Origin: a virus
Virus record (IMG/VR): IMGVR_UViG_3300024518_001893
Location: 1 to 43,612 of that record
DNA: 43,612 bases
Direction: 5' to 3' (one strand)
Shown: one piece after another, positions 1-43,612 of the stretch
How the letters are laid out: every line of letters begins with the position of its first letter
Position numbering within the stretch: position 1 is the stretch's first letter
Position numbers and translations under genes: made by a program
The notes under the pieces: generated by a model
What the model was told of the DNA's origin: nothing
The model's input: only the letters and a program-made list of their open reading frames with translations
The model's database searches: none

Positions 1-34
1 GTGAACACCCTAGAACATCACTCTCCTGATGGGG

Positions 35-298
35 CTAGTAATCCTCATGGACTGCGTCGAGTGATTCACCGTACTCTCCTGATCTCTTGTTCCACGACCT
101 GATTGCCTGTTGTGATAGGTGACTATCCATCTCAGCAATACTGAGATCATTCGGGTTATCGTCAGGGACTTGGTGGCGAGGGCCGGCAGCACCGCATCTA
201 CGACAGGTAACACCAAAGGCTAGCAGCCCCAGTCTGGTGTCATTGTGGTCAGGTACGTTGCCACAGAATGGACACGGTATTGGGATGTGCTTGTTCAT
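35..298 (-). CDS. Lar-like zinc-ribbon protein (restriction alleviation family)
   Basis: 87 residues. Two zinc knuckles are visible, CPFC at residues 9-12 and CRRC at 32-35, followed by GAAGP and a late AIRSWNKR segment. This order (CPFCG, CxxCGAxGP, then an A-x-x-x-WN-x-R tail) is the signature of the small Lar-type restriction alleviation proteins, which protect phage DNA from type I restriction. Function here is inferred from family resemblance only. The start at 298 lies 7 nt behind the ACCTGCGAGGA leader (306-316). A longer in-frame start would translate the leader itself (TCEDKN) and is rejected. The last 11 residues, GESLDAVHEDY, recur at the end of the unrelated protein at 42345-42548. 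Confidence 0.75.
   Translation of the reverse strand: MNKHIPIPCPFCGNVPDHNDTRLGLLAFGVTCRRCGAAGPRHQVPDDNPNDLSIAEMDSHLSQQAIRSWNKRSGEYGESLDAVHEDY
36..72 (-). repeat. 37-bp exact repeat encoding the GESLDAVHEDY tag (copy 1)
   Basis: Identical to 42346-42382. It codes the last 11 residues of the Lar-like protein here and of an unrelated helical protein there. The offset between copies (42310) differs by 22 from that of the control repeat, so the stretch in between is of almost equal length but different content. Confidence 0.9.
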
Positions 299-302
299 GT
301 TC

Positions 303-500
303 TTATCCTCGCAGGTTAAGTGCTTGGTATGCTTCGGCAACGGTCATTGCATTGCAGAGATGTAGTTCAGTGTCGGCGCGAGTGATTGTGCCGTCTTCGC
401 TGATATGTATTGTTGGGTGAACAAGTCCCTTGCGGTACACGTAGTGACCAGCACCAGTCCTGACGCCAATGCTGCGTAGGTGTTTGCGTGTTTGCCTCAT
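303..500 (-). CDS. Small hypothetical protein
   Basis: 65 residues, basic N-terminus (MRQTRKHLRS), then a mixed alpha/beta sequence without a motif I recognise. The start overlaps the upstream stop (ATGA arrangement), with GGAGG about 9 nt before it; an alternative ATG lies 6 nt upstream at 506. Its last codons read through the leader of the next gene: CTG CGA GGA TAA gives the ending LRG-stop, so the leader supplies both this stop codon and the next gene's ribosome binding site. Third gene of the minus-strand group 999-35. Confidence 0.7.
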   Translation of the reverse strand: MRQTRKHLRSIGVRTGAGHYVYRKGLVHPTIHISEDGTITRADTELHLCNAMTVAEAYQALNLRG

Positions 501-745
501 GACCATGTACCTCCGTTGTATGACTCCATGCGTTCGGTGTCGGTTACCCAAGTGCCACTGAAGTCACGGTTGAATACATAGTTCTGGATCTCGGTGTAAC
601 CGCAGTACCTGCAGTTGCGTGACTGGAAGTCTGTGATGCCCTGCCAGTTCTCGATACCGTGCCAGATGCTGATGCCCTTCTTCTCACAACGTGGGCAGAC
701 TGGGCGTTTGGGTTTTGCTGTGTTGCTGTAGACCATTGATCTCAT
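497..745 (-). CDS. Small zinc-ribbon protein
   Basis: 82 residues. CPRC near residue 17 and CRYC near residue 47 form a four-cysteine zinc ribbon, followed by an aromatic, asparagine-rich tail. Such phage zinc ribbons often bind nucleic acid or another protein, but no specific role can be assigned. The start at 745 overlaps the stop of the upstream gene (ATGA) and is preceded by GGGAGATG. A longer in-frame start at 832 would overlap that gene by 90 nt and is less likely. Confidence 0.7.
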   Translation of the reverse strand: MRSMVYSNTAKPKRPVCPRCEKKGISIWHGIENWQGITDFQSRNCRYCGYTEIQNYVFNRDFSGTWVTDTERMESYNGGTWS

Positions 746-999
746 GACTGCATCTCCCAGTGTGGTGTGATGTTGAAGACGTACAGGTTGCCAGAGGACA
801 GTTCGATGGTGTTGAACCCAGTGACGTAGCACTTGTAACCACCACCTCGACCGGGCTTAACGAAGTAACCGAGATCATCTTGCTTAACGACGTAGTTGTT
901 GAAGCGGCGTGAATCAGTCGGTGCAAACTCTGGGCGCTCGATGGTGATGCGTCGTGTTGAGTCGCGGAGTGATTCGGTGATTGCTTGGTTGATGTTCAT
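742..999 (-). CDS. Small hypothetical protein, first gene of left minus operon
   Basis: 85 residues with no motif I recognise. The N-terminal half is charged, and a glycine-rich GRGGG segment lies mid-protein. Its start at 999 follows the leader ACCTGCGAGGA (1007-1017) by 7 nt, and upstream lies the operator-like palindrome 1031-1044. Leader and upstream DNA are nearly identical to those of the gene at 42996-43331, but the two proteins are unrelated after the first two residues. The same control region therefore drives different first genes in the two copies. Confidence 0.7.
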   Translation of the reverse strand: MNINQAITESLRDSTRRITIERPEFAPTDSRRFNNYVVKQDDLGYFVKPGRGGGYKCYVTGFNTIELSSGNLYVFNITPHWEMQS

Positions 1000-1030
1000 G
1001 TCTATGTCCTCGCAGGTGAGAGTCAAATGT

Positions 1031-1044
1031 ATCAGGTTACTGAT
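1031..1044. promoter_or_regulatory. Operator-like palindrome ATCAGGTTACTGAT
   Basis: Perfect 5-bp arms (ATCAG/CTGAT) around GTTA. The same 14-bp pattern is found at 8694, 11839, 30704, 33149 and 43363, always in a control region. It lies just upstream of the leader of the minus-strand operon starting at 999. I read it as a binding site for a dimeric phage regulator; the protein is not proven. Confidence 0.6.
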
Positions 1045-1080
1045 TAATCACAAGTAAGTGTATGTTTACTAACAGACAAA

Positions 1081-1114
1081 TGTACGTTAAATCAGGCATA
1101 CAGAATAACGTACA
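1081..1114. repeat. 9-bp inverted repeat TGTACGTTA / TAACGTACA
   Basis: Perfect arms at 1081-1089 and 1106-1114 with a 16-bp spacer. In the right copy (43413-43446) both arms are unchanged, whereas three of the six copy differences fall inside the spacer. Conservation of arms against a drifting spacer suggests a protein-binding site or replication/packaging element rather than chance. Confidence 0.6.
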
Positions 1115-1183
1115 TGGATAGAAATCAACCAGTTACACAGGGCAAAATAGTTGTAAATACCTGCAATTAATTGGTGGATCTGC

Positions 1184-1381
1184 GTGGTAATCCACAGGAT
1201 CTGCGCGGGATGCGCGAACAGATACAGGGATGGGGATGAGTGTTCCGAGGTAGAGCTGGGGTCGAGTGACCTGCTGGTTGATGGGTGCCCACACACACAC
1301 ATAATGATGGACCCCGTGGGGGAGGGGGTTAGCCCCCCCCGGTACTGGGTACTGCCGAGTTCAGAGAACCGCAATTTTTGA
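1184..1381 (+). CDS. Possible small cysteine-rich protein (doubtful)
   Basis: A GTG-started frame of 65 codons with CAGC at residues 7-10, a third cysteine at about 19 and CPHTH further on, which looks like a zinc-binding fold. There is only a weak GGTGG upstream, and the frame runs through inverted repeats and a G/C-run hairpin (GGGGG-TTAG-CCCCC around 1324-1337). The first third is duplicated at 43516-43612, where the window ends. It may be a real divergent early gene or non-coding DNA that happens to be open. Confidence 0.3.
   Translation: MVIHRICAGCANRYRDGDECSEVELGSSDLLVDGCPHTHIMMDPVGEGVSPPRYWVLPSSENRNF
1188..1196 (+). promoter_or_regulatory. DnaA-box-like 9-mer TAATCCACA
   Basis: Differs at one position from the classic TTATCCACA box. 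It sits beside an A/T-rich stretch (1030-1180) and a 6-bp inverted repeat (GTGGAT 1174-1179, ATCCAC 1190-1195). With no replication initiator gene visible, a host-DnaA-dependent origin is conceivable, but a single imperfect box is weak evidence. Confidence 0.25.
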
Positions 1382-1491
1382 ACAAAAAACGCGTTCAAAA
1401 CCAACAACTTACGACGTAGGTCTATGATCCACCTACATTTTTGTTATTCTTAGCCTGATTTTGTTCAAACTTATTCAAAACGGGGTGAGGT
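1282..1491. promoter_or_regulatory. Upstream region of packaging operon with two inverted repeats
   Basis: Apart from the doubtful frame above, this stretch holds TTTTGAAC (1376-1383) facing GTTCAAAA (1393-1400), and GTAGGT (1416-1421) facing ACCTAC (1431-1436), the latter followed by ATTTTTG. TTCAAA occurs again twice just before the terminase gene. I read it as the control region of the plus-strand head operon. No convincing -35/-10 pair is visible, and the second hairpin could attenuate transcription. Confidence 0.4.
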
Positions 1492-1857
1492 ATGGTCGCT
1501 GCAAAGAAAAAAGACGGTCGAGGAGGAGCACGACCTAACTCTGGGCCGAAAAAAGAGGCTTTATCGGTCAGGCAACTGAAGCAGATTCAGAAGGTCGCCG
1601 AGGATCTGGCAAAAGAGTTTGGCATGCCGGTTATCGAGGTCGTTGGTCGGATGGCATACGACATTGATGCTCCGCGCCGGGATCGGTTGGCGGCATCGAA
1701 GTTATTCTTGGATAAGAGCACCATCTCTGTCACAGAAGGTGGTGAGGCGGACAAGCTGAATGGGCCGGCAGTATATCTACCAGAGCAGTATGACAACGTG
1801 CTGAAGATGGTTGGGCGCGAGGAAGAGCCGAAAGAGGACGATGACGCGAAGAAATGA
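1492..1857 (+). CDS. terS: Terminase small subunit
   Basis: 121 residues. The N-terminus has the basic GRGGARPNSGPKK motif that opens many small terminase proteins. A predicted helical DNA-binding region follows, then an acidic and lysine-rich tail (EEEPKEDDDAKK) that probably contacts the large subunit. It recognises the packaging site and loads the large subunit. GGGTGAGGT just before the ATG serves as ribosome binding site. Its stop overlaps the large-subunit start (ATGA), so the two are translationally coupled. Confidence 0.85.
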   Translation: MVAAKKKDGRGGARPNSGPKKEALSVRQLKQIQKVAEDLAKEFGMPVIEVVGRMAYDIDAPRRDRLAASKLFLDKSTISVTEGGEADKLNGPAVYLPEQYDNVLKMVGREEEPKEDDDAKK

Positions 1858-3332
1858 GTGCCGCTCTTGCATGGGTTCCTCACGTTGGGGCGCAGAACGA
1901 ATTTCTGAAGCGAAACGAGTTCGAGGTTCTATTTGGCGGATCTGCGGGTCCGGGTAAAACTGACTGTCTGGTTGCGGCGTTAACCCGGCATATCGACAAA
2001 CCGACTTACCATGGTCTTCTGATCAGGCGGACGTTCCCGCAGCTTCAGGAAATCATCGATCGGTGTTTTCGTCTTTACCCTAGTCTAGGGGGCAAATACA
2101 AAACCACTGACAAGCGTTGGACGTTCCCAAGTGGAGCTGTGATCGATCTTGGTCACATGCAGCATGAGAATGACAAATACAATTATCAGGGCAAGGAATA
2201 TCACTGCATCGGCATAGATGAGTTGACGCAGTTCACGATCACGCAGTACACGTATTTATTCTCGCGACTGCGATCGACAGACCCGGACATACCGGTTCAG
2301 ATTCTTGCGACAACGAATCCGGGCGGCATTGGTCACAACTGGGTGAAGGAAAGATTCCAGCCTGACGTTCGACCACTGAAGACGCATCACGATCCGTACT
2401 CCGGGTTGAGTCGGGTTTTTGTGCCGGCAACGATCGAGGACAACCCGACGTTGTTTGACAACGACCCGTTGTATCTGGCGCGGCTTGAGTCGCTACCGGA
2501 GATCGAGAGGAAGAGACTTCGGCACGGCATCTGGGATGCGTTCGAGGGTCAGGTATTCACCGAATTGTCGCAGATGATTCATGGGTGCGAACCGTTTGAT
2601 ATTCCACCGGAGTGGGAACGCTACTGTGTTCTTGACTGGGGTTATTCGAGTCCGTTCTCGGTTGGTTGGTACGCGGTAGATTACGACAACGTGCTGTACC
2701 GGTATCGAGAGTGGTACGGGTGCAAGCGGGAGGAACTGGGGGAAGAGGGCGAGAACAGTCTTCAGGGTTTGCGACTGCAAGCTTGGGAGGTCGCCGAGGG
2801 GATCTTGTTGCGGGAGCGCGCTGCCAACGAGAAGATCAGACGCAGAGTTGCTGATCCATCGATCTGGCATCCCAGACCTGAGTTCCGAAAGAAAGAAGCA
2901 CAGGGCATGACGATCGAGGAAGATTTCACCCGTGCTGGTGTACACTTCACGAAGGCCGATAATGATCGGTTGCACGGCAAGCTTCAGGTCCACAAGCGAC
3001 TGCAGCTGATGCCGGTTGTTGATGATGATACCGGCGAGATAACTAACGAAGAACCGCAGGTTCAGATCTTCAATACGTGCAAGGGGTTTTGGCGCACGAT
3101 GCCGAACATGGTTGAGAGCAAGAAGAACCCGGACGATGTAGATACCGATCAGGAAGACCATGTTTACGATGATTTTCGTTACATGTGTATGGCACGACCG
3201 ATCAGACCGAGGAAGGTAGAGCAGATGCCGCAGGGCAGTTTCAGGGCAGAACGCGAAAGACTTATCAGGGCAAAGAAATACGCAAAACGTCACGGGATGT
3301 CCGTTGATGCCGCGTACAGGAAAATTCGGTAA
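1854..3332 (+). CDS. terL: Terminase large subunit (ATPase and nuclease)
   Basis: 492 residues, normal for the family. Walker A is GGSAGPGKT at 28-36, Walker B is CIGIDE at 118-123, and the coupling motif TTNP is at 153-156. The C-terminal RNase H-like nuclease starts at VLDWGYSS, with D261 as its first metal ligand. The enzyme cuts concatemeric DNA and pumps it into the procapsid through the portal. It overlaps terS by 4 nt and the portal gene by 1 nt. The packaging mode (headful or defined ends) cannot be read from the sequence alone. Confidence 0.95.
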   Translation: MSAALAWVPHVGAQNEFLKRNEFEVLFGGSAGPGKTDCLVAALTRHIDKPTYHGLLIRRTFPQLQEIIDRCFRLYPSLGGKYKTTDKRWTFPSGAVIDLGHMQHENDKYNYQGKEYHCIGIDELTQFTITQYTYLFSRLRSTDPDIPVQILATTNPGGIGHNWVKERFQPDVRPLKTHHDPYSGLSRVFVPATIEDNPTLFDNDPLYLARLESLPEIERKRLRHGIWDAFEGQVFTELSQMIHGCEPFDIPPEWERYCVLDWGYSSPFSVGWYAVDYDNVLYRYREWYGCKREELGEEGENSLQGLRLQAWEVAEGILLRERAANEKIRRRVADPSIWHPRPEFRKKEAQGMTIEEDFTRAGVHFTKADNDRLHGKLQVHKRLQLMPVVDDDTGEITNEEPQVQIFNTCKGFWRTMPNMVESKKNPDDVDTDQEDHVYDDFRYMCMARPIRPRKVEQMPQGSFRAERERLIRAKKYAKRHGMSVDAAYRKIR

Positions 3333-5131
3333 TGGCGAAGAAAGACTTACAGAAACTATGGGAAGGCAGACTTCAGGAGGCGCATGAGGCGCACAAGAAG
3401 TGGAAAGACGCTTTCAAAGTTGACACTGGCATCCAATACTTTGAGGGGCAGAACAACCCCGGTGTTCCCGCGGGTGAGTGGATAAACATCAACAAGATTT
3501 ATTCACACCTGCAAGCGCAGTTGCCGAAACTGTATTCGGTCGATCCGTATTTCTACGTCAAGGTGAAGAAGTCTTTCGAGGTCAGTGTCGAGAACATCAT
3601 CGAGATGGAACGGCGCGGAACGGTTCGACAAGCAATGTTGAATTACCTCAAGGTCGAGCTGGAGTTGAAGATAAAAGCCCGGTTGTCAATTCAGGATGCA
3701 CACTTTGCATTCGGTGTTATCAAAACCCGTCGAGCCTCTGATCTTGAAGAGCACCCACATGCCGGCGAGCCAATCCTTGATGAAGATGGTAAGGAACTGA
3801 CCGATCAGGAAACCGGCGAGCCACTGATTTACCCGGATGAGATTCCGGTCAACGAACGCTACGAAATTGAACGTGTACACCCCGATGATTTTCGTTGGGA
3901 TGCGGATGCCGGCCCACTGAAAAACGAGTGGAGTTGGTTGGGTTGTCATACGCAAATGACAAAACAAGAAGCACTGGATGACCCAAGGTTGAATAGTGCT
4001 GCCGTGGAAAAGGTCAAGGCAAAGAAAAAGGAATCCAACGATAAAGAACCCAAGCATGGGCTTTCCCGGTTCGTTGCAACGAAGGAAAACGATGAAGAGG
4101 ACATTCTCGACATCTGGGAAATATACGACTTGAAAAAAGAAGAATGGTTAATGCTTGCTGAAAATGGCGTTGATCTTCTTATCAAACCCAGAAGTATGCC
4201 CCCCGGTATTGAAGAGCATTCGTTCTCAATTTTGCGTTTCACGTTGAGGGATCGGAGTCCATATCCGATCCCGCCGGTCTTTAATGCAATCGATCCACAA
4301 CGCGAGATGTCGTTGTCGAGGTCGATGATCATGACGCACAGAAAGCGATTCAATCGCAAGTACGAGGTTGTGGTCACGAAGCTGGAGGATGAGCACACTG
4401 AGCTTGAGAAACTAGAGGTCGGTGATGATGGCACCATCATTCGTGTCATGGCAAACGGTGCAATTACTCCCATCAAGGATGCGCCGCTGGATCAGGCAAA
4501 CATGATGGAGATCCGCGAGCTTGGCAACGACATTGTCGAGGCTATGGGTACGCCTGACATTGCTCGTGGAATTGCCAGTGCAGATAGTGCTACTGAGGCA
4601 GGACTGTTGGATGCGCGTCTGGGTATTCGCGAAGGCGATCGCATGTCGATGGTGGTGGACTTCGTCAAAGATGTTGCGCGCAAGCTCGACATGCTGGTGC
4701 AGTTCCATATCAATGGTGACGAGGCTGTAAAGATCACCGGACCTCAGGGCGAGGAATGGGCAACGGTCAGGAAGCAGGACTACGAAGAGATCAAGGGTGA
4801 GTTTGAGTACACGGTAAATGTCGGTGCCACTCAGCCCAGATTGCCTGACATTGAGCGCGCGCAGTTGACGGCGTTCCTGTCTCAGGTGGTGATTCCGTTC
4901 CCGCAGATCCTGACTCAGCCGGCGATTGTGAAGCAGTTCGCGGAGCTATTTCATATCGAGGACGATGGTTTTGTTGAGGGTATGATTGCTCTGGGCAAGC
5001 AGATCCAGAGCGGTGAAGTACAGGCACCGGGGCAGCAGGGTGGTGGTCCCAGTGATAACCCAATCGCCCAGATCATGGGAATGGCAGGTGGTGCCGGTGG
5101 TGGCAACGCTAACGGTGGTGGTGCTCAATGA
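3332..5131 (+). CDS. Portal protein
   Basis: 599 residues, directly after terminase and within the size range of P22-like and other podoviral portals. The N-terminal region carries the conserved-looking INKIYSHLQAQLPKLY and DPYFYVK segments; the middle is charged and helical. The last 30 residues are rich in glycine, asparagine and glutamine (GGAGGGNANGGG), a flexible tail typical of such portals. It forms the dodecameric vertex through which DNA enters and leaves. It starts at the last base of the terL stop codon and ends overlapping the next gene by 4 nt. Confidence 0.9.
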   Translation: MAKKDLQKLWEGRLQEAHEAHKKWKDAFKVDTGIQYFEGQNNPGVPAGEWININKIYSHLQAQLPKLYSVDPYFYVKVKKSFEVSVENIIEMERRGTVRQAMLNYLKVELELKIKARLSIQDAHFAFGVIKTRRASDLEEHPHAGEPILDEDGKELTDQETGEPLIYPDEIPVNERYEIERVHPDDFRWDADAGPLKNEWSWLGCHTQMTKQEALDDPRLNSAAVEKVKAKKKESNDKEPKHGLSRFVATKENDEEDILDIWEIYDLKKEEWLMLAENGVDLLIKPRSMPPGIEEHSFSILRFTLRDRSPYPIPPVFNAIDPQREMSLSRSMIMTHRKRFNRKYEVVVTKLEDEHTELEKLEVGDDGTIIRVMANGAITPIKDAPLDQANMMEIRELGNDIVEAMGTPDIARGIASADSATEAGLLDARLGIREGDRMSMVVDFVKDVARKLDMLVQFHINGDEAVKITGPQGEEWATVRKQDYEEIKGEFEYTVNVGATQPRLPDIERAQLTAFLSQVVIPFPQILTQPAIVKQFAELFHIEDDGFVEGMIALGKQIQSGEVQAPGQQGGGPSDNPIAQIMGMAGGAGGGNANGGGAQ

Positions 5132-5391
5132 TTTACACCTACCGCTGTCTTTCCTGCAAAGAGGTCACCGAGGCAACCCGGTCTGTTGCAGATCGCAATA
5201 ACCTGCCAGAGTGCGAACATTGCGGTGGTGTTACGAAGAAAATTGTAGCACCATACGTGGTACATCCAGATTTTGAAGTATATTACGATGACAACTTAGA
5301 GACCCACATACAGAGCAAACAGCATCGCAAGAAAGTAATGAAGGAACGCGACGTTGTTGAGATGTATGGAAAGGGTTGGAGTAGTTGGTAA
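5128..5391 (+). CDS. FmdB-type zinc-ribbon protein between portal and scaffold
   Basis: 87 residues. C7-x2-C10 and C29-x2-C32, with the YxYRC start and ECEHCGG centre, match the FmdB/CxxC regulatory zinc-ribbon family. The C-terminal half is helical and basic (KQHRKKVMKERD). It overlaps the portal stop by 4 nt. Similar ribbons lie in head operons of other phages, but their job is unknown; a chaperone or nucleic-acid-binding role is possible. Confidence 0.75.
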   Translation: MIYTYRCLSCKEVTEATRSVADRNNLPECEHCGGVTKKIVAPYVVHPDFEVYYDDNLETHIQSKQHRKKVMKERDVVEMYGKGWSSW

Positions 5392-5395
5392 AGAA

Positions 5396-5411
5396 TTTCG
5401 CGAAAGCGAGA
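5396..5411 (+). other. Small GNRA-capped hairpin before scaffold gene
   Basis: TTTCGC and GCGAGA pair (one G-U) around a GAAA tetraloop. A further short pairing, AGTGC with GCACT, follows before the scaffold start at 5449. No T-run is present, so this is not a terminator. It may be an RNA stability or processing element that raises scaffold/coat expression, or chance. Confidence 0.3.
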
Positions 5412-5448
5412 TAGTGCTGTAATAGGATGGCACTAAGTGGAGCAGTAA

Positions 5449-6270
5449 ATGGAACCCAACGAAGCTAACGGACAAGCAGCACCAGCAGACCTCTCTGAGA
5501 CAACTGCCGCTGCACCCGTGGGTAACGAAGGACAATCCATCAGCCCAGACCAGACAACCAGCAATGGACCTGATCTACAAGTGGCACAAGGTGAGTCGTT
5601 TTTTGATCCCAAATCAATCGAGCATGATCCAAACTTGGTTGCTGCGTACAAGCAGATGCAAGGCAAGTTCACAAAGAGCATGCAGAGCATTCGTGATAAT
5701 CAGCAAGCAATCGATGCTTACAGTGCATATTCGCAAGACCCCGTTGGTACAATGAGGCAACTTGCTGCTCAACATGGCATGACGTTGGTGAACGGTGGAC
5801 CGCAACCTCAAGAGGGACAGACTGAGTTCAGTCCGAAATCTTGGGACGATGTTGTCACCCATATCCGTTCTCAGCTAGAGGGCGACCTCCAGCAGCAATA
5901 TCAGCCACTGGTTAATCAGGTCCGAGACCTGAAGCAGCAGAACGTCGAAACGTATCTTGATTCCAACAACCCGGATTGGCGAACGTATGAGAGTGAGATG
6001 ATTTCATCTCTACAGGCACACCCGTCTTTAGCGGCGGACCCTGATCTCTTGTACCGGATGTCAGTACCAAGTGAAGTGTTGGAAGCAAGGGCGACGGCAA
6101 GAGCGCTTGAGCGTTTGAAAACAGGAAAGGAAGGTTCGGTAGTGCCGGGGGCAAACAGGGCGACTCTGGAAACGTCATCTAAGCCAACCGGAAAACTGTC
6201 TTTCAACGAAGCAGTTGATTTTGCAAAATCTCAACTGAAGAGTCGGGGCATAGGTCCGGTGGGTAGCTAA
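5449..6270 (+). CDS. Capsid scaffolding protein
   Basis: 273 residues, directly upstream of the coat gene as expected for a scaffold. The first 50 residues are low-complexity (A, S, T, N, Q, P). The centre is a glutamine-rich helical region likely to form coiled coils (QQQYQPLVNQVRDLKQQN). The C-terminal 50 residues are basic and probably bind coat protein. No protease motif is seen. GTGGAG before the ATG serves as ribosome binding site. Assignment rests on position and composition. Confidence 0.75.
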   Translation: MEPNEANGQAAPADLSETTAAAPVGNEGQSISPDQTTSNGPDLQVAQGESFFDPKSIEHDPNLVAAYKQMQGKFTKSMQSIRDNQQAIDAYSAYSQDPVGTMRQLAAQHGMTLVNGGPQPQEGQTEFSPKSWDDVVTHIRSQLEGDLQQQYQPLVNQVRDLKQQNVETYLDSNNPDWRTYESEMISSLQAHPSLAADPDLLYRMSVPSEVLEARATARALERLKTGKEGSVVPGANRATLETSSKPTGKLSFNEAVDFAKSQLKSRGIGPVGS

Positions 6271-6286
6271 CTTAAGGAAATAAATT

Positions 6287-7396
6287 ATGGCTACTGTCGG
6301 CGACACAAGCGCACCTAGTACTAACACAGTCTACTATGATGCGTTATTGACCACGACGTTGGATGCCTACGTTGGATCAGGAACTTTGTTTGATAACATC
6401 TTCAAAGATTCTGCCTTCTTGGCAGCGATGCGATCGATGGGTGGTATTGACTACCAGAACGGTGGGGAACGCATTCGTGCTCCGCTCATGTACGGTACTA
6501 ACTCGACGGTTAAGTCTTACTCAGACTACGACACGTTGGACACGACTCCTCAAGACGGTATGACTACCGCTTTCTACGAGTGGGCAGAGTTGGGTGGAAC
6601 CATCTCTATCTCTCGCAAGGAAGAGCGTCAGAACTCCGGTGAGGCGGCAATCATTGGTCTGTTGAAAAGCAAGATCATGCAAGCCGAGATGTCGATGCGG
6701 GAAGAGTTAAATACTCAGATCTTGCGCGGCACCGTTTCGGGTACGACTTTCGTTCCGGGTAACAGTGCGAAGGATCTCAATCCTTTGTTCTGGTTCTTGC
6801 GTAAAGACAATACGCTTGATCCGACTACCGGCGGAAATGTAGGTAACATCGACAGCACCAACGAGTCGTGGTGGAGACATCACACTGCTGTTGCAAACAG
6901 TGGTTCAGCTGACACTGGTAACGACTTCGCGTTAAGCGTAAGCACGTACAAGGGTCTGGTTGTTGCATTGCGTCGTATGTACAACTACTGCAGCAGAGGT
7001 TCTGGTGGTTCTCCGAACTTGATCCCGATGGATCAGGTTACTTACGAGACCTACGAGAACGCACTCGATGACAAAGTTCGTTACTCCAACACTACGTTGG
7101 CGGACATGGGTTTTGACAACATCAAGCTGCGTGGAGCTACTTGCGTTTGGGATGAGGTTATTCCTGATCTCGACTCTGGTACGACTTCGATCACAACTGG
7201 TAATGCCGCCTTCTTGAACACGAAGTTCTTCAAACTGATTATCGACTCAGAGACCGATGTTGTTACGACACCGTTCGTTGAGCCTGAGAACCAGACTGCG
7301 AAGACGAGCAAGATCTTGTTCATGGGTAATACCATTTGTTCAAACCTGCGTAAGCAGGGTGCCCTTTATGCAACGAGTCAGTCTATCGTCGCGTAA
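6287..7396 (+). CDS. Major capsid protein
   Basis: 369 residues, strong AAGGAAA ribosome binding site and a sequence composition typical of HK97-fold coat proteins: an N-terminal arm with LLTTTLDAYVGSG, a long central region with SISRKEERQNSGEAAI and a beta-rich C-terminus. Position between the scaffold and a small decoration-like gene supports the call. It forms the icosahedral shell. I do not see a cleaved delta domain, consistent with a separate scaffold. Confidence 0.88.
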   Translation: MATVGDTSAPSTNTVYYDALLTTTLDAYVGSGTLFDNIFKDSAFLAAMRSMGGIDYQNGGERIRAPLMYGTNSTVKSYSDYDTLDTTPQDGMTTAFYEWAELGGTISISRKEERQNSGEAAIIGLLKSKIMQAEMSMREELNTQILRGTVSGTTFVPGNSAKDLNPLFWFLRKDNTLDPTTGGNVGNIDSTNESWWRHHTAVANSGSADTGNDFALSVSTYKGLVVALRRMYNYCSRGSGGSPNLIPMDQVTYETYENALDDKVRYSNTTLADMGFDNIKLRGATCVWDEVIPDLDSGTTSITTGNAAFLNTKFFKLIIDSETDVVTTPFVEPENQTAKTSKILFMGNTICSNLRKQGALYATSQSIVA

Positions 7397-7459
7397 TCAA
7401 CCACTCTAACAAAACGGGTCGGGTAGGGCGATCGTCAGTCACAAAAGGAGTACAACGAT

Positions 7460-7900
7460 ATGTTGTTCAAACGTATCTCGCGCGCAAGCGCAGAAGTGTG
7501 CTACATCGTTGCCAAGAATGTATCCGGGTCCACTGCGACCGCGGGGTATCATCTTGTCTTTGATACCGGCGCAAGTGCTGATGGTGTTCGTGTAACACAG
7601 GCAACGACAGCGGCCTTAAACGCCTATGCAGGAATCGCAGACAGCGATATTGCAGATGACGCTTACGGTCTGTTGCAGGTCTATGGTTACCGTTCCAGTG
7701 CGTATATCTACAGCTCGGCAGGATCGAGTGTTGCGGGTACGACGTACAATGTCATCAACGCAGAGTGGGGTGTTACTCCTACTGCTGCGTCGGCATCGTC
7801 TGCAGTCGCAAAAGCCTTTGGCTTTATGGCAGCAGCGGTAACGGCATCGTCTAGTTCGCAGTTCCACACGACTGCAGCAGTGTTCGTAAGGGCACTCTAG
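7460..7900 (+). CDS. Probable head decoration or minor capsid protein
   Basis: 146 residues, rich in alanine, serine, threonine and valine, with the alternating pattern of a beta-sandwich. It follows the coat gene by 63 nt with its own strong AAAAGGAG site, which suggests high expression. Position and composition fit a capsid-stabilising decoration protein; there is no recognisable motif. Confidence 0.6.
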   Translation: MLFKRISRASAEVCYIVAKNVSGSTATAGYHLVFDTGASADGVRVTQATTAALNAYAGIADSDIADDAYGLLQVYGYRSSAYIYSSAGSSVAGTTYNVINAEWGVTPTAASASSAVAKAFGFMAAAVTASSSSQFHTTAAVFVRAL

Positions 7901-7927
7901 GCACAATAGGCACAATAGGCACAATAG
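7901..7927. repeat. Three tandem copies of GCACAATAG
   Basis: Exact 9-bp unit repeated three times directly behind the stop codon of the preceding gene. Each unit carries a TAG in one frame. Probably a slippage product in the spacer before the terminator; no function is evident. Confidence 0.85.
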
Positions 7928-7931
7928 AAAA

Positions 7932-7953
7932 GGGGCACCTCCCCGGGTGCCCC
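7932..7953. terminator. Bidirectional terminator hairpin after head operon
   Basis: GGGGCACC (7932-7939) and GGTGCCCC (7946-7953) form a perfect 8-bp stem with a 6-nt loop. On the minus strand the stem is followed by TTTT. It separates converging transcripts: the plus-strand head operon ending at 7900 and the minus-strand island ending at 7977. Confidence 0.8.
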
Positions 7954-7976
7954 TGATCTTTGCATCACCTCCTGTT

Positions 7977-8189
7977 TTAGATGTCGGTGCCGAAGTCTTC
8001 GCGATCATTCGGGAAGTATGCAGTGCCGTCTGCTATAGCCTCGTCCTCTAAAATCATTTGATAGAGTTCTGGATATTTGTTTTCCAGCGCTTCAAGTTCA
8101 CGCTTGCCGGCGACGTTGACGTTCTCGTCCATCAGGTTGTACATCTTTGTCAGGATGTCGTGTTCATCGTTGGTGTTGAAGTTGCTCAT
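7977..8189 (-). CDS. Small acidic hypothetical protein
   Basis: 70 residues, strongly acidic and mostly helical. No family is recognised. A leader variant, ACCTGCTAGGA (8197-8207), lies 7 nt before the start, one base different from the standard form. It is the second gene of the island driven from the promoter at 8691-8719 and ends just before the shared terminator. Confidence 0.65.
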   Translation of the reverse strand: MSNFNTNDEHDILTKMYNLMDENVNVAGKRELEALENKYPELYQMILEDEAIADGTAYFPNDREDFGTDI

Positions 8190-8207
8190 GATTTTCTCCT
8201 AGCAGGT

Positions 8208-8660
8208 TTATGAGGTTTGTGCGGCTCTCTTTGCTGCAAACTTTTTGTCCAACTCAGCTATTGCATCGTCGTAGCTAATTGCTCTTGGTGCATGGTGGTT
8301 GTCGAGGTCGCGTTGTAATGAATCGCAGTAACCTTTTTCTTCGGAGTTGTTTTCGATACAGCGTGTCAGTCTTACTACCTCATTGGCTAGAAATGCTTCG
8401 GCCTTTTCCAAGGTAACTTCGATTGCTTTCTCGTTGCTAAGTCGCGGCCAAGTTCCTGAGTTGAATATCTCGTTGCCGTACATATCTACTTCGCGATTTG
8501 CGCGGAAGGTGCGTCCTTCCTGTTCACCGGTAACCGGGTTGGTCAGGATCATTTCTTTCATGCCGCAGGAGTAAACGATAAAGTCTTGGTAAACGAAAGT
8601 TCCCTTTCGGTCCCAGTTTTTGATGTAGGTGACTAGGTCGCCTTTGTTGAATGCTTTCAT
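8208..8660 (-). CDS. Hypothetical protein, first gene of island 1
   Basis: 150 residues. The N-terminal 50 residues look like a small beta-barrel (KGDLVTYIKNW, FVYQDFIVYS); the rest is helical with an alanine/lysine-rich end. No family is recognised. The leader ACCTGCGAGGA (8667-8677) places the start at 8660; a longer in-frame start at 8732 would include the leader and the promoter and is rejected. Confidence 0.65.
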   Translation of the reverse strand: MKAFNKGDLVTYIKNWDRKGTFVYQDFIVYSCGMKEMILTNPVTGEQEGRTFRANREVDMYGNEIFNSGTWPRLSNEKAIEVTLEKAEAFLANEVVRLTRCIENNSEEKGYCDSLQRDLDNHHAPRAISYDDAIAELDKKFAAKRAAQTS

Positions 8661-8690
8661 GGTATTTCCTCGCAGGTGGTCAGTAGGGTT

Positions 8691-8719
8691 ATTATCAGGG
8701 AAATGATAGAGAGTTGCAA
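8691..8719 (-). promoter_or_regulatory. Early-type promoter with overlapping operator
   Basis: On the minus strand TTGCAA (8714-8719), 17 bp, GATAAT (8691-8696). The palindrome ATCAGGGAAATGAT (8694-8707) overlaps the -10 element, so a bound repressor would block polymerase. Two further copies at 11836-11864 and 30701-30729 share spacing and most of the spacer sequence. Confidence 0.75.
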
Positions 8720-8771
8720 GGGTTTCCAGCACTTTTCTTTGATATATTTCGCATGCCGATAGGAGGGCAAA

Positions 8772-9824
8772 ATGCGTATTTTATTCCACGATTTCTCGAC
8801 TGATTTAGACACAGTCAAAGACCTTGAGCGTAAGGGGCGCGGTGGCAGGGTTGGATCTCTGTTCAAGGTGTCGGACTATCTGGCATGGCGCGGACACAAG
8901 GTCACGGTCATATCGGACATTGAATGCACCGGGTTCACCAAGCACGGGGTCAACTGGGATCATGAGGCATACGGCGAATACGACTGTCTGGTGACCAACA
9001 GGGGCACCGGGGATGGTTATCCGCAGGTGAAGGCGAAGTCGAGGATACTCTGGACCCACGATCTGCCGCACTCAGGGTTCATACCAGAGCCGAAGACGAT
9101 CAGGGGGTTTGATGCTACGGTCTTCATGTCCCGGTACGGTGAGCGCGTCTGGAGAGCGTTCTACAGGGATATAGGGAAGTCAGTGATCATCCCGAACGGG
9201 GTGTCGCCAATTTTCCACCCGCGCGACAAGGATCCGGATTACCTGATCTTTGCATCTGCCGGCAACCGCGGTGCCGACAAGCTTGAGTTTATTTTCGACT
9301 GCATACGCGAACGGATAAAAAGACCGGGGCTGAGACTGCATGCTTATACCGGTGAGTCTCTGCATCCGGGCGAGGGTGATTACGATCACAACCGCGCGCT
9401 AAAGTACGGGTTTGCACTGGGTTACGATACTGACTCATCGTCGGTAACATGGTGTGATCCGGTGCCACAAAAAGAACTCGCGCAGCAACTGGGTCAGGCC
9501 GGTTTAATGATCATGCCTACCTGCTTTCCAGAGATCTGCTCGAACATTGTGCTGCAGTCTCTGTCGTGCGGAACACCGATCATCACAACCGGCGGCATGG
9601 GTGCTACACCTGAATGGGTCAAGCATAAAAAGAACGGCATGCTGACAGAATTTATGACCAACGATTACATGGTGCATATCGTTGAAATGGTGAGAAACGC
9701 TTGCACTGTTTTAGAGAATGAAAAGCTGCATCGCAAGATGATCAAACGGGCAGCGAAGACACGCATTCTCAGTTGGAAAAAGGTAGGGGAAAGATGGGAA
9801 TCGTTAATCAACCGTTGCGCCTAA
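8772..9824 (+). CDS. Glycosyltransferase, GT-B fold (family 1/4-like)
   Basis: 350 residues. The N-terminal Rossmann half contains GGRVGSLFKVSDYLAWRGH and the C-terminal half contains the nucleotide-sugar site PEICSNIVLQSLSCGTPIITT. The second glutamate of the usual E-x7-E motif appears to be glutamine here. It would transfer a sugar from an activated donor; the acceptor is unknown and could be a virion protein or host surface glycan. An AGGAGGG site precedes the ATG. It opens the cargo block between the head and tail genes. Confidence 0.8.
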   Translation: MRILFHDFSTDLDTVKDLERKGRGGRVGSLFKVSDYLAWRGHKVTVISDIECTGFTKHGVNWDHEAYGEYDCLVTNRGTGDGYPQVKAKSRILWTHDLPHSGFIPEPKTIRGFDATVFMSRYGERVWRAFYRDIGKSVIIPNGVSPIFHPRDKDPDYLIFASAGNRGADKLEFIFDCIRERIKRPGLRLHAYTGESLHPGEGDYDHNRALKYGFALGYDTDSSSVTWCDPVPQKELAQQLGQAGLMIMPTCFPEICSNIVLQSLSCGTPIITTGGMGATPEWVKHKKNGMLTEFMTNDYMVHIVEMVRNACTVLENEKLHRKMIKRAAKTRILSWKKVGERWESLINRCA

Positions 9825-10336
9825 ACTTAGGGTGCGGAACTAATAAGCTCGACGGGTTTTGGAACGTCGATGCTTACGGCAATCCAGACCAGCACTGGGA
9901 TCTTGAGGTGCTCCCATATCCATGGGCAGACAACTGCGCCGATGAGATAGTGATGAACCATGTTCTGGAGCACATCGACGGTTGGTGGGATGCCTTTTGT
10001 GAATGCGCTAGGGTTCTGAAACCCGGAGGTAGCCTGTACATAAACGTACCGGATGCCAGCAGTGATTCTGCCATGACTTACAGGGATCACCTGACGGTAT
10101 TTTCTCCGCTGAGTTTTCACGGTATTGTCGGATACAGCTCCGGCACAAATACGTGGGCTGAGTCAATTGAACAAACGGTGCCGCTACGGATGGTTGACTA
10201 CCGGCAGGTGCCGTTCACGCAGTACAACTGGATGCTAAGGGTTCCCAGAGTGTTGGCATTCTGTGCCAAGCACATGCGAAACTTCATCTGGGAGCAGAGG
10301 TTTACTTTCCGTAAGATAGGGGATGGGAATGAGTAA
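9794..10336 (+). CDS. SAM-dependent methyltransferase (class I, type 11-like)
   Basis: 180 residues. LNLGCGTNKLDGFWNVD near residue 10 is the SAM-binding motif I with the following acidic residue; MNHVLEHI and VLKPGGSLYINVP are motifs typical of the type 11 family. Given its glycosyltransferase neighbours it may methylate a sugar. It starts inside the previous gene (31 nt overlap) behind AGGGGAAAG. Confidence 0.85.
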   Translation: MGIVNQPLRLNLGCGTNKLDGFWNVDAYGNPDQHWDLEVLPYPWADNCADEIVMNHVLEHIDGWWDAFCECARVLKPGGSLYINVPDASSDSAMTYRDHLTVFSPLSFHGIVGYSSGTNTWAESIEQTVPLRMVDYRQVPFTQYNWMLRVPRVLAFCAKHMRNFIWEQRFTFRKIGDGNE

Positions 10337-10550
10337 GGGAATGATGTTTTACCGGTGCCTGTTGTGTGCAACGGTGGTGTCGAAATGGGACATTAAAGAA
10401 CACCATGGTTGTCCGAAATGTGCCGGCGCAAAGATTGGCCCGACCAACCTGAGTTTCTTTGAGAAGCTGGCGCAGCTAATCAAGCACCCGTTATTCTGGA
10501 AGTGGCTCGATGATGATGATCTCGTTGATCCACCGGTTGTAGAACAATGA
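10329..10550 (+). CDS. Small zinc-ribbon protein
   Basis: 73 residues. CLLC near the N-terminus and CPKC about 20 residues later form a zinc ribbon; a tryptophan-containing helical and acidic tail follows (KWLDDDD). The start at 10329 overlaps the methyltransferase stop; a start 6 nt earlier is also possible. It overlaps the next gene by 4 nt, so it belongs to the glycosylation operon. Role unknown. Confidence 0.65.
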   Translation: MSKGMMFYRCLLCATVVSKWDIKEHHGCPKCAGAKIGPTNLSFFEKLAQLIKHPLFWKWLDDDDLVDPPVVEQ

Positions 10551-11290
10551 GTGGCGGATTCTGGGAACCATCAAAGGCCGATCGTAAGGTCTACAAGAAC
10601 ATGGAGGTGGCGATTGTCACACCGTGTGGCGACTACGAGGTCTCAGCCAAGTTCACCCGGTCTGTGGCGAACCTGATTGCCTACTCATGGATGCACGGTA
10701 TCAAGGTTTACGAGATGGGCACCGTCGAACGAATGGTAGTTCACTGGGCGCGCAATGAACTGGCACGTAATAGCGTTGACAGGACCAACCCGCACACCGG
10801 TAATAAATTCACACACCTGTTGTGGCTGGATGACGATCACGTATTCAATCCCGACATGCTGGTGTATCTGGCGCGGCACGATGTCGATTGTGTGTCGGCT
10901 CTTTACTACTGCAGGACCGGTCGCATTTTGCCGGTGGCGTATGTGAAGGACAACGACCCTGACAAGTACAAGCACTACCCGTTACTGGAAGTGCCAGAGG
11001 CAGTGTTCGAGGTTGATGCCGTTGGTTTTGGTGCGTTCCTGATGCGCCGCGAGGTTCTGGAAAAACTCGAGTATCCGTACTTCAAGTTTGAGAACTGCGG
11101 TGAGGACATTTACTTTTGCGTGAATGCGCGAGAGGCAGGGATCAAGATCTGGCTGGATGGGTCATACCGTCTGGGTCATATCGGCGAACCCAGCATTACA
11201 AGTCACAGCACATATTTGCAGTATCTGGAAGACAACGAAGAATTATTGAAAGACAGGGTGAAAGTATCTCTGGGTGGTAAACAGGACTGA
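10547..11290 (+). CDS. Glycosyltransferase, GT-A fold (family 2-like)
   Basis: 247 residues. LLWLDDDHVFNPDML contains the DxD-type metal/sugar-nucleotide site. VDAVGFGAFLMRREVLEKL and NCGEDIYFCVNAREAG resemble the acceptor-side motifs (G-x-ED) of family 2 enzymes found in phages. With the GT-B enzyme and the methyltransferase it could build a modified glycan on virion or host. It is the last gene before the terminator at 11293. Confidence 0.8.
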   Translation: MSGGFWEPSKADRKVYKNMEVAIVTPCGDYEVSAKFTRSVANLIAYSWMHGIKVYEMGTVERMVVHWARNELARNSVDRTNPHTGNKFTHLLWLDDDHVFNPDMLVYLARHDVDCVSALYYCRTGRILPVAYVKDNDPDKYKHYPLLEVPEAVFEVDAVGFGAFLMRREVLEKLEYPYFKFENCGEDIYFCVNAREAGIKIWLDGSYRLGHIGEPSITSHSTYLQYLEDNEELLKDRVKVSLGGKQD

Positions 11291-11292
11291 CC

Positions 11293-11361
11293 CTCACCGG
11301 ACGGGGAACCGTAAAACGCAGGGTGCCCTATCCATGCTGCGCCCGGTGAGAGTCTTTTTTT
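11293..11361 (+). terminator. Terminator after glycosylation operon
   Basis: CTCACCGG (11293-11300) pairs with CCGGTGAG (11343-11350), enclosing about 42 nt of further structured sequence, and is followed by a T-run ending at 11361. The long enclosed loop is unusual for a terminator. The hairpin also lies at the 3' end of the converging minus island. Confidence 0.7.
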
Positions 11362-11539
11362 ACCTCCTGAGTTCGTATTTATCGTTTGCTTTGCCGATTT
11401 CACGATCAAGCATAATGACAAAATCGGTGTGATCGTCAGCAATCATTTCGGAAAGAACCTTGGTTGATTGCCAGCCATGTTTTATGGCGCGGCAAAGGAT
11501 CATTGAGTCTTCTGGTGTGTACACTGTTGTGCGGTTCAT
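11360..11539 (-). CDS. Small hypothetical protein
   Basis: 59 residues. Helical; the segment EDSMILCRAIKHGW is followed by an acidic centre and a KYELRR end. No family is recognised. The start overlaps the stop of the upstream 16-codon frame (ATGA), and AGAGGAACA precedes it. It ends at the base of the terminator for the opposite strand. Confidence 0.55.
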   Translation of the reverse strand: MNRTTVYTPEDSMILCRAIKHGWQSTKVLSEMIADDHTDFVIMLDREIGKANDKYELRR

Positions 11540-11586
11540 GATTGTTCCTCTTGAGCGTCGAGCCAGTATTCGAAGGTCTGTTTCAT
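11536..11586 (-). CDS. Possible 16-residue leader peptide
   Basis: A 16-codon frame with the standard genomic leader in a one-base variant, AGCTGCGAGGA (11594-11604), 7 nt before its ATG, and an ATGA overlap with the next gene. The leader argues that it is translated. It may couple translation to the downstream gene rather than make a functional peptide. Confidence 0.45.
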   Translation of the reverse strand: MKQTFEYWLDAQEEQS

Positions 11587-11590
11587 GTCT

Positions 11591-11809
11591 TTATCCTCGC
11601 AGCTTGTCGTTAACTCTTTGGGTTACGATCCACTGCGCGCCTTGCTTGGCATCACGAAGTAGCGCGTAAGATTGGCACCACTCGTAATCATTTTCAGAGT
11701 CGAGTTGCAGTAGTTGCCATAGTCCTGATTCATTGTTGAACATGATCTGGAACTGCTGGTTGCCAGTCTGGTAAAGTCCGGGTGCAATCATTTGGAATTT
11801 AAGAGCCAT
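11591..11809 (-). CDS. Small hypothetical protein, first gene of island 2
   Basis: 72 residues. The sequence reads as a compact beta-rich domain (LYQTGNQQFQIMFNN, GLWQLLQLD) followed by a helix, similar in style to small phage proteins that wrap a substrate, but I cannot name a family. The leader ACCTGCGAGGA (11817-11827) is 7 nt before the start, and the promoter lies at 11836-11864. Confidence 0.65.
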   Translation of the reverse strand: MALKFQMIAPGLYQTGNQQFQIMFNNESGLWQLLQLDSENDYEWCQSYALLRDAKQGAQWIVTQRVNDKLRG

Positions 11810-11835
11810 GTCTTGTTCCTCGCAGGTGAGTAGTG

Positions 11836-11864
11836 ATTATCAGGGAAATGATAGAGTATTGCAA
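11836..11864 (-). promoter_or_regulatory. Early-type promoter with overlapping operator
   Basis: Minus strand: TTGCAA (11859-11864), 17 bp, GATAAT (11836-11841). The operator-like ATCAGGGAAATGAT is at 11839-11852. It drives the second minus-strand island and matches the promoter at 8691-8719 at almost every position. Confidence 0.75.
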
Positions 11865-11895
11865 CCCCTATGTTAACCAAGGAAATCAGTAGCTT

Positions 11896-12558
11896 ATGCA
11901 TGCCCTAGAACGAAAAGTGCTGGAATACATCGGAGAAGACCCAGATTCACCGGATGTCTTTACTGATACGGCAGAAGGTATAGCGCCGATTCGTGACTCC
12001 ATCAACGACGCAATTCAGGAACTCGCGATGTTGGAAGGGTCGGTAAAGCGACAGTATTTTATTCCGCTTCGCAAGAGCCAGTTGCTGTATCGATTCCAGT
12101 TGAACACTGGTTACATGGGATGGATCACTGACGTTTGGTTGGTCAGCAAAAAGTACAGGCTGGAACAAACCGGCATACTAAAACTGTCTGCTTACGATCC
12201 GCGGTGGATGGTTTCATCGGCAGAACCTCGCGCGTATTTTCCAGTGGGTTCAGACACGATTTGTGTGTACCCGAAACCATCGGCATCGAGTGATGTACTT
12301 GAATTAACTATCGTTGAAATTCCACTTGAGTATGCCGACGATAATGCAAAGATAAAACTGAAATCAGACTTCCAGTACGCGGCAGTGCATTTTGCTGTAT
12401 CGGAATACTGGGCATCGAGAGGTGACGCAGAAGAGGCGCAGAAGAATTATGATCTGTACCTCGATGCTGCTGGACTGAGAGAAGCGTTTGAACAGTCACC
12501 ACAACTGCGGAGTAGATTCCGCACCAACAAAGAACCGTATCCAACGGAGACAACATGA
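11896..12558 (+). CDS. Head-tail adaptor-like protein
   Basis: 220 residues. A helical N-terminus (IRDSINDAIQELAMLEGS) is followed by a beta-rich middle with YDPRWM and VYPKPSASSDVLELTIVEIP, then a helical C-terminus; this is the build of the phage adaptor (DUF6682-like) proteins that sit under the portal. It restarts the plus-strand virion genes after island 2. AAGGAAA lies about 12 nt before the ATG. Confidence 0.65.
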   Translation: MHALERKVLEYIGEDPDSPDVFTDTAEGIAPIRDSINDAIQELAMLEGSVKRQYFIPLRKSQLLYRFQLNTGYMGWITDVWLVSKKYRLEQTGILKLSAYDPRWMVSSAEPRAYFPVGSDTICVYPKPSASSDVLELTIVEIPLEYADDNAKIKLKSDFQYAAVHFAVSEYWASRGDAEEAQKNYDLYLDAAGLREAFEQSPQLRSRFRTNKEPYPTETT

Positions 12559-12758
12559 GTAACGAAACACAGATCCTTGTTCGCGTGAAGGCATTCATGG
12601 ACTACTGGCACCCGCAAATTCCTCGTCAGTTACCAGAAGCTGCAAGGGGCGAATACAACATGCTTCACGACGTACTTGATAAGCATTTTGACAAGCCCGA
12701 AAAAGCACCACCTGCGGCTAAGAAGAAAGCCAAGAAAAAGGTGAGCAAGAAGAAATGA
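12555..12758 (+). CDS. Small lysine-rich protein
   Basis: 67 residues. The N-terminal 45 residues are helical; the last 18 are almost only lysine, alanine and proline (AKKKAKKKVSKKK), which would bind nucleic acid or acidic protein. It overlaps both neighbours by 4 nt, so it is co-expressed with the adaptor genes. It may be a minor virion component near the DNA channel; no family is recognised. Confidence 0.6.
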   Translation: MSNETQILVRVKAFMDYWHPQIPRQLPEAARGEYNMLHDVLDKHFDKPEKAPPAAKKKAKKKVSKKK

Positions 12759-13804
12759 GTTGGGGTGATGACCTAGTCAAAATTCGTCGCCTCCTTCGTG
12801 ATCCAACTGCGAAGGTTTGGAGTGACGAGTTTCTGCGACACCTGTTCAACGACGTACAGAAAGATTTTCAGCACAAGACAAAAGTGCTTGAGGATTTTAC
12901 CGTGCAACGTGTTCCGGGTGTGTACCAGTTCTCGTACATGCATGACTGGGAATTTGAACACTTGCCAAGTGGTACGGATGCCCCGAACCAGTGTCTTAGT
13001 CGGCACGATGAAACTGTAATTTGTCATCGTTGGGAGACACAGGTTAACACCGGTCTCACGGCAAACATTTCAGATTACGGTGCTCACTGGACTCAGCCTT
13101 GGGAGGCATTCATGGGGTTAACTCCCGGTGATGTCATTACCATGCGATTCCCCGACAACATGCGAGCACTGAAGTTTATTGCCTATGATGAAGAGCCGAT
13201 TACTGCGCTGTCGAAAAAGCGCGTCCAGAGTACGGACCCGTCGTACATCACAACCAGTGGTGAACCGATCGGCTATTACGAGGTTGACGATGTTGATGAC
13301 GCTTACATTTTGTATCCACGACCTGCGGTATCGTTTGTCGATGAGCTGGATGTTAACGACAACGACCCGGCATGGTACATAGCCGATGATACTGAGGACG
13401 TTACTACCGGAACGATTGCGGTTCGAGAGGGTAGTACTGATTCTGATAGTTCGGGTGTGCCTTACGACATCATAGACACGACCAACAACATGTTCCTGAT
13501 TTACACAGTAGATCCAACCGATGTCTTGCAAGCTTGGGATGAAGGTGACTTTCCACAGTTTCTGAAAAAGTACATTCGGTACGGTGTTGTGTCCAGAGCA
13601 TACGGTGCAAACACAGACGGCAGGATCAGGTCGCTTGCTGCTTACTGGCAGAAACGCTACCGGGTTGGAATCTTCAACGCGAAACGGTATCGACGTAACT
13701 GGTATCAAGATCACGATTACAGACTGACAACCAAGGGAGGTGGCGCAGTGCGAACTCATCGTCATCCGCGCTTGCCAGACACTTACCCTGCGGTGAACCC
13801 ATGA
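12755..13804 (+). CDS. Second adaptor or head-closure-like structural protein
   Basis: 349 residues. The opening (WGDDLVKIRRLLRDP, FLRHLFNDVQKDFQHKTK) resembles the helical start of phage adaptor proteins. Later come YYEVDDVDDAYILYPRP and a C-terminal tail with conserved-looking aromatic and arginine residues. It is coupled by 4-nt overlaps to the genes on each side. A connector role is inferred from position and resemblance to the protein at 11896. Confidence 0.6.
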   Translation: MSWGDDLVKIRRLLRDPTAKVWSDEFLRHLFNDVQKDFQHKTKVLEDFTVQRVPGVYQFSYMHDWEFEHLPSGTDAPNQCLSRHDETVICHRWETQVNTGLTANISDYGAHWTQPWEAFMGLTPGDVITMRFPDNMRALKFIAYDEEPITALSKKRVQSTDPSYITTSGEPIGYYEVDDVDDAYILYPRPAVSFVDELDVNDNDPAWYIADDTEDVTTGTIAVREGSTDSDSSGVPYDIIDTTNNMFLIYTVDPTDVLQAWDEGDFPQFLKKYIRYGVVSRAYGANTDGRIRSLAAYWQKRYRVGIFNAKRYRRNWYQDHDYRLTTKGGGAVRTHRHPRLPDTYPAVNP

Positions 13805-14736
13805 CAAGTGTATTTAATCCATCAGGCAACCTGAACGTATCGTGGGATGCTTCGGACTTGCCCGGAGAGAGGGCAGACGGTTCTGAATCATCGGGCGAGA
13901 TGGTGCGGTGTAAGAACCTGAGAATCGATCAACGCGGCAAGGCGTATATGCGTGATGGGTCTTCAAAGATTAATGGGTCTGCGATCGAGACCGACATCTA
14001 CCTGATTGAGGAGATGGACGGCACCCGTTTTGTTTTTGCTGGCACCAACATCTATGAGGACGAGGTATCTCTTACCTCGGTAATGACATCGGCGCAGTGG
14101 TCAGCAATGCAGTACAACGCATTCAATGATGACACCAAGCAGATCTTTGCGCTTAATGGCACTGACCGGGTCAGGATAATTTCTGGCGAACAGAACGAGT
14201 GGGGTATCGATGCGCCGACCGTTGCACCTGTATTAAGCACGGGTCATGGAGACAGTCTGACCGGCGAATATAACGCCAGATACACGTATGTCAGAAAGGT
14301 TGGAACTGCCATCGTTGCCGAGAGCAACCCCAGTCCTGCCGCAAGCAGTTCGGTTAGTTTATCAAGCCAGTCGTTGTCGATTGACATGACAGATGCCACA
14401 GACTCTCAGGTCACGCACATAAGGATCTATCGGTCACTTGCTGGTGGCAGTATTTATTATCTTGAGGCAGAGATCCCGTCAGCAAATGCCTACGACTATG
14501 GAGTGGCACATCAGTGGGAAGCAGACCAAACATACATTGCCGGCACCGGTTATAAATTCACCACAACCGACAACACCCACGGCACAGAAAATACTTATAC
14601 TTGGGAGGAGTTCTTTGATCGGCTGATAGAGGAAACCGATGCAGAACCAACCTTCAGTCCTGACATTATTCCGCAACGAGACATCCCCGAAGAGGGTACT
14701 TACGAAACGGTTTACTGGCGGAGGTCAAGACAATGA
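13801..14736 (+). CDS. Tail hub/tube-like protein, N-terminal part
   Basis: 311 residues, starting FNPSGNLNVSWDASDLPGE and listing short beta strands such as RFVFAGTNIYE and KQIFALNGTDRVRI, as in beta-propeller-like tail proteins of podoviruses. A fibronectin-like stretch follows (ARYTYVRKVGTAIVAESNPSPA). In related phages I recall the matching sequence and that of the next gene as one protein of about 650 residues; here they are separate frames with an ATGA overlap. Either a natural split or a split within this lineage. Confidence 0.6.
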   Translation: MTSVFNPSGNLNVSWDASDLPGERADGSESSGEMVRCKNLRIDQRGKAYMRDGSSKINGSAIETDIYLIEEMDGTRFVFAGTNIYEDEVSLTSVMTSAQWSAMQYNAFNDDTKQIFALNGTDRVRIISGEQNEWGIDAPTVAPVLSTGHGDSLTGEYNARYTYVRKVGTAIVAESNPSPAASSSVSLSSQSLSIDMTDATDSQVTHIRIYRSLAGGSIYYLEAEIPSANAYDYGVAHQWEADQTYIAGTGYKFTTTDNTHGTENTYTWEEFFDRLIEETDAEPTFSPDIIPQRDIPEEGTYETVYWRRSRQ

Positions 14737-15782
14737 CAACCTACACTACCCCGCTCGGATATTTTGATTCGGTAACCACTGATGGTGGACTCGGTCAGGT
14801 ACTGGCGACAGACAACAACCGTCCGCCTCTGGGATCGTTCGCTTTTGGTCCTGCCTATGATGGCACCTGCTTTATCATCAAGGACAATCGTCTGTATTAC
14901 TGCAAGCCGAAACGTCCTGAAGCGTGGCCCGACCTGTTCTACATCGAGGTAGGACCGCGCCAGTTGCCCGGTAAGACCGGCGTTTTCCATGGCGGACAAC
15001 CGCACTACCTGAACGCAGACGAGGTCTGGTACATACAGGGAACCGGTAGTGGGCTATTCCAGCCCATCCCCACAAATGCGAAGACCGGCGCACAGTCGGT
15101 TAATGGCGCAGTCTCGGTTTCTGGCAAGGGCATTTACCACACGGGTTCAGACGGCATCTATCTGCTGGCGAACCAGAATGACATGAAGATCACAGAGGAC
15201 TCGCTCGAACCTTTGTTCAGGGGCGACAGCGTCGAGGACATGAACGGCGTTTCCAGCATGAGTACGTCTTGGTTGTTCGCGTTCGCCAACAAGCTGTACT
15301 TCGGCTATGCCTCGACCGGGTTCACGTATCCCAACAACGTCATTGCCTTTAATCTGCAGACCAACAGGATCGCGTACTACACCTACAACGATGGATCTGA
15401 TATTGAGATCCGCGCCATTACTGCTGACCTGACAAACGACAGGATCATTGTTGGTGACAGCACCGGGTTCCTGCGGGTCATCGAGGACAAGTCGGTAACG
15501 ACAGATTCAGGCACAGCTATATCATGGGAGATCCAGAGCAAGGATTACACCATGCAGACGAGAAAACATTTCCCGCGTTTTGTGAAGTATGATGTTGATG
15601 CACAAAATGCGGATTCCGTGACCGGCGCGCTGATCCTAGATGGGGTAGTTCATCAGTCACATTCAATCACGGGTGACCGTGAAACTAAGCGTCGATTGGT
15701 GGATACAGGAAATGGAAACAAAGCAGCAGTTAGAATCTCAGGAACAGGACCAGCAACCTTCTACTCAGCCGAGTTCGAGTGA
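14733..15782 (+). CDS. Tail hub/tube-like protein, C-terminal part
   Basis: 349 residues. Blade-like repeats such as GTCFIIKDNRLYYCKPKRPEAWP and GKGIYHTGSDGIYLLANQND suggest a beta-propeller that completes the fold begun in the upstream gene. The last 71 nt are shared, in another frame, with the start of the next gene. It overlaps the preceding gene by 4 nt. Confidence 0.6.
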   Translation: MTTYTTPLGYFDSVTTDGGLGQVLATDNNRPPLGSFAFGPAYDGTCFIIKDNRLYYCKPKRPEAWPDLFYIEVGPRQLPGKTGVFHGGQPHYLNADEVWYIQGTGSGLFQPIPTNAKTGAQSVNGAVSVSGKGIYHTGSDGIYLLANQNDMKITEDSLEPLFRGDSVEDMNGVSSMSTSWLFAFANKLYFGYASTGFTYPNNVIAFNLQTNRIAYYTYNDGSDIEIRAITADLTNDRIIVGDSTGFLRVIEDKSVTTDSGTAISWEIQSKDYTMQTRKHFPRFVKYDVDAQNADSVTGALILDGVVHQSHSITGDRETKRRLVDTGNGNKAAVRISGTGPATFYSAEFE

Positions 15783-16302
15783 GTTACTGATAGTACCGTT
15801 TGTCCCTGAAGGGGATGGATTTAATGCCAGTGATATATTTCTTCGATCACTGTATCAGAGAACGGTAGACCAGAATCTGGCGAAGATCGTTTTCTGGGAG
15901 GGCACGGTTGAATCGCATCAGCAGTTTGTAGACATGATGAAGCGAAACACGGTCATCCTGTCGTTTGCGTTTGCCGGCAATGAGTGTGTTGGCTATGCGT
16001 GGCTATGTCCTGTCTCTGGTAACTATGCGTACCCGCATTTCTGTTTTTTCAGGGACTCATGGGGCGAGACAAGCAGGAAACTTGGCACCATGTTTCTTGA
16101 CCAGTGGTTCGCGTTTGATGATGATGAAGGTGGTCGTTTGCTGGACATTCTGTTTGGGATCATTCCCAAGTTTAATGTCTGGGCAAAGAATTACGTTATA
16201 GAAATTGGTGCAACGATGGTCGGGGAGGTTCCCGGCCTTTTCAAGAACAAACACGGTGATCGCGATGACGGGGTTATCTTTTATTGGTCTGCTGTCGAGT
16301 GA
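15712..16302 (+). CDS. GNAT-like acyltransferase domain protein in tail operon
   Basis: 196 residues. A glutamine/serine-rich 25-residue start is followed by a compact domain with VILSFAFAGNECVGYAWLCP, which resembles the central strand region of GNAT acetyltransferases. The acetyl-CoA loop is not clearly recognisable. The ATG at 15712 follows ACAGGAA and lies 71 nt inside the previous gene; the low-complexity start falls mainly in this shared stretch. Similar proteins sit in tail operons of other podoviruses, function unknown. Confidence 0.55.
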   Translation: METKQQLESQEQDQQPSTQPSSSELLIVPFVPEGDGFNASDIFLRSLYQRTVDQNLAKIVFWEGTVESHQQFVDMMKRNTVILSFAFAGNECVGYAWLCPVSGNYAYPHFCFFRDSWGETSRKLGTMFLDQWFAFDDDEGGRLLDILFGIIPKFNVWAKNYVIEIGATMVGEVPGLFKNKHGDRDDGVIFYWSAVE

Positions 16303-16311
16303 GGACAGAAA

Positions 16312-16839
16312 ATGGGCAAGAACAGAAAGCAGGAACAAAATCAGTCGAACGCTTCGGCGAACAGGGCAATTGATTCACAGACCCGGTTAGCAGAAAAATT
16401 AGTCAATCAGTCTGACCCATTGCGTGAACAGTTGTTTCAGCAGTCAGGTGATTTTCTAAGTGGTGACTTTGATGTCAGTAGTCTGCCTCAGTTTGCGGGT
16501 ATTAAGAATAATATCGAGCAACAATTTGGCAGGGCACAGGACAATATCATTGCTAGCACACCGGAGGGTGGTGGACTGACCGAGGCACTGGTTGGTGCAA
16601 ACGTCGGTCGTGCCGGTGCCACTGCAAATGCAATCGGGGCACTTGGTGACGCGGAAATAAACCGGGCACTTCAGCTTGCTACATTCGGTGCGGCACAGGG
16701 TAATTCTGGGTTCGGTCAGGCAGGTAGTACTGCTGCAGGTTTGGCTCAAGCAGAATCACAACGTAATGCCGGTAAAAATTCCGGTCTTGGTAGTGCTGCC
16801 GGCGGCATTGCTGGCAGTATGATCAGCAAGGGAGCGTAA
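16312..16839 (+). CDS. Small internal virion/ejection protein
   Basis: 175 residues. The start is basic and glutamine/asparagine-rich, and the C-terminal two thirds are small-residue helical with recurring alanine, glycine and serine (GGLTEALVGANVGRAGATANAIGALG). This is the composition of small DNA-ejection proteins encoded before the two larger ones in P22-like and related phages. The call rests on position and composition. Confidence 0.5.
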   Translation: MGKNRKQEQNQSNASANRAIDSQTRLAEKLVNQSDPLREQLFQQSGDFLSGDFDVSSLPQFAGIKNNIEQQFGRAQDNIIASTPEGGGLTEALVGANVGRAGATANAIGALGDAEINRALQLATFGAAQGNSGFGQAGSTAAGLAQAESQRNAGKNSGLGSAAGGIAGSMISKGA

Positions 16840-16841
16840 TC

Positions 16842-18224
16842 ATGGCAGGTCAAGGTCTAGGTGAGTTTGCCGGTGCGTTCGGTCAGGCATTTACAGAATC
16901 AAGACAACAGGCAGACACCCTAAAAGAGAAGAAGAAGTTCGCAAAACTTCAGGCTCAACTTGTGGAGATGCAACTGAACCAAGCTGAGAATGTTGCCGAT
17001 GCCCAGCAACGTGTCAGTGACATGATGTCGGGGCAGGTTGGTATCAGCCCAACGACAACATCTCCGGGTGGTCGCACCCGTCCCAACTTTGTTGCGCCTC
17101 CTGAAGGTCAGGTCGAAGAGTTTACTCAGGGCAGAGAGGCAGTGGCACCGATGGGTTTGACAGAGATGCTTGCTAACCCAGAAGGTTTACTGGCAATGCT
17201 TCAATCTGGGAATGTTGATGTTGGAACCATCCTGAAAGAGCAGGGCATGTCGGCATCCAGACAATTAAATAAAGACATGATGGACCTATTCTCTCCCGGT
17301 GGAGGTTCTGGTGGTATTGATGGCATGATTCCAGAGGGCGTTACTATGACACCTTCTGGGCCGCGACTTGATTTCGGTCCAGACCCAGAAAGAACAACAA
17401 CTCAACAAGATGAGTTAACGGCATTTAATGTCGGTACGTTTGGTCAGGAAGCACTAACTGCGGTCAGATTAAGTAAATCGATTGCCGCCTCCAATCTTCT
17501 TGGGTTTGGTGCGTCAATGGCAAAGGGTGCTAAAAACCTACAATCAAATTTAGCAAATATAGGTCAGAAAGTTGGGTTTGACTCACCTGAATATATGAAA
17601 GCACTGGCAGAATTTGATGAGATTGACAAACTGTATGCGACCGTGGAGGCGCAGGAGAGCGCGAAGTGGTCAAGAGATAATCCGAATGCAACTCCAACTG
17701 ATGCCGTGCGAAGACAGATTAATCAGCGTGTACCAACAACGGACAAGCAACCACCAGCAAACTTTCGATTAATGGCAAATATCCTTGAGCGAGAACTCAA
17801 CGAAAACAGGATAAAGAAAGTTCCAATGACTGGTGATCAGGTTGCTCAAGCAGAAGATGCAATCACACAGCTTCGTACTGCTGCAGATAACTTTGGGTCA
17901 CAAGAGAAACCGGACCCTACACCGCAAGCAGTTGATCCAAATTCTCCGACAGTGTTTGAGGATTCAGTTACCACCATTTCTCAGATGACAATGAAACAGG
18001 TCACTAATCTTCAAGAAAAGCTTACCGCAGTTGCAGAGTCTCCAGAGGCACAAGCACTGATGCCTGAGGTTAAGAAAAGAATCGAGGAACTTGGTGCGGA
18101 GGTTGCAAGCATTGCAAAGATGGGCAAGGAGGAACTTGGTAAAATTATGCTTTCTGGTGGTGAGTTAAGTGATGAGGCACTAGACGCGGCAGAAAAGCGA
18201 TGGAATGAACTCAATGGCAACTAG
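16842..18224 (+). CDS. Internal virion/ejection protein
   Basis: 460 residues, nearly all predicted helix and disorder. The N-terminus has a coiled-coil-like stretch (LKEKKKFAKLQAQLVEMQ), the middle is glycine/proline-rich, and the end is charged helical. No enzymatic motif is seen. AAGGGAG precedes the ATG. Its position between a small ejection-type gene and a larger one with hydrophobic segments suggests release into the host envelope during DNA entry. Confidence 0.5.
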   Translation: MAGQGLGEFAGAFGQAFTESRQQADTLKEKKKFAKLQAQLVEMQLNQAENVADAQQRVSDMMSGQVGISPTTTSPGGRTRPNFVAPPEGQVEEFTQGREAVAPMGLTEMLANPEGLLAMLQSGNVDVGTILKEQGMSASRQLNKDMMDLFSPGGGSGGIDGMIPEGVTMTPSGPRLDFGPDPERTTTQQDELTAFNVGTFGQEALTAVRLSKSIAASNLLGFGASMAKGAKNLQSNLANIGQKVGFDSPEYMKALAEFDEIDKLYATVEAQESAKWSRDNPNATPTDAVRRQINQRVPTTDKQPPANFRLMANILERELNENRIKKVPMTGDQVAQAEDAITQLRTAADNFGSQEKPDPTPQAVDPNSPTVFEDSVTTISQMTMKQVTNLQEKLTAVAESPEAQALMPEVKKRIEELGAEVASIAKMGKEELGKIMLSGGELSDEALDAAEKRWNELNGN

Positions 18225-19554
18225 CAACCCATTTACGAAGTTAAAGGAAGAGCGCGCAACAGAAAACCCCTTTACGAAATTAAAGGAGGAGCGCGAATCC
18301 GACCCCGGTGCTGCTGCAGCATTTGGTCTTCAGACCGGACGAGGTCTTACTGACGCACTTCTTTCGGTGCCAGCAGGAATTGGTCAGGTTGTGGCACAGG
18401 GTGTAGCAGGTACTGAAGCAGCACTTGAGGGTGGCGCTTCACTGCTAACGGGTGGAGAATTTGATTTCAATCGTCGCGCCAACAGGAATCTTAACGATGA
18501 CATTTTGGGCACACTGAACAATCTGCCAAGACCTACTACCAACGAGGTTGGTGCCGGGATCAGAAGCATCCCCGGACTATTTGGTAGCCAACTAATAACG
18601 GAACGGTTCGATGATGAACTTGCCCTCCTAGAAGGCGACGAGGCGAAGCTTCGCGAACAGCATCCAACAGCAACTGCTGCCGGTGATGTTGGTGGCGACG
18701 TTGCCTCACTTTTTGTTGGTAGACAGGCAGTAGGTATGGAAGAAAAAATGCGCCGTGCTGAAAACCTGATAATGAACCCAAGACCGGATATTTATTTTAG
18801 TGCTGCTCGTCAAGTTGAAAAAATCAAACCCGGTTTGATGGGTGTTGTGGAAGACGCAGTTAAAAACAACAATGCATGGAGAAAATTACTCAAAGGTGCT
18901 GGCAGATCAGCAGAGACAGGTGTTGAAGCAGTAGCACTTGATGTATTGCATGGAGATAATCCAAGTGAGACTGCAGCATGGGCAGCAGCATCTCAAGCAG
19001 GAGGTAGCATGACATTGGCAGCAAGACAGGGACTTCTGGCTGGCAGCAAGGGACACGTAATGACCAAGCTTGGTATTGCTGGTTTAGTTGGAACGGGTGC
19101 ATGGCAATACTTCCAACAAGCAGTTCCGGGCGGAACTAATAGTCCGTTTGCCTCGGTGCAAAAGGGTTTCGGAGAGGTGCTGCTAATGGTTGCTGCAGGA
19201 ACCTTAGCCGGGTTTGCTGGTGGTGGAAGATTAAGGGGCAGTACAGACCCAAAAAGTTTGCAGCTTCGATCTCCAAAAGTAGCTGAAGCAATAACCTCTG
19301 TTCCAAGGGGTATAGTTCTATCGTTGATCGAGAGTCTTAATGACGCAGATCCAGCAGAGTTAAAACAGGCAGAAGCAGCACTGCAAATTATTAGCACTGA
19401 GCCAGAGTCACTAAATAAAAAAGCAGCAGATGCTCTGAGTCTTGCACTTGACAAAGGTCGATTCTCTGATGCGGTAGATGACCTCATGCACGACGAGGAA
19501 TTTGCCAAACTCATCTTTGCAATCACACCCCCGGTTTTGAGTAATGGCAACTAG
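18205..19554 (+). CDS. Ejection-type protein with hydrophobic segments and N-terminal duplication
   Basis: 449 residues from the ATG at 18205; an alternative ATG at 18214 would start at MATSNPF. The first 30 residues contain NPFTKLKEER twice, separated by ATE. Residues around 260-345 contain glycine/alanine-rich hydrophobic stretches (SKGHVMTKLGIAGLVGTGAW, EVLLMVAAGTLAGFAGGG) able to insert into membranes. This fits a DNA-ejection protein that helps form a channel. It overlaps the previous gene by 20 nt and the next by 11 nt. Confidence 0.5.
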   Translation: MNSMATSNPFTKLKEERATENPFTKLKEERESDPGAAAAFGLQTGRGLTDALLSVPAGIGQVVAQGVAGTEAALEGGASLLTGGEFDFNRRANRNLNDDILGTLNNLPRPTTNEVGAGIRSIPGLFGSQLITERFDDELALLEGDEAKLREQHPTATAAGDVGGDVASLFVGRQAVGMEEKMRRAENLIMNPRPDIYFSAARQVEKIKPGLMGVVEDAVKNNNAWRKLLKGAGRSAETGVEAVALDVLHGDNPSETAAWAAASQAGGSMTLAARQGLLAGSKGHVMTKLGIAGLVGTGAWQYFQQAVPGGTNSPFASVQKGFGEVLLMVAAGTLAGFAGGGRLRGSTDPKSLQLRSPKVAEAITSVPRGIVLSLIESLNDADPAELKQAEAALQIISTEPESLNKKAADALSLALDKGRFSDAVDDLMHDEEFAKLIFAITPPVLSNGN

Positions 19555-20296
19555 AGACACCTACTTCATATCGGGTAACAAGGTTCCCGACGTTGAGCGA
19601 ACTACCTCGTTTGCTTTGCGTGATATTTCCGATCGGCTTGACAGGCAAGAAGGCATTCGCGGACTACCTGATATACCTGAAGAGGTCAGGCAATTCGAGG
19701 TAGGTGATACCCGTCCATCGGTAAAAGACCACCACCTGTTTACAACCAAGAACACCAAGACAACAACCATCACACATTTGGTTGATGGTATTGGCGCGCA
19801 AGCAGTTGATATATATTTTGGCGACAGCAGTACCGTGATTGATTTCACAAGCGGTAATCTCAGGTCAAACTCTGGAACGTCGTGGAGTGTAACCAAAGAC
19901 CAGTACATGCATGCCGTTTATGATATTGACAGTGACCTTTGGTATTGCATTGCATGGGAAGACAACTCAGTTTCGGCGACACTTAACCGGTGGCAGTTTG
20001 TTGAGTTCTCCGGTGACCGAACGCTCGTCCTGACAGACGCATTCAAGATGCTGAAGTCAACCGGGTCTGCGGCACAGATAGTAACGGTTCCAACTGTTGC
20101 TGATGTTGGTTGGGGGATTGGTGATCAGGTCTCGTTTTACCAGTACGGTTCTGGAACACTAAATGTTGCCGGTGCCTCTGGTGTTACCATCAACACTCCA
20201 TCGTCGCTTGCAATAAACGAGCAGTACGGCACCATGGTTATAGTGATGGATGACACTGACCAGTGGTTTGTTGCGGGTCGAATGGCGGCAGCATGA
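19544..20296 (+). CDS. Tail fibre/adhesin-like protein 1
   Basis: 250 residues. The N-terminal 60 residues are a probable virion-attachment region (DRQEGIRGLPDIPEEVRQFE); the middle contains beta strands. The last 80 residues (VPTVADVGWGIGDQVSFYQYG then GVTIN and a final WFVAGRM) match a beta-rich domain that recurs at the tips of many phage fibres. It probably contacts the host surface or forms the fibre stem. Confidence 0.6.
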   Translation: MATRDTYFISGNKVPDVERTTSFALRDISDRLDRQEGIRGLPDIPEEVRQFEVGDTRPSVKDHHLFTTKNTKTTTITHLVDGIGAQAVDIYFGDSSTVIDFTSGNLRSNSGTSWSVTKDQYMHAVYDIDSDLWYCIAWEDNSVSATLNRWQFVEFSGDRTLVLTDAFKMLKSTGSAAQIVTVPTVADVGWGIGDQVSFYQYGSGTLNVAGASGVTINTPSSLAINEQYGTMVIVMDDTDQWFVAGRMAAA

Positions 20297-21024
20297 CGGG
20301 CAATTTATCGCCTCCGTTTTTTGAACCCATTAGTGGTCGCCCCTCAATAGATCCGTGGGTCTTTAACGGCGCTGCGTCAACAGAAGAAGCTGAAGGCGCG
20401 TCTTCAGGCGCAACAATCAATATGCCGTCACACAGTATTGGTGACTTACTTATAATGTGGGGTTCGGCACAACCGGGAAGACCTACTGGATGGACAACGC
20501 TATCTACAGGGAATCTTGATTGTTATTACAAAGTAGCTACCAGTGGATCGGAAGCACCGGTAACAGTGGTTGGACCACCGGGTGATGAGGGTAGGTTCAT
20601 GCACGTACATTCTTATTCACACTCACTGGGTTTAACACCAACATATGTCACAACATTTGGTCAGCAGCGTTTGGGGTCCGATGATTTTATCATTCCAAGG
20701 CTGATTGCAACCGGTTCTTACGCTGATGTTTTGAATGTTAGTGGTGCTGCTAGAACGGGTGCTGACGCGCAAGTTACACCTTCTTTTGTAGACTTACGTG
20801 AACGCACCACTGCTGGAGACACATGGTATCAGGCTATAGATATGGATTATTCGGAGTGGATTCCGGGTGGTACAACCCGGTTTACACACATGGGTTCTGC
20901 TTATGGAATTTCTGCTATCAGTTCTACCCCGGCAACAGAGTGGCGATACTGGTTTGACCCATTTGAGGGTGCTATTAGTGGACAAGGTACACAAGGCACA
21001 AGCGCAATGTTCAGGGGAGCCTAA
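20293..21024 (+). CDS. Tail fibre/adhesin-like protein 2
   Basis: 243 residues from the ATG that overlaps the preceding stop. SIGDLLIMWGSAQPGRPTGW followed by short strands is typical of jelly-roll-like phage tail and adhesin modules. No signal or catalytic residues. It belongs with the two neighbouring fibre genes and presumably contributes to receptor binding. Confidence 0.5.
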   Translation: MTGNLSPPFFEPISGRPSIDPWVFNGAASTEEAEGASSGATINMPSHSIGDLLIMWGSAQPGRPTGWTTLSTGNLDCYYKVATSGSEAPVTVVGPPGDEGRFMHVHSYSHSLGLTPTYVTTFGQQRLGSDDFIIPRLIATGSYADVLNVSGAARTGADAQVTPSFVDLRERTTAGDTWYQAIDMDYSEWIPGGTTRFTHMGSAYGISAISSTPATEWRYWFDPFEGAISGQGTQGTSAMFRGA

Positions 21025-21074
21025 GCAGTTAGTAGCGTTTTACATTGATCATCAATTTCATATAGGAAACAGAC

Positions 21075-22079
21075 ATGGGCGCAATCGTACGCGGAAAAAT
21101 AAACAGGGGTGACGTTGCCCTCTTTGATGGAAAGAACTCAACATCGAGTCGCGTTGATGCCAGTGGTGGATCTGTTACTGGATTAATGCTGAACGACTTT
21201 GTTGATCTGCTACAGGTGTTTGGTGCAGGTTCTTCAAGAACTGCTGGAACGGTTTCATCTGCACTAACCTTTGTCGGCACCAACACCGTTTGCTTTATGT
21301 TCTCACCGGGCACTTGGAACTTTGCGGCAAGCGTAACCATTCCATCGACGGTCACTTGTTACATCGCCGCAGGTGCAGTTATTACTCCTGCCGGTGGCAT
21401 TACTGTGACCTTTAACGGACCCGTGATTCATGAGGCAACGACATGGACCGGTGGTGCTGGAACGGTGACCACTACACTGGGTCAGGCCGGCTTAATCGAC
21501 ATCGCAGACTCTGGTGGTAACTACACGGCAACGACTCTTGAAGCGGCGCTTGCAGAACTGGCAAGTATTGCCACTGGCGAGGGTGCATCCATTATCGGGC
21601 TGGAGGATTCTGGGACCAATTACGCTGCTACCAATGTTGAGGATGCGTTTACTGAACTTGCCAGTGTTGCGAACGCCGAGGGCGCATCGATTATCGGTGT
21701 CGAGGATGCTGCCGGGAACCTGACTGCGACCGATGTTGAGGCGGCAATAGCTGAAATCTTTGCAAGTCTGCTGCTGCCAGCAAGGGCATTGGTGTTTGGT
21801 GGCACACCACAGACACTCACCGGGCCGGGAGCGGTAGATGTAACCTCTGCGGTCACACATGTGGCAACCACAGGCACAGACGCTCTGACGCTGTCTGATG
21901 GAGTCTCAGGACAGCGCAAAATGCTCGTCATGACGGCAGATTCTGGCGACGGCACCCTGACCCCAACCAGTCTGGGCAACGGCAGCACCATCACGTTTGA
22001 TGATGTTGGCGACAGTGCCGACCTTTTATTCACCAACGCTGCATGGCACTTCATGGGTGGAACGGCGACTCTGGCATGA
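21075..22079 (+). CDS. Tail fibre protein with three tandem repeats
   Basis: 334 residues. Residues about 140-230 contain three related units (IADSGGNYTATTLEAALAEL, LEDSGTNYAATNVEDAFTEL, VEDAAGNLTATDVEAAIAEI), a trimeric fibre-shaft repeat common in phage tails. The end (GTLTPTSLGNGSTITFDDVG, then WHFMGGTATLA) is a small beta cap. It is preceded by 50 bp without a gene and by AGGAAA. Confidence 0.65.
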   Translation: MGAIVRGKINRGDVALFDGKNSTSSRVDASGGSVTGLMLNDFVDLLQVFGAGSSRTAGTVSSALTFVGTNTVCFMFSPGTWNFAASVTIPSTVTCYIAAGAVITPAGGITVTFNGPVIHEATTWTGGAGTVTTTLGQAGLIDIADSGGNYTATTLEAALAELASIATGEGASIIGLEDSGTNYAATNVEDAFTELASVANAEGASIIGVEDAAGNLTATDVEAAIAEIFASLLLPARALVFGGTPQTLTGPGAVDVTSAVTHVATTGTDALTLSDGVSGQRKMLVMTADSGDGTLTPTSLGNGSTITFDDVGDSADLLFTNAAWHFMGGTATLA

Positions 22080-22516
22080 ACGCATTCGATTTAGCACAAC
22101 GATTCACCGGCATTAAAGAGGTCGGTGGATCTGTTGACAACCCGCAGATTCTGGCAATGCTGAAGCTTGATAATGATTGGCCCGAAGGCGACGAGGTTCC
22201 ATGGTGCTCTGCATTTGTGAACTACATTACGTGGCTAATGAGACTGCCCAGATCAAAGAACCTCCGGGCAAGATCTTGGTTAACGGTAGGCTATGGAATC
22301 TCTCTGGATGATGCAGTCCGCGGTGACATCATAATTCTCAAGCGCGGAAAAGGTATTCAACCCGGACCAGAGGTTATTGAGGCACCGGGACATGTCGGCT
22401 TTTATGCCGGTCGATCGGGTGATCTGATCGAGGTTCTTGGTGGCAACCAGTCTGACACCGTTAAGGTTTCGCGGTATCAGAGTAAGCGTCTTTTGGGCGT
22501 GAGGAGATTAGTGTGA
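22076..22516 (+). CDS. Endolysin, CHAP-like cysteine peptidase (TIGR02594-like)
   Basis: 146 residues. VPWCSAFVNY supplies the nucleophile C44, APGHVGFY supplies H106 and LGGNQSD supplies N124, the usual triad of the small CHAP/NlpC-like endolysins of this family. It would cut peptidoglycan peptide bridges. No signal peptide is present, so it depends on the holin. The start overlaps the fibre stop (ATGA). It opens the lysis cassette. Confidence 0.85.
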   Translation: MNAFDLAQRFTGIKEVGGSVDNPQILAMLKLDNDWPEGDEVPWCSAFVNYITWLMRLPRSKNLRARSWLTVGYGISLDDAVRGDIIILKRGKGIQPGPEVIEAPGHVGFYAGRSGDLIEVLGGNQSDTVKVSRYQSKRLLGVRRLV

Positions 22517-22550
22517 ATAAATTCAAACTGAAACGCGAAAACGTGTTGAA

Positions 22551-23141
22551 ATGATCCGCTTACCAATCTTCATATTGTTGTGGATCGGCATGATCGCCAT
22601 CAAAATCCCGACCGCACTGTTAGGGTTTGTGATGATCCCGCTGCTGTATCCGTACAGGAATACCGACTACGAGGACTTACCGTGGTGGACCCGTCCTTGG
22701 GCCAATCCTGAAGACTGGCAGGGAAAAAACCGAGGAAATGGCAACAACAGTCTGCCCAACTGGTGGGTAATTTCGCGCGGCAATACCTTCAAAGAGTTTT
22801 ACCAGTACCATGCTGTCCGCAATCCCGCTAATGGTTTGCGATCGTACGAGCTACTGGATCTCACCATAGTTCCAGAGAAGGTGGAGTACAAAACCAACTT
22901 CTACATGGAGCGTTACGACATAAATATTATTCGCAACCTTGGCAAAAAAAATATTTGGTTTATTGCTTGGCAGGGTTTGCAATCGGGTTTTGAATTTATT
23001 CACATCTGGAATCCTGAGAGACACCTGAACATCAAGTTCGGCTGGCGTGTAGAACCTAACGACAGGAACGCAACGCACGATAACATCGGCATACAGGACG
23101 CGAGCTTCGCCAGTAAAATTCTTTTATATAGGAAGGGGTAA
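22551..23141 (+). CDS. Membrane-anchored phage protein in lysis cassette (DUF7338-like)
   Basis: 196 residues. The N-terminus is a hydrophobic segment (IFILLWIGMIAIKIPTALLG, continuing into VMIPLLYP). The remainder is soluble, rich in tryptophan, tyrosine and asparagine, with WWTRPWANPEDWQG and YHAVRNPANGLRSYELLDL. It resembles a family found next to lysis genes in many phages (DUF7338 from memory). Function unknown. No strong ribosome binding site is visible in the 34-nt gap before it. Confidence 0.6.
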   Translation: MIRLPIFILLWIGMIAIKIPTALLGFVMIPLLYPYRNTDYEDLPWWTRPWANPEDWQGKNRGNGNNSLPNWWVISRGNTFKEFYQYHAVRNPANGLRSYELLDLTIVPEKVEYKTNFYMERYDINIIRNLGKKNIWFIAWQGLQSGFEFIHIWNPERHLNIKFGWRVEPNDRNATHDNIGIQDASFASKILLYRKG

Positions 23142-23143
23142 TA

Positions 23144-23596
23144 ATGGGCATTCCAATACTAGGTGATTTGTGGTCCAAGATTGTTGACAAGGGCGGCGAT
23201 ATTATTTCCGAACTAGTCACCGACAAAGACCTTGCCAAGGAACTTGACCATGCATTCAGAACGCAGATGGCAACCAATGAGAGTGCTTTTAAGCAAGCCG
23301 AACTCGAAGCTGAGACTCGCATCTTTGAGGCACAACAGGTCACAGTACAGGCTGAGTTACACCAGAACGATCTGTACACCAAGAGAACCAGACCTGCGAT
23401 TGCACGAAAGTCTTTCTATGCTGGACTCGGTTATGCATTGCTGACCGCACTGCCAAAGGCAGGACTTAGTTTCGGCGCGGTTCTGATTATGCCGTGGACA
23501 TTCCAGTGGTCTGTCCTGATGCTGCTGTATTCTCCAGCACTCACCTACATGGGTGTTCGTGGATTTGAGAAGTGGAAGGCTGGAGGTTCAAAATGA
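23144..23596 (+). CDS. Holin of the three-helix (GTA/3TM) type
   Basis: 150 residues. The N-terminal 80 residues are a charged amphipathic region; the arginine-rich TRPAIARKSFYAGLGYALLT introduces the membrane part, followed by hydrophobic helices around LSFGAVLIMPWTFQWSVLML and YSPALTYMGVRGFEKWK. The RP motif and architecture match the 3TM holins near endolysins. It would form the lesion that releases the endolysin. GGAAGGGG lies before the ATG. Confidence 0.7.
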   Translation: MGIPILGDLWSKIVDKGGDIISELVTDKDLAKELDHAFRTQMATNESAFKQAELEAETRIFEAQQVTVQAELHQNDLYTKRTRPAIARKSFYAGLGYALLTALPKAGLSFGAVLIMPWTFQWSVLMLLYSPALTYMGVRGFEKWKAGGSK

Positions 23597-24243
23597 AGAA
23601 TATCTATCGATGGATAATCCAAAATACCGCTTACATTATTGTGGTTATTCTGGTGCTTTGTTTTGTTGCCATGATTGTTAACCCGGTATGGGCGGATGAC
23701 GATCGTGGTGATGTCACTCAATCCAACGACATGAACAACCAGACAGCGGGTGACGTAACCGGGGGCAACATGAGTACCGGTAGCAACCGTGCGCTAGCAC
23801 TTTCCAATGGACTGGGTGATGTGGACATTCGAGATTGTCTTGGATCAACTCAGTGGTCAACTCCGTTATTCTCAAAGCAGAAGCTAACACCCAACTGGGG
23901 GTGCTTGGCTGAGTTCTACCTGAGTGCCGGCAAGTACGAGCTTGCCGCGATTGCGATGTGCAACACCGAGATCCGCAATGAGTTTACCTCCGAGGATGAG
24001 TGTCGATCTGCACACGACTTTGCACCGGTCTACGAGGCAGCGGTAATCGTTGAGGAGGATTACGAGTGGCGCGATGAACAGATAGCAATGCAAGCCGACT
24101 ACGACCAGAGAATAGATCACCTCGAACAGTTGGTGCAACGGCAACCAACACGACAGGTTACGCGGGAAGTGGTCCAGCAACCATTCCTGAGTGACGAGAA
24201 ACGCGCAAAACTTCAGGCACTACTGGATGAGGACGAGGAATGA
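23593..24243 (+). CDS. Signal-anchored coiled-coil protein of lysis region
   Basis: 216 residues. A strong N-terminal hydrophobic segment (TAYIIVVILVLCFVAMIV) is followed by NPVWADDD, which could be a signal-peptidase site after VWA. The exported part has four cysteines in the middle and a helical charged tail (DQRIDHLEQLVQRQPTRQ). The layout is compatible with an envelope-spanning spanin-like factor, but no known spanin motif is seen. It begins at the holin stop behind GGAGG. Confidence 0.5.
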   Translation: MKNIYRWIIQNTAYIIVVILVLCFVAMIVNPVWADDDRGDVTQSNDMNNQTAGDVTGGNMSTGSNRALALSNGLGDVDIRDCLGSTQWSTPLFSKQKLTPNWGCLAEFYLSAGKYELAAIAMCNTEIRNEFTSEDECRSAHDFAPVYEAAVIVEEDYEWRDEQIAMQADYDQRIDHLEQLVQRQPTRQVTREVVQQPFLSDEKRAKLQALLDEDEE

Positions 24244-24482
24244 ATCTGACACCGAAAGCAATAATTCTGTTCTTCCTGACCGGAGGAGGTGTGGCTATAG
24301 CCTTGATGGCGGCGCAGTTCTGGGTTGCACAAGAGGTCGCCGAACAACTGCTGAGTGCAGGTATCGTCCCTGCCAGCCATATCGCTGCCATTGAGGAAGA
24401 TGTACAGGACAACACCGATGCCATCATAAGAGTAGAATCAAAAGCAGAGAGGATCGCACAGATCCTAATGGAATCTGATTAG
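24240..24482 (+). CDS. Small single-span membrane protein
   Basis: 80 residues: one N-terminal membrane segment (AIILFFLTGGGVAIALMAAQ) and a soluble helical tail (AAIEEDVQDNTDAIIRVES). It overlaps the preceding gene by 4 nt. The arrangement resembles antiholin or accessory lysis proteins; role unproven. Confidence 0.55.
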   Translation: MNLTPKAIILFFLTGGGVAIALMAAQFWVAQEVAEQLLSAGIVPASHIAAIEEDVQDNTDAIIRVESKAERIAQILMESD

Positions 24483-24508
24483 GGATATTTTTCCCTTGGG
24501 CTAAATGT

Positions 24509-24847
24509 ATGAACGACAAGGCGTATGCTGAGAAGCGTGATGGACACAAATGGAATCCTGTTCTTATTGCTGTCATCAGCAGCATTATCGGCTCTGGTGG
24601 TGGTGTTGCTTTGGTATTTAATACTCCCTTTGGGCAGTCTTTTGCTCGACCAGATCCATACACTGGGACACAAGCTGCATCACTGATCAGAAGGTTTGAC
24701 ATGGTTGAGTCTTCCATGAACAAGCACATCAGGGAGCATCCTGATCTGAGCAACCGGTACGATCGCCGCATTGCGACCCTTGAAGCTCAGTACGAAATCA
24801 TCATCAAGAATCAGGATCGGATTCTGGGTCGGTTGAACGCCCGGTAA
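24509..24847 (+). CDS. Single-span membrane protein with coiled-coil tail
   Basis: 112 residues. A basic start is followed by a hydrophobic, glycine-rich segment (PVLIAVISSIIGSGGGVALV) and a charged helical tail (DRRIATLEAQYEIIIKNQDR). It could be a lysis accessory or superinfection factor. Its last 44 nt overlap the end of the converging minus-strand gene at 24804, so both proteins share DNA at their C-termini. Confidence 0.5.
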   Translation: MNDKAYAEKRDGHKWNPVLIAVISSIIGSGGGVALVFNTPFGQSFARPDPYTGTQAASLIRRFDMVESSMNKHIREHPDLSNRYDRRIATLEAQYEIIIKNQDRILGRLNAR

Positions 24848-25046
24848 CATCATTCACCTCTGCTATGGCTTTATTCAGTTCAAAGCTCTTTACTGCATCC
24901 TGTACGCGGTGCATATAATTTGTAAGTTTAGCGTTTTCAATCTCTAACTTCTCGATGCGGTCTGCGGCTTCCTTACGCTGTATCCAGCAATTATGTAGAT
25001 CATTGCCAATCGGTTTACGCAATCGTTTAATCAGACTCATCATCAT
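24804..25046 (-). CDS. Last mini-gene of modular array, tail altered
   Basis: 80 residues: MMMSLIKRLRK, a helical stretch, then the RIEKLE hinge and a short module ending in IAEVND. Unlike its relatives it does not stop after the tag but continues VTGRSTDPESDPDS into the converging gene at 24847. The start follows the junction GCAGAGGTG by 5 nt and sits in a run of three ATG codons. The end of the array looks eroded or fused to foreign sequence. Confidence 0.6.
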   Translation of the reverse strand: MMMSLIKRLRKPIGNDLHNCWIQRKEAADRIEKLEIENAKLTNYMHRVQDAVKSFELNKAIAEVNDVTGRSTDPESDPDS

Positions 25047-25392
25047 TCACCTCTGCTATTACCTTCAATGCGGCTCTTGCGTAGTCGCCTATTTGGTACT
25101 CGTACTGATGGACAAGTTGTGACGCAAATTGCATGTGCAATAGGTCACGGTCTAACCCTTCTTCTTCGATGGCCCGCATCCACTCCAACACCGCATAGTC
25201 ATCGTTAGCGTCATTCTCAGGATCAGGTAGGTCGTCAATCCTCTGGCCCATTGCGCCGTCAGGGGTGCGCCATCGCGTGACCTCACCGGCTACATTGGTA
25301 TAGCTTGACATAGGTTTCCACCCCATTGCCTCTGCTAATTTGATTCGGTCACTCATCATCATCCATATCTTGATTCGGTCACTCATCATCAT
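25027..25392 (-). CDS. Modular array protein, type A (copy 2)
   Basis: 121 residues. Shares its body with the gene at 26090-26413: LAEAMGWKPxSSYTNVAGEV, TRWRTPDG, DLPDPENDANDDYAVLEWMR and the end YEIGDYARAALKVIAEV. The two copies differ in the region after LEWMR. The N-terminus carries a tandem duplication (MMMSDRIKIW then MMMSDRIKLA), visible in DNA as a 30-bp repeat near 25345-25392; translation could start at 25392 or at the inner copy. Function unknown. Confidence 0.7.
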   Translation of the reverse strand: MMMSDRIKIWMMMSDRIKLAEAMGWKPMSSYTNVAGEVTRWRTPDGAMGQRIDDLPDPENDANDDYAVLEWMRAIEEEGLDRDLLHMQFASQLVHQYEYQIGDYARAALKVIAEVNDDESD

Positions 25393-25570
25393 TCACCTCT
25401 GCTAGTGCTTCCCACTCGTCTTCATTTACCCATGTTCGAGAATTGCACTTGGAGCATTTAACGTGCATCAATAATCCACCGCCCAAACCTGCTTTTTGGG
25501 TGAATTTAGGCTCCCCGCCATTGCCGCTATTACTGATCCATATGTGTTCGCAATCGAATTTATCCATCAT
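25379..25570 (-). CDS. Modular array zinc-ribbon mini-protein
   Basis: 63 residues: MMDKFDCEHIWISNS, then VKCSKCNSRTW and the end ALAEVNDDE. The cysteines suggest a zinc ribbon. It has the junction tail but no RIEKLE hinge. It overlaps the downstream gene by 14 nt at the junction. Likely a different cargo module captured between the same junction repeats. Confidence 0.6.
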   Translation of the reverse strand: MMDKFDCEHIWISNSGNGGEPKFTQKAGLGGGLLMHVKCSKCNSRTWVNEDEWEALAEVNDDE

Positions 25571-25571
25571 T

Positions 25572-25895
25572 TTAATTCACCTCTGCTATGGCATCTAGGT
25601 ACTTGTCACGCCAACGTGTAGCAGCATCTACCCAATCACCCGATGCTAAATTCCAATCGCCACCATAAGCGTTAGCAATAATTCCCCATGCCAGTTCCTC
25701 ACTTAACTCTAGCTTCTCGATGCGCTCCTCGTACCTCAACTCGGCCTGACAGTGTTCTTCAATCATGTTCATGTTAAGTTGCTTCTGGCGCTCAATCTCT
25801 GCGTCTTTGGCTTCAATCCGACAGTCCACGCACCTACAAGTCTTGCGGCAAGGGACCATCCCACTTCCAACATTCGATTGATCGTTACTCATCAT
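25572..25895 (-). CDS. Modular array protein, type B (copy 1)
   Basis: 107 residues. N-terminal half with cysteines (CRKTCRCVDC) and a coiled-coil region; then RIEKLELSEELAWG and a C-terminal half ending LDAIAEVN. The C-terminal half is nearly identical to that of the gene at 26986-27261 (150 bp with two mismatches), whereas the N-terminal halves are unrelated. The stop codon follows AEVN directly (AATTAAAATG at the junction). Confidence 0.7.
   Translation of the reverse strand: MMSNDQSNVGSGMVPCRKTCRCVDCRIEAKDAEIERQKQLNMNMIEEHCQAELRYEERIEKLELSEELAWGIIANAYGGDWNLASGDWVDAATRWRDKYLDAIAEVN
25575..25724 (-). repeat. 150-bp duplicated C-terminal module (copy 1)
   Basis: Matches 26995-27144 at a constant offset of 1420 with two mismatches. 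Its edges are the junction repeat on one side and the RIEKLE-coding CTTCTCGATGCG on the other, so the duplicated unit is exactly one protein module. Confidence 0.9.
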
Positions 25896-26109
25896 TCACC
25901 TCTGCTATGGCTCCCTCAAGATATGACAAGTAATTGGCATCGGTAATTGTAATTGCGTCAATTGCGGTTACTTTCTTGGCAGCCACCAACACCCGTTCCA
26001 GCTTCTCGATGCGGTCAATCAGCTCGGTAACGGTGTGCCTATCCTCTGGTTCCATTCCCATTGCGTCATCGGCAATGACCCTTGCTCGTTCAATCAGGTT
26101 GCTCATCAT
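25885..26109 (-). CDS. Modular array protein with RIEKLE hinge
   Basis: 74 residues: MMSNLIERARVIADDAMGME, DRIEKLERVLVAAKKVTAI and the tail YLEGAIAEVNDE. Helical throughout. The start shares its opening (MMSxLIER) with the gene at 26400, whereas the C-terminal module is unique. It overlaps the next mini-gene by 11 nt. Confidence 0.65.
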   Translation of the reverse strand: MMSNLIERARVIADDAMGMEPEDRHTVTELIDRIEKLERVLVAAKKVTAIDAITITDANYLSYLEGAIAEVNDE

Positions 26110-26413
26110 CCACCTCTGCTATTACCTTCAGTGCTGCTCTGGCGTAGTCGCCTATTTCATAAGCCCACATTGATTCAGATTTCAAAACCGTAAAAAATTC
26201 ACCATTGACTTCAGCGCCCCGCATCCACTCCAGCACCGCATAGTCGTCGTTAGCGTCATTCTCAGGATCAGGTAGGTCTTCAATCCTCTGGCCCATTACG
26301 CCGTCAGGGGTGCGCCATCGCGTGACATCAACCTCACCAGCTACATTGGTATAGCTTGACGTAGGTTTCCACCCCATTGCCTCTGCTAATTTGATTCGGT
26401 CACTCATCATCAT
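26090..26413 (-). CDS. Modular array protein, type A (copy 1)
   Basis: 107 residues, related to the protein at 25027 over most of its length, but with GEVDVTRW for GEVTRW and a different insert (GAEVNGEFFTVLKSESMWAY) before the shared YEIGDYARAALKVIAEV. The insert position may mark a third recombination point. It ends EVDDEQPD, a few residues past the usual tag. Confidence 0.7.
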   Translation of the reverse strand: MMMSDRIKLAEAMGWKPTSSYTNVAGEVDVTRWRTPDGVMGQRIEDLPDPENDANDDYAVLEWMRGAEVNGEFFTVLKSESMWAYEIGDYARAALKVIAEVDDEQPD

Positions 26414-26996
26414 CCACCTCTGCTATGGCATCAAAAGCCCGTCGTAAATCAAGCAGCGTAATCTTCACTGCCGGGTCATTAAAGTTTCCATGGGCATCTG
26501 CGAATGGCTTGAGAGCAGCCTCTAGCTTCTCGATGCGGTCCTTATCTGCCTTCCATTCCGGTAGGTCGCGCATTGTTTCTGCCAGCCGAGACTCACAACA
26601 TTTGAATAGTTCAGTATCATCCACCTCTGCTATAGCTTCATGTGCCATTCGTAGGTCGTGCAGCGTAAGTGCAAGGTCTGGTCGATCAGAGTCAATCGCA
26701 TCTGCAAATGGCTTGAGGGCGGCCTCTAACTTCTCGATGCGCTCTGCCTGTAAATACCATTCGTGGTCATCACTTTCTAGTACCTCAATGTGGTCATTCA
26801 GGCTTTCTATTTCTTCCTCGTACTCTGCCTGTTCTACACGTAGGCACTCTATCTCTTTGTTCGCCTTACTCTCTAGCACCTTAATGTGGGCATTAAGGCG
26901 TTCTATCTCGTCTGCTGCATCCCAATCTAGCTTTGTTTGCTGCCTATAATTTCGTTGCTTATGCGCTCTCAATCGTTCAATCAGGCTACTCATCAT
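26400..26996 (-). CDS. Double modular array protein (two mini-genes fused in frame)
   Basis: 198 residues. The first unit runs from MMSSLIERLRAHKQRN through long coiled-coil segments to RIEKLEAALKPFADAIDS and ends AIAEVDD at the internal junction 26622-26632. There the frame stays open (D-T-E-L-F) and a second unit with RIEKLEAALKPFADAHGN ends AIAEVDDDE. The internal junction keeps its AGAGGTG and ATGATA, but the frame that ATG opens closes after about 30 codons. It shows how arrays can yield longer proteins. Confidence 0.75.
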   Translation of the reverse strand: MMSSLIERLRAHKQRNYRQQTKLDWDAADEIERLNAHIKVLESKANKEIECLRVEQAEYEEEIESLNDHIEVLESDDHEWYLQAERIEKLEAALKPFADAIDSDRPDLALTLHDLRMAHEAIAEVDDTELFKCCESRLAETMRDLPEWKADKDRIEKLEAALKPFADAHGNFNDPAVKITLLDLRRAFDAIAEVDDDE

Positions 26997-27261
26997 TCAC
27001 CTCTGCTATGGCATCTAGGTACTTGTCACGCCAACGTGTAGCAGCATCTACCCAATCACCCGATGCTAAATTCCAATCTCCACCATAAGCGTTAGCAATA
27101 ATTCCCCATGCCAGTTCCTCACTTAACTCTAACTTCTCGATGCGGGTATCATATTTATCGTATTGAATACCGCACTGTTTCAGTCGTAGGGTCAGGCGTT
27201 CGACCTCCTCTGCCAGCCTCGCATTGTCGGCAATATAGAAGTCTCTCTTGTCACTCATCAT
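26986..27261 (-). CDS. Modular array protein, type B (copy 2)
   Basis: 91 residues: MMSDKRDFYIADNARLAEEV, a leucine-rich coiled coil, then RIEKLELSEELAWG and the same C-terminal module as the gene at 25572. First mini-gene with the full tag (AIAEVNDE). Its start overlaps the end of the lipoprotein gene by 11 nt. Confidence 0.7.
   Translation of the reverse strand: MMSDKRDFYIADNARLAEEVERLTLRLKQCGIQYDKYDTRIEKLELSEELAWGIIANAYGGDWNLASGDWVDAATRWRDKYLDAIAEVNDE
26995..27144 (-). repeat. 150-bp duplicated C-terminal module (copy 2)
   Basis: Second copy of 25575-25724, two mismatches. The abrupt end of similarity at the codons for RIEKLE shows that the copy was made by recombination between short shared sequences, not by duplicating a whole gene. 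Confidence 0.9.
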
Positions 27262-27451
27262 CCACCCCGTCTATTTGCGGTCTGCACTGAATCCGGTAGC
27301 CGCCGCTAACTTCGTGCAACATCACCGATCGCGTCCCTGCCGCAATACACTCCCTGTGTGCAATGATCAGTTCACTGTTGTTCTGCCCCTTCTCACAGGA
27401 CGATAAGGCGACCAAATAGACACATGCCAAAACGACCAATAGAAGTCTCAC
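27251..27451 (-). CDS. Small predicted lipoprotein
   Basis: 66 residues. A hydrophobic signal (LLLVVLACVYLVA) ends in the lipobox LSSC with C19 as the predicted lipidated residue; the mature part has two further cysteines. It begins with GTG overlapping the upstream stop. Its end, GVDDE, resembles the array tag, and its 3' end overlaps the first array gene. Candidates are an outer spanin or a superinfection-exclusion lipoprotein; neither is shown. Confidence 0.65.
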   Translation of the reverse strand: MRLLLVVLACVYLVALSSCEKGQNNSELIIAHRECIAAGTRSVMLHEVSGGYRIQCRPQIDGVDDE

Positions 27452-27606
27452 GCCGGCAACCTCTCGACCCTGACTGGGTCATCATCTGTTTTCGGCAAGT
27501 GGATGGTGAGTCCCTGCCAGTTATTCAGCTTTGCGTAGTCGCGGATCTTCAGCAGACTCCACCCGGTCACATCCTTGAAGCGTTCAAACTTGATCACGTT
27601 GTCCAT
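27448..27606 (-). CDS. Small hypothetical protein downstream of exonuclease
   Basis: 52 residues: MDNVIKFERF, a helical DYAKLNNWQG and an end DDDPVRVERLPA. Starts inside the end of the exonuclease gene (13 nt overlap) with GGAGGA 3 nt before the ATG, and ends on the GTG of the lipoprotein gene. No family is recognised. Confidence 0.6.
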   Translation of the reverse strand: MDNVIKFERFKDVTGWSLLKIRDYAKLNNWQGLTIHLPKTDDDPVRVERLPA

Positions 27607-28292
27607 GTCATCCTCCGATACATCTGGATCACCTTCTCGACATCCAGCTTGTTGTACTTGAGCACCTCATCGAGTCTTCCTGCCTGAACCATATCCCAAA
27701 CCATTGACCCATCCATATCTGCGACAGTGTCATCAGCCTCTGTTTCTATTCCCATAGCGGCAACGAGAGTGTCCTGCTTTATGTATTGACGGGGGTAACT
27801 ACCCATCCAGCCCACCATGGTGTCGTATACCCGGCCTTTTCCATGGCGAGACTCTTTTGGGATGGTGCAGGGTGGTTTGATTCCCAGTATCACGCATCGT
27901 TTCCACAGGAACGGCAGATCGAACCCAAGGACGTTGTGTCCTATCCACTGGAACAGACTGTGTTCCCCCTCACCGTATCGAATCTTCTGCCCCATGGCAT
28001 GAAAGAACCCCTCCAGCAGAACCTCTTCTGCGTCATCTGGTGACCGCACAAGACCCTCGACGGCATCGTGTCCGAATGCCCAGCTGATCGAGATGATTTC
28101 CCCGGTCAATCCATCCAACCCCGTTTTCTTCCAACTCTCTACTCCCTCCACCTCCGCGTTCTCTTCCATCCATTTTGCTATGGACTCGGGCTTTTTGTAT
28201 TGCCCCGGAGGTCGGACCATTGCGATGTGTTCCTGCAGCGCGCCCGGTCGTTGGTCGGGGATGGTTTCCAGATCGAAAAAGAAATCAAGCAT
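27594..28292 (-). CDS. DEDD-type 3'-5' exonuclease
   Basis: 232 residues. The start MLDFFFDLETIPD gives the first two acidic metal ligands (D7, E9); GHNVLGFDLPFL is the second motif; KYNKLDVEKV near the C-terminus carries the last aspartate. This matches the predicted PolB-like 3'-5' exonuclease family. It could process ends during recombination or degrade DNA. The start at 28292 is preferred; a longer frame from 28391 would overlap the upstream gene by over 100 nt. Confidence 0.8.
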   Translation of the reverse strand: MLDFFFDLETIPDQRPGALQEHIAMVRPPGQYKKPESIAKWMEENAEVEGVESWKKTGLDGLTGEIISISWAFGHDAVEGLVRSPDDAEEVLLEGFFHAMGQKIRYGEGEHSLFQWIGHNVLGFDLPFLWKRCVILGIKPPCTIPKESRHGKGRVYDTMVGWMGSYPRQYIKQDTLVAAMGIETEADDTVADMDGSMVWDMVQAGRLDEVLKYNKLDVEKVIQMYRRMTWTT

Positions 28293-28509
28293 GGTCTTCC
28301 CCCATGTCGAGATCAATCTGTGCGTGTCCAATCGTGTTCCCGTTTGCATCTTTGATGTTGGCATGAACGCTACTGTCTGTGCCTTCGGCAAACGCCATTA
28401 GCTGGACCTCTTTGTATGCGCGCATGACTGCTTTTTTTACAGTGTCTTTTGGGAAATCAACAACGTCCTGATTAAACGAGTTGATGATTAATTTCAGTTC
28501 AAACCTCAT
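28285..28509 (-). CDS. Hypothetical protein upstream of exonuclease
   Basis: 74 residues: a beta-like start (MRFELKLIINSF), a helix (KDTVKKAVMRAYKEVQLMA) and a beta-like end (NGNTIGHAQIDLDMGEDHA). AGGAGT lies before the ATG. It overlaps the exonuclease start by 8 nt and is probably co-translated with it. No family is recognised. Confidence 0.6.
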   Translation of the reverse strand: MRFELKLIINSFNQDVVDFPKDTVKKAVMRAYKEVQLMAFAEGTDSSVHANIKDANGNTIGHAQIDLDMGEDHA

Positions 28510-28599
28510 GTCGTACTCCTATCAAAATTAGGGTCCGTTTTGCAGCTTGGGTGGACGAGTCCCGGTGAGCTTTGCTGCTCTACCTGCGAGAGTAGATTC
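28510..28599. other. Spacer in minus operon, structured but unassigned
   Basis: About 90 bp between the SSB-like gene and the gene ending operon part 28509. It holds AGGAGT for the latter, short complementary stretches and, in the plus orientation, TACCTGCGAGAG, which resembles the leader in reverse setting. I see no tRNA, ribozyme core or convincing promoter. Confidence 0.35.
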
Positions 28600-29094
28600 T
28601 TAGTACGGAATGGTATCGTCGAACGGTACGTCCGCGTTTCCAGTTTCCGGTTGTGGTGTTGCCATTACTGGTGGTGGTGGATACGTTCCTGCTACCGGTG
28701 GTGTTGCTGCCGGGTATGCCATCGGGGCGACTGGTTGTGCCGACCTGATCCTGATTCCACCTACCATCTTACGACCGAACATTATCGTCGGGTCATTGTA
28801 CAAAACCACCTGCTGGTTCCTGATTCCACCAACCGTCGTTGCCCCTGTAATAGCCTTGAGCAATTCCTTGTTGGTGTTGTTCAGGATCATCGGCTTAACG
28901 TCGCCATGGAAATGCAGTACAGCACGATCCTCAGGGACACCTTCTGTTTCCACCTGATCAGTGGTCATGATGTAGATCTGAACCAGCATTGGTTGTTCAA
29001 CATCTTCCTTGGACAAGTACTTGCTCTTTGAGGGCACTGCCGAATCCAGACTCATGTTGTCATCCATTGGTACGCTTGTTCTATCGTCGTTCAT
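28600..29094 (-). CDS. Phage single-stranded DNA-binding-like protein
   Basis: 164 residues. The core contains SKYLSKEDVEQPMLVQI, AVLHFHGDVKPMILNNTNKE and VVLYNDPTIMFGRKMVGGIRI, the pattern of a common phage protein family that often sits among recombination genes. A proline-rich linker (PVAGTYPPPPVM) leads to an acidic, hydrophobic end (ADVPFDDTIPY) like the tip by which SSB proteins recruit partners. With the exonuclease and the nucleases of the plus operon it probably serves replication or recombination. Confidence 0.55.
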   Translation of the reverse strand: MNDDRTSVPMDDNMSLDSAVPSKSKYLSKEDVEQPMLVQIYIMTTDQVETEGVPEDRAVLHFHGDVKPMILNNTNKELLKAITGATTVGGIRNQQVVLYNDPTIMFGRKMVGGIRIRSAQPVAPMAYPAATPPVAGTYPPPPVMATPQPETGNADVPFDDTIPY

Positions 29095-29124
29095 TTTCTA
29101 GTTCCTTTTCAGTTTCGAGTGGGG

Positions 29125-29334
29125 TTAGATATGTGAATATTCTGCCTTACGCGACAAGAACCCCGGCTTGTGTGTGTCGTTATACTCTTTGCAGACGGCG
29201 CGCGCCTCATCTTCTGTGTCTACCAACCCAAGAACGGGTCGTGCCTTTTCCCATGGCGTAGCACACGGCTCCCTGCCATCAGGCCAATCTGGATTTCTCT
29301 TCCACCAACTGCGGACTCGGATTTCGTAACTCAT
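29125..29334 (-). CDS. Small hypothetical protein
   Basis: 69 residues: SYEIRVRSWWKRNPDWPDG, then PVLGLVDTEDEARAVCKEYND and a basic end. It looks like a small alpha/beta fold; no family is recognised. It overlaps the upstream gene by 4 nt. Confidence 0.6.
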   Translation of the reverse strand: MSYEIRVRSWWKRNPDWPDGREPCATPWEKARPVLGLVDTEDEARAVCKEYNDTHKPGFLSRKAEYSHI

Positions 29335-29666
29335 GACTTCTCCTCCAGTCCATCCCTGACCATGCCGGCGGCAACGTCAGCAATGAATCGTGTCTCGATG
29401 ACGTAACCATTCTTTCCCCAACGATCACAGGTCTCAGGCAGGTGGTCGTAGCACCACTGCAGAGCACGTTTGCTGTCGGGCCAGAGGATCACGATCGACC
29501 CCTCGAACTGGATCCGGAAGTCGTGGGTCGGGTTCTTCAATTCATCCTGCCGATCGCGCTCCGGGGCGAAGTCTCGATCACGACTGGGGTTCGGGTCGAG
29601 TGACTCGGCAATGTCCAGCAACGCAAAGTTGAGGGAGTCCAAGTTCGGTTTGTAGGTGTCGTTCAT
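29331..29666 (-). CDS. Hypothetical protein
   Basis: 111 residues. A helical, acidic first third (FALLDIAESLDPNPSRDRDF) and a second half with FRIQFEGSIVILWPDSKRALQWCYDHLP and a helical end. No family is recognised. A leader variant, AACTGGCGAGGA, lies 4 nt before the ATG and also codes the end of the preceding gene. Confidence 0.6.
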   Translation of the reverse strand: MNDTYKPNLDSLNFALLDIAESLDPNPSRDRDFAPERDRQDELKNPTHDFRIQFEGSIVILWPDSKRALQWCYDHLPETCDRWGKNGYVIETRFIADVAAGMVRDGLEEKS

Positions 29667-29842
29667 GATGTCCTCGCCAGTTCTTTCAGAATCGCGTTTG
29701 CGAAACGACGCAGGTTCTGGCGATCAGATTTGTTGTGAAGACTCATACAATCAAAGTGACCTTGGATGGATGGTGTGTCGTTCGGACCAAATCTACGTCG
29801 TGTGATCTGGTGTGTTTTTGCTTGCAGTAAATGCTTTGTCAT
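29663..29842 (-). CDS. Small basic hypothetical protein
   Basis: 59 residues, basic (HQITRRRFGPN, KSDRQNLRRFANAILKELA). The leader ACCTGCGAGGA (29850-29860) is 7 nt before the ATG. It overlaps the next gene by 4 nt. Probably nucleic-acid binding by charge; no motif. Confidence 0.55.
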   Translation of the reverse strand: MTKHLLQAKTHQITRRRFGPNDTPSIQGHFDCMSLHNKSDRQNLRRFANAILKELARTS

Positions 29843-29844
29843 GA

Positions 29845-29967
29845 TTATTTCCTCGCAGGTTGTCGCCAGCCTCTGAGCCAGCTTTTGATAAACTTGTCAT
29901 CGTAACCTTCGCTACGAAGTTTCTTGATGCGTCGTGCCTCTTCAGCAAATTGTTGCTTGGTGATCAC
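29845..29967 (-). CDS. Small basic protein ending in the leader element
   Basis: 40 residues from a GTG that overlaps the upstream stop: helical and basic (EEARRIKKLRSEGYDDKFIKS) with a final RQPARK. The codons for QPARK are the genomic leader CAACCTGCGAGGAAA, whose TAA closes the gene just before the next start. It has the length and charge of a small DNA-binding or anti-host peptide; function unknown. Confidence 0.5.
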   Translation of the reverse strand: MITKQQFAEEARRIKKLRSEGYDDKFIKSWLRGWRQPARK

Positions 29968-30281
29968 AGGTGCTTCTCCCAAACATACTTCTTGCCGCCG
30001 AGAATGAAGTCGTACTTCTTGCCGCGCAAAACTTGAACCCGGCTTAACTCTTCATCGGTGATGTGTTTCCAGCATCCGATCTCGACCAGCACCTTTCGTG
30101 CTGCGGTGATGACGGGTCGGTCTTCGTTATCGAGCGCCAGATCGTAGGTGTCATCGAGTGCGTTGTAGAGATCGTAACCGGGTTCTTCGCGATCAACATC
30201 CATCTGATGTTCGATCTCCTCGTTGAGAATCTTGCTGCCGACTTTGGCAAGTGCGATCTTTGTCAGGTCGTTGCGGTTCAT
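29964..30281 (-). CDS. Hypothetical acidic protein
   Basis: 105 residues. The N-terminus is helical, the middle acidic (DVDREEPGYDLYNALDDTYD), and the end is beta-like and basic (LRGKKYDFILGGKKYVWEKHL). No family is recognised. It overlaps both neighbours by 4 nt, so translation is coupled. Confidence 0.6.
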   Translation of the reverse strand: MNRNDLTKIALAKVGSKILNEEIEHQMDVDREEPGYDLYNALDDTYDLALDNEDRPVITAARKVLVEIGCWKHITDEELSRVQVLRGKKYDFILGGKKYVWEKHL

Positions 30282-30436
30282 GACCGTTGCTCCAGTTCTG
30301 CATCCGCGACTGCTTGTGCATCACTGCGTGAGCAACCCTCTGCTTCAAGTTCGCGTACTCGCTTTTCGTAAGCAATCAATTCTTTGGTGCGCCCTCGCAT
30401 TCCTATAACGTGGTCTCTTTGTCGTTGGTCAGTCAT
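30278..30436 (-). CDS. Small helical charged protein
   Basis: 52 residues, mostly charged helix (TKELIAYEKRVRELEAEGCS) followed by DAQAVADAELEQRS. The leader ACCTGCGAGGA (30443-30453) sits 6 nt before the start, which decides against the longer frame from 30487 that would translate the leader. The C-terminal part suggests a short helical hairpin. Confidence 0.55.
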   Translation of the reverse strand: MTDQRQRDHVIGMRGRTKELIAYEKRVRELEAEGCSRSDAQAVADAELEQRS

Positions 30437-30442
30437 GACAGA

Positions 30443-30453
30443 TCCTCGCAGGT
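30443..30453 (-). promoter_or_regulatory. Example of the conserved leader ACCTGCGAGGA
   Basis: One of eleven exact copies (plus-strand starts 306, 1007, 8667, 11817, 29850, 30443, 30682, 42297, 42741, 42977 and 43339), with variants at 8197, 11594 and 29671. The GAGGA core can pair with 16S rRNA, but the conserved 11-nt block is longer than a normal Shine-Dalgarno sequence. It occurs only before minus-strand small genes. Confidence 0.85.
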
Positions 30454-30674
30454 TAGATGGTGTTCTTGTTTTCAAATCGGTATCCACGAGAAATCATTTC
30501 CCGCTTAACCTGTGTACGTGCTGTGTGTCGTTTGCTGGTGACTGCCTCAACTTCCTCGTCGTGTCGTTCATGAAGATGATTGATCGCAAATGCCATGTAA
30601 CGGGGTTCACCGTTTATGTGTCCAAACTCAATGCAACGAATGGAAAAGGTTCTGAAGTCTGGGTGTAGTGTCAT
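30453..30674 (-). CDS. First gene of the long minus operon, hypothetical
   Basis: 73 residues with a beta-like start (MTLHPDFRTFSIRCIEFGHI) and a basic, helical remainder (HERHDEEVEAVTSKRHTARTQ). The leader ACCTGCGAGGA (30682-30692) is 7 nt before the start, and the promoter/operator lies at 30701-30729. Most proximal gene of an operon that runs to 24804. Confidence 0.6.
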   Translation of the reverse strand: MTLHPDFRTFSIRCIEFGHINGEPRYMAFAINHLHERHDEEVEAVTSKRHTARTQVKREMISRGYRFENKNTI

Positions 30675-30700
30675 GATGTGTTCCTCGCAGGTGAGACTGA

Positions 30701-30729
30701 AGTATCAGGGAAATGATGGTGTATTGCAA
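30701..30729 (-). promoter_or_regulatory. Promoter of long minus operon with overlapping operator
   Basis: Minus strand: TTGCAA (30724-30729), 17 bp, GATACT (30701-30706). The operator-like ATCAGGGAAATGAT is at 30704-30717. It stands back to back with the plus-strand promoter at 30736-30764, so one regulator could govern both directions. Confidence 0.75.
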
Positions 30730-30735
30730 CCCCTA

Positions 30736-30764
30736 TTGATAAATAAATAAGTTTTCTGTAGTAT
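30736..30764 (+). promoter_or_regulatory. Promoter for leaderless regulator gene
   Basis: TTGATA (30736-30741), 17 bp, TAGTAT (30759-30764). The expected transcription start, about 7 nt on, coincides with the ATG at 30772. No ribosome binding site lies between -10 and ATG. A degenerate operator-like ATCAG-TTTT-ATGAA covers 30763-30776, which would allow self-control. Confidence 0.6.
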
Positions 30765-30771
30765 CAGTTTT

Positions 30772-31230
30772 ATGAATAATCAACAACTTATAGTCTTTGT
30801 TGGCAGCAAAGAGGCAAATAAAATACAGGTCAGGGCAACCGGTGCGGTAAAAACTGCGATAAGTCGCGGTGCCCTGCCAAACCTAAAAAGCACGGTTGTA
30901 ACCTGCACCGACTGCGCCAGCAGGGCAACCATGTATGACCATCGTGATTATTTTAAGTTACTTGAGGTCGAGCCTGTTTGTCGTGGTTGCAATCGACGGC
31001 GCGGACAGGCTTTCCCATTAGTTATGAATAAAAAGGAGAGGGTTGTGGTAGTAAATTTTGGAAAGTTAGTTCGAGAGCTTATTGGTGCTGGCTGGACTCA
31101 AAAAGATATAGCAAAAAAAATTGGTTGCTCTCAACCAAATGTTGCGCGACTTCTAAAGGAAAAAAATGCCGACCCTCGTTGGAAGATTGGCAATAAAATT
31201 GTTCTGTTACACAAGGACCAGTGCCAGTGA
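30772..31230 (+). CDS. Zinc-finger/helix-turn-helix regulator, probably leaderless
   Basis: 152 residues. The N-terminal half has C45-x2-C48 and C70-x2-C73, a zinc-binding core. The C-terminal half contains GWTQKDIAKKIGCSQPNVARLL (about 107-128), a clear XRE-like helix-turn-helix. It is the first plus-strand early gene, divergent from the long minus operon. The promoter geometry implies translation of a leaderless mRNA, as known for lambda cI from PRM. It is the best candidate for the protein that binds the dispersed ATCAGG-type operators. Confidence 0.75.
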   Translation: MNNQQLIVFVGSKEANKIQVRATGAVKTAISRGALPNLKSTVVTCTDCASRATMYDHRDYFKLLEVEPVCRGCNRRRGQAFPLVMNKKERVVVVNFGKLVRELIGAGWTQKDIAKKIGCSQPNVARLLKEKNADPRWKIGNKIVLLHKDQCQ

Positions 31231-31379
31231 AGTGCGAGACCTGCAACAAAATGTTTCCGTTACCTCAACTGAGATTTGTTGCCGACGGTGTTGTGCCGGG
31301 AACGCGCGGCATGAAAAAACACAAGGCGCAGTGCAACAAATGTATTAAGAAAATTCCAATCGATAGGACAACAAAATGA
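31227..31379 (+). CDS. Small zinc-binding protein
   Basis: 50 residues from a GTG overlapping the previous stop. CETC at the N-terminus and CNKC near residue 38 form a zinc ribbon with a basic end (CIKKIPIDRTTK). The stop overlaps the next start (ATGA). No specific function is recognisable. Confidence 0.6.
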   Translation: MKCETCNKMFPLPQLRFVADGVVPGTRGMKKHKAQCNKCIKKIPIDRTTK

Positions 31380-31558
31380 AAACCTGCATAACGTGTAAAG
31401 AAGAAAAAAGTGTTGAAGAGTTTTTCCGATCGTCGCGCGGCGACGGCAGAGAAAATGCTTGTAAGAATTGTCGCAGCATTCAGTGCAAAAAAAACAGGGA
31501 GTCAAAACTTCCGCTCGACATCAACAGTCTGTTCATGAAGTGGGGGATCTACCAGTGA
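31376..31558 (+). CDS. Small zinc-binding protein (HNH-like knuckle)
   Basis: 60 residues: CITC at 4-7, EEFFRSSRGDGRENACKNCRS and KKNRESK. The CxxC-EEF-F-CxxC layout is common in short phage proteins near or derived from HNH endonucleases, but no HNH core is present. It overlaps the next gene by 4 nt. Confidence 0.65.
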   Translation: MKTCITCKEEKSVEEFFRSSRGDGRENACKNCRSIQCKKNRESKLPLDINSLFMKWGIYQ

Positions 31559-31650
31559 AGCTACGAACATTTTTAATTTGGATTTGTGTCATCGGAATCG
31601 GTTACACGTTGCTGCAACATTTCCTGCTCAACAACTGGGTGATGATGTGA
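31555..31650 (+). CDS. 31-residue single-span membrane peptide
   Basis: GTG start overlapping the upstream stop. Nearly the whole peptide is one hydrophobic helix (LRTFLIWICVIGIGYTLLQH). Membrane microproteins in early phage operons often inhibit host functions or exclude other phages; here only the topology is supported. Confidence 0.5.
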   Translation: MKLRTFLIWICVIGIGYTLLQHFLLNNWVMM

Positions 31651-31787
31651 GTCATGCGGCGATAGCACTTGCTGCTTTGGCAATAGCAATGCTGTGTATC
31701 ATCCCGGTTGTTTATATCATCTGGGTTGCCACGACGATGTGGTACGACACTCAGGAAAAAACTGACGAGGACGATTACTATGAGTAG
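31647..31787 (+). CDS. 46-residue membrane peptide with acidic tail
   Basis: GTG start overlapping the previous stop. One membrane helix (AAIALAALAIAMLCIIPVVY, then IIWVATTMW) and an acidic end (EKTDEDDYYE). It follows another membrane peptide directly, so the two may work together. Overlaps the next gene by 8 nt. Confidence 0.5.
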   Translation: MSHAAIALAALAIAMLCIIPVVYIIWVATTMWYDTQEKTDEDDYYE

Positions 31788-32055
31788 TTCATTACGAAGA
31801 GAAGTAGGAACCGTACAAATACCGTCATGGATTGACACCCACATTCCGGGTCAAAGAGATCCGTATCGACCACGACCAACACCGGAAGAATCTCTTGCTG
31901 GACTAAACAGGATGGCAATGGATGCAATGACACACGGTCTTGGTTGTGCGCGAATAAATCCAAATGACTACTTTGGAGGCATCGCTCAGATGAGTGGTTC
32001 ACACCCAATGAATCAAGCGGCAAACATTCTGCGGCGAAGCGGAGATCTGACATGA
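31780..32055 (+). CDS. Hypothetical protein
   Basis: 91 residues: SSSLRREVGTVQIPSWIDTH, a proline-rich YRPRPTPEES and a helical remainder with MTHGLGCARINPNDYFGG. No family is recognised. The start lies inside the end of the membrane-peptide gene. Confidence 0.55.
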   Translation: MSSSLRREVGTVQIPSWIDTHIPGQRDPYRPRPTPEESLAGLNRMAMDAMTHGLGCARINPNDYFGGIAQMSGSHPMNQAANILRRSGDLT

Positions 32056-32264
32056 GTAAGCGAGTGGCAAATAAAAAAGGTAAAGGTGCCGGCGCTAGGT
32101 GCGAACGTAAGATCGGAAAGTACGGTCGGTCGCGCCAATCAAAAAGACATCTTGAGTTGGTGCAGGAACAGAACACGGTCATCGACAACATGATAACGAC
32201 GCGACCCGTTCAGATGTTCGGTCCAATGCAGAGACTGAAAAACTTTTTAAGGAGAACACCATGA
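32052..32264 (+). CDS. Small basic protein
   Basis: 70 residues, very basic start (MSKRVANKKGKGAGARCERK) and a helical remainder. It probably binds nucleic acid or acidic protein; no family is recognised. Coupled by 4-nt overlaps on both sides. Confidence 0.55.
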   Translation: MSKRVANKKGKGAGARCERKIGKYGRSRQSKRHLELVQEQNTVIDNMITTRPVQMFGPMQRLKNFLRRTP

Positions 32265-32506
32265 GCAGGTTCTCAAGAATGCATGACGATTATCTGGACC
32301 CGGATACATACCTTTGGGAGAAAGCCTGTGAGATCTGCAAACTAGATCCTGCAGACTGTGAATGTCCTGAATGTCCGAGTTGTGGTGAAGTAGGTAACCC
32401 AGTGTGTCATGCAGAGGCAGGAATATTCGGAGGTTGCAAGAACGACTTCGCGTACCGGCTGATGACAATCAAGAAATATGGACGGGGTTGTGATCTGTCT
32501 CGTTGA
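32261..32506 (+). CDS. Cysteine-rich zinc-binding protein
   Basis: 81 residues with a cluster of cysteines: CEIC, CEC, CPSC and two later cysteines (PVCHAEAG, GGCKNDF). This could hold two zinc ions. The remaining sequence is mixed. Neighbours are other small early proteins; role unknown. Confidence 0.6.
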   Translation: MSRFSRMHDDYLDPDTYLWEKACEICKLDPADCECPECPSCGEVGNPVCHAEAGIFGGCKNDFAYRLMTIKKYGRGCDLSR

Positions 32507-32522
32507 GGTGTATAAAATAAAA

Positions 32523-32553
32523 GACCCCGGCAAGGAGCGATTCCTGCCGAGGT
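32523..32553 (-). terminator. Hairpin with T-rich 3' side on the minus strand
   Basis: GACCCCGGCAAGGA and its near complement TCCTGCCGAGGTC form a stem of about 12 pairs with a bulge and a small loop. On the plus strand it is not followed by a T-run, but on the minus strand TTTTATTTT follows. It lies inside the plus-strand early operon, so it may stop antisense transcription or stabilise the operon mRNA. Confidence 0.45.
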
Positions 32554-32587
32554 CATATCTGGTTGGTTTGGAGAACGAGACCAGATT

Positions 32588-32791
32588 GTGCAAGACCGAG
32601 TTTACACAACTCCCTGCACAGTCTGCAACCCTCCATGCCGCCAGTCGGTGTTTCAGAGAGGTCTTACCGCAACTCAGACCGAGAACAAATCCAAGGAAGT
32701 ACGGCACCTGTGCATTGATCTTGGTCCCGAATGGCATGACGCGAGAAGAGGACTCCAACCGTGGTTACCGACACGGGAAGAGGTGCGATAG
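32588..32791 (+). CDS. Small zinc-binding protein
   Basis: 67 residues from GTG: CTVC, NPPCRQSV and a later single cysteine; HLCIDLGPEWHD and WLPTREEVR end it. The cysteine pattern and the coherent C-terminus favour this frame over a longer one (32478-32798) that shows no motif. The site before the GTG is weak (GGAGAACGAGA). Confidence 0.5.
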   Translation: MQDRVYTTPCTVCNPPCRQSVFQRGLTATQTENKSKEVRHLCIDLGPEWHDARRGLQPWLPTREEVR

Positions 32792-32829
32792 TGTCTGAGA
32801 TTTACATTGATAGGGAAAAATCATGGTAG
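32791..32829 (+). CDS. Possible 12-residue coupling peptide
   Basis: GTG start on the last base of the previous stop; 12 codons end in TGG TAG overlapping the ATG of the next gene. It could carry ribosomes to that gene, which has only a weak AGGGA site. It may equally be chance. Confidence 0.25.
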   Translation: MSEIYIDREKSW

Positions 32830-33110
32830 CTAACACAAGTAGACTGGCATACGAAGAACTGATTTCATCAGGAAAAGCACTGACCCAGAGGGCAAAGATA
32901 CTGGGCAAGCTAATCAAACACCCTGACGGGTACACTCGCAGACAACTGAGTTACGTGACGAGCATTGAACTCGGTGCTGTTGCTGGCAGGGTGAACGCGC
33001 TGATTGAGGATGGTCTGGTTGATGCCAGTGAGGAGGTCGAGTGTCATGTCACCCACAAGACCGTGAAACTGATCAAGCCGATCGTTGAGGTTCAGGGTGA
33101 ATTGTTTTGA
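32823..33110 (+). CDS. Winged-helix-like DNA-binding protein
   Basis: 95 residues. ALTQRAKILGKLIKHPDGYT and RQLSYVTSIELGAVAGRVNALIEDGLV have the H1-H2-H3 pattern of a winged helix; a short beta end with VTHKTVKLIKP follows. A transcription regulator or partition-like factor is possible. AGGGA precedes the ATG. Confidence 0.55.
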   Translation: MVANTSRLAYEELISSGKALTQRAKILGKLIKHPDGYTRRQLSYVTSIELGAVAGRVNALIEDGLVDASEEVECHVTHKTVKLIKPIVEVQGELF

Positions 33111-33148
33111 CCGAATTTGAATTTTGAATTTAGGCAAGTTTTTACACT

Positions 33149-33162
33149 ATCAGGAAACTGAT
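33149..33162. promoter_or_regulatory. Operator-like palindrome ATCAGGAAACTGAT with possible promoter
   Basis: Perfect 5-bp arms around GAAA. TTTACA (33141-33146) lies just before, and a poor -10 (CATAGG, 33164-33169) follows at 17 bp. The 67-bp gap between the genes ending 33110 and starting 33178 therefore looks like an internal control point of the plus operon. Confidence 0.5.
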
Positions 33163-33177
33163 GCATAGGAGATAAGG

Positions 33178-33489
33178 ATGAGCAAGCAAAAGATTGTGAG
33201 CATCGAAATACAACTGACAGATTACGAACCAATCAGGTTCACCATGGCGGAAGCGAAAGAGTTGCACGAACAGTTGCATGACCTGTTTGGTGATAAAGAG
33301 CAGCACACTCACTTCCACACAAACCCGTGGTACAGCAGACCGTATTACACTTGGTACAATGCCAGCAACGCTGTCGGCACACCCCGTCAGGTTGGTAAGA
33401 CGATTACGATCGCCGGTCAATCAGATTTTGTTGGTAAATCTGTAACCTCGAACAATACCAATATGAAGGTTTCGTTTTTGAGCAGTTAG
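33178..33489 (+). CDS. Hypothetical protein
   Basis: 103 residues. A beta-helix-like opening (KQKIVSIEIQLTDYEPIRFT) leads to AEAKELHEQLHDLFG, then a histidine/tyrosine-rich centre (QHTHFHTNPWYSRPYYTWYN). No family is recognised. AGGAGATAAGG gives a strong start. Confidence 0.6.
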   Translation: MSKQKIVSIEIQLTDYEPIRFTMAEAKELHEQLHDLFGDKEQHTHFHTNPWYSRPYYTWYNASNAVGTPRQVGKTITIAGQSDFVGKSVTSNNTNMKVSFLSS

Positions 33490-33517
33490 TTATTCAACAA
33501 CAAATGGAGATAGGAAG

Positions 33518-33766
33518 ATGGGAATACGAAAGAAACTACGAGAACGCGCAGAAATGGAACTCCACGTAATGATCGAGAAGCTTGAAAAGCATGCTCTTGA
33601 TATTTGTTCCGACATGCCGGTTGAGCCGAAAGAACTCTGCAGGTTGGTGTGTGGCGGCAGAACTCAGGCACTGCTTACCAAGGTTCAGGGCAAGATGGCA
33701 GACCGTTACGAGTCTTCTCTTCTTGCCAGACTGGATGACGAGTTACCTGCTGACGAGAATTTCTGA
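33518..33766 (+). CDS. Helical hypothetical protein
   Basis: 82 residues, mainly charged helix (KLRERAEMELHVMIEKLEKH) with a late ARLDDELPADE. No family is recognised. GGAGATAGG lies before the ATG; its stop overlaps the next start. Confidence 0.6.
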   Translation: MGIRKKLRERAEMELHVMIEKLEKHALDICSDMPVEPKELCRLVCGGRTQALLTKVQGKMADRYESSLLARLDDELPADENF

Positions 33767-34053
33767 TGGAACTCTCACCAGAGCAGAAACTGAAGATGTC
33801 AGAGTACGGCATTCCGAAGTACATGCAGGGCGGAATCATTCGCTACTATGAAAAGGGCATTCCACCCGGTCACTTTTTAACAGCAGTCATCAACAACGAT
33901 CTTCGCGGTGCCATTGAGCGCGCCGACGATCAAAACAGTCACCTGCTGAAAGCCTACACGTTGTGGTTTTACAATCAGGCACCACAGGGTTCGTGGGGAT
34001 TCGATGGCGCGGTACAGGACTGGTGCAGGAAGTTTGAAGATGAACCCGCTTGA
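33766..34053 (+). CDS. Hypothetical protein
   Basis: 95 residues: SPEQKLKMSEYGIPKYMQGG, then YYEKGIPPGHFLTAVINNDL and GAIERADDQNSHLLKAYTLW. The segment GIPPGHFLTAVINNDLxGA is recurrent in small phage proteins near nuclease genes, but its function is unknown. Confidence 0.65.
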   Translation: MELSPEQKLKMSEYGIPKYMQGGIIRYYEKGIPPGHFLTAVINNDLRGAIERADDQNSHLLKAYTLWFYNQAPQGSWGFDGAVQDWCRKFEDEPA

Positions 34054-34468
34054 TACCGGCGAAGAGTTTTCTCTGGAGGTCATGAATCCTAATCCCAGTT
34101 CTTCAAAGACCAAGGATGGTCCGAAGTACCGGGTGAGCTTTGAGCTAACTCAGGACGATTGGCAGTGCTTTATGGATGCCAACACCAACGGCATGATTTT
34201 GGAGCTGATAGGACGCGCTACAAGCATCCCTGCGCCGAAAATGGAGCTACCTGAGAAACCCAAAGGTGGTCCGCTTTCAAAAGCGTGTGCAATGTTGTGT
34301 CAGGATGAGAGGGCGAACGAATACGCTGTCATTCTGGGGCACGATAGCTTCAAGGAACTGGTTTATGCGCGCTGCTGTATCGAGTCACGATCGGAACTGG
34401 ATCATGACCGGGCGGCAGCGCATGAGTACGAGAAGATCAAGTCACAATTTATCAGGTGGGCGTTTTGA
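34040..34468 (+). CDS. Recombination-cluster protein, hypothetical
   Basis: 142 residues. A beta-rich start (FSLEVMNPNPSSSKTKDGPK) is followed by a region with CAMLCQDERANEYAVILGHD and a helical end. It resembles phage proteins of unknown function found beside resolvase-like nucleases. The ATG lies 14 nt inside the previous gene. Confidence 0.55.
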   Translation: MNPLDTGEEFSLEVMNPNPSSSKTKDGPKYRVSFELTQDDWQCFMDANTNGMILELIGRATSIPAPKMELPEKPKGGPLSKACAMLCQDERANEYAVILGHDSFKELVYARCCIESRSELDHDRAAAHEYEKIKSQFIRWAF

Positions 34469-34776
34469 GCAAGCCAAGATACAAATTAGCGGCGGATGAA
34501 AACCAACAGGAGATAGTCAATGCCCTCGAAAAAATCGGATGCTCGGTCTTCATTCTCGGAACTCCCGTGGACCTCCTTGTTGGATTCGGAAAGCGAAATT
34601 TCCTCATCGAGGTCAAATCCAGAAATACCGACTACGGAAAAAAAGACCGTGGCACCCCGACGCAAAGGCAGTTTTTTACGTCTTGGCGCGGACAGGTTCG
34701 CAAGGTCTGGACAGCAGAAGAAGCAATCAAGTTAGTAACGGAGGCGTATGGTCGGAAAATCAAAACCCGCGAATAA
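34465..34776 (+). CDS. PD-(D/E)XK nuclease-like protein (VRR-NUC/HJC-like)
   Basis: 103 residues from a TTG overlapping the previous stop. DENQQEIVNALEKIGCSVFI opens the fold; PVDLLVGFGKRNFLIEVKS supplies the D36, E49 and K51 of the PD-(D/E)XK site; TPTQRQFF follows. It may resolve branched DNA or cut flaps before packaging. It is shorter than most family members but complete in motifs. It overlaps the next gene by 29 nt. Confidence 0.7.
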   Translation: MSKPRYKLAADENQQEIVNALEKIGCSVFILGTPVDLLVGFGKRNFLIEVKSRNTDYGKKDRGTPTQRQFFTSWRGQVRKVWTAEEAIKLVTEAYGRKIKTRE

Positions 34777-35173
34777 AGCGGGAAAATGGCGCATGTCGCT
34801 CATAAAAGAGCAAGCTTGGTGTGTGCCCTGCATCCTGAATTTCACGCCAAACCGGTCGGCGACCGAGGTCCACCACCCTGTTTCGGGCAATAAACGCACC
34901 GGAAAGACGATGGGACTGTGCGGATGGCACCACCGCGGCATCAATGAGGGCGCTATGTTCAGGCAGGACATGCAGAAAATGTTTGGTGCCTCACTGGCAC
35001 ATGGGTCGAGAGAGTTCGTGCGTGTGTGGGGATCTGAGGACGTTCTGGTACAGCTTCAGAATCAATTGATTGATATTTGGGTGGAAACAGGTGGTTGGGA
35101 TCAGTACAATTTACCGCGAGATGTGCAATACGAAATCCGAAAGCAATGGCAGACACTCCAAGGACTGCGGTGA
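34748..35173 (+). CDS. HNH nuclease resembling RecA-dependent Ref
   Basis: 141 residues. CVPC (25-28), EVHHPVSGN around H42/H43 and GLCGWHHRG (56-64) match the zinc and HNH-type active site of the Ref family of P1 and other phages, which cuts DNA where host RecA forms a displacement loop. No phage recombinase is visible, which fits use of host RecA. GGAGG lies before the ATG. Confidence 0.7.
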   Translation: MVGKSKPANKAGKWRMSLIKEQAWCVPCILNFTPNRSATEVHHPVSGNKRTGKTMGLCGWHHRGINEGAMFRQDMQKMFGASLAHGSREFVRVWGSEDVLVQLQNQLIDIWVETGGWDQYNLPRDVQYEIRKQWQTLQGLR

Positions 35174-35262
35174 GGTACACCTACCTATGTGGTGAGGTGT
35201 TCAGACTGTTCTACACAGAACTTCAGGTTCTGCGTGACGGTTACTGGGTCACTGCACCCTAA
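35170..35262 (+). CDS. 30-residue peptide
   Basis: A 30-codon frame from GTG on the last base of the previous stop region to the TAA that overlaps the next start: aromatic and leucine-rich (YTYLCGEVFRLFYTELQVL). The overlap on both sides suggests it is translated as a link in the operon. No function can be named. Confidence 0.45.
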   Translation: MRYTYLCGEVFRLFYTELQVLRDGYWVTAP

Positions 35263-35687
35263 TGAAGTGGATTGTCGTACGCCTTCAGGACTGGAGTGAC
35301 TGGGCGCGCGGCTCTTCACTGACCAAGAAGCAGGGCAATCCGTTGGCGGACATGATCCGCCGCGCCGCCGGCGAGGTTCCCGGCAGAGATCTTGATATTC
35401 CCTACGACATGACGATCGAGGTCGAGCTTACCGATAAAGCAGTCGGCAAACTCAGGGGTCAAAATACCCGTTACAAGCGCATCATCATGCGGCACTGGAT
35501 GGGGCATATTCCAGTCCACGAACTGGCTCACGATCTCAGGTGTTCGGAGGACCGGACCAAGGAATTGCTGCTCCGCGCCCAGCTTCAGGTCGGTCGCAAT
35601 ATCTTGATGCTGGAGGAGGGGTTGACCTCAGATCTGTTCGGGCGCAAAATGCCTCTCGCAAGCAGGGGGAAAGTGCGCCCTGAATAA
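35262..35687 (+). CDS. Sigma-region-4-like HTH protein, candidate late regulator
   Basis: 141 residues. RYKRIIMRHWMGHIPVHELA and DLRCSEDRTKELLLRAQLQVG (about 70-112) form a helix-turn-helix like sigma region 4 or phage ArpU/antitermination regulators. The first 60 residues are beta-like. It is the last gene of the plus-strand early operon, just before a strong terminator, where late activators often lie. Target unproven. Confidence 0.6.
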   Translation: MKWIVVRLQDWSDWARGSSLTKKQGNPLADMIRRAAGEVPGRDLDIPYDMTIEVELTDKAVGKLRGQNTRYKRIIMRHWMGHIPVHELAHDLRCSEDRTKELLLRAQLQVGRNILMLEEGLTSDLFGRKMPLASRGKVRPE

Positions 35688-35691
35688 ACGG

Positions 35692-35720
35692 CCTGAGTCA
35701 ATCCAGACTTGGGTTTTTTT
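35692..35720 (+). terminator. Rho-independent terminator of plus-strand early operon
   Basis: CCTGAGTC (35692-35699) pairs fully with GACTTGGG (35706-35713), two wobble pairs included, around a 6-nt loop and is followed by seven T. It separates the early operon from the second tail/virion module. An alternative stem, ATCCAGAC (35701-35708) with GTCTGGAT (35723-35730), overlaps it. Confidence 0.8.
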
Positions 35721-35767
35721 GTGTCTGGATCAGGTGACGGACTATTTTCTAAGGAGCATCGGAACTA

Positions 35768-36811
35768 ATGGCATTTTCAGAAATTTATGTAGACCCGTCA
35801 ATAGCTGGTGACAGTGGCGCAGGAACCATAGGCGATCCTTACGGCGACCTAGAGTACGCCATCGAGCAAACCACGTTTGACACCACGAACGGCACTCGCG
35901 TCAATATTAAGGCGGGCACTGATGAAATTGTTGCTGCTGAATTGGGTGCGGCGATGGCCGATACCGTAACCACGGCTGCTTGGGCACCAAGTGACACTGC
36001 ACCGGTCGTTTTTGAGGGTTACTCAACAACTGCCGGTGATCTAGCTGGCACAGAGACTCGGGCCGTTCTTGGCGGTAATGGGTCATCCTCTATATTTTTT
36101 ACACTCATGGACTTTATACACGTTCGCAATCTTCGTATGACTAATACGGGTTCAAATCTTGTATGCCAGATTGATAACTATTGCTCAGTGATTAACTGTG
36201 AAGTAGATAATTCTACGAATGCGGGTATTTATTGCGGTATTCTATCAACCGTCATGCATAACCATGTTCACAACATAGCAGGTCGGGGTATTTGGAACGA
36301 GCAGAGTCTTGTGGCGTATAACCTTATTGAGGGGGATCACGTTTCCGGTATGTTGTACGGGATCGACCATAGCAGCGGCGGCGATACTATACACAATATC
36401 ATAACGGTATCTGGAACCGCAGGCGGCGTGAATTTGGCAATTAGGTCTAATGTCGTTAACAACAGCATTTATAGTGCCGGTGGTAGTGGGGCCGGTATTG
36501 TTAGCAGCACGGCAAATGCTATGGTGGGGAGCGTAATGAATAACCTCATAGAGGGGTTTAGCGGATCGGGGGGCAAGGGCATAGACCTCACTAGCGCCAC
36601 ATCAATGTCCTTACGCGCATACGGCGGCAATTCTGTATATGATTGCGAGACTGAGTATAGTGGCGCGTTAAGGAATGCACCATATGCCTTTGGCGGAAAT
36701 GAGACGCTTACGGCATCTCCGTTCACTAGCGCCTCTACCAAAGACTTCTCACCGGTAAATACGGGGTTGATTAAAGAGGGATCGGTTCCCGCAGCATTCT
36801 CAACCGTCTAA
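35768..36811 (+). CDS. Right-handed beta-helix tail spike-like protein
   Basis: 347 residues. Many short alternating turns with buried I/V/N residues (RNLRMTNTGSNLVCQIDNYC, TVMHNHVHNIAGRGIWNEQS) form a parallel beta-helix of the pectate-lyase type seen in phage tail spikes. It begins with EIYVDPSIAGDSGAGTIGDP, a typical module start. It could bind or cut host surface polysaccharide; no catalytic set is certain. TAAGGAG gives a strong start. Confidence 0.65.
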   Translation: MAFSEIYVDPSIAGDSGAGTIGDPYGDLEYAIEQTTFDTTNGTRVNIKAGTDEIVAAELGAAMADTVTTAAWAPSDTAPVVFEGYSTTAGDLAGTETRAVLGGNGSSSIFFTLMDFIHVRNLRMTNTGSNLVCQIDNYCSVINCEVDNSTNAGIYCGILSTVMHNHVHNIAGRGIWNEQSLVAYNLIEGDHVSGMLYGIDHSSGGDTIHNIITVSGTAGGVNLAIRSNVVNNSIYSAGGSGAGIVSSTANAMVGSVMNNLIEGFSGSGGKGIDLTSATSMSLRAYGGNSVYDCETEYSGALRNAPYAFGGNETLTASPFTSASTKDFSPVNTGLIKEGSVPAAFSTV

Positions 36812-37590
36812 TGGCCGCTCAGAACTCACTAATTGTAGCGGGGGACTCAATCAGCGACCGATTGGCGGGACAGGGTTGGGCCGACATTATACGTAGGGAC
36901 TACATGCTTGTAGAGGATAACTCAGCAGGCGGTACGGAGTTAGTCGCCCATATAGAACCCAAGTTTACCACATCCCCGGACCAGTGGACCAATAGGGCTG
37001 CTAACTGTGATATAGCTATTTTGCAGGGCGGGGTCAACGATGTAAAAACCTCTCTGGATACTGCGGAGAATATGTGGACGGCCATGCAATCTATGATCGC
37101 CCATTGCCAAGATGCAACGCAAGTCTACGTGATGAACATGACCCCGTGGAAGTCTTACACGGGGTGGTCAGCAGCGCACCAAACCACCACAGAAACCTAT
37201 AACGCATACCTAGCAGCAAACGAATCAGCGCTGAATTATGAACTCATAGACCTATATACGCTTCTGGAAGACCCCGGCACACCGGATACGCTTTTGGCCG
37301 CATATGATAACGGCGACGGTTTACATCCGTCATCTCCCGCAGCTAGGGACGCGATAGCAGGTTTGGTCGTCTCATCACTCGGCTCACTCATATTGGACGT
37401 AGATATGGCAAATGACTTAAAAATGTGGCGGGGCGCAGTAGAGCCAGCCGAAACGGGCGCAAGCGGAAATCAACTTGCAATGTGGAGGGGCGCTGTAGAA
37501 CCAGCCTATGTAGCACCAGTATCATCAGGACTTACATTTTCAAGAGACTTAGCAAGAGACTTAGCAAGAGATCTTGCTAGGGAATTTTAG
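36811..37590 (+). CDS. SGNH/GDSL-type hydrolase with C-terminal repeats
   Basis: 259 residues. AGDSIS gives the nucleophile S13; SAGG and GGVND (G73-D77, with N76) form the oxyanion hole; DGLHPSS gives D169 and H172. This is a complete SGNH esterase, probably removing acetyl groups from host polysaccharide. After residue 195 come two copies of MWRGAVEPA and then RDLARDLARDLAREF, a helical repeat tail likely to oligomerise or attach to the virion. Confidence 0.8.
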   Translation: MAAQNSLIVAGDSISDRLAGQGWADIIRRDYMLVEDNSAGGTELVAHIEPKFTTSPDQWTNRAANCDIAILQGGVNDVKTSLDTAENMWTAMQSMIAHCQDATQVYVMNMTPWKSYTGWSAAHQTTTETYNAYLAANESALNYELIDLYTLLEDPGTPDTLLAAYDNGDGLHPSSPAARDAIAGLVVSSLGSLILDVDMANDLKMWRGAVEPAETGASGNQLAMWRGAVEPAYVAPVSSGLTFSRDLARDLARDLAREF

Positions 37591-37600
37591 AGGAAACAAA

Positions 37601-37900
37601 ATGTCAACAACAGGGTATGAAGAAACACTGAGCGCGGACGGTCAAACCACCGCACAGAACATCGGAGGTCCGGTTCGATTGTCGTTGACGGGTGACTTCG
37701 GAACTGGAACCGCGAAGCTTCAGGCACAGACTCCGACTGGTAACTGGGTTGATGTTGCCAACGGCAGTTTCACTGCGGCGACTGACAAGTTGTTTGATTT
37801 TCCGGTACAGGCTAATAACAAGCTGCGTGTGGATATTTCGAGTTCAAGTTCGCCGGCACTGGTGGTTTGGTTACAGGCAGACTCTGGCGACTTCGGATAA
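37601..37900 (+). CDS. Small beta-sandwich virion protein
   Basis: 99 residues: TGYEETLSADGQTTAQNIGG, then RLSLTGDFGTGTAKLQAQTP and VDVANGSFTAATDKLFDFPV. A compact all-beta fold as in small phage head or tail proteins. AGAGGAAAC lies before the ATG. Confidence 0.55.
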   Translation: MSTTGYEETLSADGQTTAQNIGGPVRLSLTGDFGTGTAKLQAQTPTGNWVDVANGSFTAATDKLFDFPVQANNKLRVDISSSSSPALVVWLQADSGDFG

Positions 37901-37906
37901 GACAGG

Positions 37907-40384
37907 GTGCCAACACCGCGTAAGGATAATGTCGAAACGATCTTTCGTGACGGCAGGGTTCAAAAGCCTTTTCTCGATACTGATGCTGGAGGCTTTCCCG
38001 GTTTCGTAGGAGACCTGAGAAGGAACACGGCTGGCGTTGCTGATCTATCTGGGGCAATGCTGGCAGGTCTGGTCAACGAATCCATACAGGGTGTCAGAGG
38101 CGTTGCTGACATGACTGGGCTGAGTAAGCTGGGTGATGTTCGTGCTCCGATTCTCAACATCAATCAGGACGAGATCATGCGCCCTGAAGGTGTGCCGCAG
38201 ATCCCGTTCGAGCTAGGTGAAGAGGGACAGATAAAGTCTCAGCAACTCGCGGGTCTGGTCAACAGTGTTCTGGAAACCAAGGTCGGAGCACGGACTGTAG
38301 GTGAGCAATTCGATGACGTTAAGAGTGCGATCCTCGGAGCAGAACCGGGCATGAATGAAGCACTCGGAGTGCCGGCGGCAGCAGTAGTTTATGCCATGGT
38401 TAATTCGGCGCTTGAGGTTGGTGGTCCAACCAAGGGTGCAGGACGTACGGCAAGGGCAATCGATCTGGATCTCGGTGATGCGCGTAAGCTGGATGTGCCA
38501 GCAGGTGTTGTTGATGAAGGTCTGCCAGATGTAGACCCAGAGTTCGACTTCGTAGCTGAAACCATGAAGCACGACGTTGGTGCTCCAGCAGCAGCAATGC
38601 GTGAGGTGGATGACTTACCTCCGCAGCTAACACCTGAACAACAGACATCACAACAAGCAGTGACAACTAGGCTTGATCCGGGCACCACTCTGCCAGAACT
38701 TGCGAACGATAGTCTTAGGTTTCGCCACTTTGGCAAAGAGAATGTGGCAGTACTTGATGTTGGTAAAGCAGGTACGGGTATCAAGGGCGCAGAGGCAAAG
38801 CGCAATGCGATGGATGTTATATCTGCTTACCCCGACACCGGGTTCAAAAAAGAGCCGGGTCTTGGTAGTGTTGAGTATGTTATCGATGTACCAAAGTCGT
38901 TAATGTATGATGTTAATGCAGACCCACTTAATCTGAAAGCACTTGCCCAAGAGTCAGGTGGTAGCTTCAAAATGGTTGACGGCAAGATGGTGCCAACCAG
39001 TACACGACTCGATCCGAACAAGCTCGACGAGTTGATCAAGGAGGCAGGGTACGCAGGTTTCTATACGCCAGATGCATCAGGAAATCTGAAGGGTCAGGCT
39101 AGATTCTTTGACAGCCTTGACGTTGCAAATGCTCGACCACCTGAGTCTTTAAATCGGTCAAGCTTTATCTATGACGATGCAATACCTGCAGCAGAGGTTG
39201 GGTCACAACGTAATGTTGATGTTGCTCATCCACTACAGGATGATGCGCTTGCGGTTTGGGGTGGAAAAGAGATGGAGATGACACCAGAGAATGCCCTGAT
39301 TGTTGCAGACAATTTAACGGCAGAGGCACTGGAAGCATTCAGGGTTCACCCAGAGTTTGCCGGCTGGTACAAGGCCAATCTTGAAGAGGCTATGGGTCAC
39401 GCATCCCAGATCTTTCCAGAGTTGGCGAAGGATCTGGAATCACAGATCATGTTCAAAACCATTCTTGCAGTTACCTCTAATGGTCAGAGTGTCTCTAAGC
39501 AGGGACAACGGGTTCTGGACATCTACCGCAAGTTCAAAGAAACAGGTCTGTTGCCAGAGAACCTCAAGGAGTATGGGTTCGGCCCAACCACTGGTCCGAT
39601 GGAGAAAGCATTCAAGCTATCGAACCGACTGAGGACTGAACTGGGGTTTGATGCATACGATGATTTCATGCGTCGTGAGTTCACGGTGCGTGAACTGTTT
39701 GAGGAAACAGGAATAAAAGCAAGCGGTGAGAACATGGACACCGTCGTGAATGGATCTGTTCTTCTCGGTCCAAAGATTGGTGGTGGTTTCTACCAGAACC
39801 TGATTGGTAACTACGAACCACCGACGTTCGACAGGTGGTGGCAGCGAACATGGGGTAGACAGACAGGGACATTGATCCCAACACCGGAACAGATTGGTAA
39901 GCAACGGCACACCTTTGTTGCTGCAGTTGGAAGAAAAACAAAACTCCTCGAGGACATGGGCATAGACCCCAAGGAGTTCAAAGCAAAGAACAAAGACGGG
40001 TCGCTAGTTAATCCCGATCTGGTTGATGAGGTAGCAGACAACCTGTACAACGCATTCCGGGCGGCAAGGTTCCCTCCATCAATGAAGAACCCGGTGAACA
40101 ATGCAGCGAAGAATCTCAGGATTAGTCAACTTAACCCTGTTGACGCACCGAGGGGCGGAACTCAACGCGAGTACATGCGTGGGGTAATACGGCAGGTTCG
40201 TGATAACATGAGGGATCAGGGCATAGAGATTGACACCGCAGACGTACAAGCACTGATGTGGTACGCAGAGAAGGAACTGTATCGGAAGAGTGGAGTCAGA
40301 CCTAAGCCCGATCAGGATGATTACGCAACCACATTCCGCAAACTGGCAGAGCAACACCAACATAACTTGGGCCAGTTGAACTGA
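37907..40384 (+). CDS. 825-residue virion-associated protein with ART-like (ART-PolyVal) region
   Basis: GTG start. Residues about 268-406 carry LRFRHFGK, GTGIKGAEAKR, KKEPGLGSVEYVIDVPKSL and IKEAGYAGFYTPDASG, ending in RFFDSLDV. This series matches the ADP-ribosyltransferase-like domain seen in large polyvalent proteins of mobile elements. Residues 445-825 are helical and include GGGFYQNLIGNYEPPTFDRW near 625-645, a module I recall in similar phage proteins. It may be injected and modify a host protein. The first 130 residues suit virion packaging. Confidence 0.6.
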   Translation: MPTPRKDNVETIFRDGRVQKPFLDTDAGGFPGFVGDLRRNTAGVADLSGAMLAGLVNESIQGVRGVADMTGLSKLGDVRAPILNINQDEIMRPEGVPQIPFELGEEGQIKSQQLAGLVNSVLETKVGARTVGEQFDDVKSAILGAEPGMNEALGVPAAAVVYAMVNSALEVGGPTKGAGRTARAIDLDLGDARKLDVPAGVVDEGLPDVDPEFDFVAETMKHDVGAPAAAMREVDDLPPQLTPEQQTSQQAVTTRLDPGTTLPELANDSLRFRHFGKENVAVLDVGKAGTGIKGAEAKRNAMDVISAYPDTGFKKEPGLGSVEYVIDVPKSLMYDVNADPLNLKALAQESGGSFKMVDGKMVPTSTRLDPNKLDELIKEAGYAGFYTPDASGNLKGQARFFDSLDVANARPPESLNRSSFIYDDAIPAAEVGSQRNVDVAHPLQDDALAVWGGKEMEMTPENALIVADNLTAEALEAFRVHPEFAGWYKANLEEAMGHASQIFPELAKDLESQIMFKTILAVTSNGQSVSKQGQRVLDIYRKFKETGLLPENLKEYGFGPTTGPMEKAFKLSNRLRTELGFDAYDDFMRREFTVRELFEETGIKASGENMDTVVNGSVLLGPKIGGGFYQNLIGNYEPPTFDRWWQRTWGRQTGTLIPTPEQIGKQRHTFVAAVGRKTKLLEDMGIDPKEFKAKNKDGSLVNPDLVDEVADNLYNAFRAARFPPSMKNPVNNAAKNLRISQLNPVDAPRGGTQREYMRGVIRQVRDNMRDQGIEIDTADVQALMWYAEKELYRKSGVRPKPDQDDYATTFRKLAEQHQHNLGQLN

Positions 40385-40400
40385 TTCATGGAGTCATCAA

Positions 40401-40658
40401 ATGCAGCACGGTGATACGAAAGTTAGTCATAGTCCAGACCAAGATGATCTGGATGATGTGACGTTCACAACGGCACAGATCCCAGCTATTGTTGCTGGCA
40501 TTAAGCGACTGTTAAAGAAGCCGAGGCGCAAGCCACAGGTTGGTCTGGTTGAGCGCATGAACGGCGCACCTGACAATGGCAGGTCAAAGGGAGTAGAGAT
40601 CCCTGATGGTATTGACCTTGAGAGGTTCGACGAGACATTGATAAACACACTGAGATAG
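40401..40658 (+). CDS. Small hypothetical protein
   Basis: 85 residues. Acidic N-terminus (DQDDLDDVTFTTAQIPAIVA) followed by a basic stretch (KRLLKKPRRKPQ) and an end LERFDETLINTLR. GGAG lies before the ATG. It could be a cofactor or packaging partner of the 825-residue protein. No family is recognised. Confidence 0.5.
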   Translation: MQHGDTKVSHSPDQDDLDDVTFTTAQIPAIVAGIKRLLKKPRRKPQVGLVERMNGAPDNGRSKGVEIPDGIDLERFDETLINTLR

Positions 40659-40667
40659 GAGATCAGT

Positions 40668-40826
40668 ATGAGCAGGGAACAAGCAAAGAAGAGGGTGCGA
40701 GAGGCAAAGCACCAACGCAAGACAACAACAGCAGACGTTGTGTTGGTACACCCAGACCATGGGCAGATCCTCGAAATCCACAACGCACCCGGCACTAAGA
40801 TTAGCATCAAGGCACCCGTTCAATGA
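40668..40826 (+). CDS. Small hypothetical protein
   Basis: 52 residues: a basic start (MSREQAKKRVREAKHQRK) and a beta-like remainder (DVVLVHPDHGQILEIHNAPG). AGGAGATC precedes the ATG, and the stop overlaps the next gene (ATGA). No family is recognised. Confidence 0.55.
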   Translation: MSREQAKKRVREAKHQRKTTTADVVLVHPDHGQILEIHNAPGTKISIKAPVQ

Positions 40827-41983
40827 GTAGAGAAACCTTCGGGTATGTAGCAGACGGCAACTCATCAACGAACGCGCTCGGTGGTGGTGCTACGTTTACA
40901 GGTGAGTGGGAACTGAACGGCGACTACGGCGTTATGGTTTCCTGTCAGGCATCAGTGGGTGGCACACTGTACTTCGACTTCTCAAATGATAACGGCACCA
41001 ACGTGAACACATTCCCCAGTAGTGGATTCACTGTTGAAGCTGGAGTACATGAGTTCCACACCGCAGTGAAAGGACCGAGAGCATTCAGGGTCAGGTACGT
41101 TAATGGTGCAGTAGACCAGACCTACCTGAGACTGTACGCATACTACGGAGACTTCGACAATCCCAACACTCCACTGAATCAGGCGATCAGTCTGGATGCT
41201 GATGCAATACTGACACGGTCATCACCACCGTGGCTGGACACAGCAAGAGGCTTGTCCTCTGGCATGGTGACGGTGAAGAAGTTCGGGCGTAACGCCGCGG
41301 TCGCAACAACATTCGTACCGGTCACTCTGGGTGCCGTGTATCAAACACCACAAGCAGCAGGTGCAACAGCACTCAGAGTGAAGGCAGGTGATATAGCCGA
41401 TACCTCTGCAGGTGCCGGGGCAAGAGAGATAACACTGCAGGGTCTGGATGAGAACTTCGTTCAGCAGACAGAGGTGTTAGCAACTGCCGGTACATCTGCC
41501 AGTTCAGCTACGACAGTGACATGGACCCGGCTTTACAGGGCATGGGTATCTGCATCAGGAACCTACGCAACAGCAACAGCAGGATCTCACGCCGCAGACA
41601 TAGTCATCGAGACAACCGGCGGAACTATCTGGGCAACCATCGATTCAACCGACTTCCCCAAGGGACAGTCAGAGATCGGTGCTTACTCCGTAGAGTTCGG
41701 CTGGACTGCGTATGTGAAACTAAGGAACGTGTCAGTAGACAGCGGCAAGGTTGTTGATCTGGTGTTCTTCCAACGGGCAGGAGTTGATGAAACTGCTGTG
41801 CCCTACAGTGCGATGAGAGCGCAGTCTGTCAACACTGGTGTGGTTGCAGGTATAGGTAACCTCGGCACCAGTGATACACCGTTCGGCCCATTCACCGGAC
41901 CCTGTGACATTGGGTTCATGGCGAAGGGAGCAACAACACCATCAGTATCGGTGGAGTTCGACATCTATTGTCTAGCTGAATAG
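40823..41983 (+). CDS. Tail or capsid-associated structural protein
   Basis: 386 residues, almost entirely short beta strands with many G, T and V residues. The first 110 residues (TFTGEWELNGDYGVMVSCQA, GVHEFHTAVKGPRAFRVRYV) resemble a domain common in marine and soil phage structural proteins. The latter part has IVIETTGGTIWATIDSTDFP. It probably decorates the virion or forms part of the adsorption apparatus, and it ends the plus-strand module. Confidence 0.6.
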   Translation: MSRETFGYVADGNSSTNALGGGATFTGEWELNGDYGVMVSCQASVGGTLYFDFSNDNGTNVNTFPSSGFTVEAGVHEFHTAVKGPRAFRVRYVNGAVDQTYLRLYAYYGDFDNPNTPLNQAISLDADAILTRSSPPWLDTARGLSSGMVTVKKFGRNAAVATTFVPVTLGAVYQTPQAAGATALRVKAGDIADTSAGAGAREITLQGLDENFVQQTEVLATAGTSASSATTVTWTRLYRAWVSASGTYATATAGSHAADIVIETTGGTIWATIDSTDFPKGQSEIGAYSVEFGWTAYVKLRNVSVDSGKVVDLVFFQRAGVDETAVPYSAMRAQSVNTGVVAGIGNLGTSDTPFGPFTGPCDIGFMAKGATTPSVSVEFDIYCLAE

Positions 41984-41990
41984 CCACGAG

Positions 41991-42038
41991 AGTGACCTAC
42001 TTGAGATCCGAGCAGGGTGATTGCCCAAGTAGATCACT
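41991..42038. terminator. Hairpin between converging transcripts
   Basis: AGTGACCTACTTG (41991-42003) and CAAGTAGATCACT (42026-42038) pair over 13 bp with one mismatch around a 22-nt loop. It lies between the plus gene ending 41983 and the minus gene ending 42050. No clear T-run, so the termination mode is uncertain. Confidence 0.5.
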
Positions 42039-42049
42039 GTACTGATAGG

Positions 42050-42289
42050 TTATTGGATGGTGGTGTAGATCTGCCGCAAGATGCCAGCATCTGCGCAGGA
42101 TTTAACTGCTCGTCGCAGCAGGTTCTGGTTAGCTACATCAACGCGCGATTCAGGGTGATCGTGCAGTGTAGCGTTCAGGATCTTGTTGTATCTCTCAGCA
42201 AGGATCATCGCGTCGTACAGTGCATCACGATATAGCTTGAATGCCTCGATTGTTTCGGAGTGCAGCAGTTCGGTTGCTTCAGTGCTCAT
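42050..42289 (-). CDS. Small helical hypothetical protein
   Basis: 79 residues, helical throughout (AFKLYRDALYDAMILAERYN), with a late LRRAVKSCADAGILRQI. No family is recognised. The leader ACCTGCGAGGA (42297-42307) lies 7 nt before the start and decides against the longer frame from 42409. Distal gene of the right minus operon. Confidence 0.65.
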   Translation of the reverse strand: MSTEATELLHSETIEAFKLYRDALYDAMILAERYNKILNATLHDHPESRVDVANQNLLRRAVKSCADAGILRQIYTTIQ

Positions 42290-42344
42290 GTTCTTATCCT
42301 CGCAGGTGTCTGGGTGAGTGTTACGGTGTAGGTCTTGATCATGA

Positions 42345-42548
42345 TTAGTAATCCTCATGGACTGCGTCGAGTGATTCACCGTTGAGTTGGTCTTTGTGGC
42401 AATCAACACAGGTGTTGATGACTAGTTGATATGCATCGCGCATACCCTTGTGATACATCGCGCCTTCCGTGTTGCCGAGGCTAGTAGACTCATTGATCAG
42501 GGTGTTGTGATATGCGACCAGTGATTCGTAGTGCTTGATGGACCTCAT
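42345..42548 (-). CDS. Small helical protein with shared C-terminal tag
   Basis: 67 residues: IKHYESLVAYHNTLINESTS, then a helical MYHKGMRDAYQLVINTC and the end GESLDAVHEDY. The last 11 residues and the DNA for them (42346-42382) are identical to 36-72, the end of the Lar-like gene, although the rest of the proteins is unrelated. The start overlaps the upstream stop by 4 nt. Confidence 0.65.
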   Translation of the reverse strand: MRSIKHYESLVAYHNTLINESTSLGNTEGAMYHKGMRDAYQLVINTCVDCHKDQLNGESLDAVHEDY

Positions 42549-42733
42549 GATCGTTCCACGTTGTAGTTGTACAGACCGGTGAGCATTCGGATCTCTAACT
42601 CGACATCATCTTCGTGTGCTATGTATGCGATGCGGTCACCGTCTGCGTCGATCAGTTCGAGCGGGTGGTTGTTGATGTTGGGTCCAGTTGCTGGCTGTAC
42701 CGTGAAGGTTATTGTGACTGTGTAAGTACTCAT
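42545..42733 (-). CDS. Small beta-rich hypothetical protein
   Basis: 62 residues: YTVTITFTVQPATGPNINNH and DRIAYIAHEDDVELEIRMLT. No family is recognised. The leader ACCTGCGAGGA (42741-42751) is 7 nt before the ATG. Confidence 0.65.
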   Translation of the reverse strand: MSTYTVTITFTVQPATGPNINNHPLELIDADGDRIAYIAHEDDVELEIRMLTGLYNYNVERS

Positions 42734-42750
42734 GTTCTTATCCTCGCAGG

Positions 42751-42969
42751 TTAGATGTGAGCTGATGTTTGTCCGACCTTCTTCAGGTGTCGACGTATAG
42801 CAGCAATGGCATGGTCTTCTGACTTGTAGGTTCGATCTTGGAAGTAGACAGAGTCAATCGTGTAGAAGGGAACAGAGTCAGCAGTCAGTTGAAACATGCC
42901 GATGCGATGAGTTGTGCCGGTGTTGGTTGTTACCGATGCGATGTCATGCAGATTGATGTGTGCGTTCAT
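42751..42969 (-). CDS. Small hypothetical protein
   Basis: 72 residues: MNAHINLHDIASVTTNTGTT, then DSVYFQDRTYKSEDHAIAAI and a basic end. It reads as a small alpha/beta domain. The leader ACCTGCGAGGA (42977-42987) is 7 nt before the start; its last codon lies against the leader of the next gene. Confidence 0.6.
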   Translation of the reverse strand: MNAHINLHDIASVTTNTGTTHRIGMFQLTADSVPFYTIDSVYFQDRTYKSEDHAIAAIRRHLKKVGQTSAHI

Positions 42970-42995
42970 GTGTTTGTCCTCGCAGGTGGTAGTGA

Positions 42996-43331
42996 TTACT
43001 TGTAGTTGATTCCGAAGGTGCGCGTTCCCTTGAACTGGTCGCAACTCTTCGGGTAGGTCACGGCATTGACTGCGCCTCGTTGACCGATGAAAGCGTGGTA
43101 GTAATCACGCTCTTCAAGGTAGCGAAGCGGGTTGCCTTCACCGAGATCGTGCAGGTTGATGCGAACGATGATGCTGATGAGTGAACCGTGTTGCTTCAGT
43201 TCAAGCTCAAGACCAGCACCGTACTTGGTTGATCGTTCTGCCTTGTCATTCATCTGATTGATGACGCGCATTGCGCCGCGACGTTGGCTCTTGTTCAGGT
43301 CGTTGATGGTGATGTCTGTCCAGTCGTTCAT
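42996..43331 (-). CDS. First gene of right minus operon, hypothetical
   Basis: 111 residues: NDLNKSQRRGAMRVINQMND, then GAGLELELKQHGSLISIIVR and ERDYYHAFIGQRGAVNAVTY. No family is recognised. Leader, operator-like site and upstream region are the right copy of those before the gene at 742-999, but the two coding regions are unrelated. Confidence 0.65.
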   Translation of the reverse strand: MNDWTDITINDLNKSQRRGAMRVINQMNDKAERSTKYGAGLELELKQHGSLISIIVRINLHDLGEGNPLRYLEERDYYHAFIGQRGAVNAVTYPKSCDQFKGTRTFGINYK

Positions 43332-43612
43332 GTCTATGTCCTCGCAGGTGAGAGTCAAATGTATCAGGTTACTGATTAATTACAAGTAAGTGTATGTTTA
43401 CTAACAGACAAATGTACGTTAAATCACACATACAAAATAACGTACATTGATAGAAATCAACCAGTTACACAGGGCAAAATAGTTGTAAATACCTGCAATT
43501 AATTGGTGGATCCGCGTGGTAATCCACAGGATCTGCGCGGGATGCGCGAACAGATACAGGGATGGGGATGAGTGTTCCGAGGTAGAGCTGGGGTCGAGTG
43601 ACCTGCTGGTTG
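43327..43612. repeat. Right copy of control-region repeat, reaching the window end
   Basis: 98% identical to 995-1280. It includes the leader, the operator-like ATCAGGTTACTGAT (43363-43376), the inverted repeat 43413-43446, the DnaA-like 9-mer and the first third of the doubtful plus-strand frame. The sequence ends inside the repeat, as expected when a map has run once around. Confidence 0.9.

Follow-up and report, generated by a model that had tools for sequence, protein, structure and literature searches.

An array of small mosaic phage genes probably reshuffled at a repeated translation start signal

The Start-Associated Sequences (SAS) of cluster K mycobacteriophages are short, nearly invariant repeats at the Shine-Dalgarno (SD) sequence, a few bases before the ATG of many small non-structural genes (PMC3203893). 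They are conserved beyond the bases that pair with rRNA, may include the preceding gene's stop codon, and are dispersed over the non-structural half of the genome, mostly outside open reading frames, with the consensus GGGATAGGAGCCC (PMC3203893). In translational coupling by ATGA or TGATG overlaps, stop and start codons overlap and the SD lies in the upstream gene (PMC6728339). Here we describe a phage locus that bears comparison with both, found in a 43,612-nucleotide stretch of IMG/VR virus record IMGVR_UViG_3300024518_001893 (hereafter the window).

A sequence-only reading of the window had reported nine exact minus-strand copies of a short element, TAGCAGAGGTG. All nine are present, clustered in 2.2 kb (24855–27008), and allowing up to one mismatch revealed none beyond these in the window. 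Dinucleotide shuffles, also with one mismatch allowed, averaged 0.57 copies and never exceeded 3. All copies share one reading frame, which gives I/L-A-E-V. When the proteins were held fixed and synonymous codons were redrawn from the array's own codon usage, 2000 trials averaged 0.32 junctions, with none above 3, against the 9 observed; the junction is therefore conserved at the DNA level. The phage also carries another repeated start element, CCTGCGAGGA, in 11 places.

The nine junctions link eight small overlapping genes (g1–g8) that close a leftward operon, all on the minus strand. The preceding gene, g0 (27251–27451; 66 aa), has a lipoprotein-like product and terminates in a diverged version of the junction, TAGACGGGGTG (IDGVDDE), which doubles as the g1 leader. 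The 91-aa g1 (26986–27261) combines an N-terminal part, RIEKLE and a WGIIANAYGGDW module, and AF2 predicts two long helices for it (pTM 0.37). Junction copy 1 (26998–27008) spans the end of g1 and the start of g2 (26400–26996; 198 aa), which holds two RIEKLEAALKPFADA modules joined through copy 2 (26622–26632). Because reading runs on past copy 2 into an apparent next cassette, with neither a stop nor a clean start, we regard g2 as two fused cassettes in one reading frame. Copy 3 (26415–26425) lies at the g2/g3 boundary, and g3 (26090–26413; 107 aa) carries a DDYAVLEWMR...GDYARAALKV module for which AF2 gave a mean pLDDT of 73.5, BFVD matches were weak and the PDB offered no fold match. Copy 4 (26111–26121) leads into g4 (25885–26109; 74 aa), made of an LIER N-terminal part, RIEKLE and an unrelated C-terminal part, and copy 5 (25897–25907) into g5 (25572–25895; 107 aa), in which a new N-terminal part precedes the same RIEKLE-WGIIANAYGGDW cassette as in g1. 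At the end of g5, copy 6 (25578–25588) is followed immediately by TAA and, 1 nt on, by the ATG of g6 (25379–25570; 63 aa), a Cys-containing protein whose body is unrelated to the other array genes and has only the junction in common with them. Copy 7 (25394–25404) separates g6 from g7 (25027–25392; 121 aa), which carries the other copy of the g3 module and opens with a 30-nt repeat. Copy 8 (25048–25058) separates g7 from g8 (24804–25046; 80 aa), which has an LIKR N-terminal part, RIEKLE and an unrelated C-terminal part and runs into a converging plus-strand gene.

Searches of Pfam, PHROGs, NCBIfam and PADLOC with the array proteins returned no convincing family match, and thus gave nothing to sustain the anti-defence or host-takeover role that had been suggested for them. 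We considered kinship with the phage ABA-sandwich domain of Pfam or with lambdoid ea22-type proteins but do not claim it, because the module concerned falls below threshold for every Pfam family.

The element was proposed to serve twice, as C-terminal codons and as a ribosome binding site before an overlapping ATG, and the shared frame, the gene overlaps and the adjoining ATGATG bear this out. From g0/g1 to g7/g8, stop-start overlaps are 11, 11, 14, 20, 11, −1, 14 and 20 nt, so that seven of eight boundaries (g0/g1 counted) overlap by 11–20 nt. ATGATG directly follows 7 of the 9 copies on the 3' side and in six of these opens a listed array gene, with an overlap of 11–20 nt. The GAGGTG within the junction matches the anti-SD region; because it sits only 1 nt from the first ATG, the true start is probably the second or third ATG. 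That every copy is a junction holds for most of them, with the exception of the copy inside g2, the copy followed by TAA at the end of g5, and copy 9 (24855–24865). This last copy lies near the end of g8 and reads into its tail, probably without a real next gene, the only ORF beyond it being doubtful and antisense to the plus-strand gene.

We identified a second repeat, CGCATCGAGAAG (RIEK), present in six copies within six gene segments (26730–26741 and, beginning at 27144, 26537, 26013, 25724 and 24959, all minus strand) and lying in a predicted coiled coil. Synonymous recoding gives an expectation of 0.12 occurrences versus the six observed, and this repeat is likewise conserved at the DNA level. 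Neither this repeat nor the diverged junction ending g0 featured in the sequence-only reading.

That reading had also described the gene bodies as mostly unrelated, but duplicated modules are common to g1/g5, g3/g7 and g2a/g2b. The g1 and g5 copies (26995–27144 and 25575–25724, minus strand) form a 150-nt cassette running from CGCATCGAGAAG to TAGCAGAGGTGAAT; they are identical at 148 of 150 positions, with only 2–5 of 15 flanking positions identical. The cassette extends from the first base of the RIEK repeat to 3 nt past the junction, and the genes that host it are otherwise unrelated. The g3/g7 duplication has the junction at both borders. Because duplicated blocks start and stop on it, the junction element behaves as a module boundary, consistent with the exchange role first proposed for it. 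A feature of boundary-sequence mosaicism, homologous blocks bordered by shared short sequences, is found here in both the RIEK-to-junction 150-nt block and the junction-to-junction g3/g7 block. Divergence between duplicated modules is mainly silent (dN 0.31 and dS 0.85 for g2a/g2b; dN 0.14 and dS 0.30 for g3/g7), and because of this purifying pattern (dN < dS) the array frames look translated.

We consider it likely that the small phage genes form a polycistronic array of mosaic composition, early or accessory in role, which has expanded and been rearranged through recombination at short boundary sequences, by an annealing or a homologous route. The junction, ATAGCAGAGGTG(A/G)ATGATG, would supply the following gene with its SD (GAGGTG) and start codons, while being read as ...IAEV(N/D)D in the gene before it. 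Because the junction carries these signals, a cassette bounded by junctions would arrive with its own start signal, pass one to its neighbour and rely on stop-start coupling for its translation. The inner boundary, CGCATCGAGAAG, would allow N- and C-terminal halves to be exchanged, and the common C-terminal residues would be a by-product of a start signal read as protein. The observations behind this account are the repeats, their DNA-level conservation, the coinciding block borders, the overlaps, the purifying pattern, a single-copy relative and independent arrays; from them we infer the recombination route, the usefulness of the products to the phage and, from the layout, translational coupling. 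A Ref-like recombination enhancement nuclease (PF16786) encoded by the same phage (34748–35173, plus strand) is a possible recombination helper.

It is unlikely that the repeats are merely strong ribosome binding sites on which selection has converged, with no role as exchange boundaries. The fit of GAGGTG to the anti-SD region would agree with such convergence, as would the phage's other repeated start element and GGGGAAGAATGA in another phage (L056), where short SD ends recur at the ends of genes. The invariant stretch, however, reaches upstream of the SD, and selection on the SD alone would not require its ATAGCA part, which rests on the recombination argument. The RIEK repeat, which is not an SD, is equally invariant, and the borders of the 150-nt block fall exactly on repeats.

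Arrays with other junctions occur in other phages. The window's terminase was not found in L019, L154, L158, L163, L166, L168, L171, L173 and L175, nine of the contigs that carry LKPFA modules or tag arrays, or in the deposited complete genome MW202613.1. The L173/L168 array has the junction GAAGGAGACGGGGGATGAGTGA and the C-terminus ...ALKETGDE; the L175 array has GGAGAGAAGTGATG and ...ALNGEK, the latter present even on a Gly/Tyr-rich protein. Array proteins end in ...KVLGEKE in L171/L166 and in ...ARAALGEK in MW202613.1, and L019–L021, with three copies of ...AATEQE, are a looser case. A scan of C-termini at 169 loci found groups of at least three only in the window, L171/L172, L173 and L175. 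The RIxELEAALKPFA coiled-coil mini-gene arrays (L168, L171, L173, L175 and MW202613.1) resemble the one described here in layout, in their related coiled-coil/LKPFA module and in having an array-specific C-terminal end that overlaps the next start, but they differ from it in junction sequence and peptide. The papers we found do not describe them as a system, and array proteins from L173, L175 and L171 had no match at E 1e-3 among 50,697 phage records. Similar arrays with other junctions in unrelated viruses point to a recurring way to copy and swap small phage genes, not to a special tag.

The sequence-only reading had raised the possibility of a common C-terminal tag on proteins read by one partner; such a tag would be a functional peptide (degron, localisation signal or docking peptide). 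Retention of the frame in all nine copies and the presence of AEV near the end of all eight array genes would suit it. Yet the ends after AEV vary (NDE, NDDE, DDDE, N-stop, DDEQPD, NDDESD and a long tail), nine copies without a single synonymous change indicate constraint on the DNA, and other lineages use different peptides. Moreover, in L173 (at 3154) and L168 (at 4503) the element precedes the first array gene, where it codes for no tag, being either untranslated or read in a different frame. We judge the tag improbable.

Still less probable is a protein- or RNA-binding regulatory site for each gene, as proposed for SAS. Conservation does exceed the SD, as in cluster K (PMC3203893), but there is no candidate binder, the copies lie about 0.2–0.5 kb apart within a polycistronic array, and the copy inside the fused g2 has no start to regulate. 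Misassembly, with repeats of several related phages joined in one contig, is very improbable: the window is a metagenomic contig in which repeats, here including near-identical 150-nt ones, could mislead assembly, but the layout recurs in independent contigs and a deposited complete genome, and the modules differ by many substitutions in a coding pattern.

Among 20 records of terminase relatives, a homologous module occurs only in L018/G007. L018, whose terminase is 70% identical, has one such module at the equivalent site, without the repeat; it ends GAG GTG ATC GAA TGA, with an SD-like sequence and an ATGA overlap, unrepeated. The counter-case named in the sequence-only reading, the same genes in fixed order without the junction, is thus approached by L018 in its repeat-free module but not in its gene set and order, which differ. 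Mid-genome regions of nine terminase relatives contained no array-type junction repeat, their k-mer matches being repeats of other spacing. The proposal that the 11-mer could be traced elsewhere did not bear fruit: in 2.9 million viral contigs the exact junction, TAGCAGAGGTGRATGATG, gave four chance matches only (for example, within a capsid-like ORF). Neither the array DNA nor three array proteins matched any of the 50,697 phage records, no relative of the DDYAVLEWM module was found in genome contigs, and a search of viral contigs for the exonuclease neighbour found none. We found no close relative spanning the array (a near-identical contig, L036, covers only 1352–5330), so turnover of the array among close relatives is not directly seen.

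More tentatively, these loci could represent a previously unnamed class, in which arrays of small coiled-coil protein genes propagate themselves and a junction particular to each lineage acts as a universal cassette connector, so that inserted modules are expressed at once. On this view the design would have emerged on several separate occasions, each with its own connector, and would act as a source of new early proteins. If a translation start signal does double as a recombination border, it offers a concrete and testable route by which small genes are made and shuffled with expression intact. Many small phage genes are of unknown function and unclear origin, and the layout bears on that origin. 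For annotators, the layout is a warning that a C-terminus shared by the proteins of a phage operon can be the translated ribosome binding site of the gene that follows and not a protein motif.

The array shares overlapping stop and start codons, and an SD inside the upstream gene, with ATGA/TGATG coupling (PMC6728339), but ordinary coupling lacks an identical element of at least 11 nt at every boundary of a shuffled gene series. The systems that come closest to the array are Start-Associated Sequences and boundary-sequence mosaicism. Like SAS, the array element stands a few bases from the start codons of several genes. It differs in that TAGCAGAGGTG is unlike the SAS consensus, lies within the last coding stretch of the gene before it, and is clustered in 2.2 kb between adjacent genes that share exchanged modules; the dispersed, outside-ORF placement of SAS is better fitted by CCTGCGAGGA than by the junction. 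As in boundary-sequence mosaicism, module borders coincide with short shared sequences. Whereas that model concerns exchange between genomes at few borders, here a single genome uses one border nine times over, and that border doubles as a translation start signal.

We confirmed the nine copies of the junction repeat TAGCAGAGGTG reported in the sequence-only reading: all lie on the minus strand (24855-27008), and the window, itself an entire IMG/VR virus record, holds no tenth copy even with one mismatch allowed. They mark the ends of eight short ORFs (g1-g8, 63-198 aa; 24804-27261), neighbours overlapping by 11-20 nt with the single exception of a 1-nt gap. This array closes a leftward operon, which converges with the rightward late genes at ~24.8 kb. 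The upstream gene g0 (27251-27451) terminates with a diverged junction, TAGACGGGGTG, read as IDGVDDE, and no convincing gene follows the final copy (24855). The copy at 26622 is internal to g2, where two LKPFADA cassettes (g2a and g2b) form one ORF across it – a fusion that, in this metagenomic contig, could be a sequencing error. At the g7 start (25340-25392, minus strand), a 30-nt tandem duplication (MMMSDRIKIWMMMSDRIK) creates two sets of ATG runs.

A second, intragenic repeat, CGCATCGAGAAG, encodes R-I-E-K, mostly followed by LE, and has six copies, one per module segment in g1, g2a, g2b, g4, g5 and g8. Both repeats are conserved at the DNA level: when synonymous codons were redrawn by the codon usage of the array itself, a mean of 0.32 junctions remained (at most 3) against 9 observed, and 0.12 RIEK sites (at most 2) against 6. 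Because the RIEK repeat lacks a ribosome-binding sequence, selection for a Shine-Dalgarno (SD) sequence alone cannot account for both.

The array is a mosaic with these two repeats as its borders. Genes g1 and g5 have a C-terminal cassette in common: 150 nt, identical at 148 positions, running from the first base of RIEK to 3 bases past the junction, and identity drops to 2-5 matches per 15 on both flanks. The g3 and g7 modules are duplicates delimited junction to junction, a third module is common to g2a and g2b, and g2, g4 and g8 have a short LIER/LIKR start in common; g6 shares only the junction with other array genes.

Consistent with the array frames being coding, duplicate modules diverge most at third codon positions (g2a/g2b, dN 0.31 and dS 0.85; g3/g7, dN 0.14 and dS 0.30) and other phage contigs carry homologous modules as full ORFs. 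The array proteins had no convincing match in Pfam, PHROGs, NCBIfam, PADLOC or PDB folds, and the anti-defence or host-takeover role proposed earlier is a guess.

A terminase search identified 20 related records, none a close relative spanning the array: the best match (100%) is a 4.3-kb piece, 99.97% identical to the window, that reaches 1352-5330 only. The next (70%; L018, 35 kb) is the sole terminase relative with a homologous module – a single copy in the same convergent place, with no repeated junction. Its 3' end reads GAG GTG ATC GAA TGA, and GGAGGTGA occurs there too before the next ATG. The dual-use 3' end therefore predates the array, whose growth took place in the lineage of the window or one close to it.

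Scanning with the LKPFADA module yielded 24 viral contigs, several with tandem mini-genes bearing lineage-specific ends: ...AAALKETGDE, from GAAGGAGACGGGGGATGAGTGA, in L173 (3154-5420) and L168 (4503-5410); ...AALNGEK, from GGAGAGAAGTGATG, in L175 (3399-5270); ...KVLGEKE or similar in L171 (4833-5434), as in L172, L166 and L158; and ...ARAALGEK in the deposited phage genome MW202613.1 (L176, 1556-3442), annotated as hypothetical proteins only or not at all. The arrays of L173, L168, L175, L171 and MW202613.1 are independent tandem rows of mini-genes with RIxELEAALKPFA coils; the genes share a C-terminal end that is specific to the lineage and overlaps the start of the following gene. The element also precedes the first array gene in L173 (3154) and L168 (4503). 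At these sites the preceding ORF has already stopped or runs in a different frame, and the element is kept as a leader, not a peptide. L175 also contains a Gly/Tyr-rich repetitive ORF (GYGYGYG; 4404-4742) whose C-terminal end, KIRAALNGEK, matches the adjoining coiled-coil genes. In loci L019-L021, found via the other module, a repeat that reads AATEQE is present three times, once at an internal position like that in g2. The window's terminase was not found in ten array- or LKPFA-bearing records searched, several of which are fragments.

A series of cassettes joined by a standard connector is the reading best supported by what was observed: the sequence, the module borders, conservation at the DNA level, the coding pattern, the relative with one copy and the independent arrays. 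This connector would provide the SD and start for the following gene and the place where cassettes are joined by recombination; the common C-terminal peptide would be its protein reading. The window encodes a Ref-like recombination enhancement RecA-dependent nuclease (34748-35173, plus strand; PF16786, E 5.9e-12), and L018 presumably encodes an ERF-type annealing protein, judging by its ORF sequence. Both are only candidate recombination helpers. Along with this recombination route, we infer coupling by termination-reinitiation, which is known in general (PMC6728339).

We observed a second start-associated element in the window, CCTGCGAGGA, with 11 exact copies, all on the minus strand (beginning at 43348, 42986, 42750, 42306, 30691, 30452, 29859, 11826, 8676, 1016 and 315) and all a few bases upstream of an ATG; with up to one mismatch, the window has 14 matches versus 2.4 expected. 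This element resembles a Start-Associated Sequence. Some copies also have promoter-like sequence in common: for example, the copies at 43348 and 1016 share ~60 nt of it upstream, and those at 30691 and 11826 a promoter-like stretch, ggggttgcaata...tatcatttccctgata. The element is nearly missing from the other compared loci, with one match in the relative L018/L035. Leader repeat CCTAACAAAACAATA of the 71-kb viral contig L024 (six copies, at 369, 1101, 1784, 2135, 3209 and 4064) is possibly another such repeat, since its final two copies lie ~20 nt upstream of an ATG.

The nearest published feature to the junction is the Start-Associated Sequences of cluster K mycobacteriophages – repeats at the starts of small non-structural genes, conserved beyond the SD (PMC3203893). 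Those are dispersed and mostly outside ORFs, whereas the window's junctions lie at ORF ends in one array. Short boundary sequences are proposed sites of phage mosaicism (PMC3029335). A limited open-access literature search found no published description of a layout like the window's, which combines Start-Associated Sequences with boundary-sequence mosaicism, one border being used nine times in one genome.
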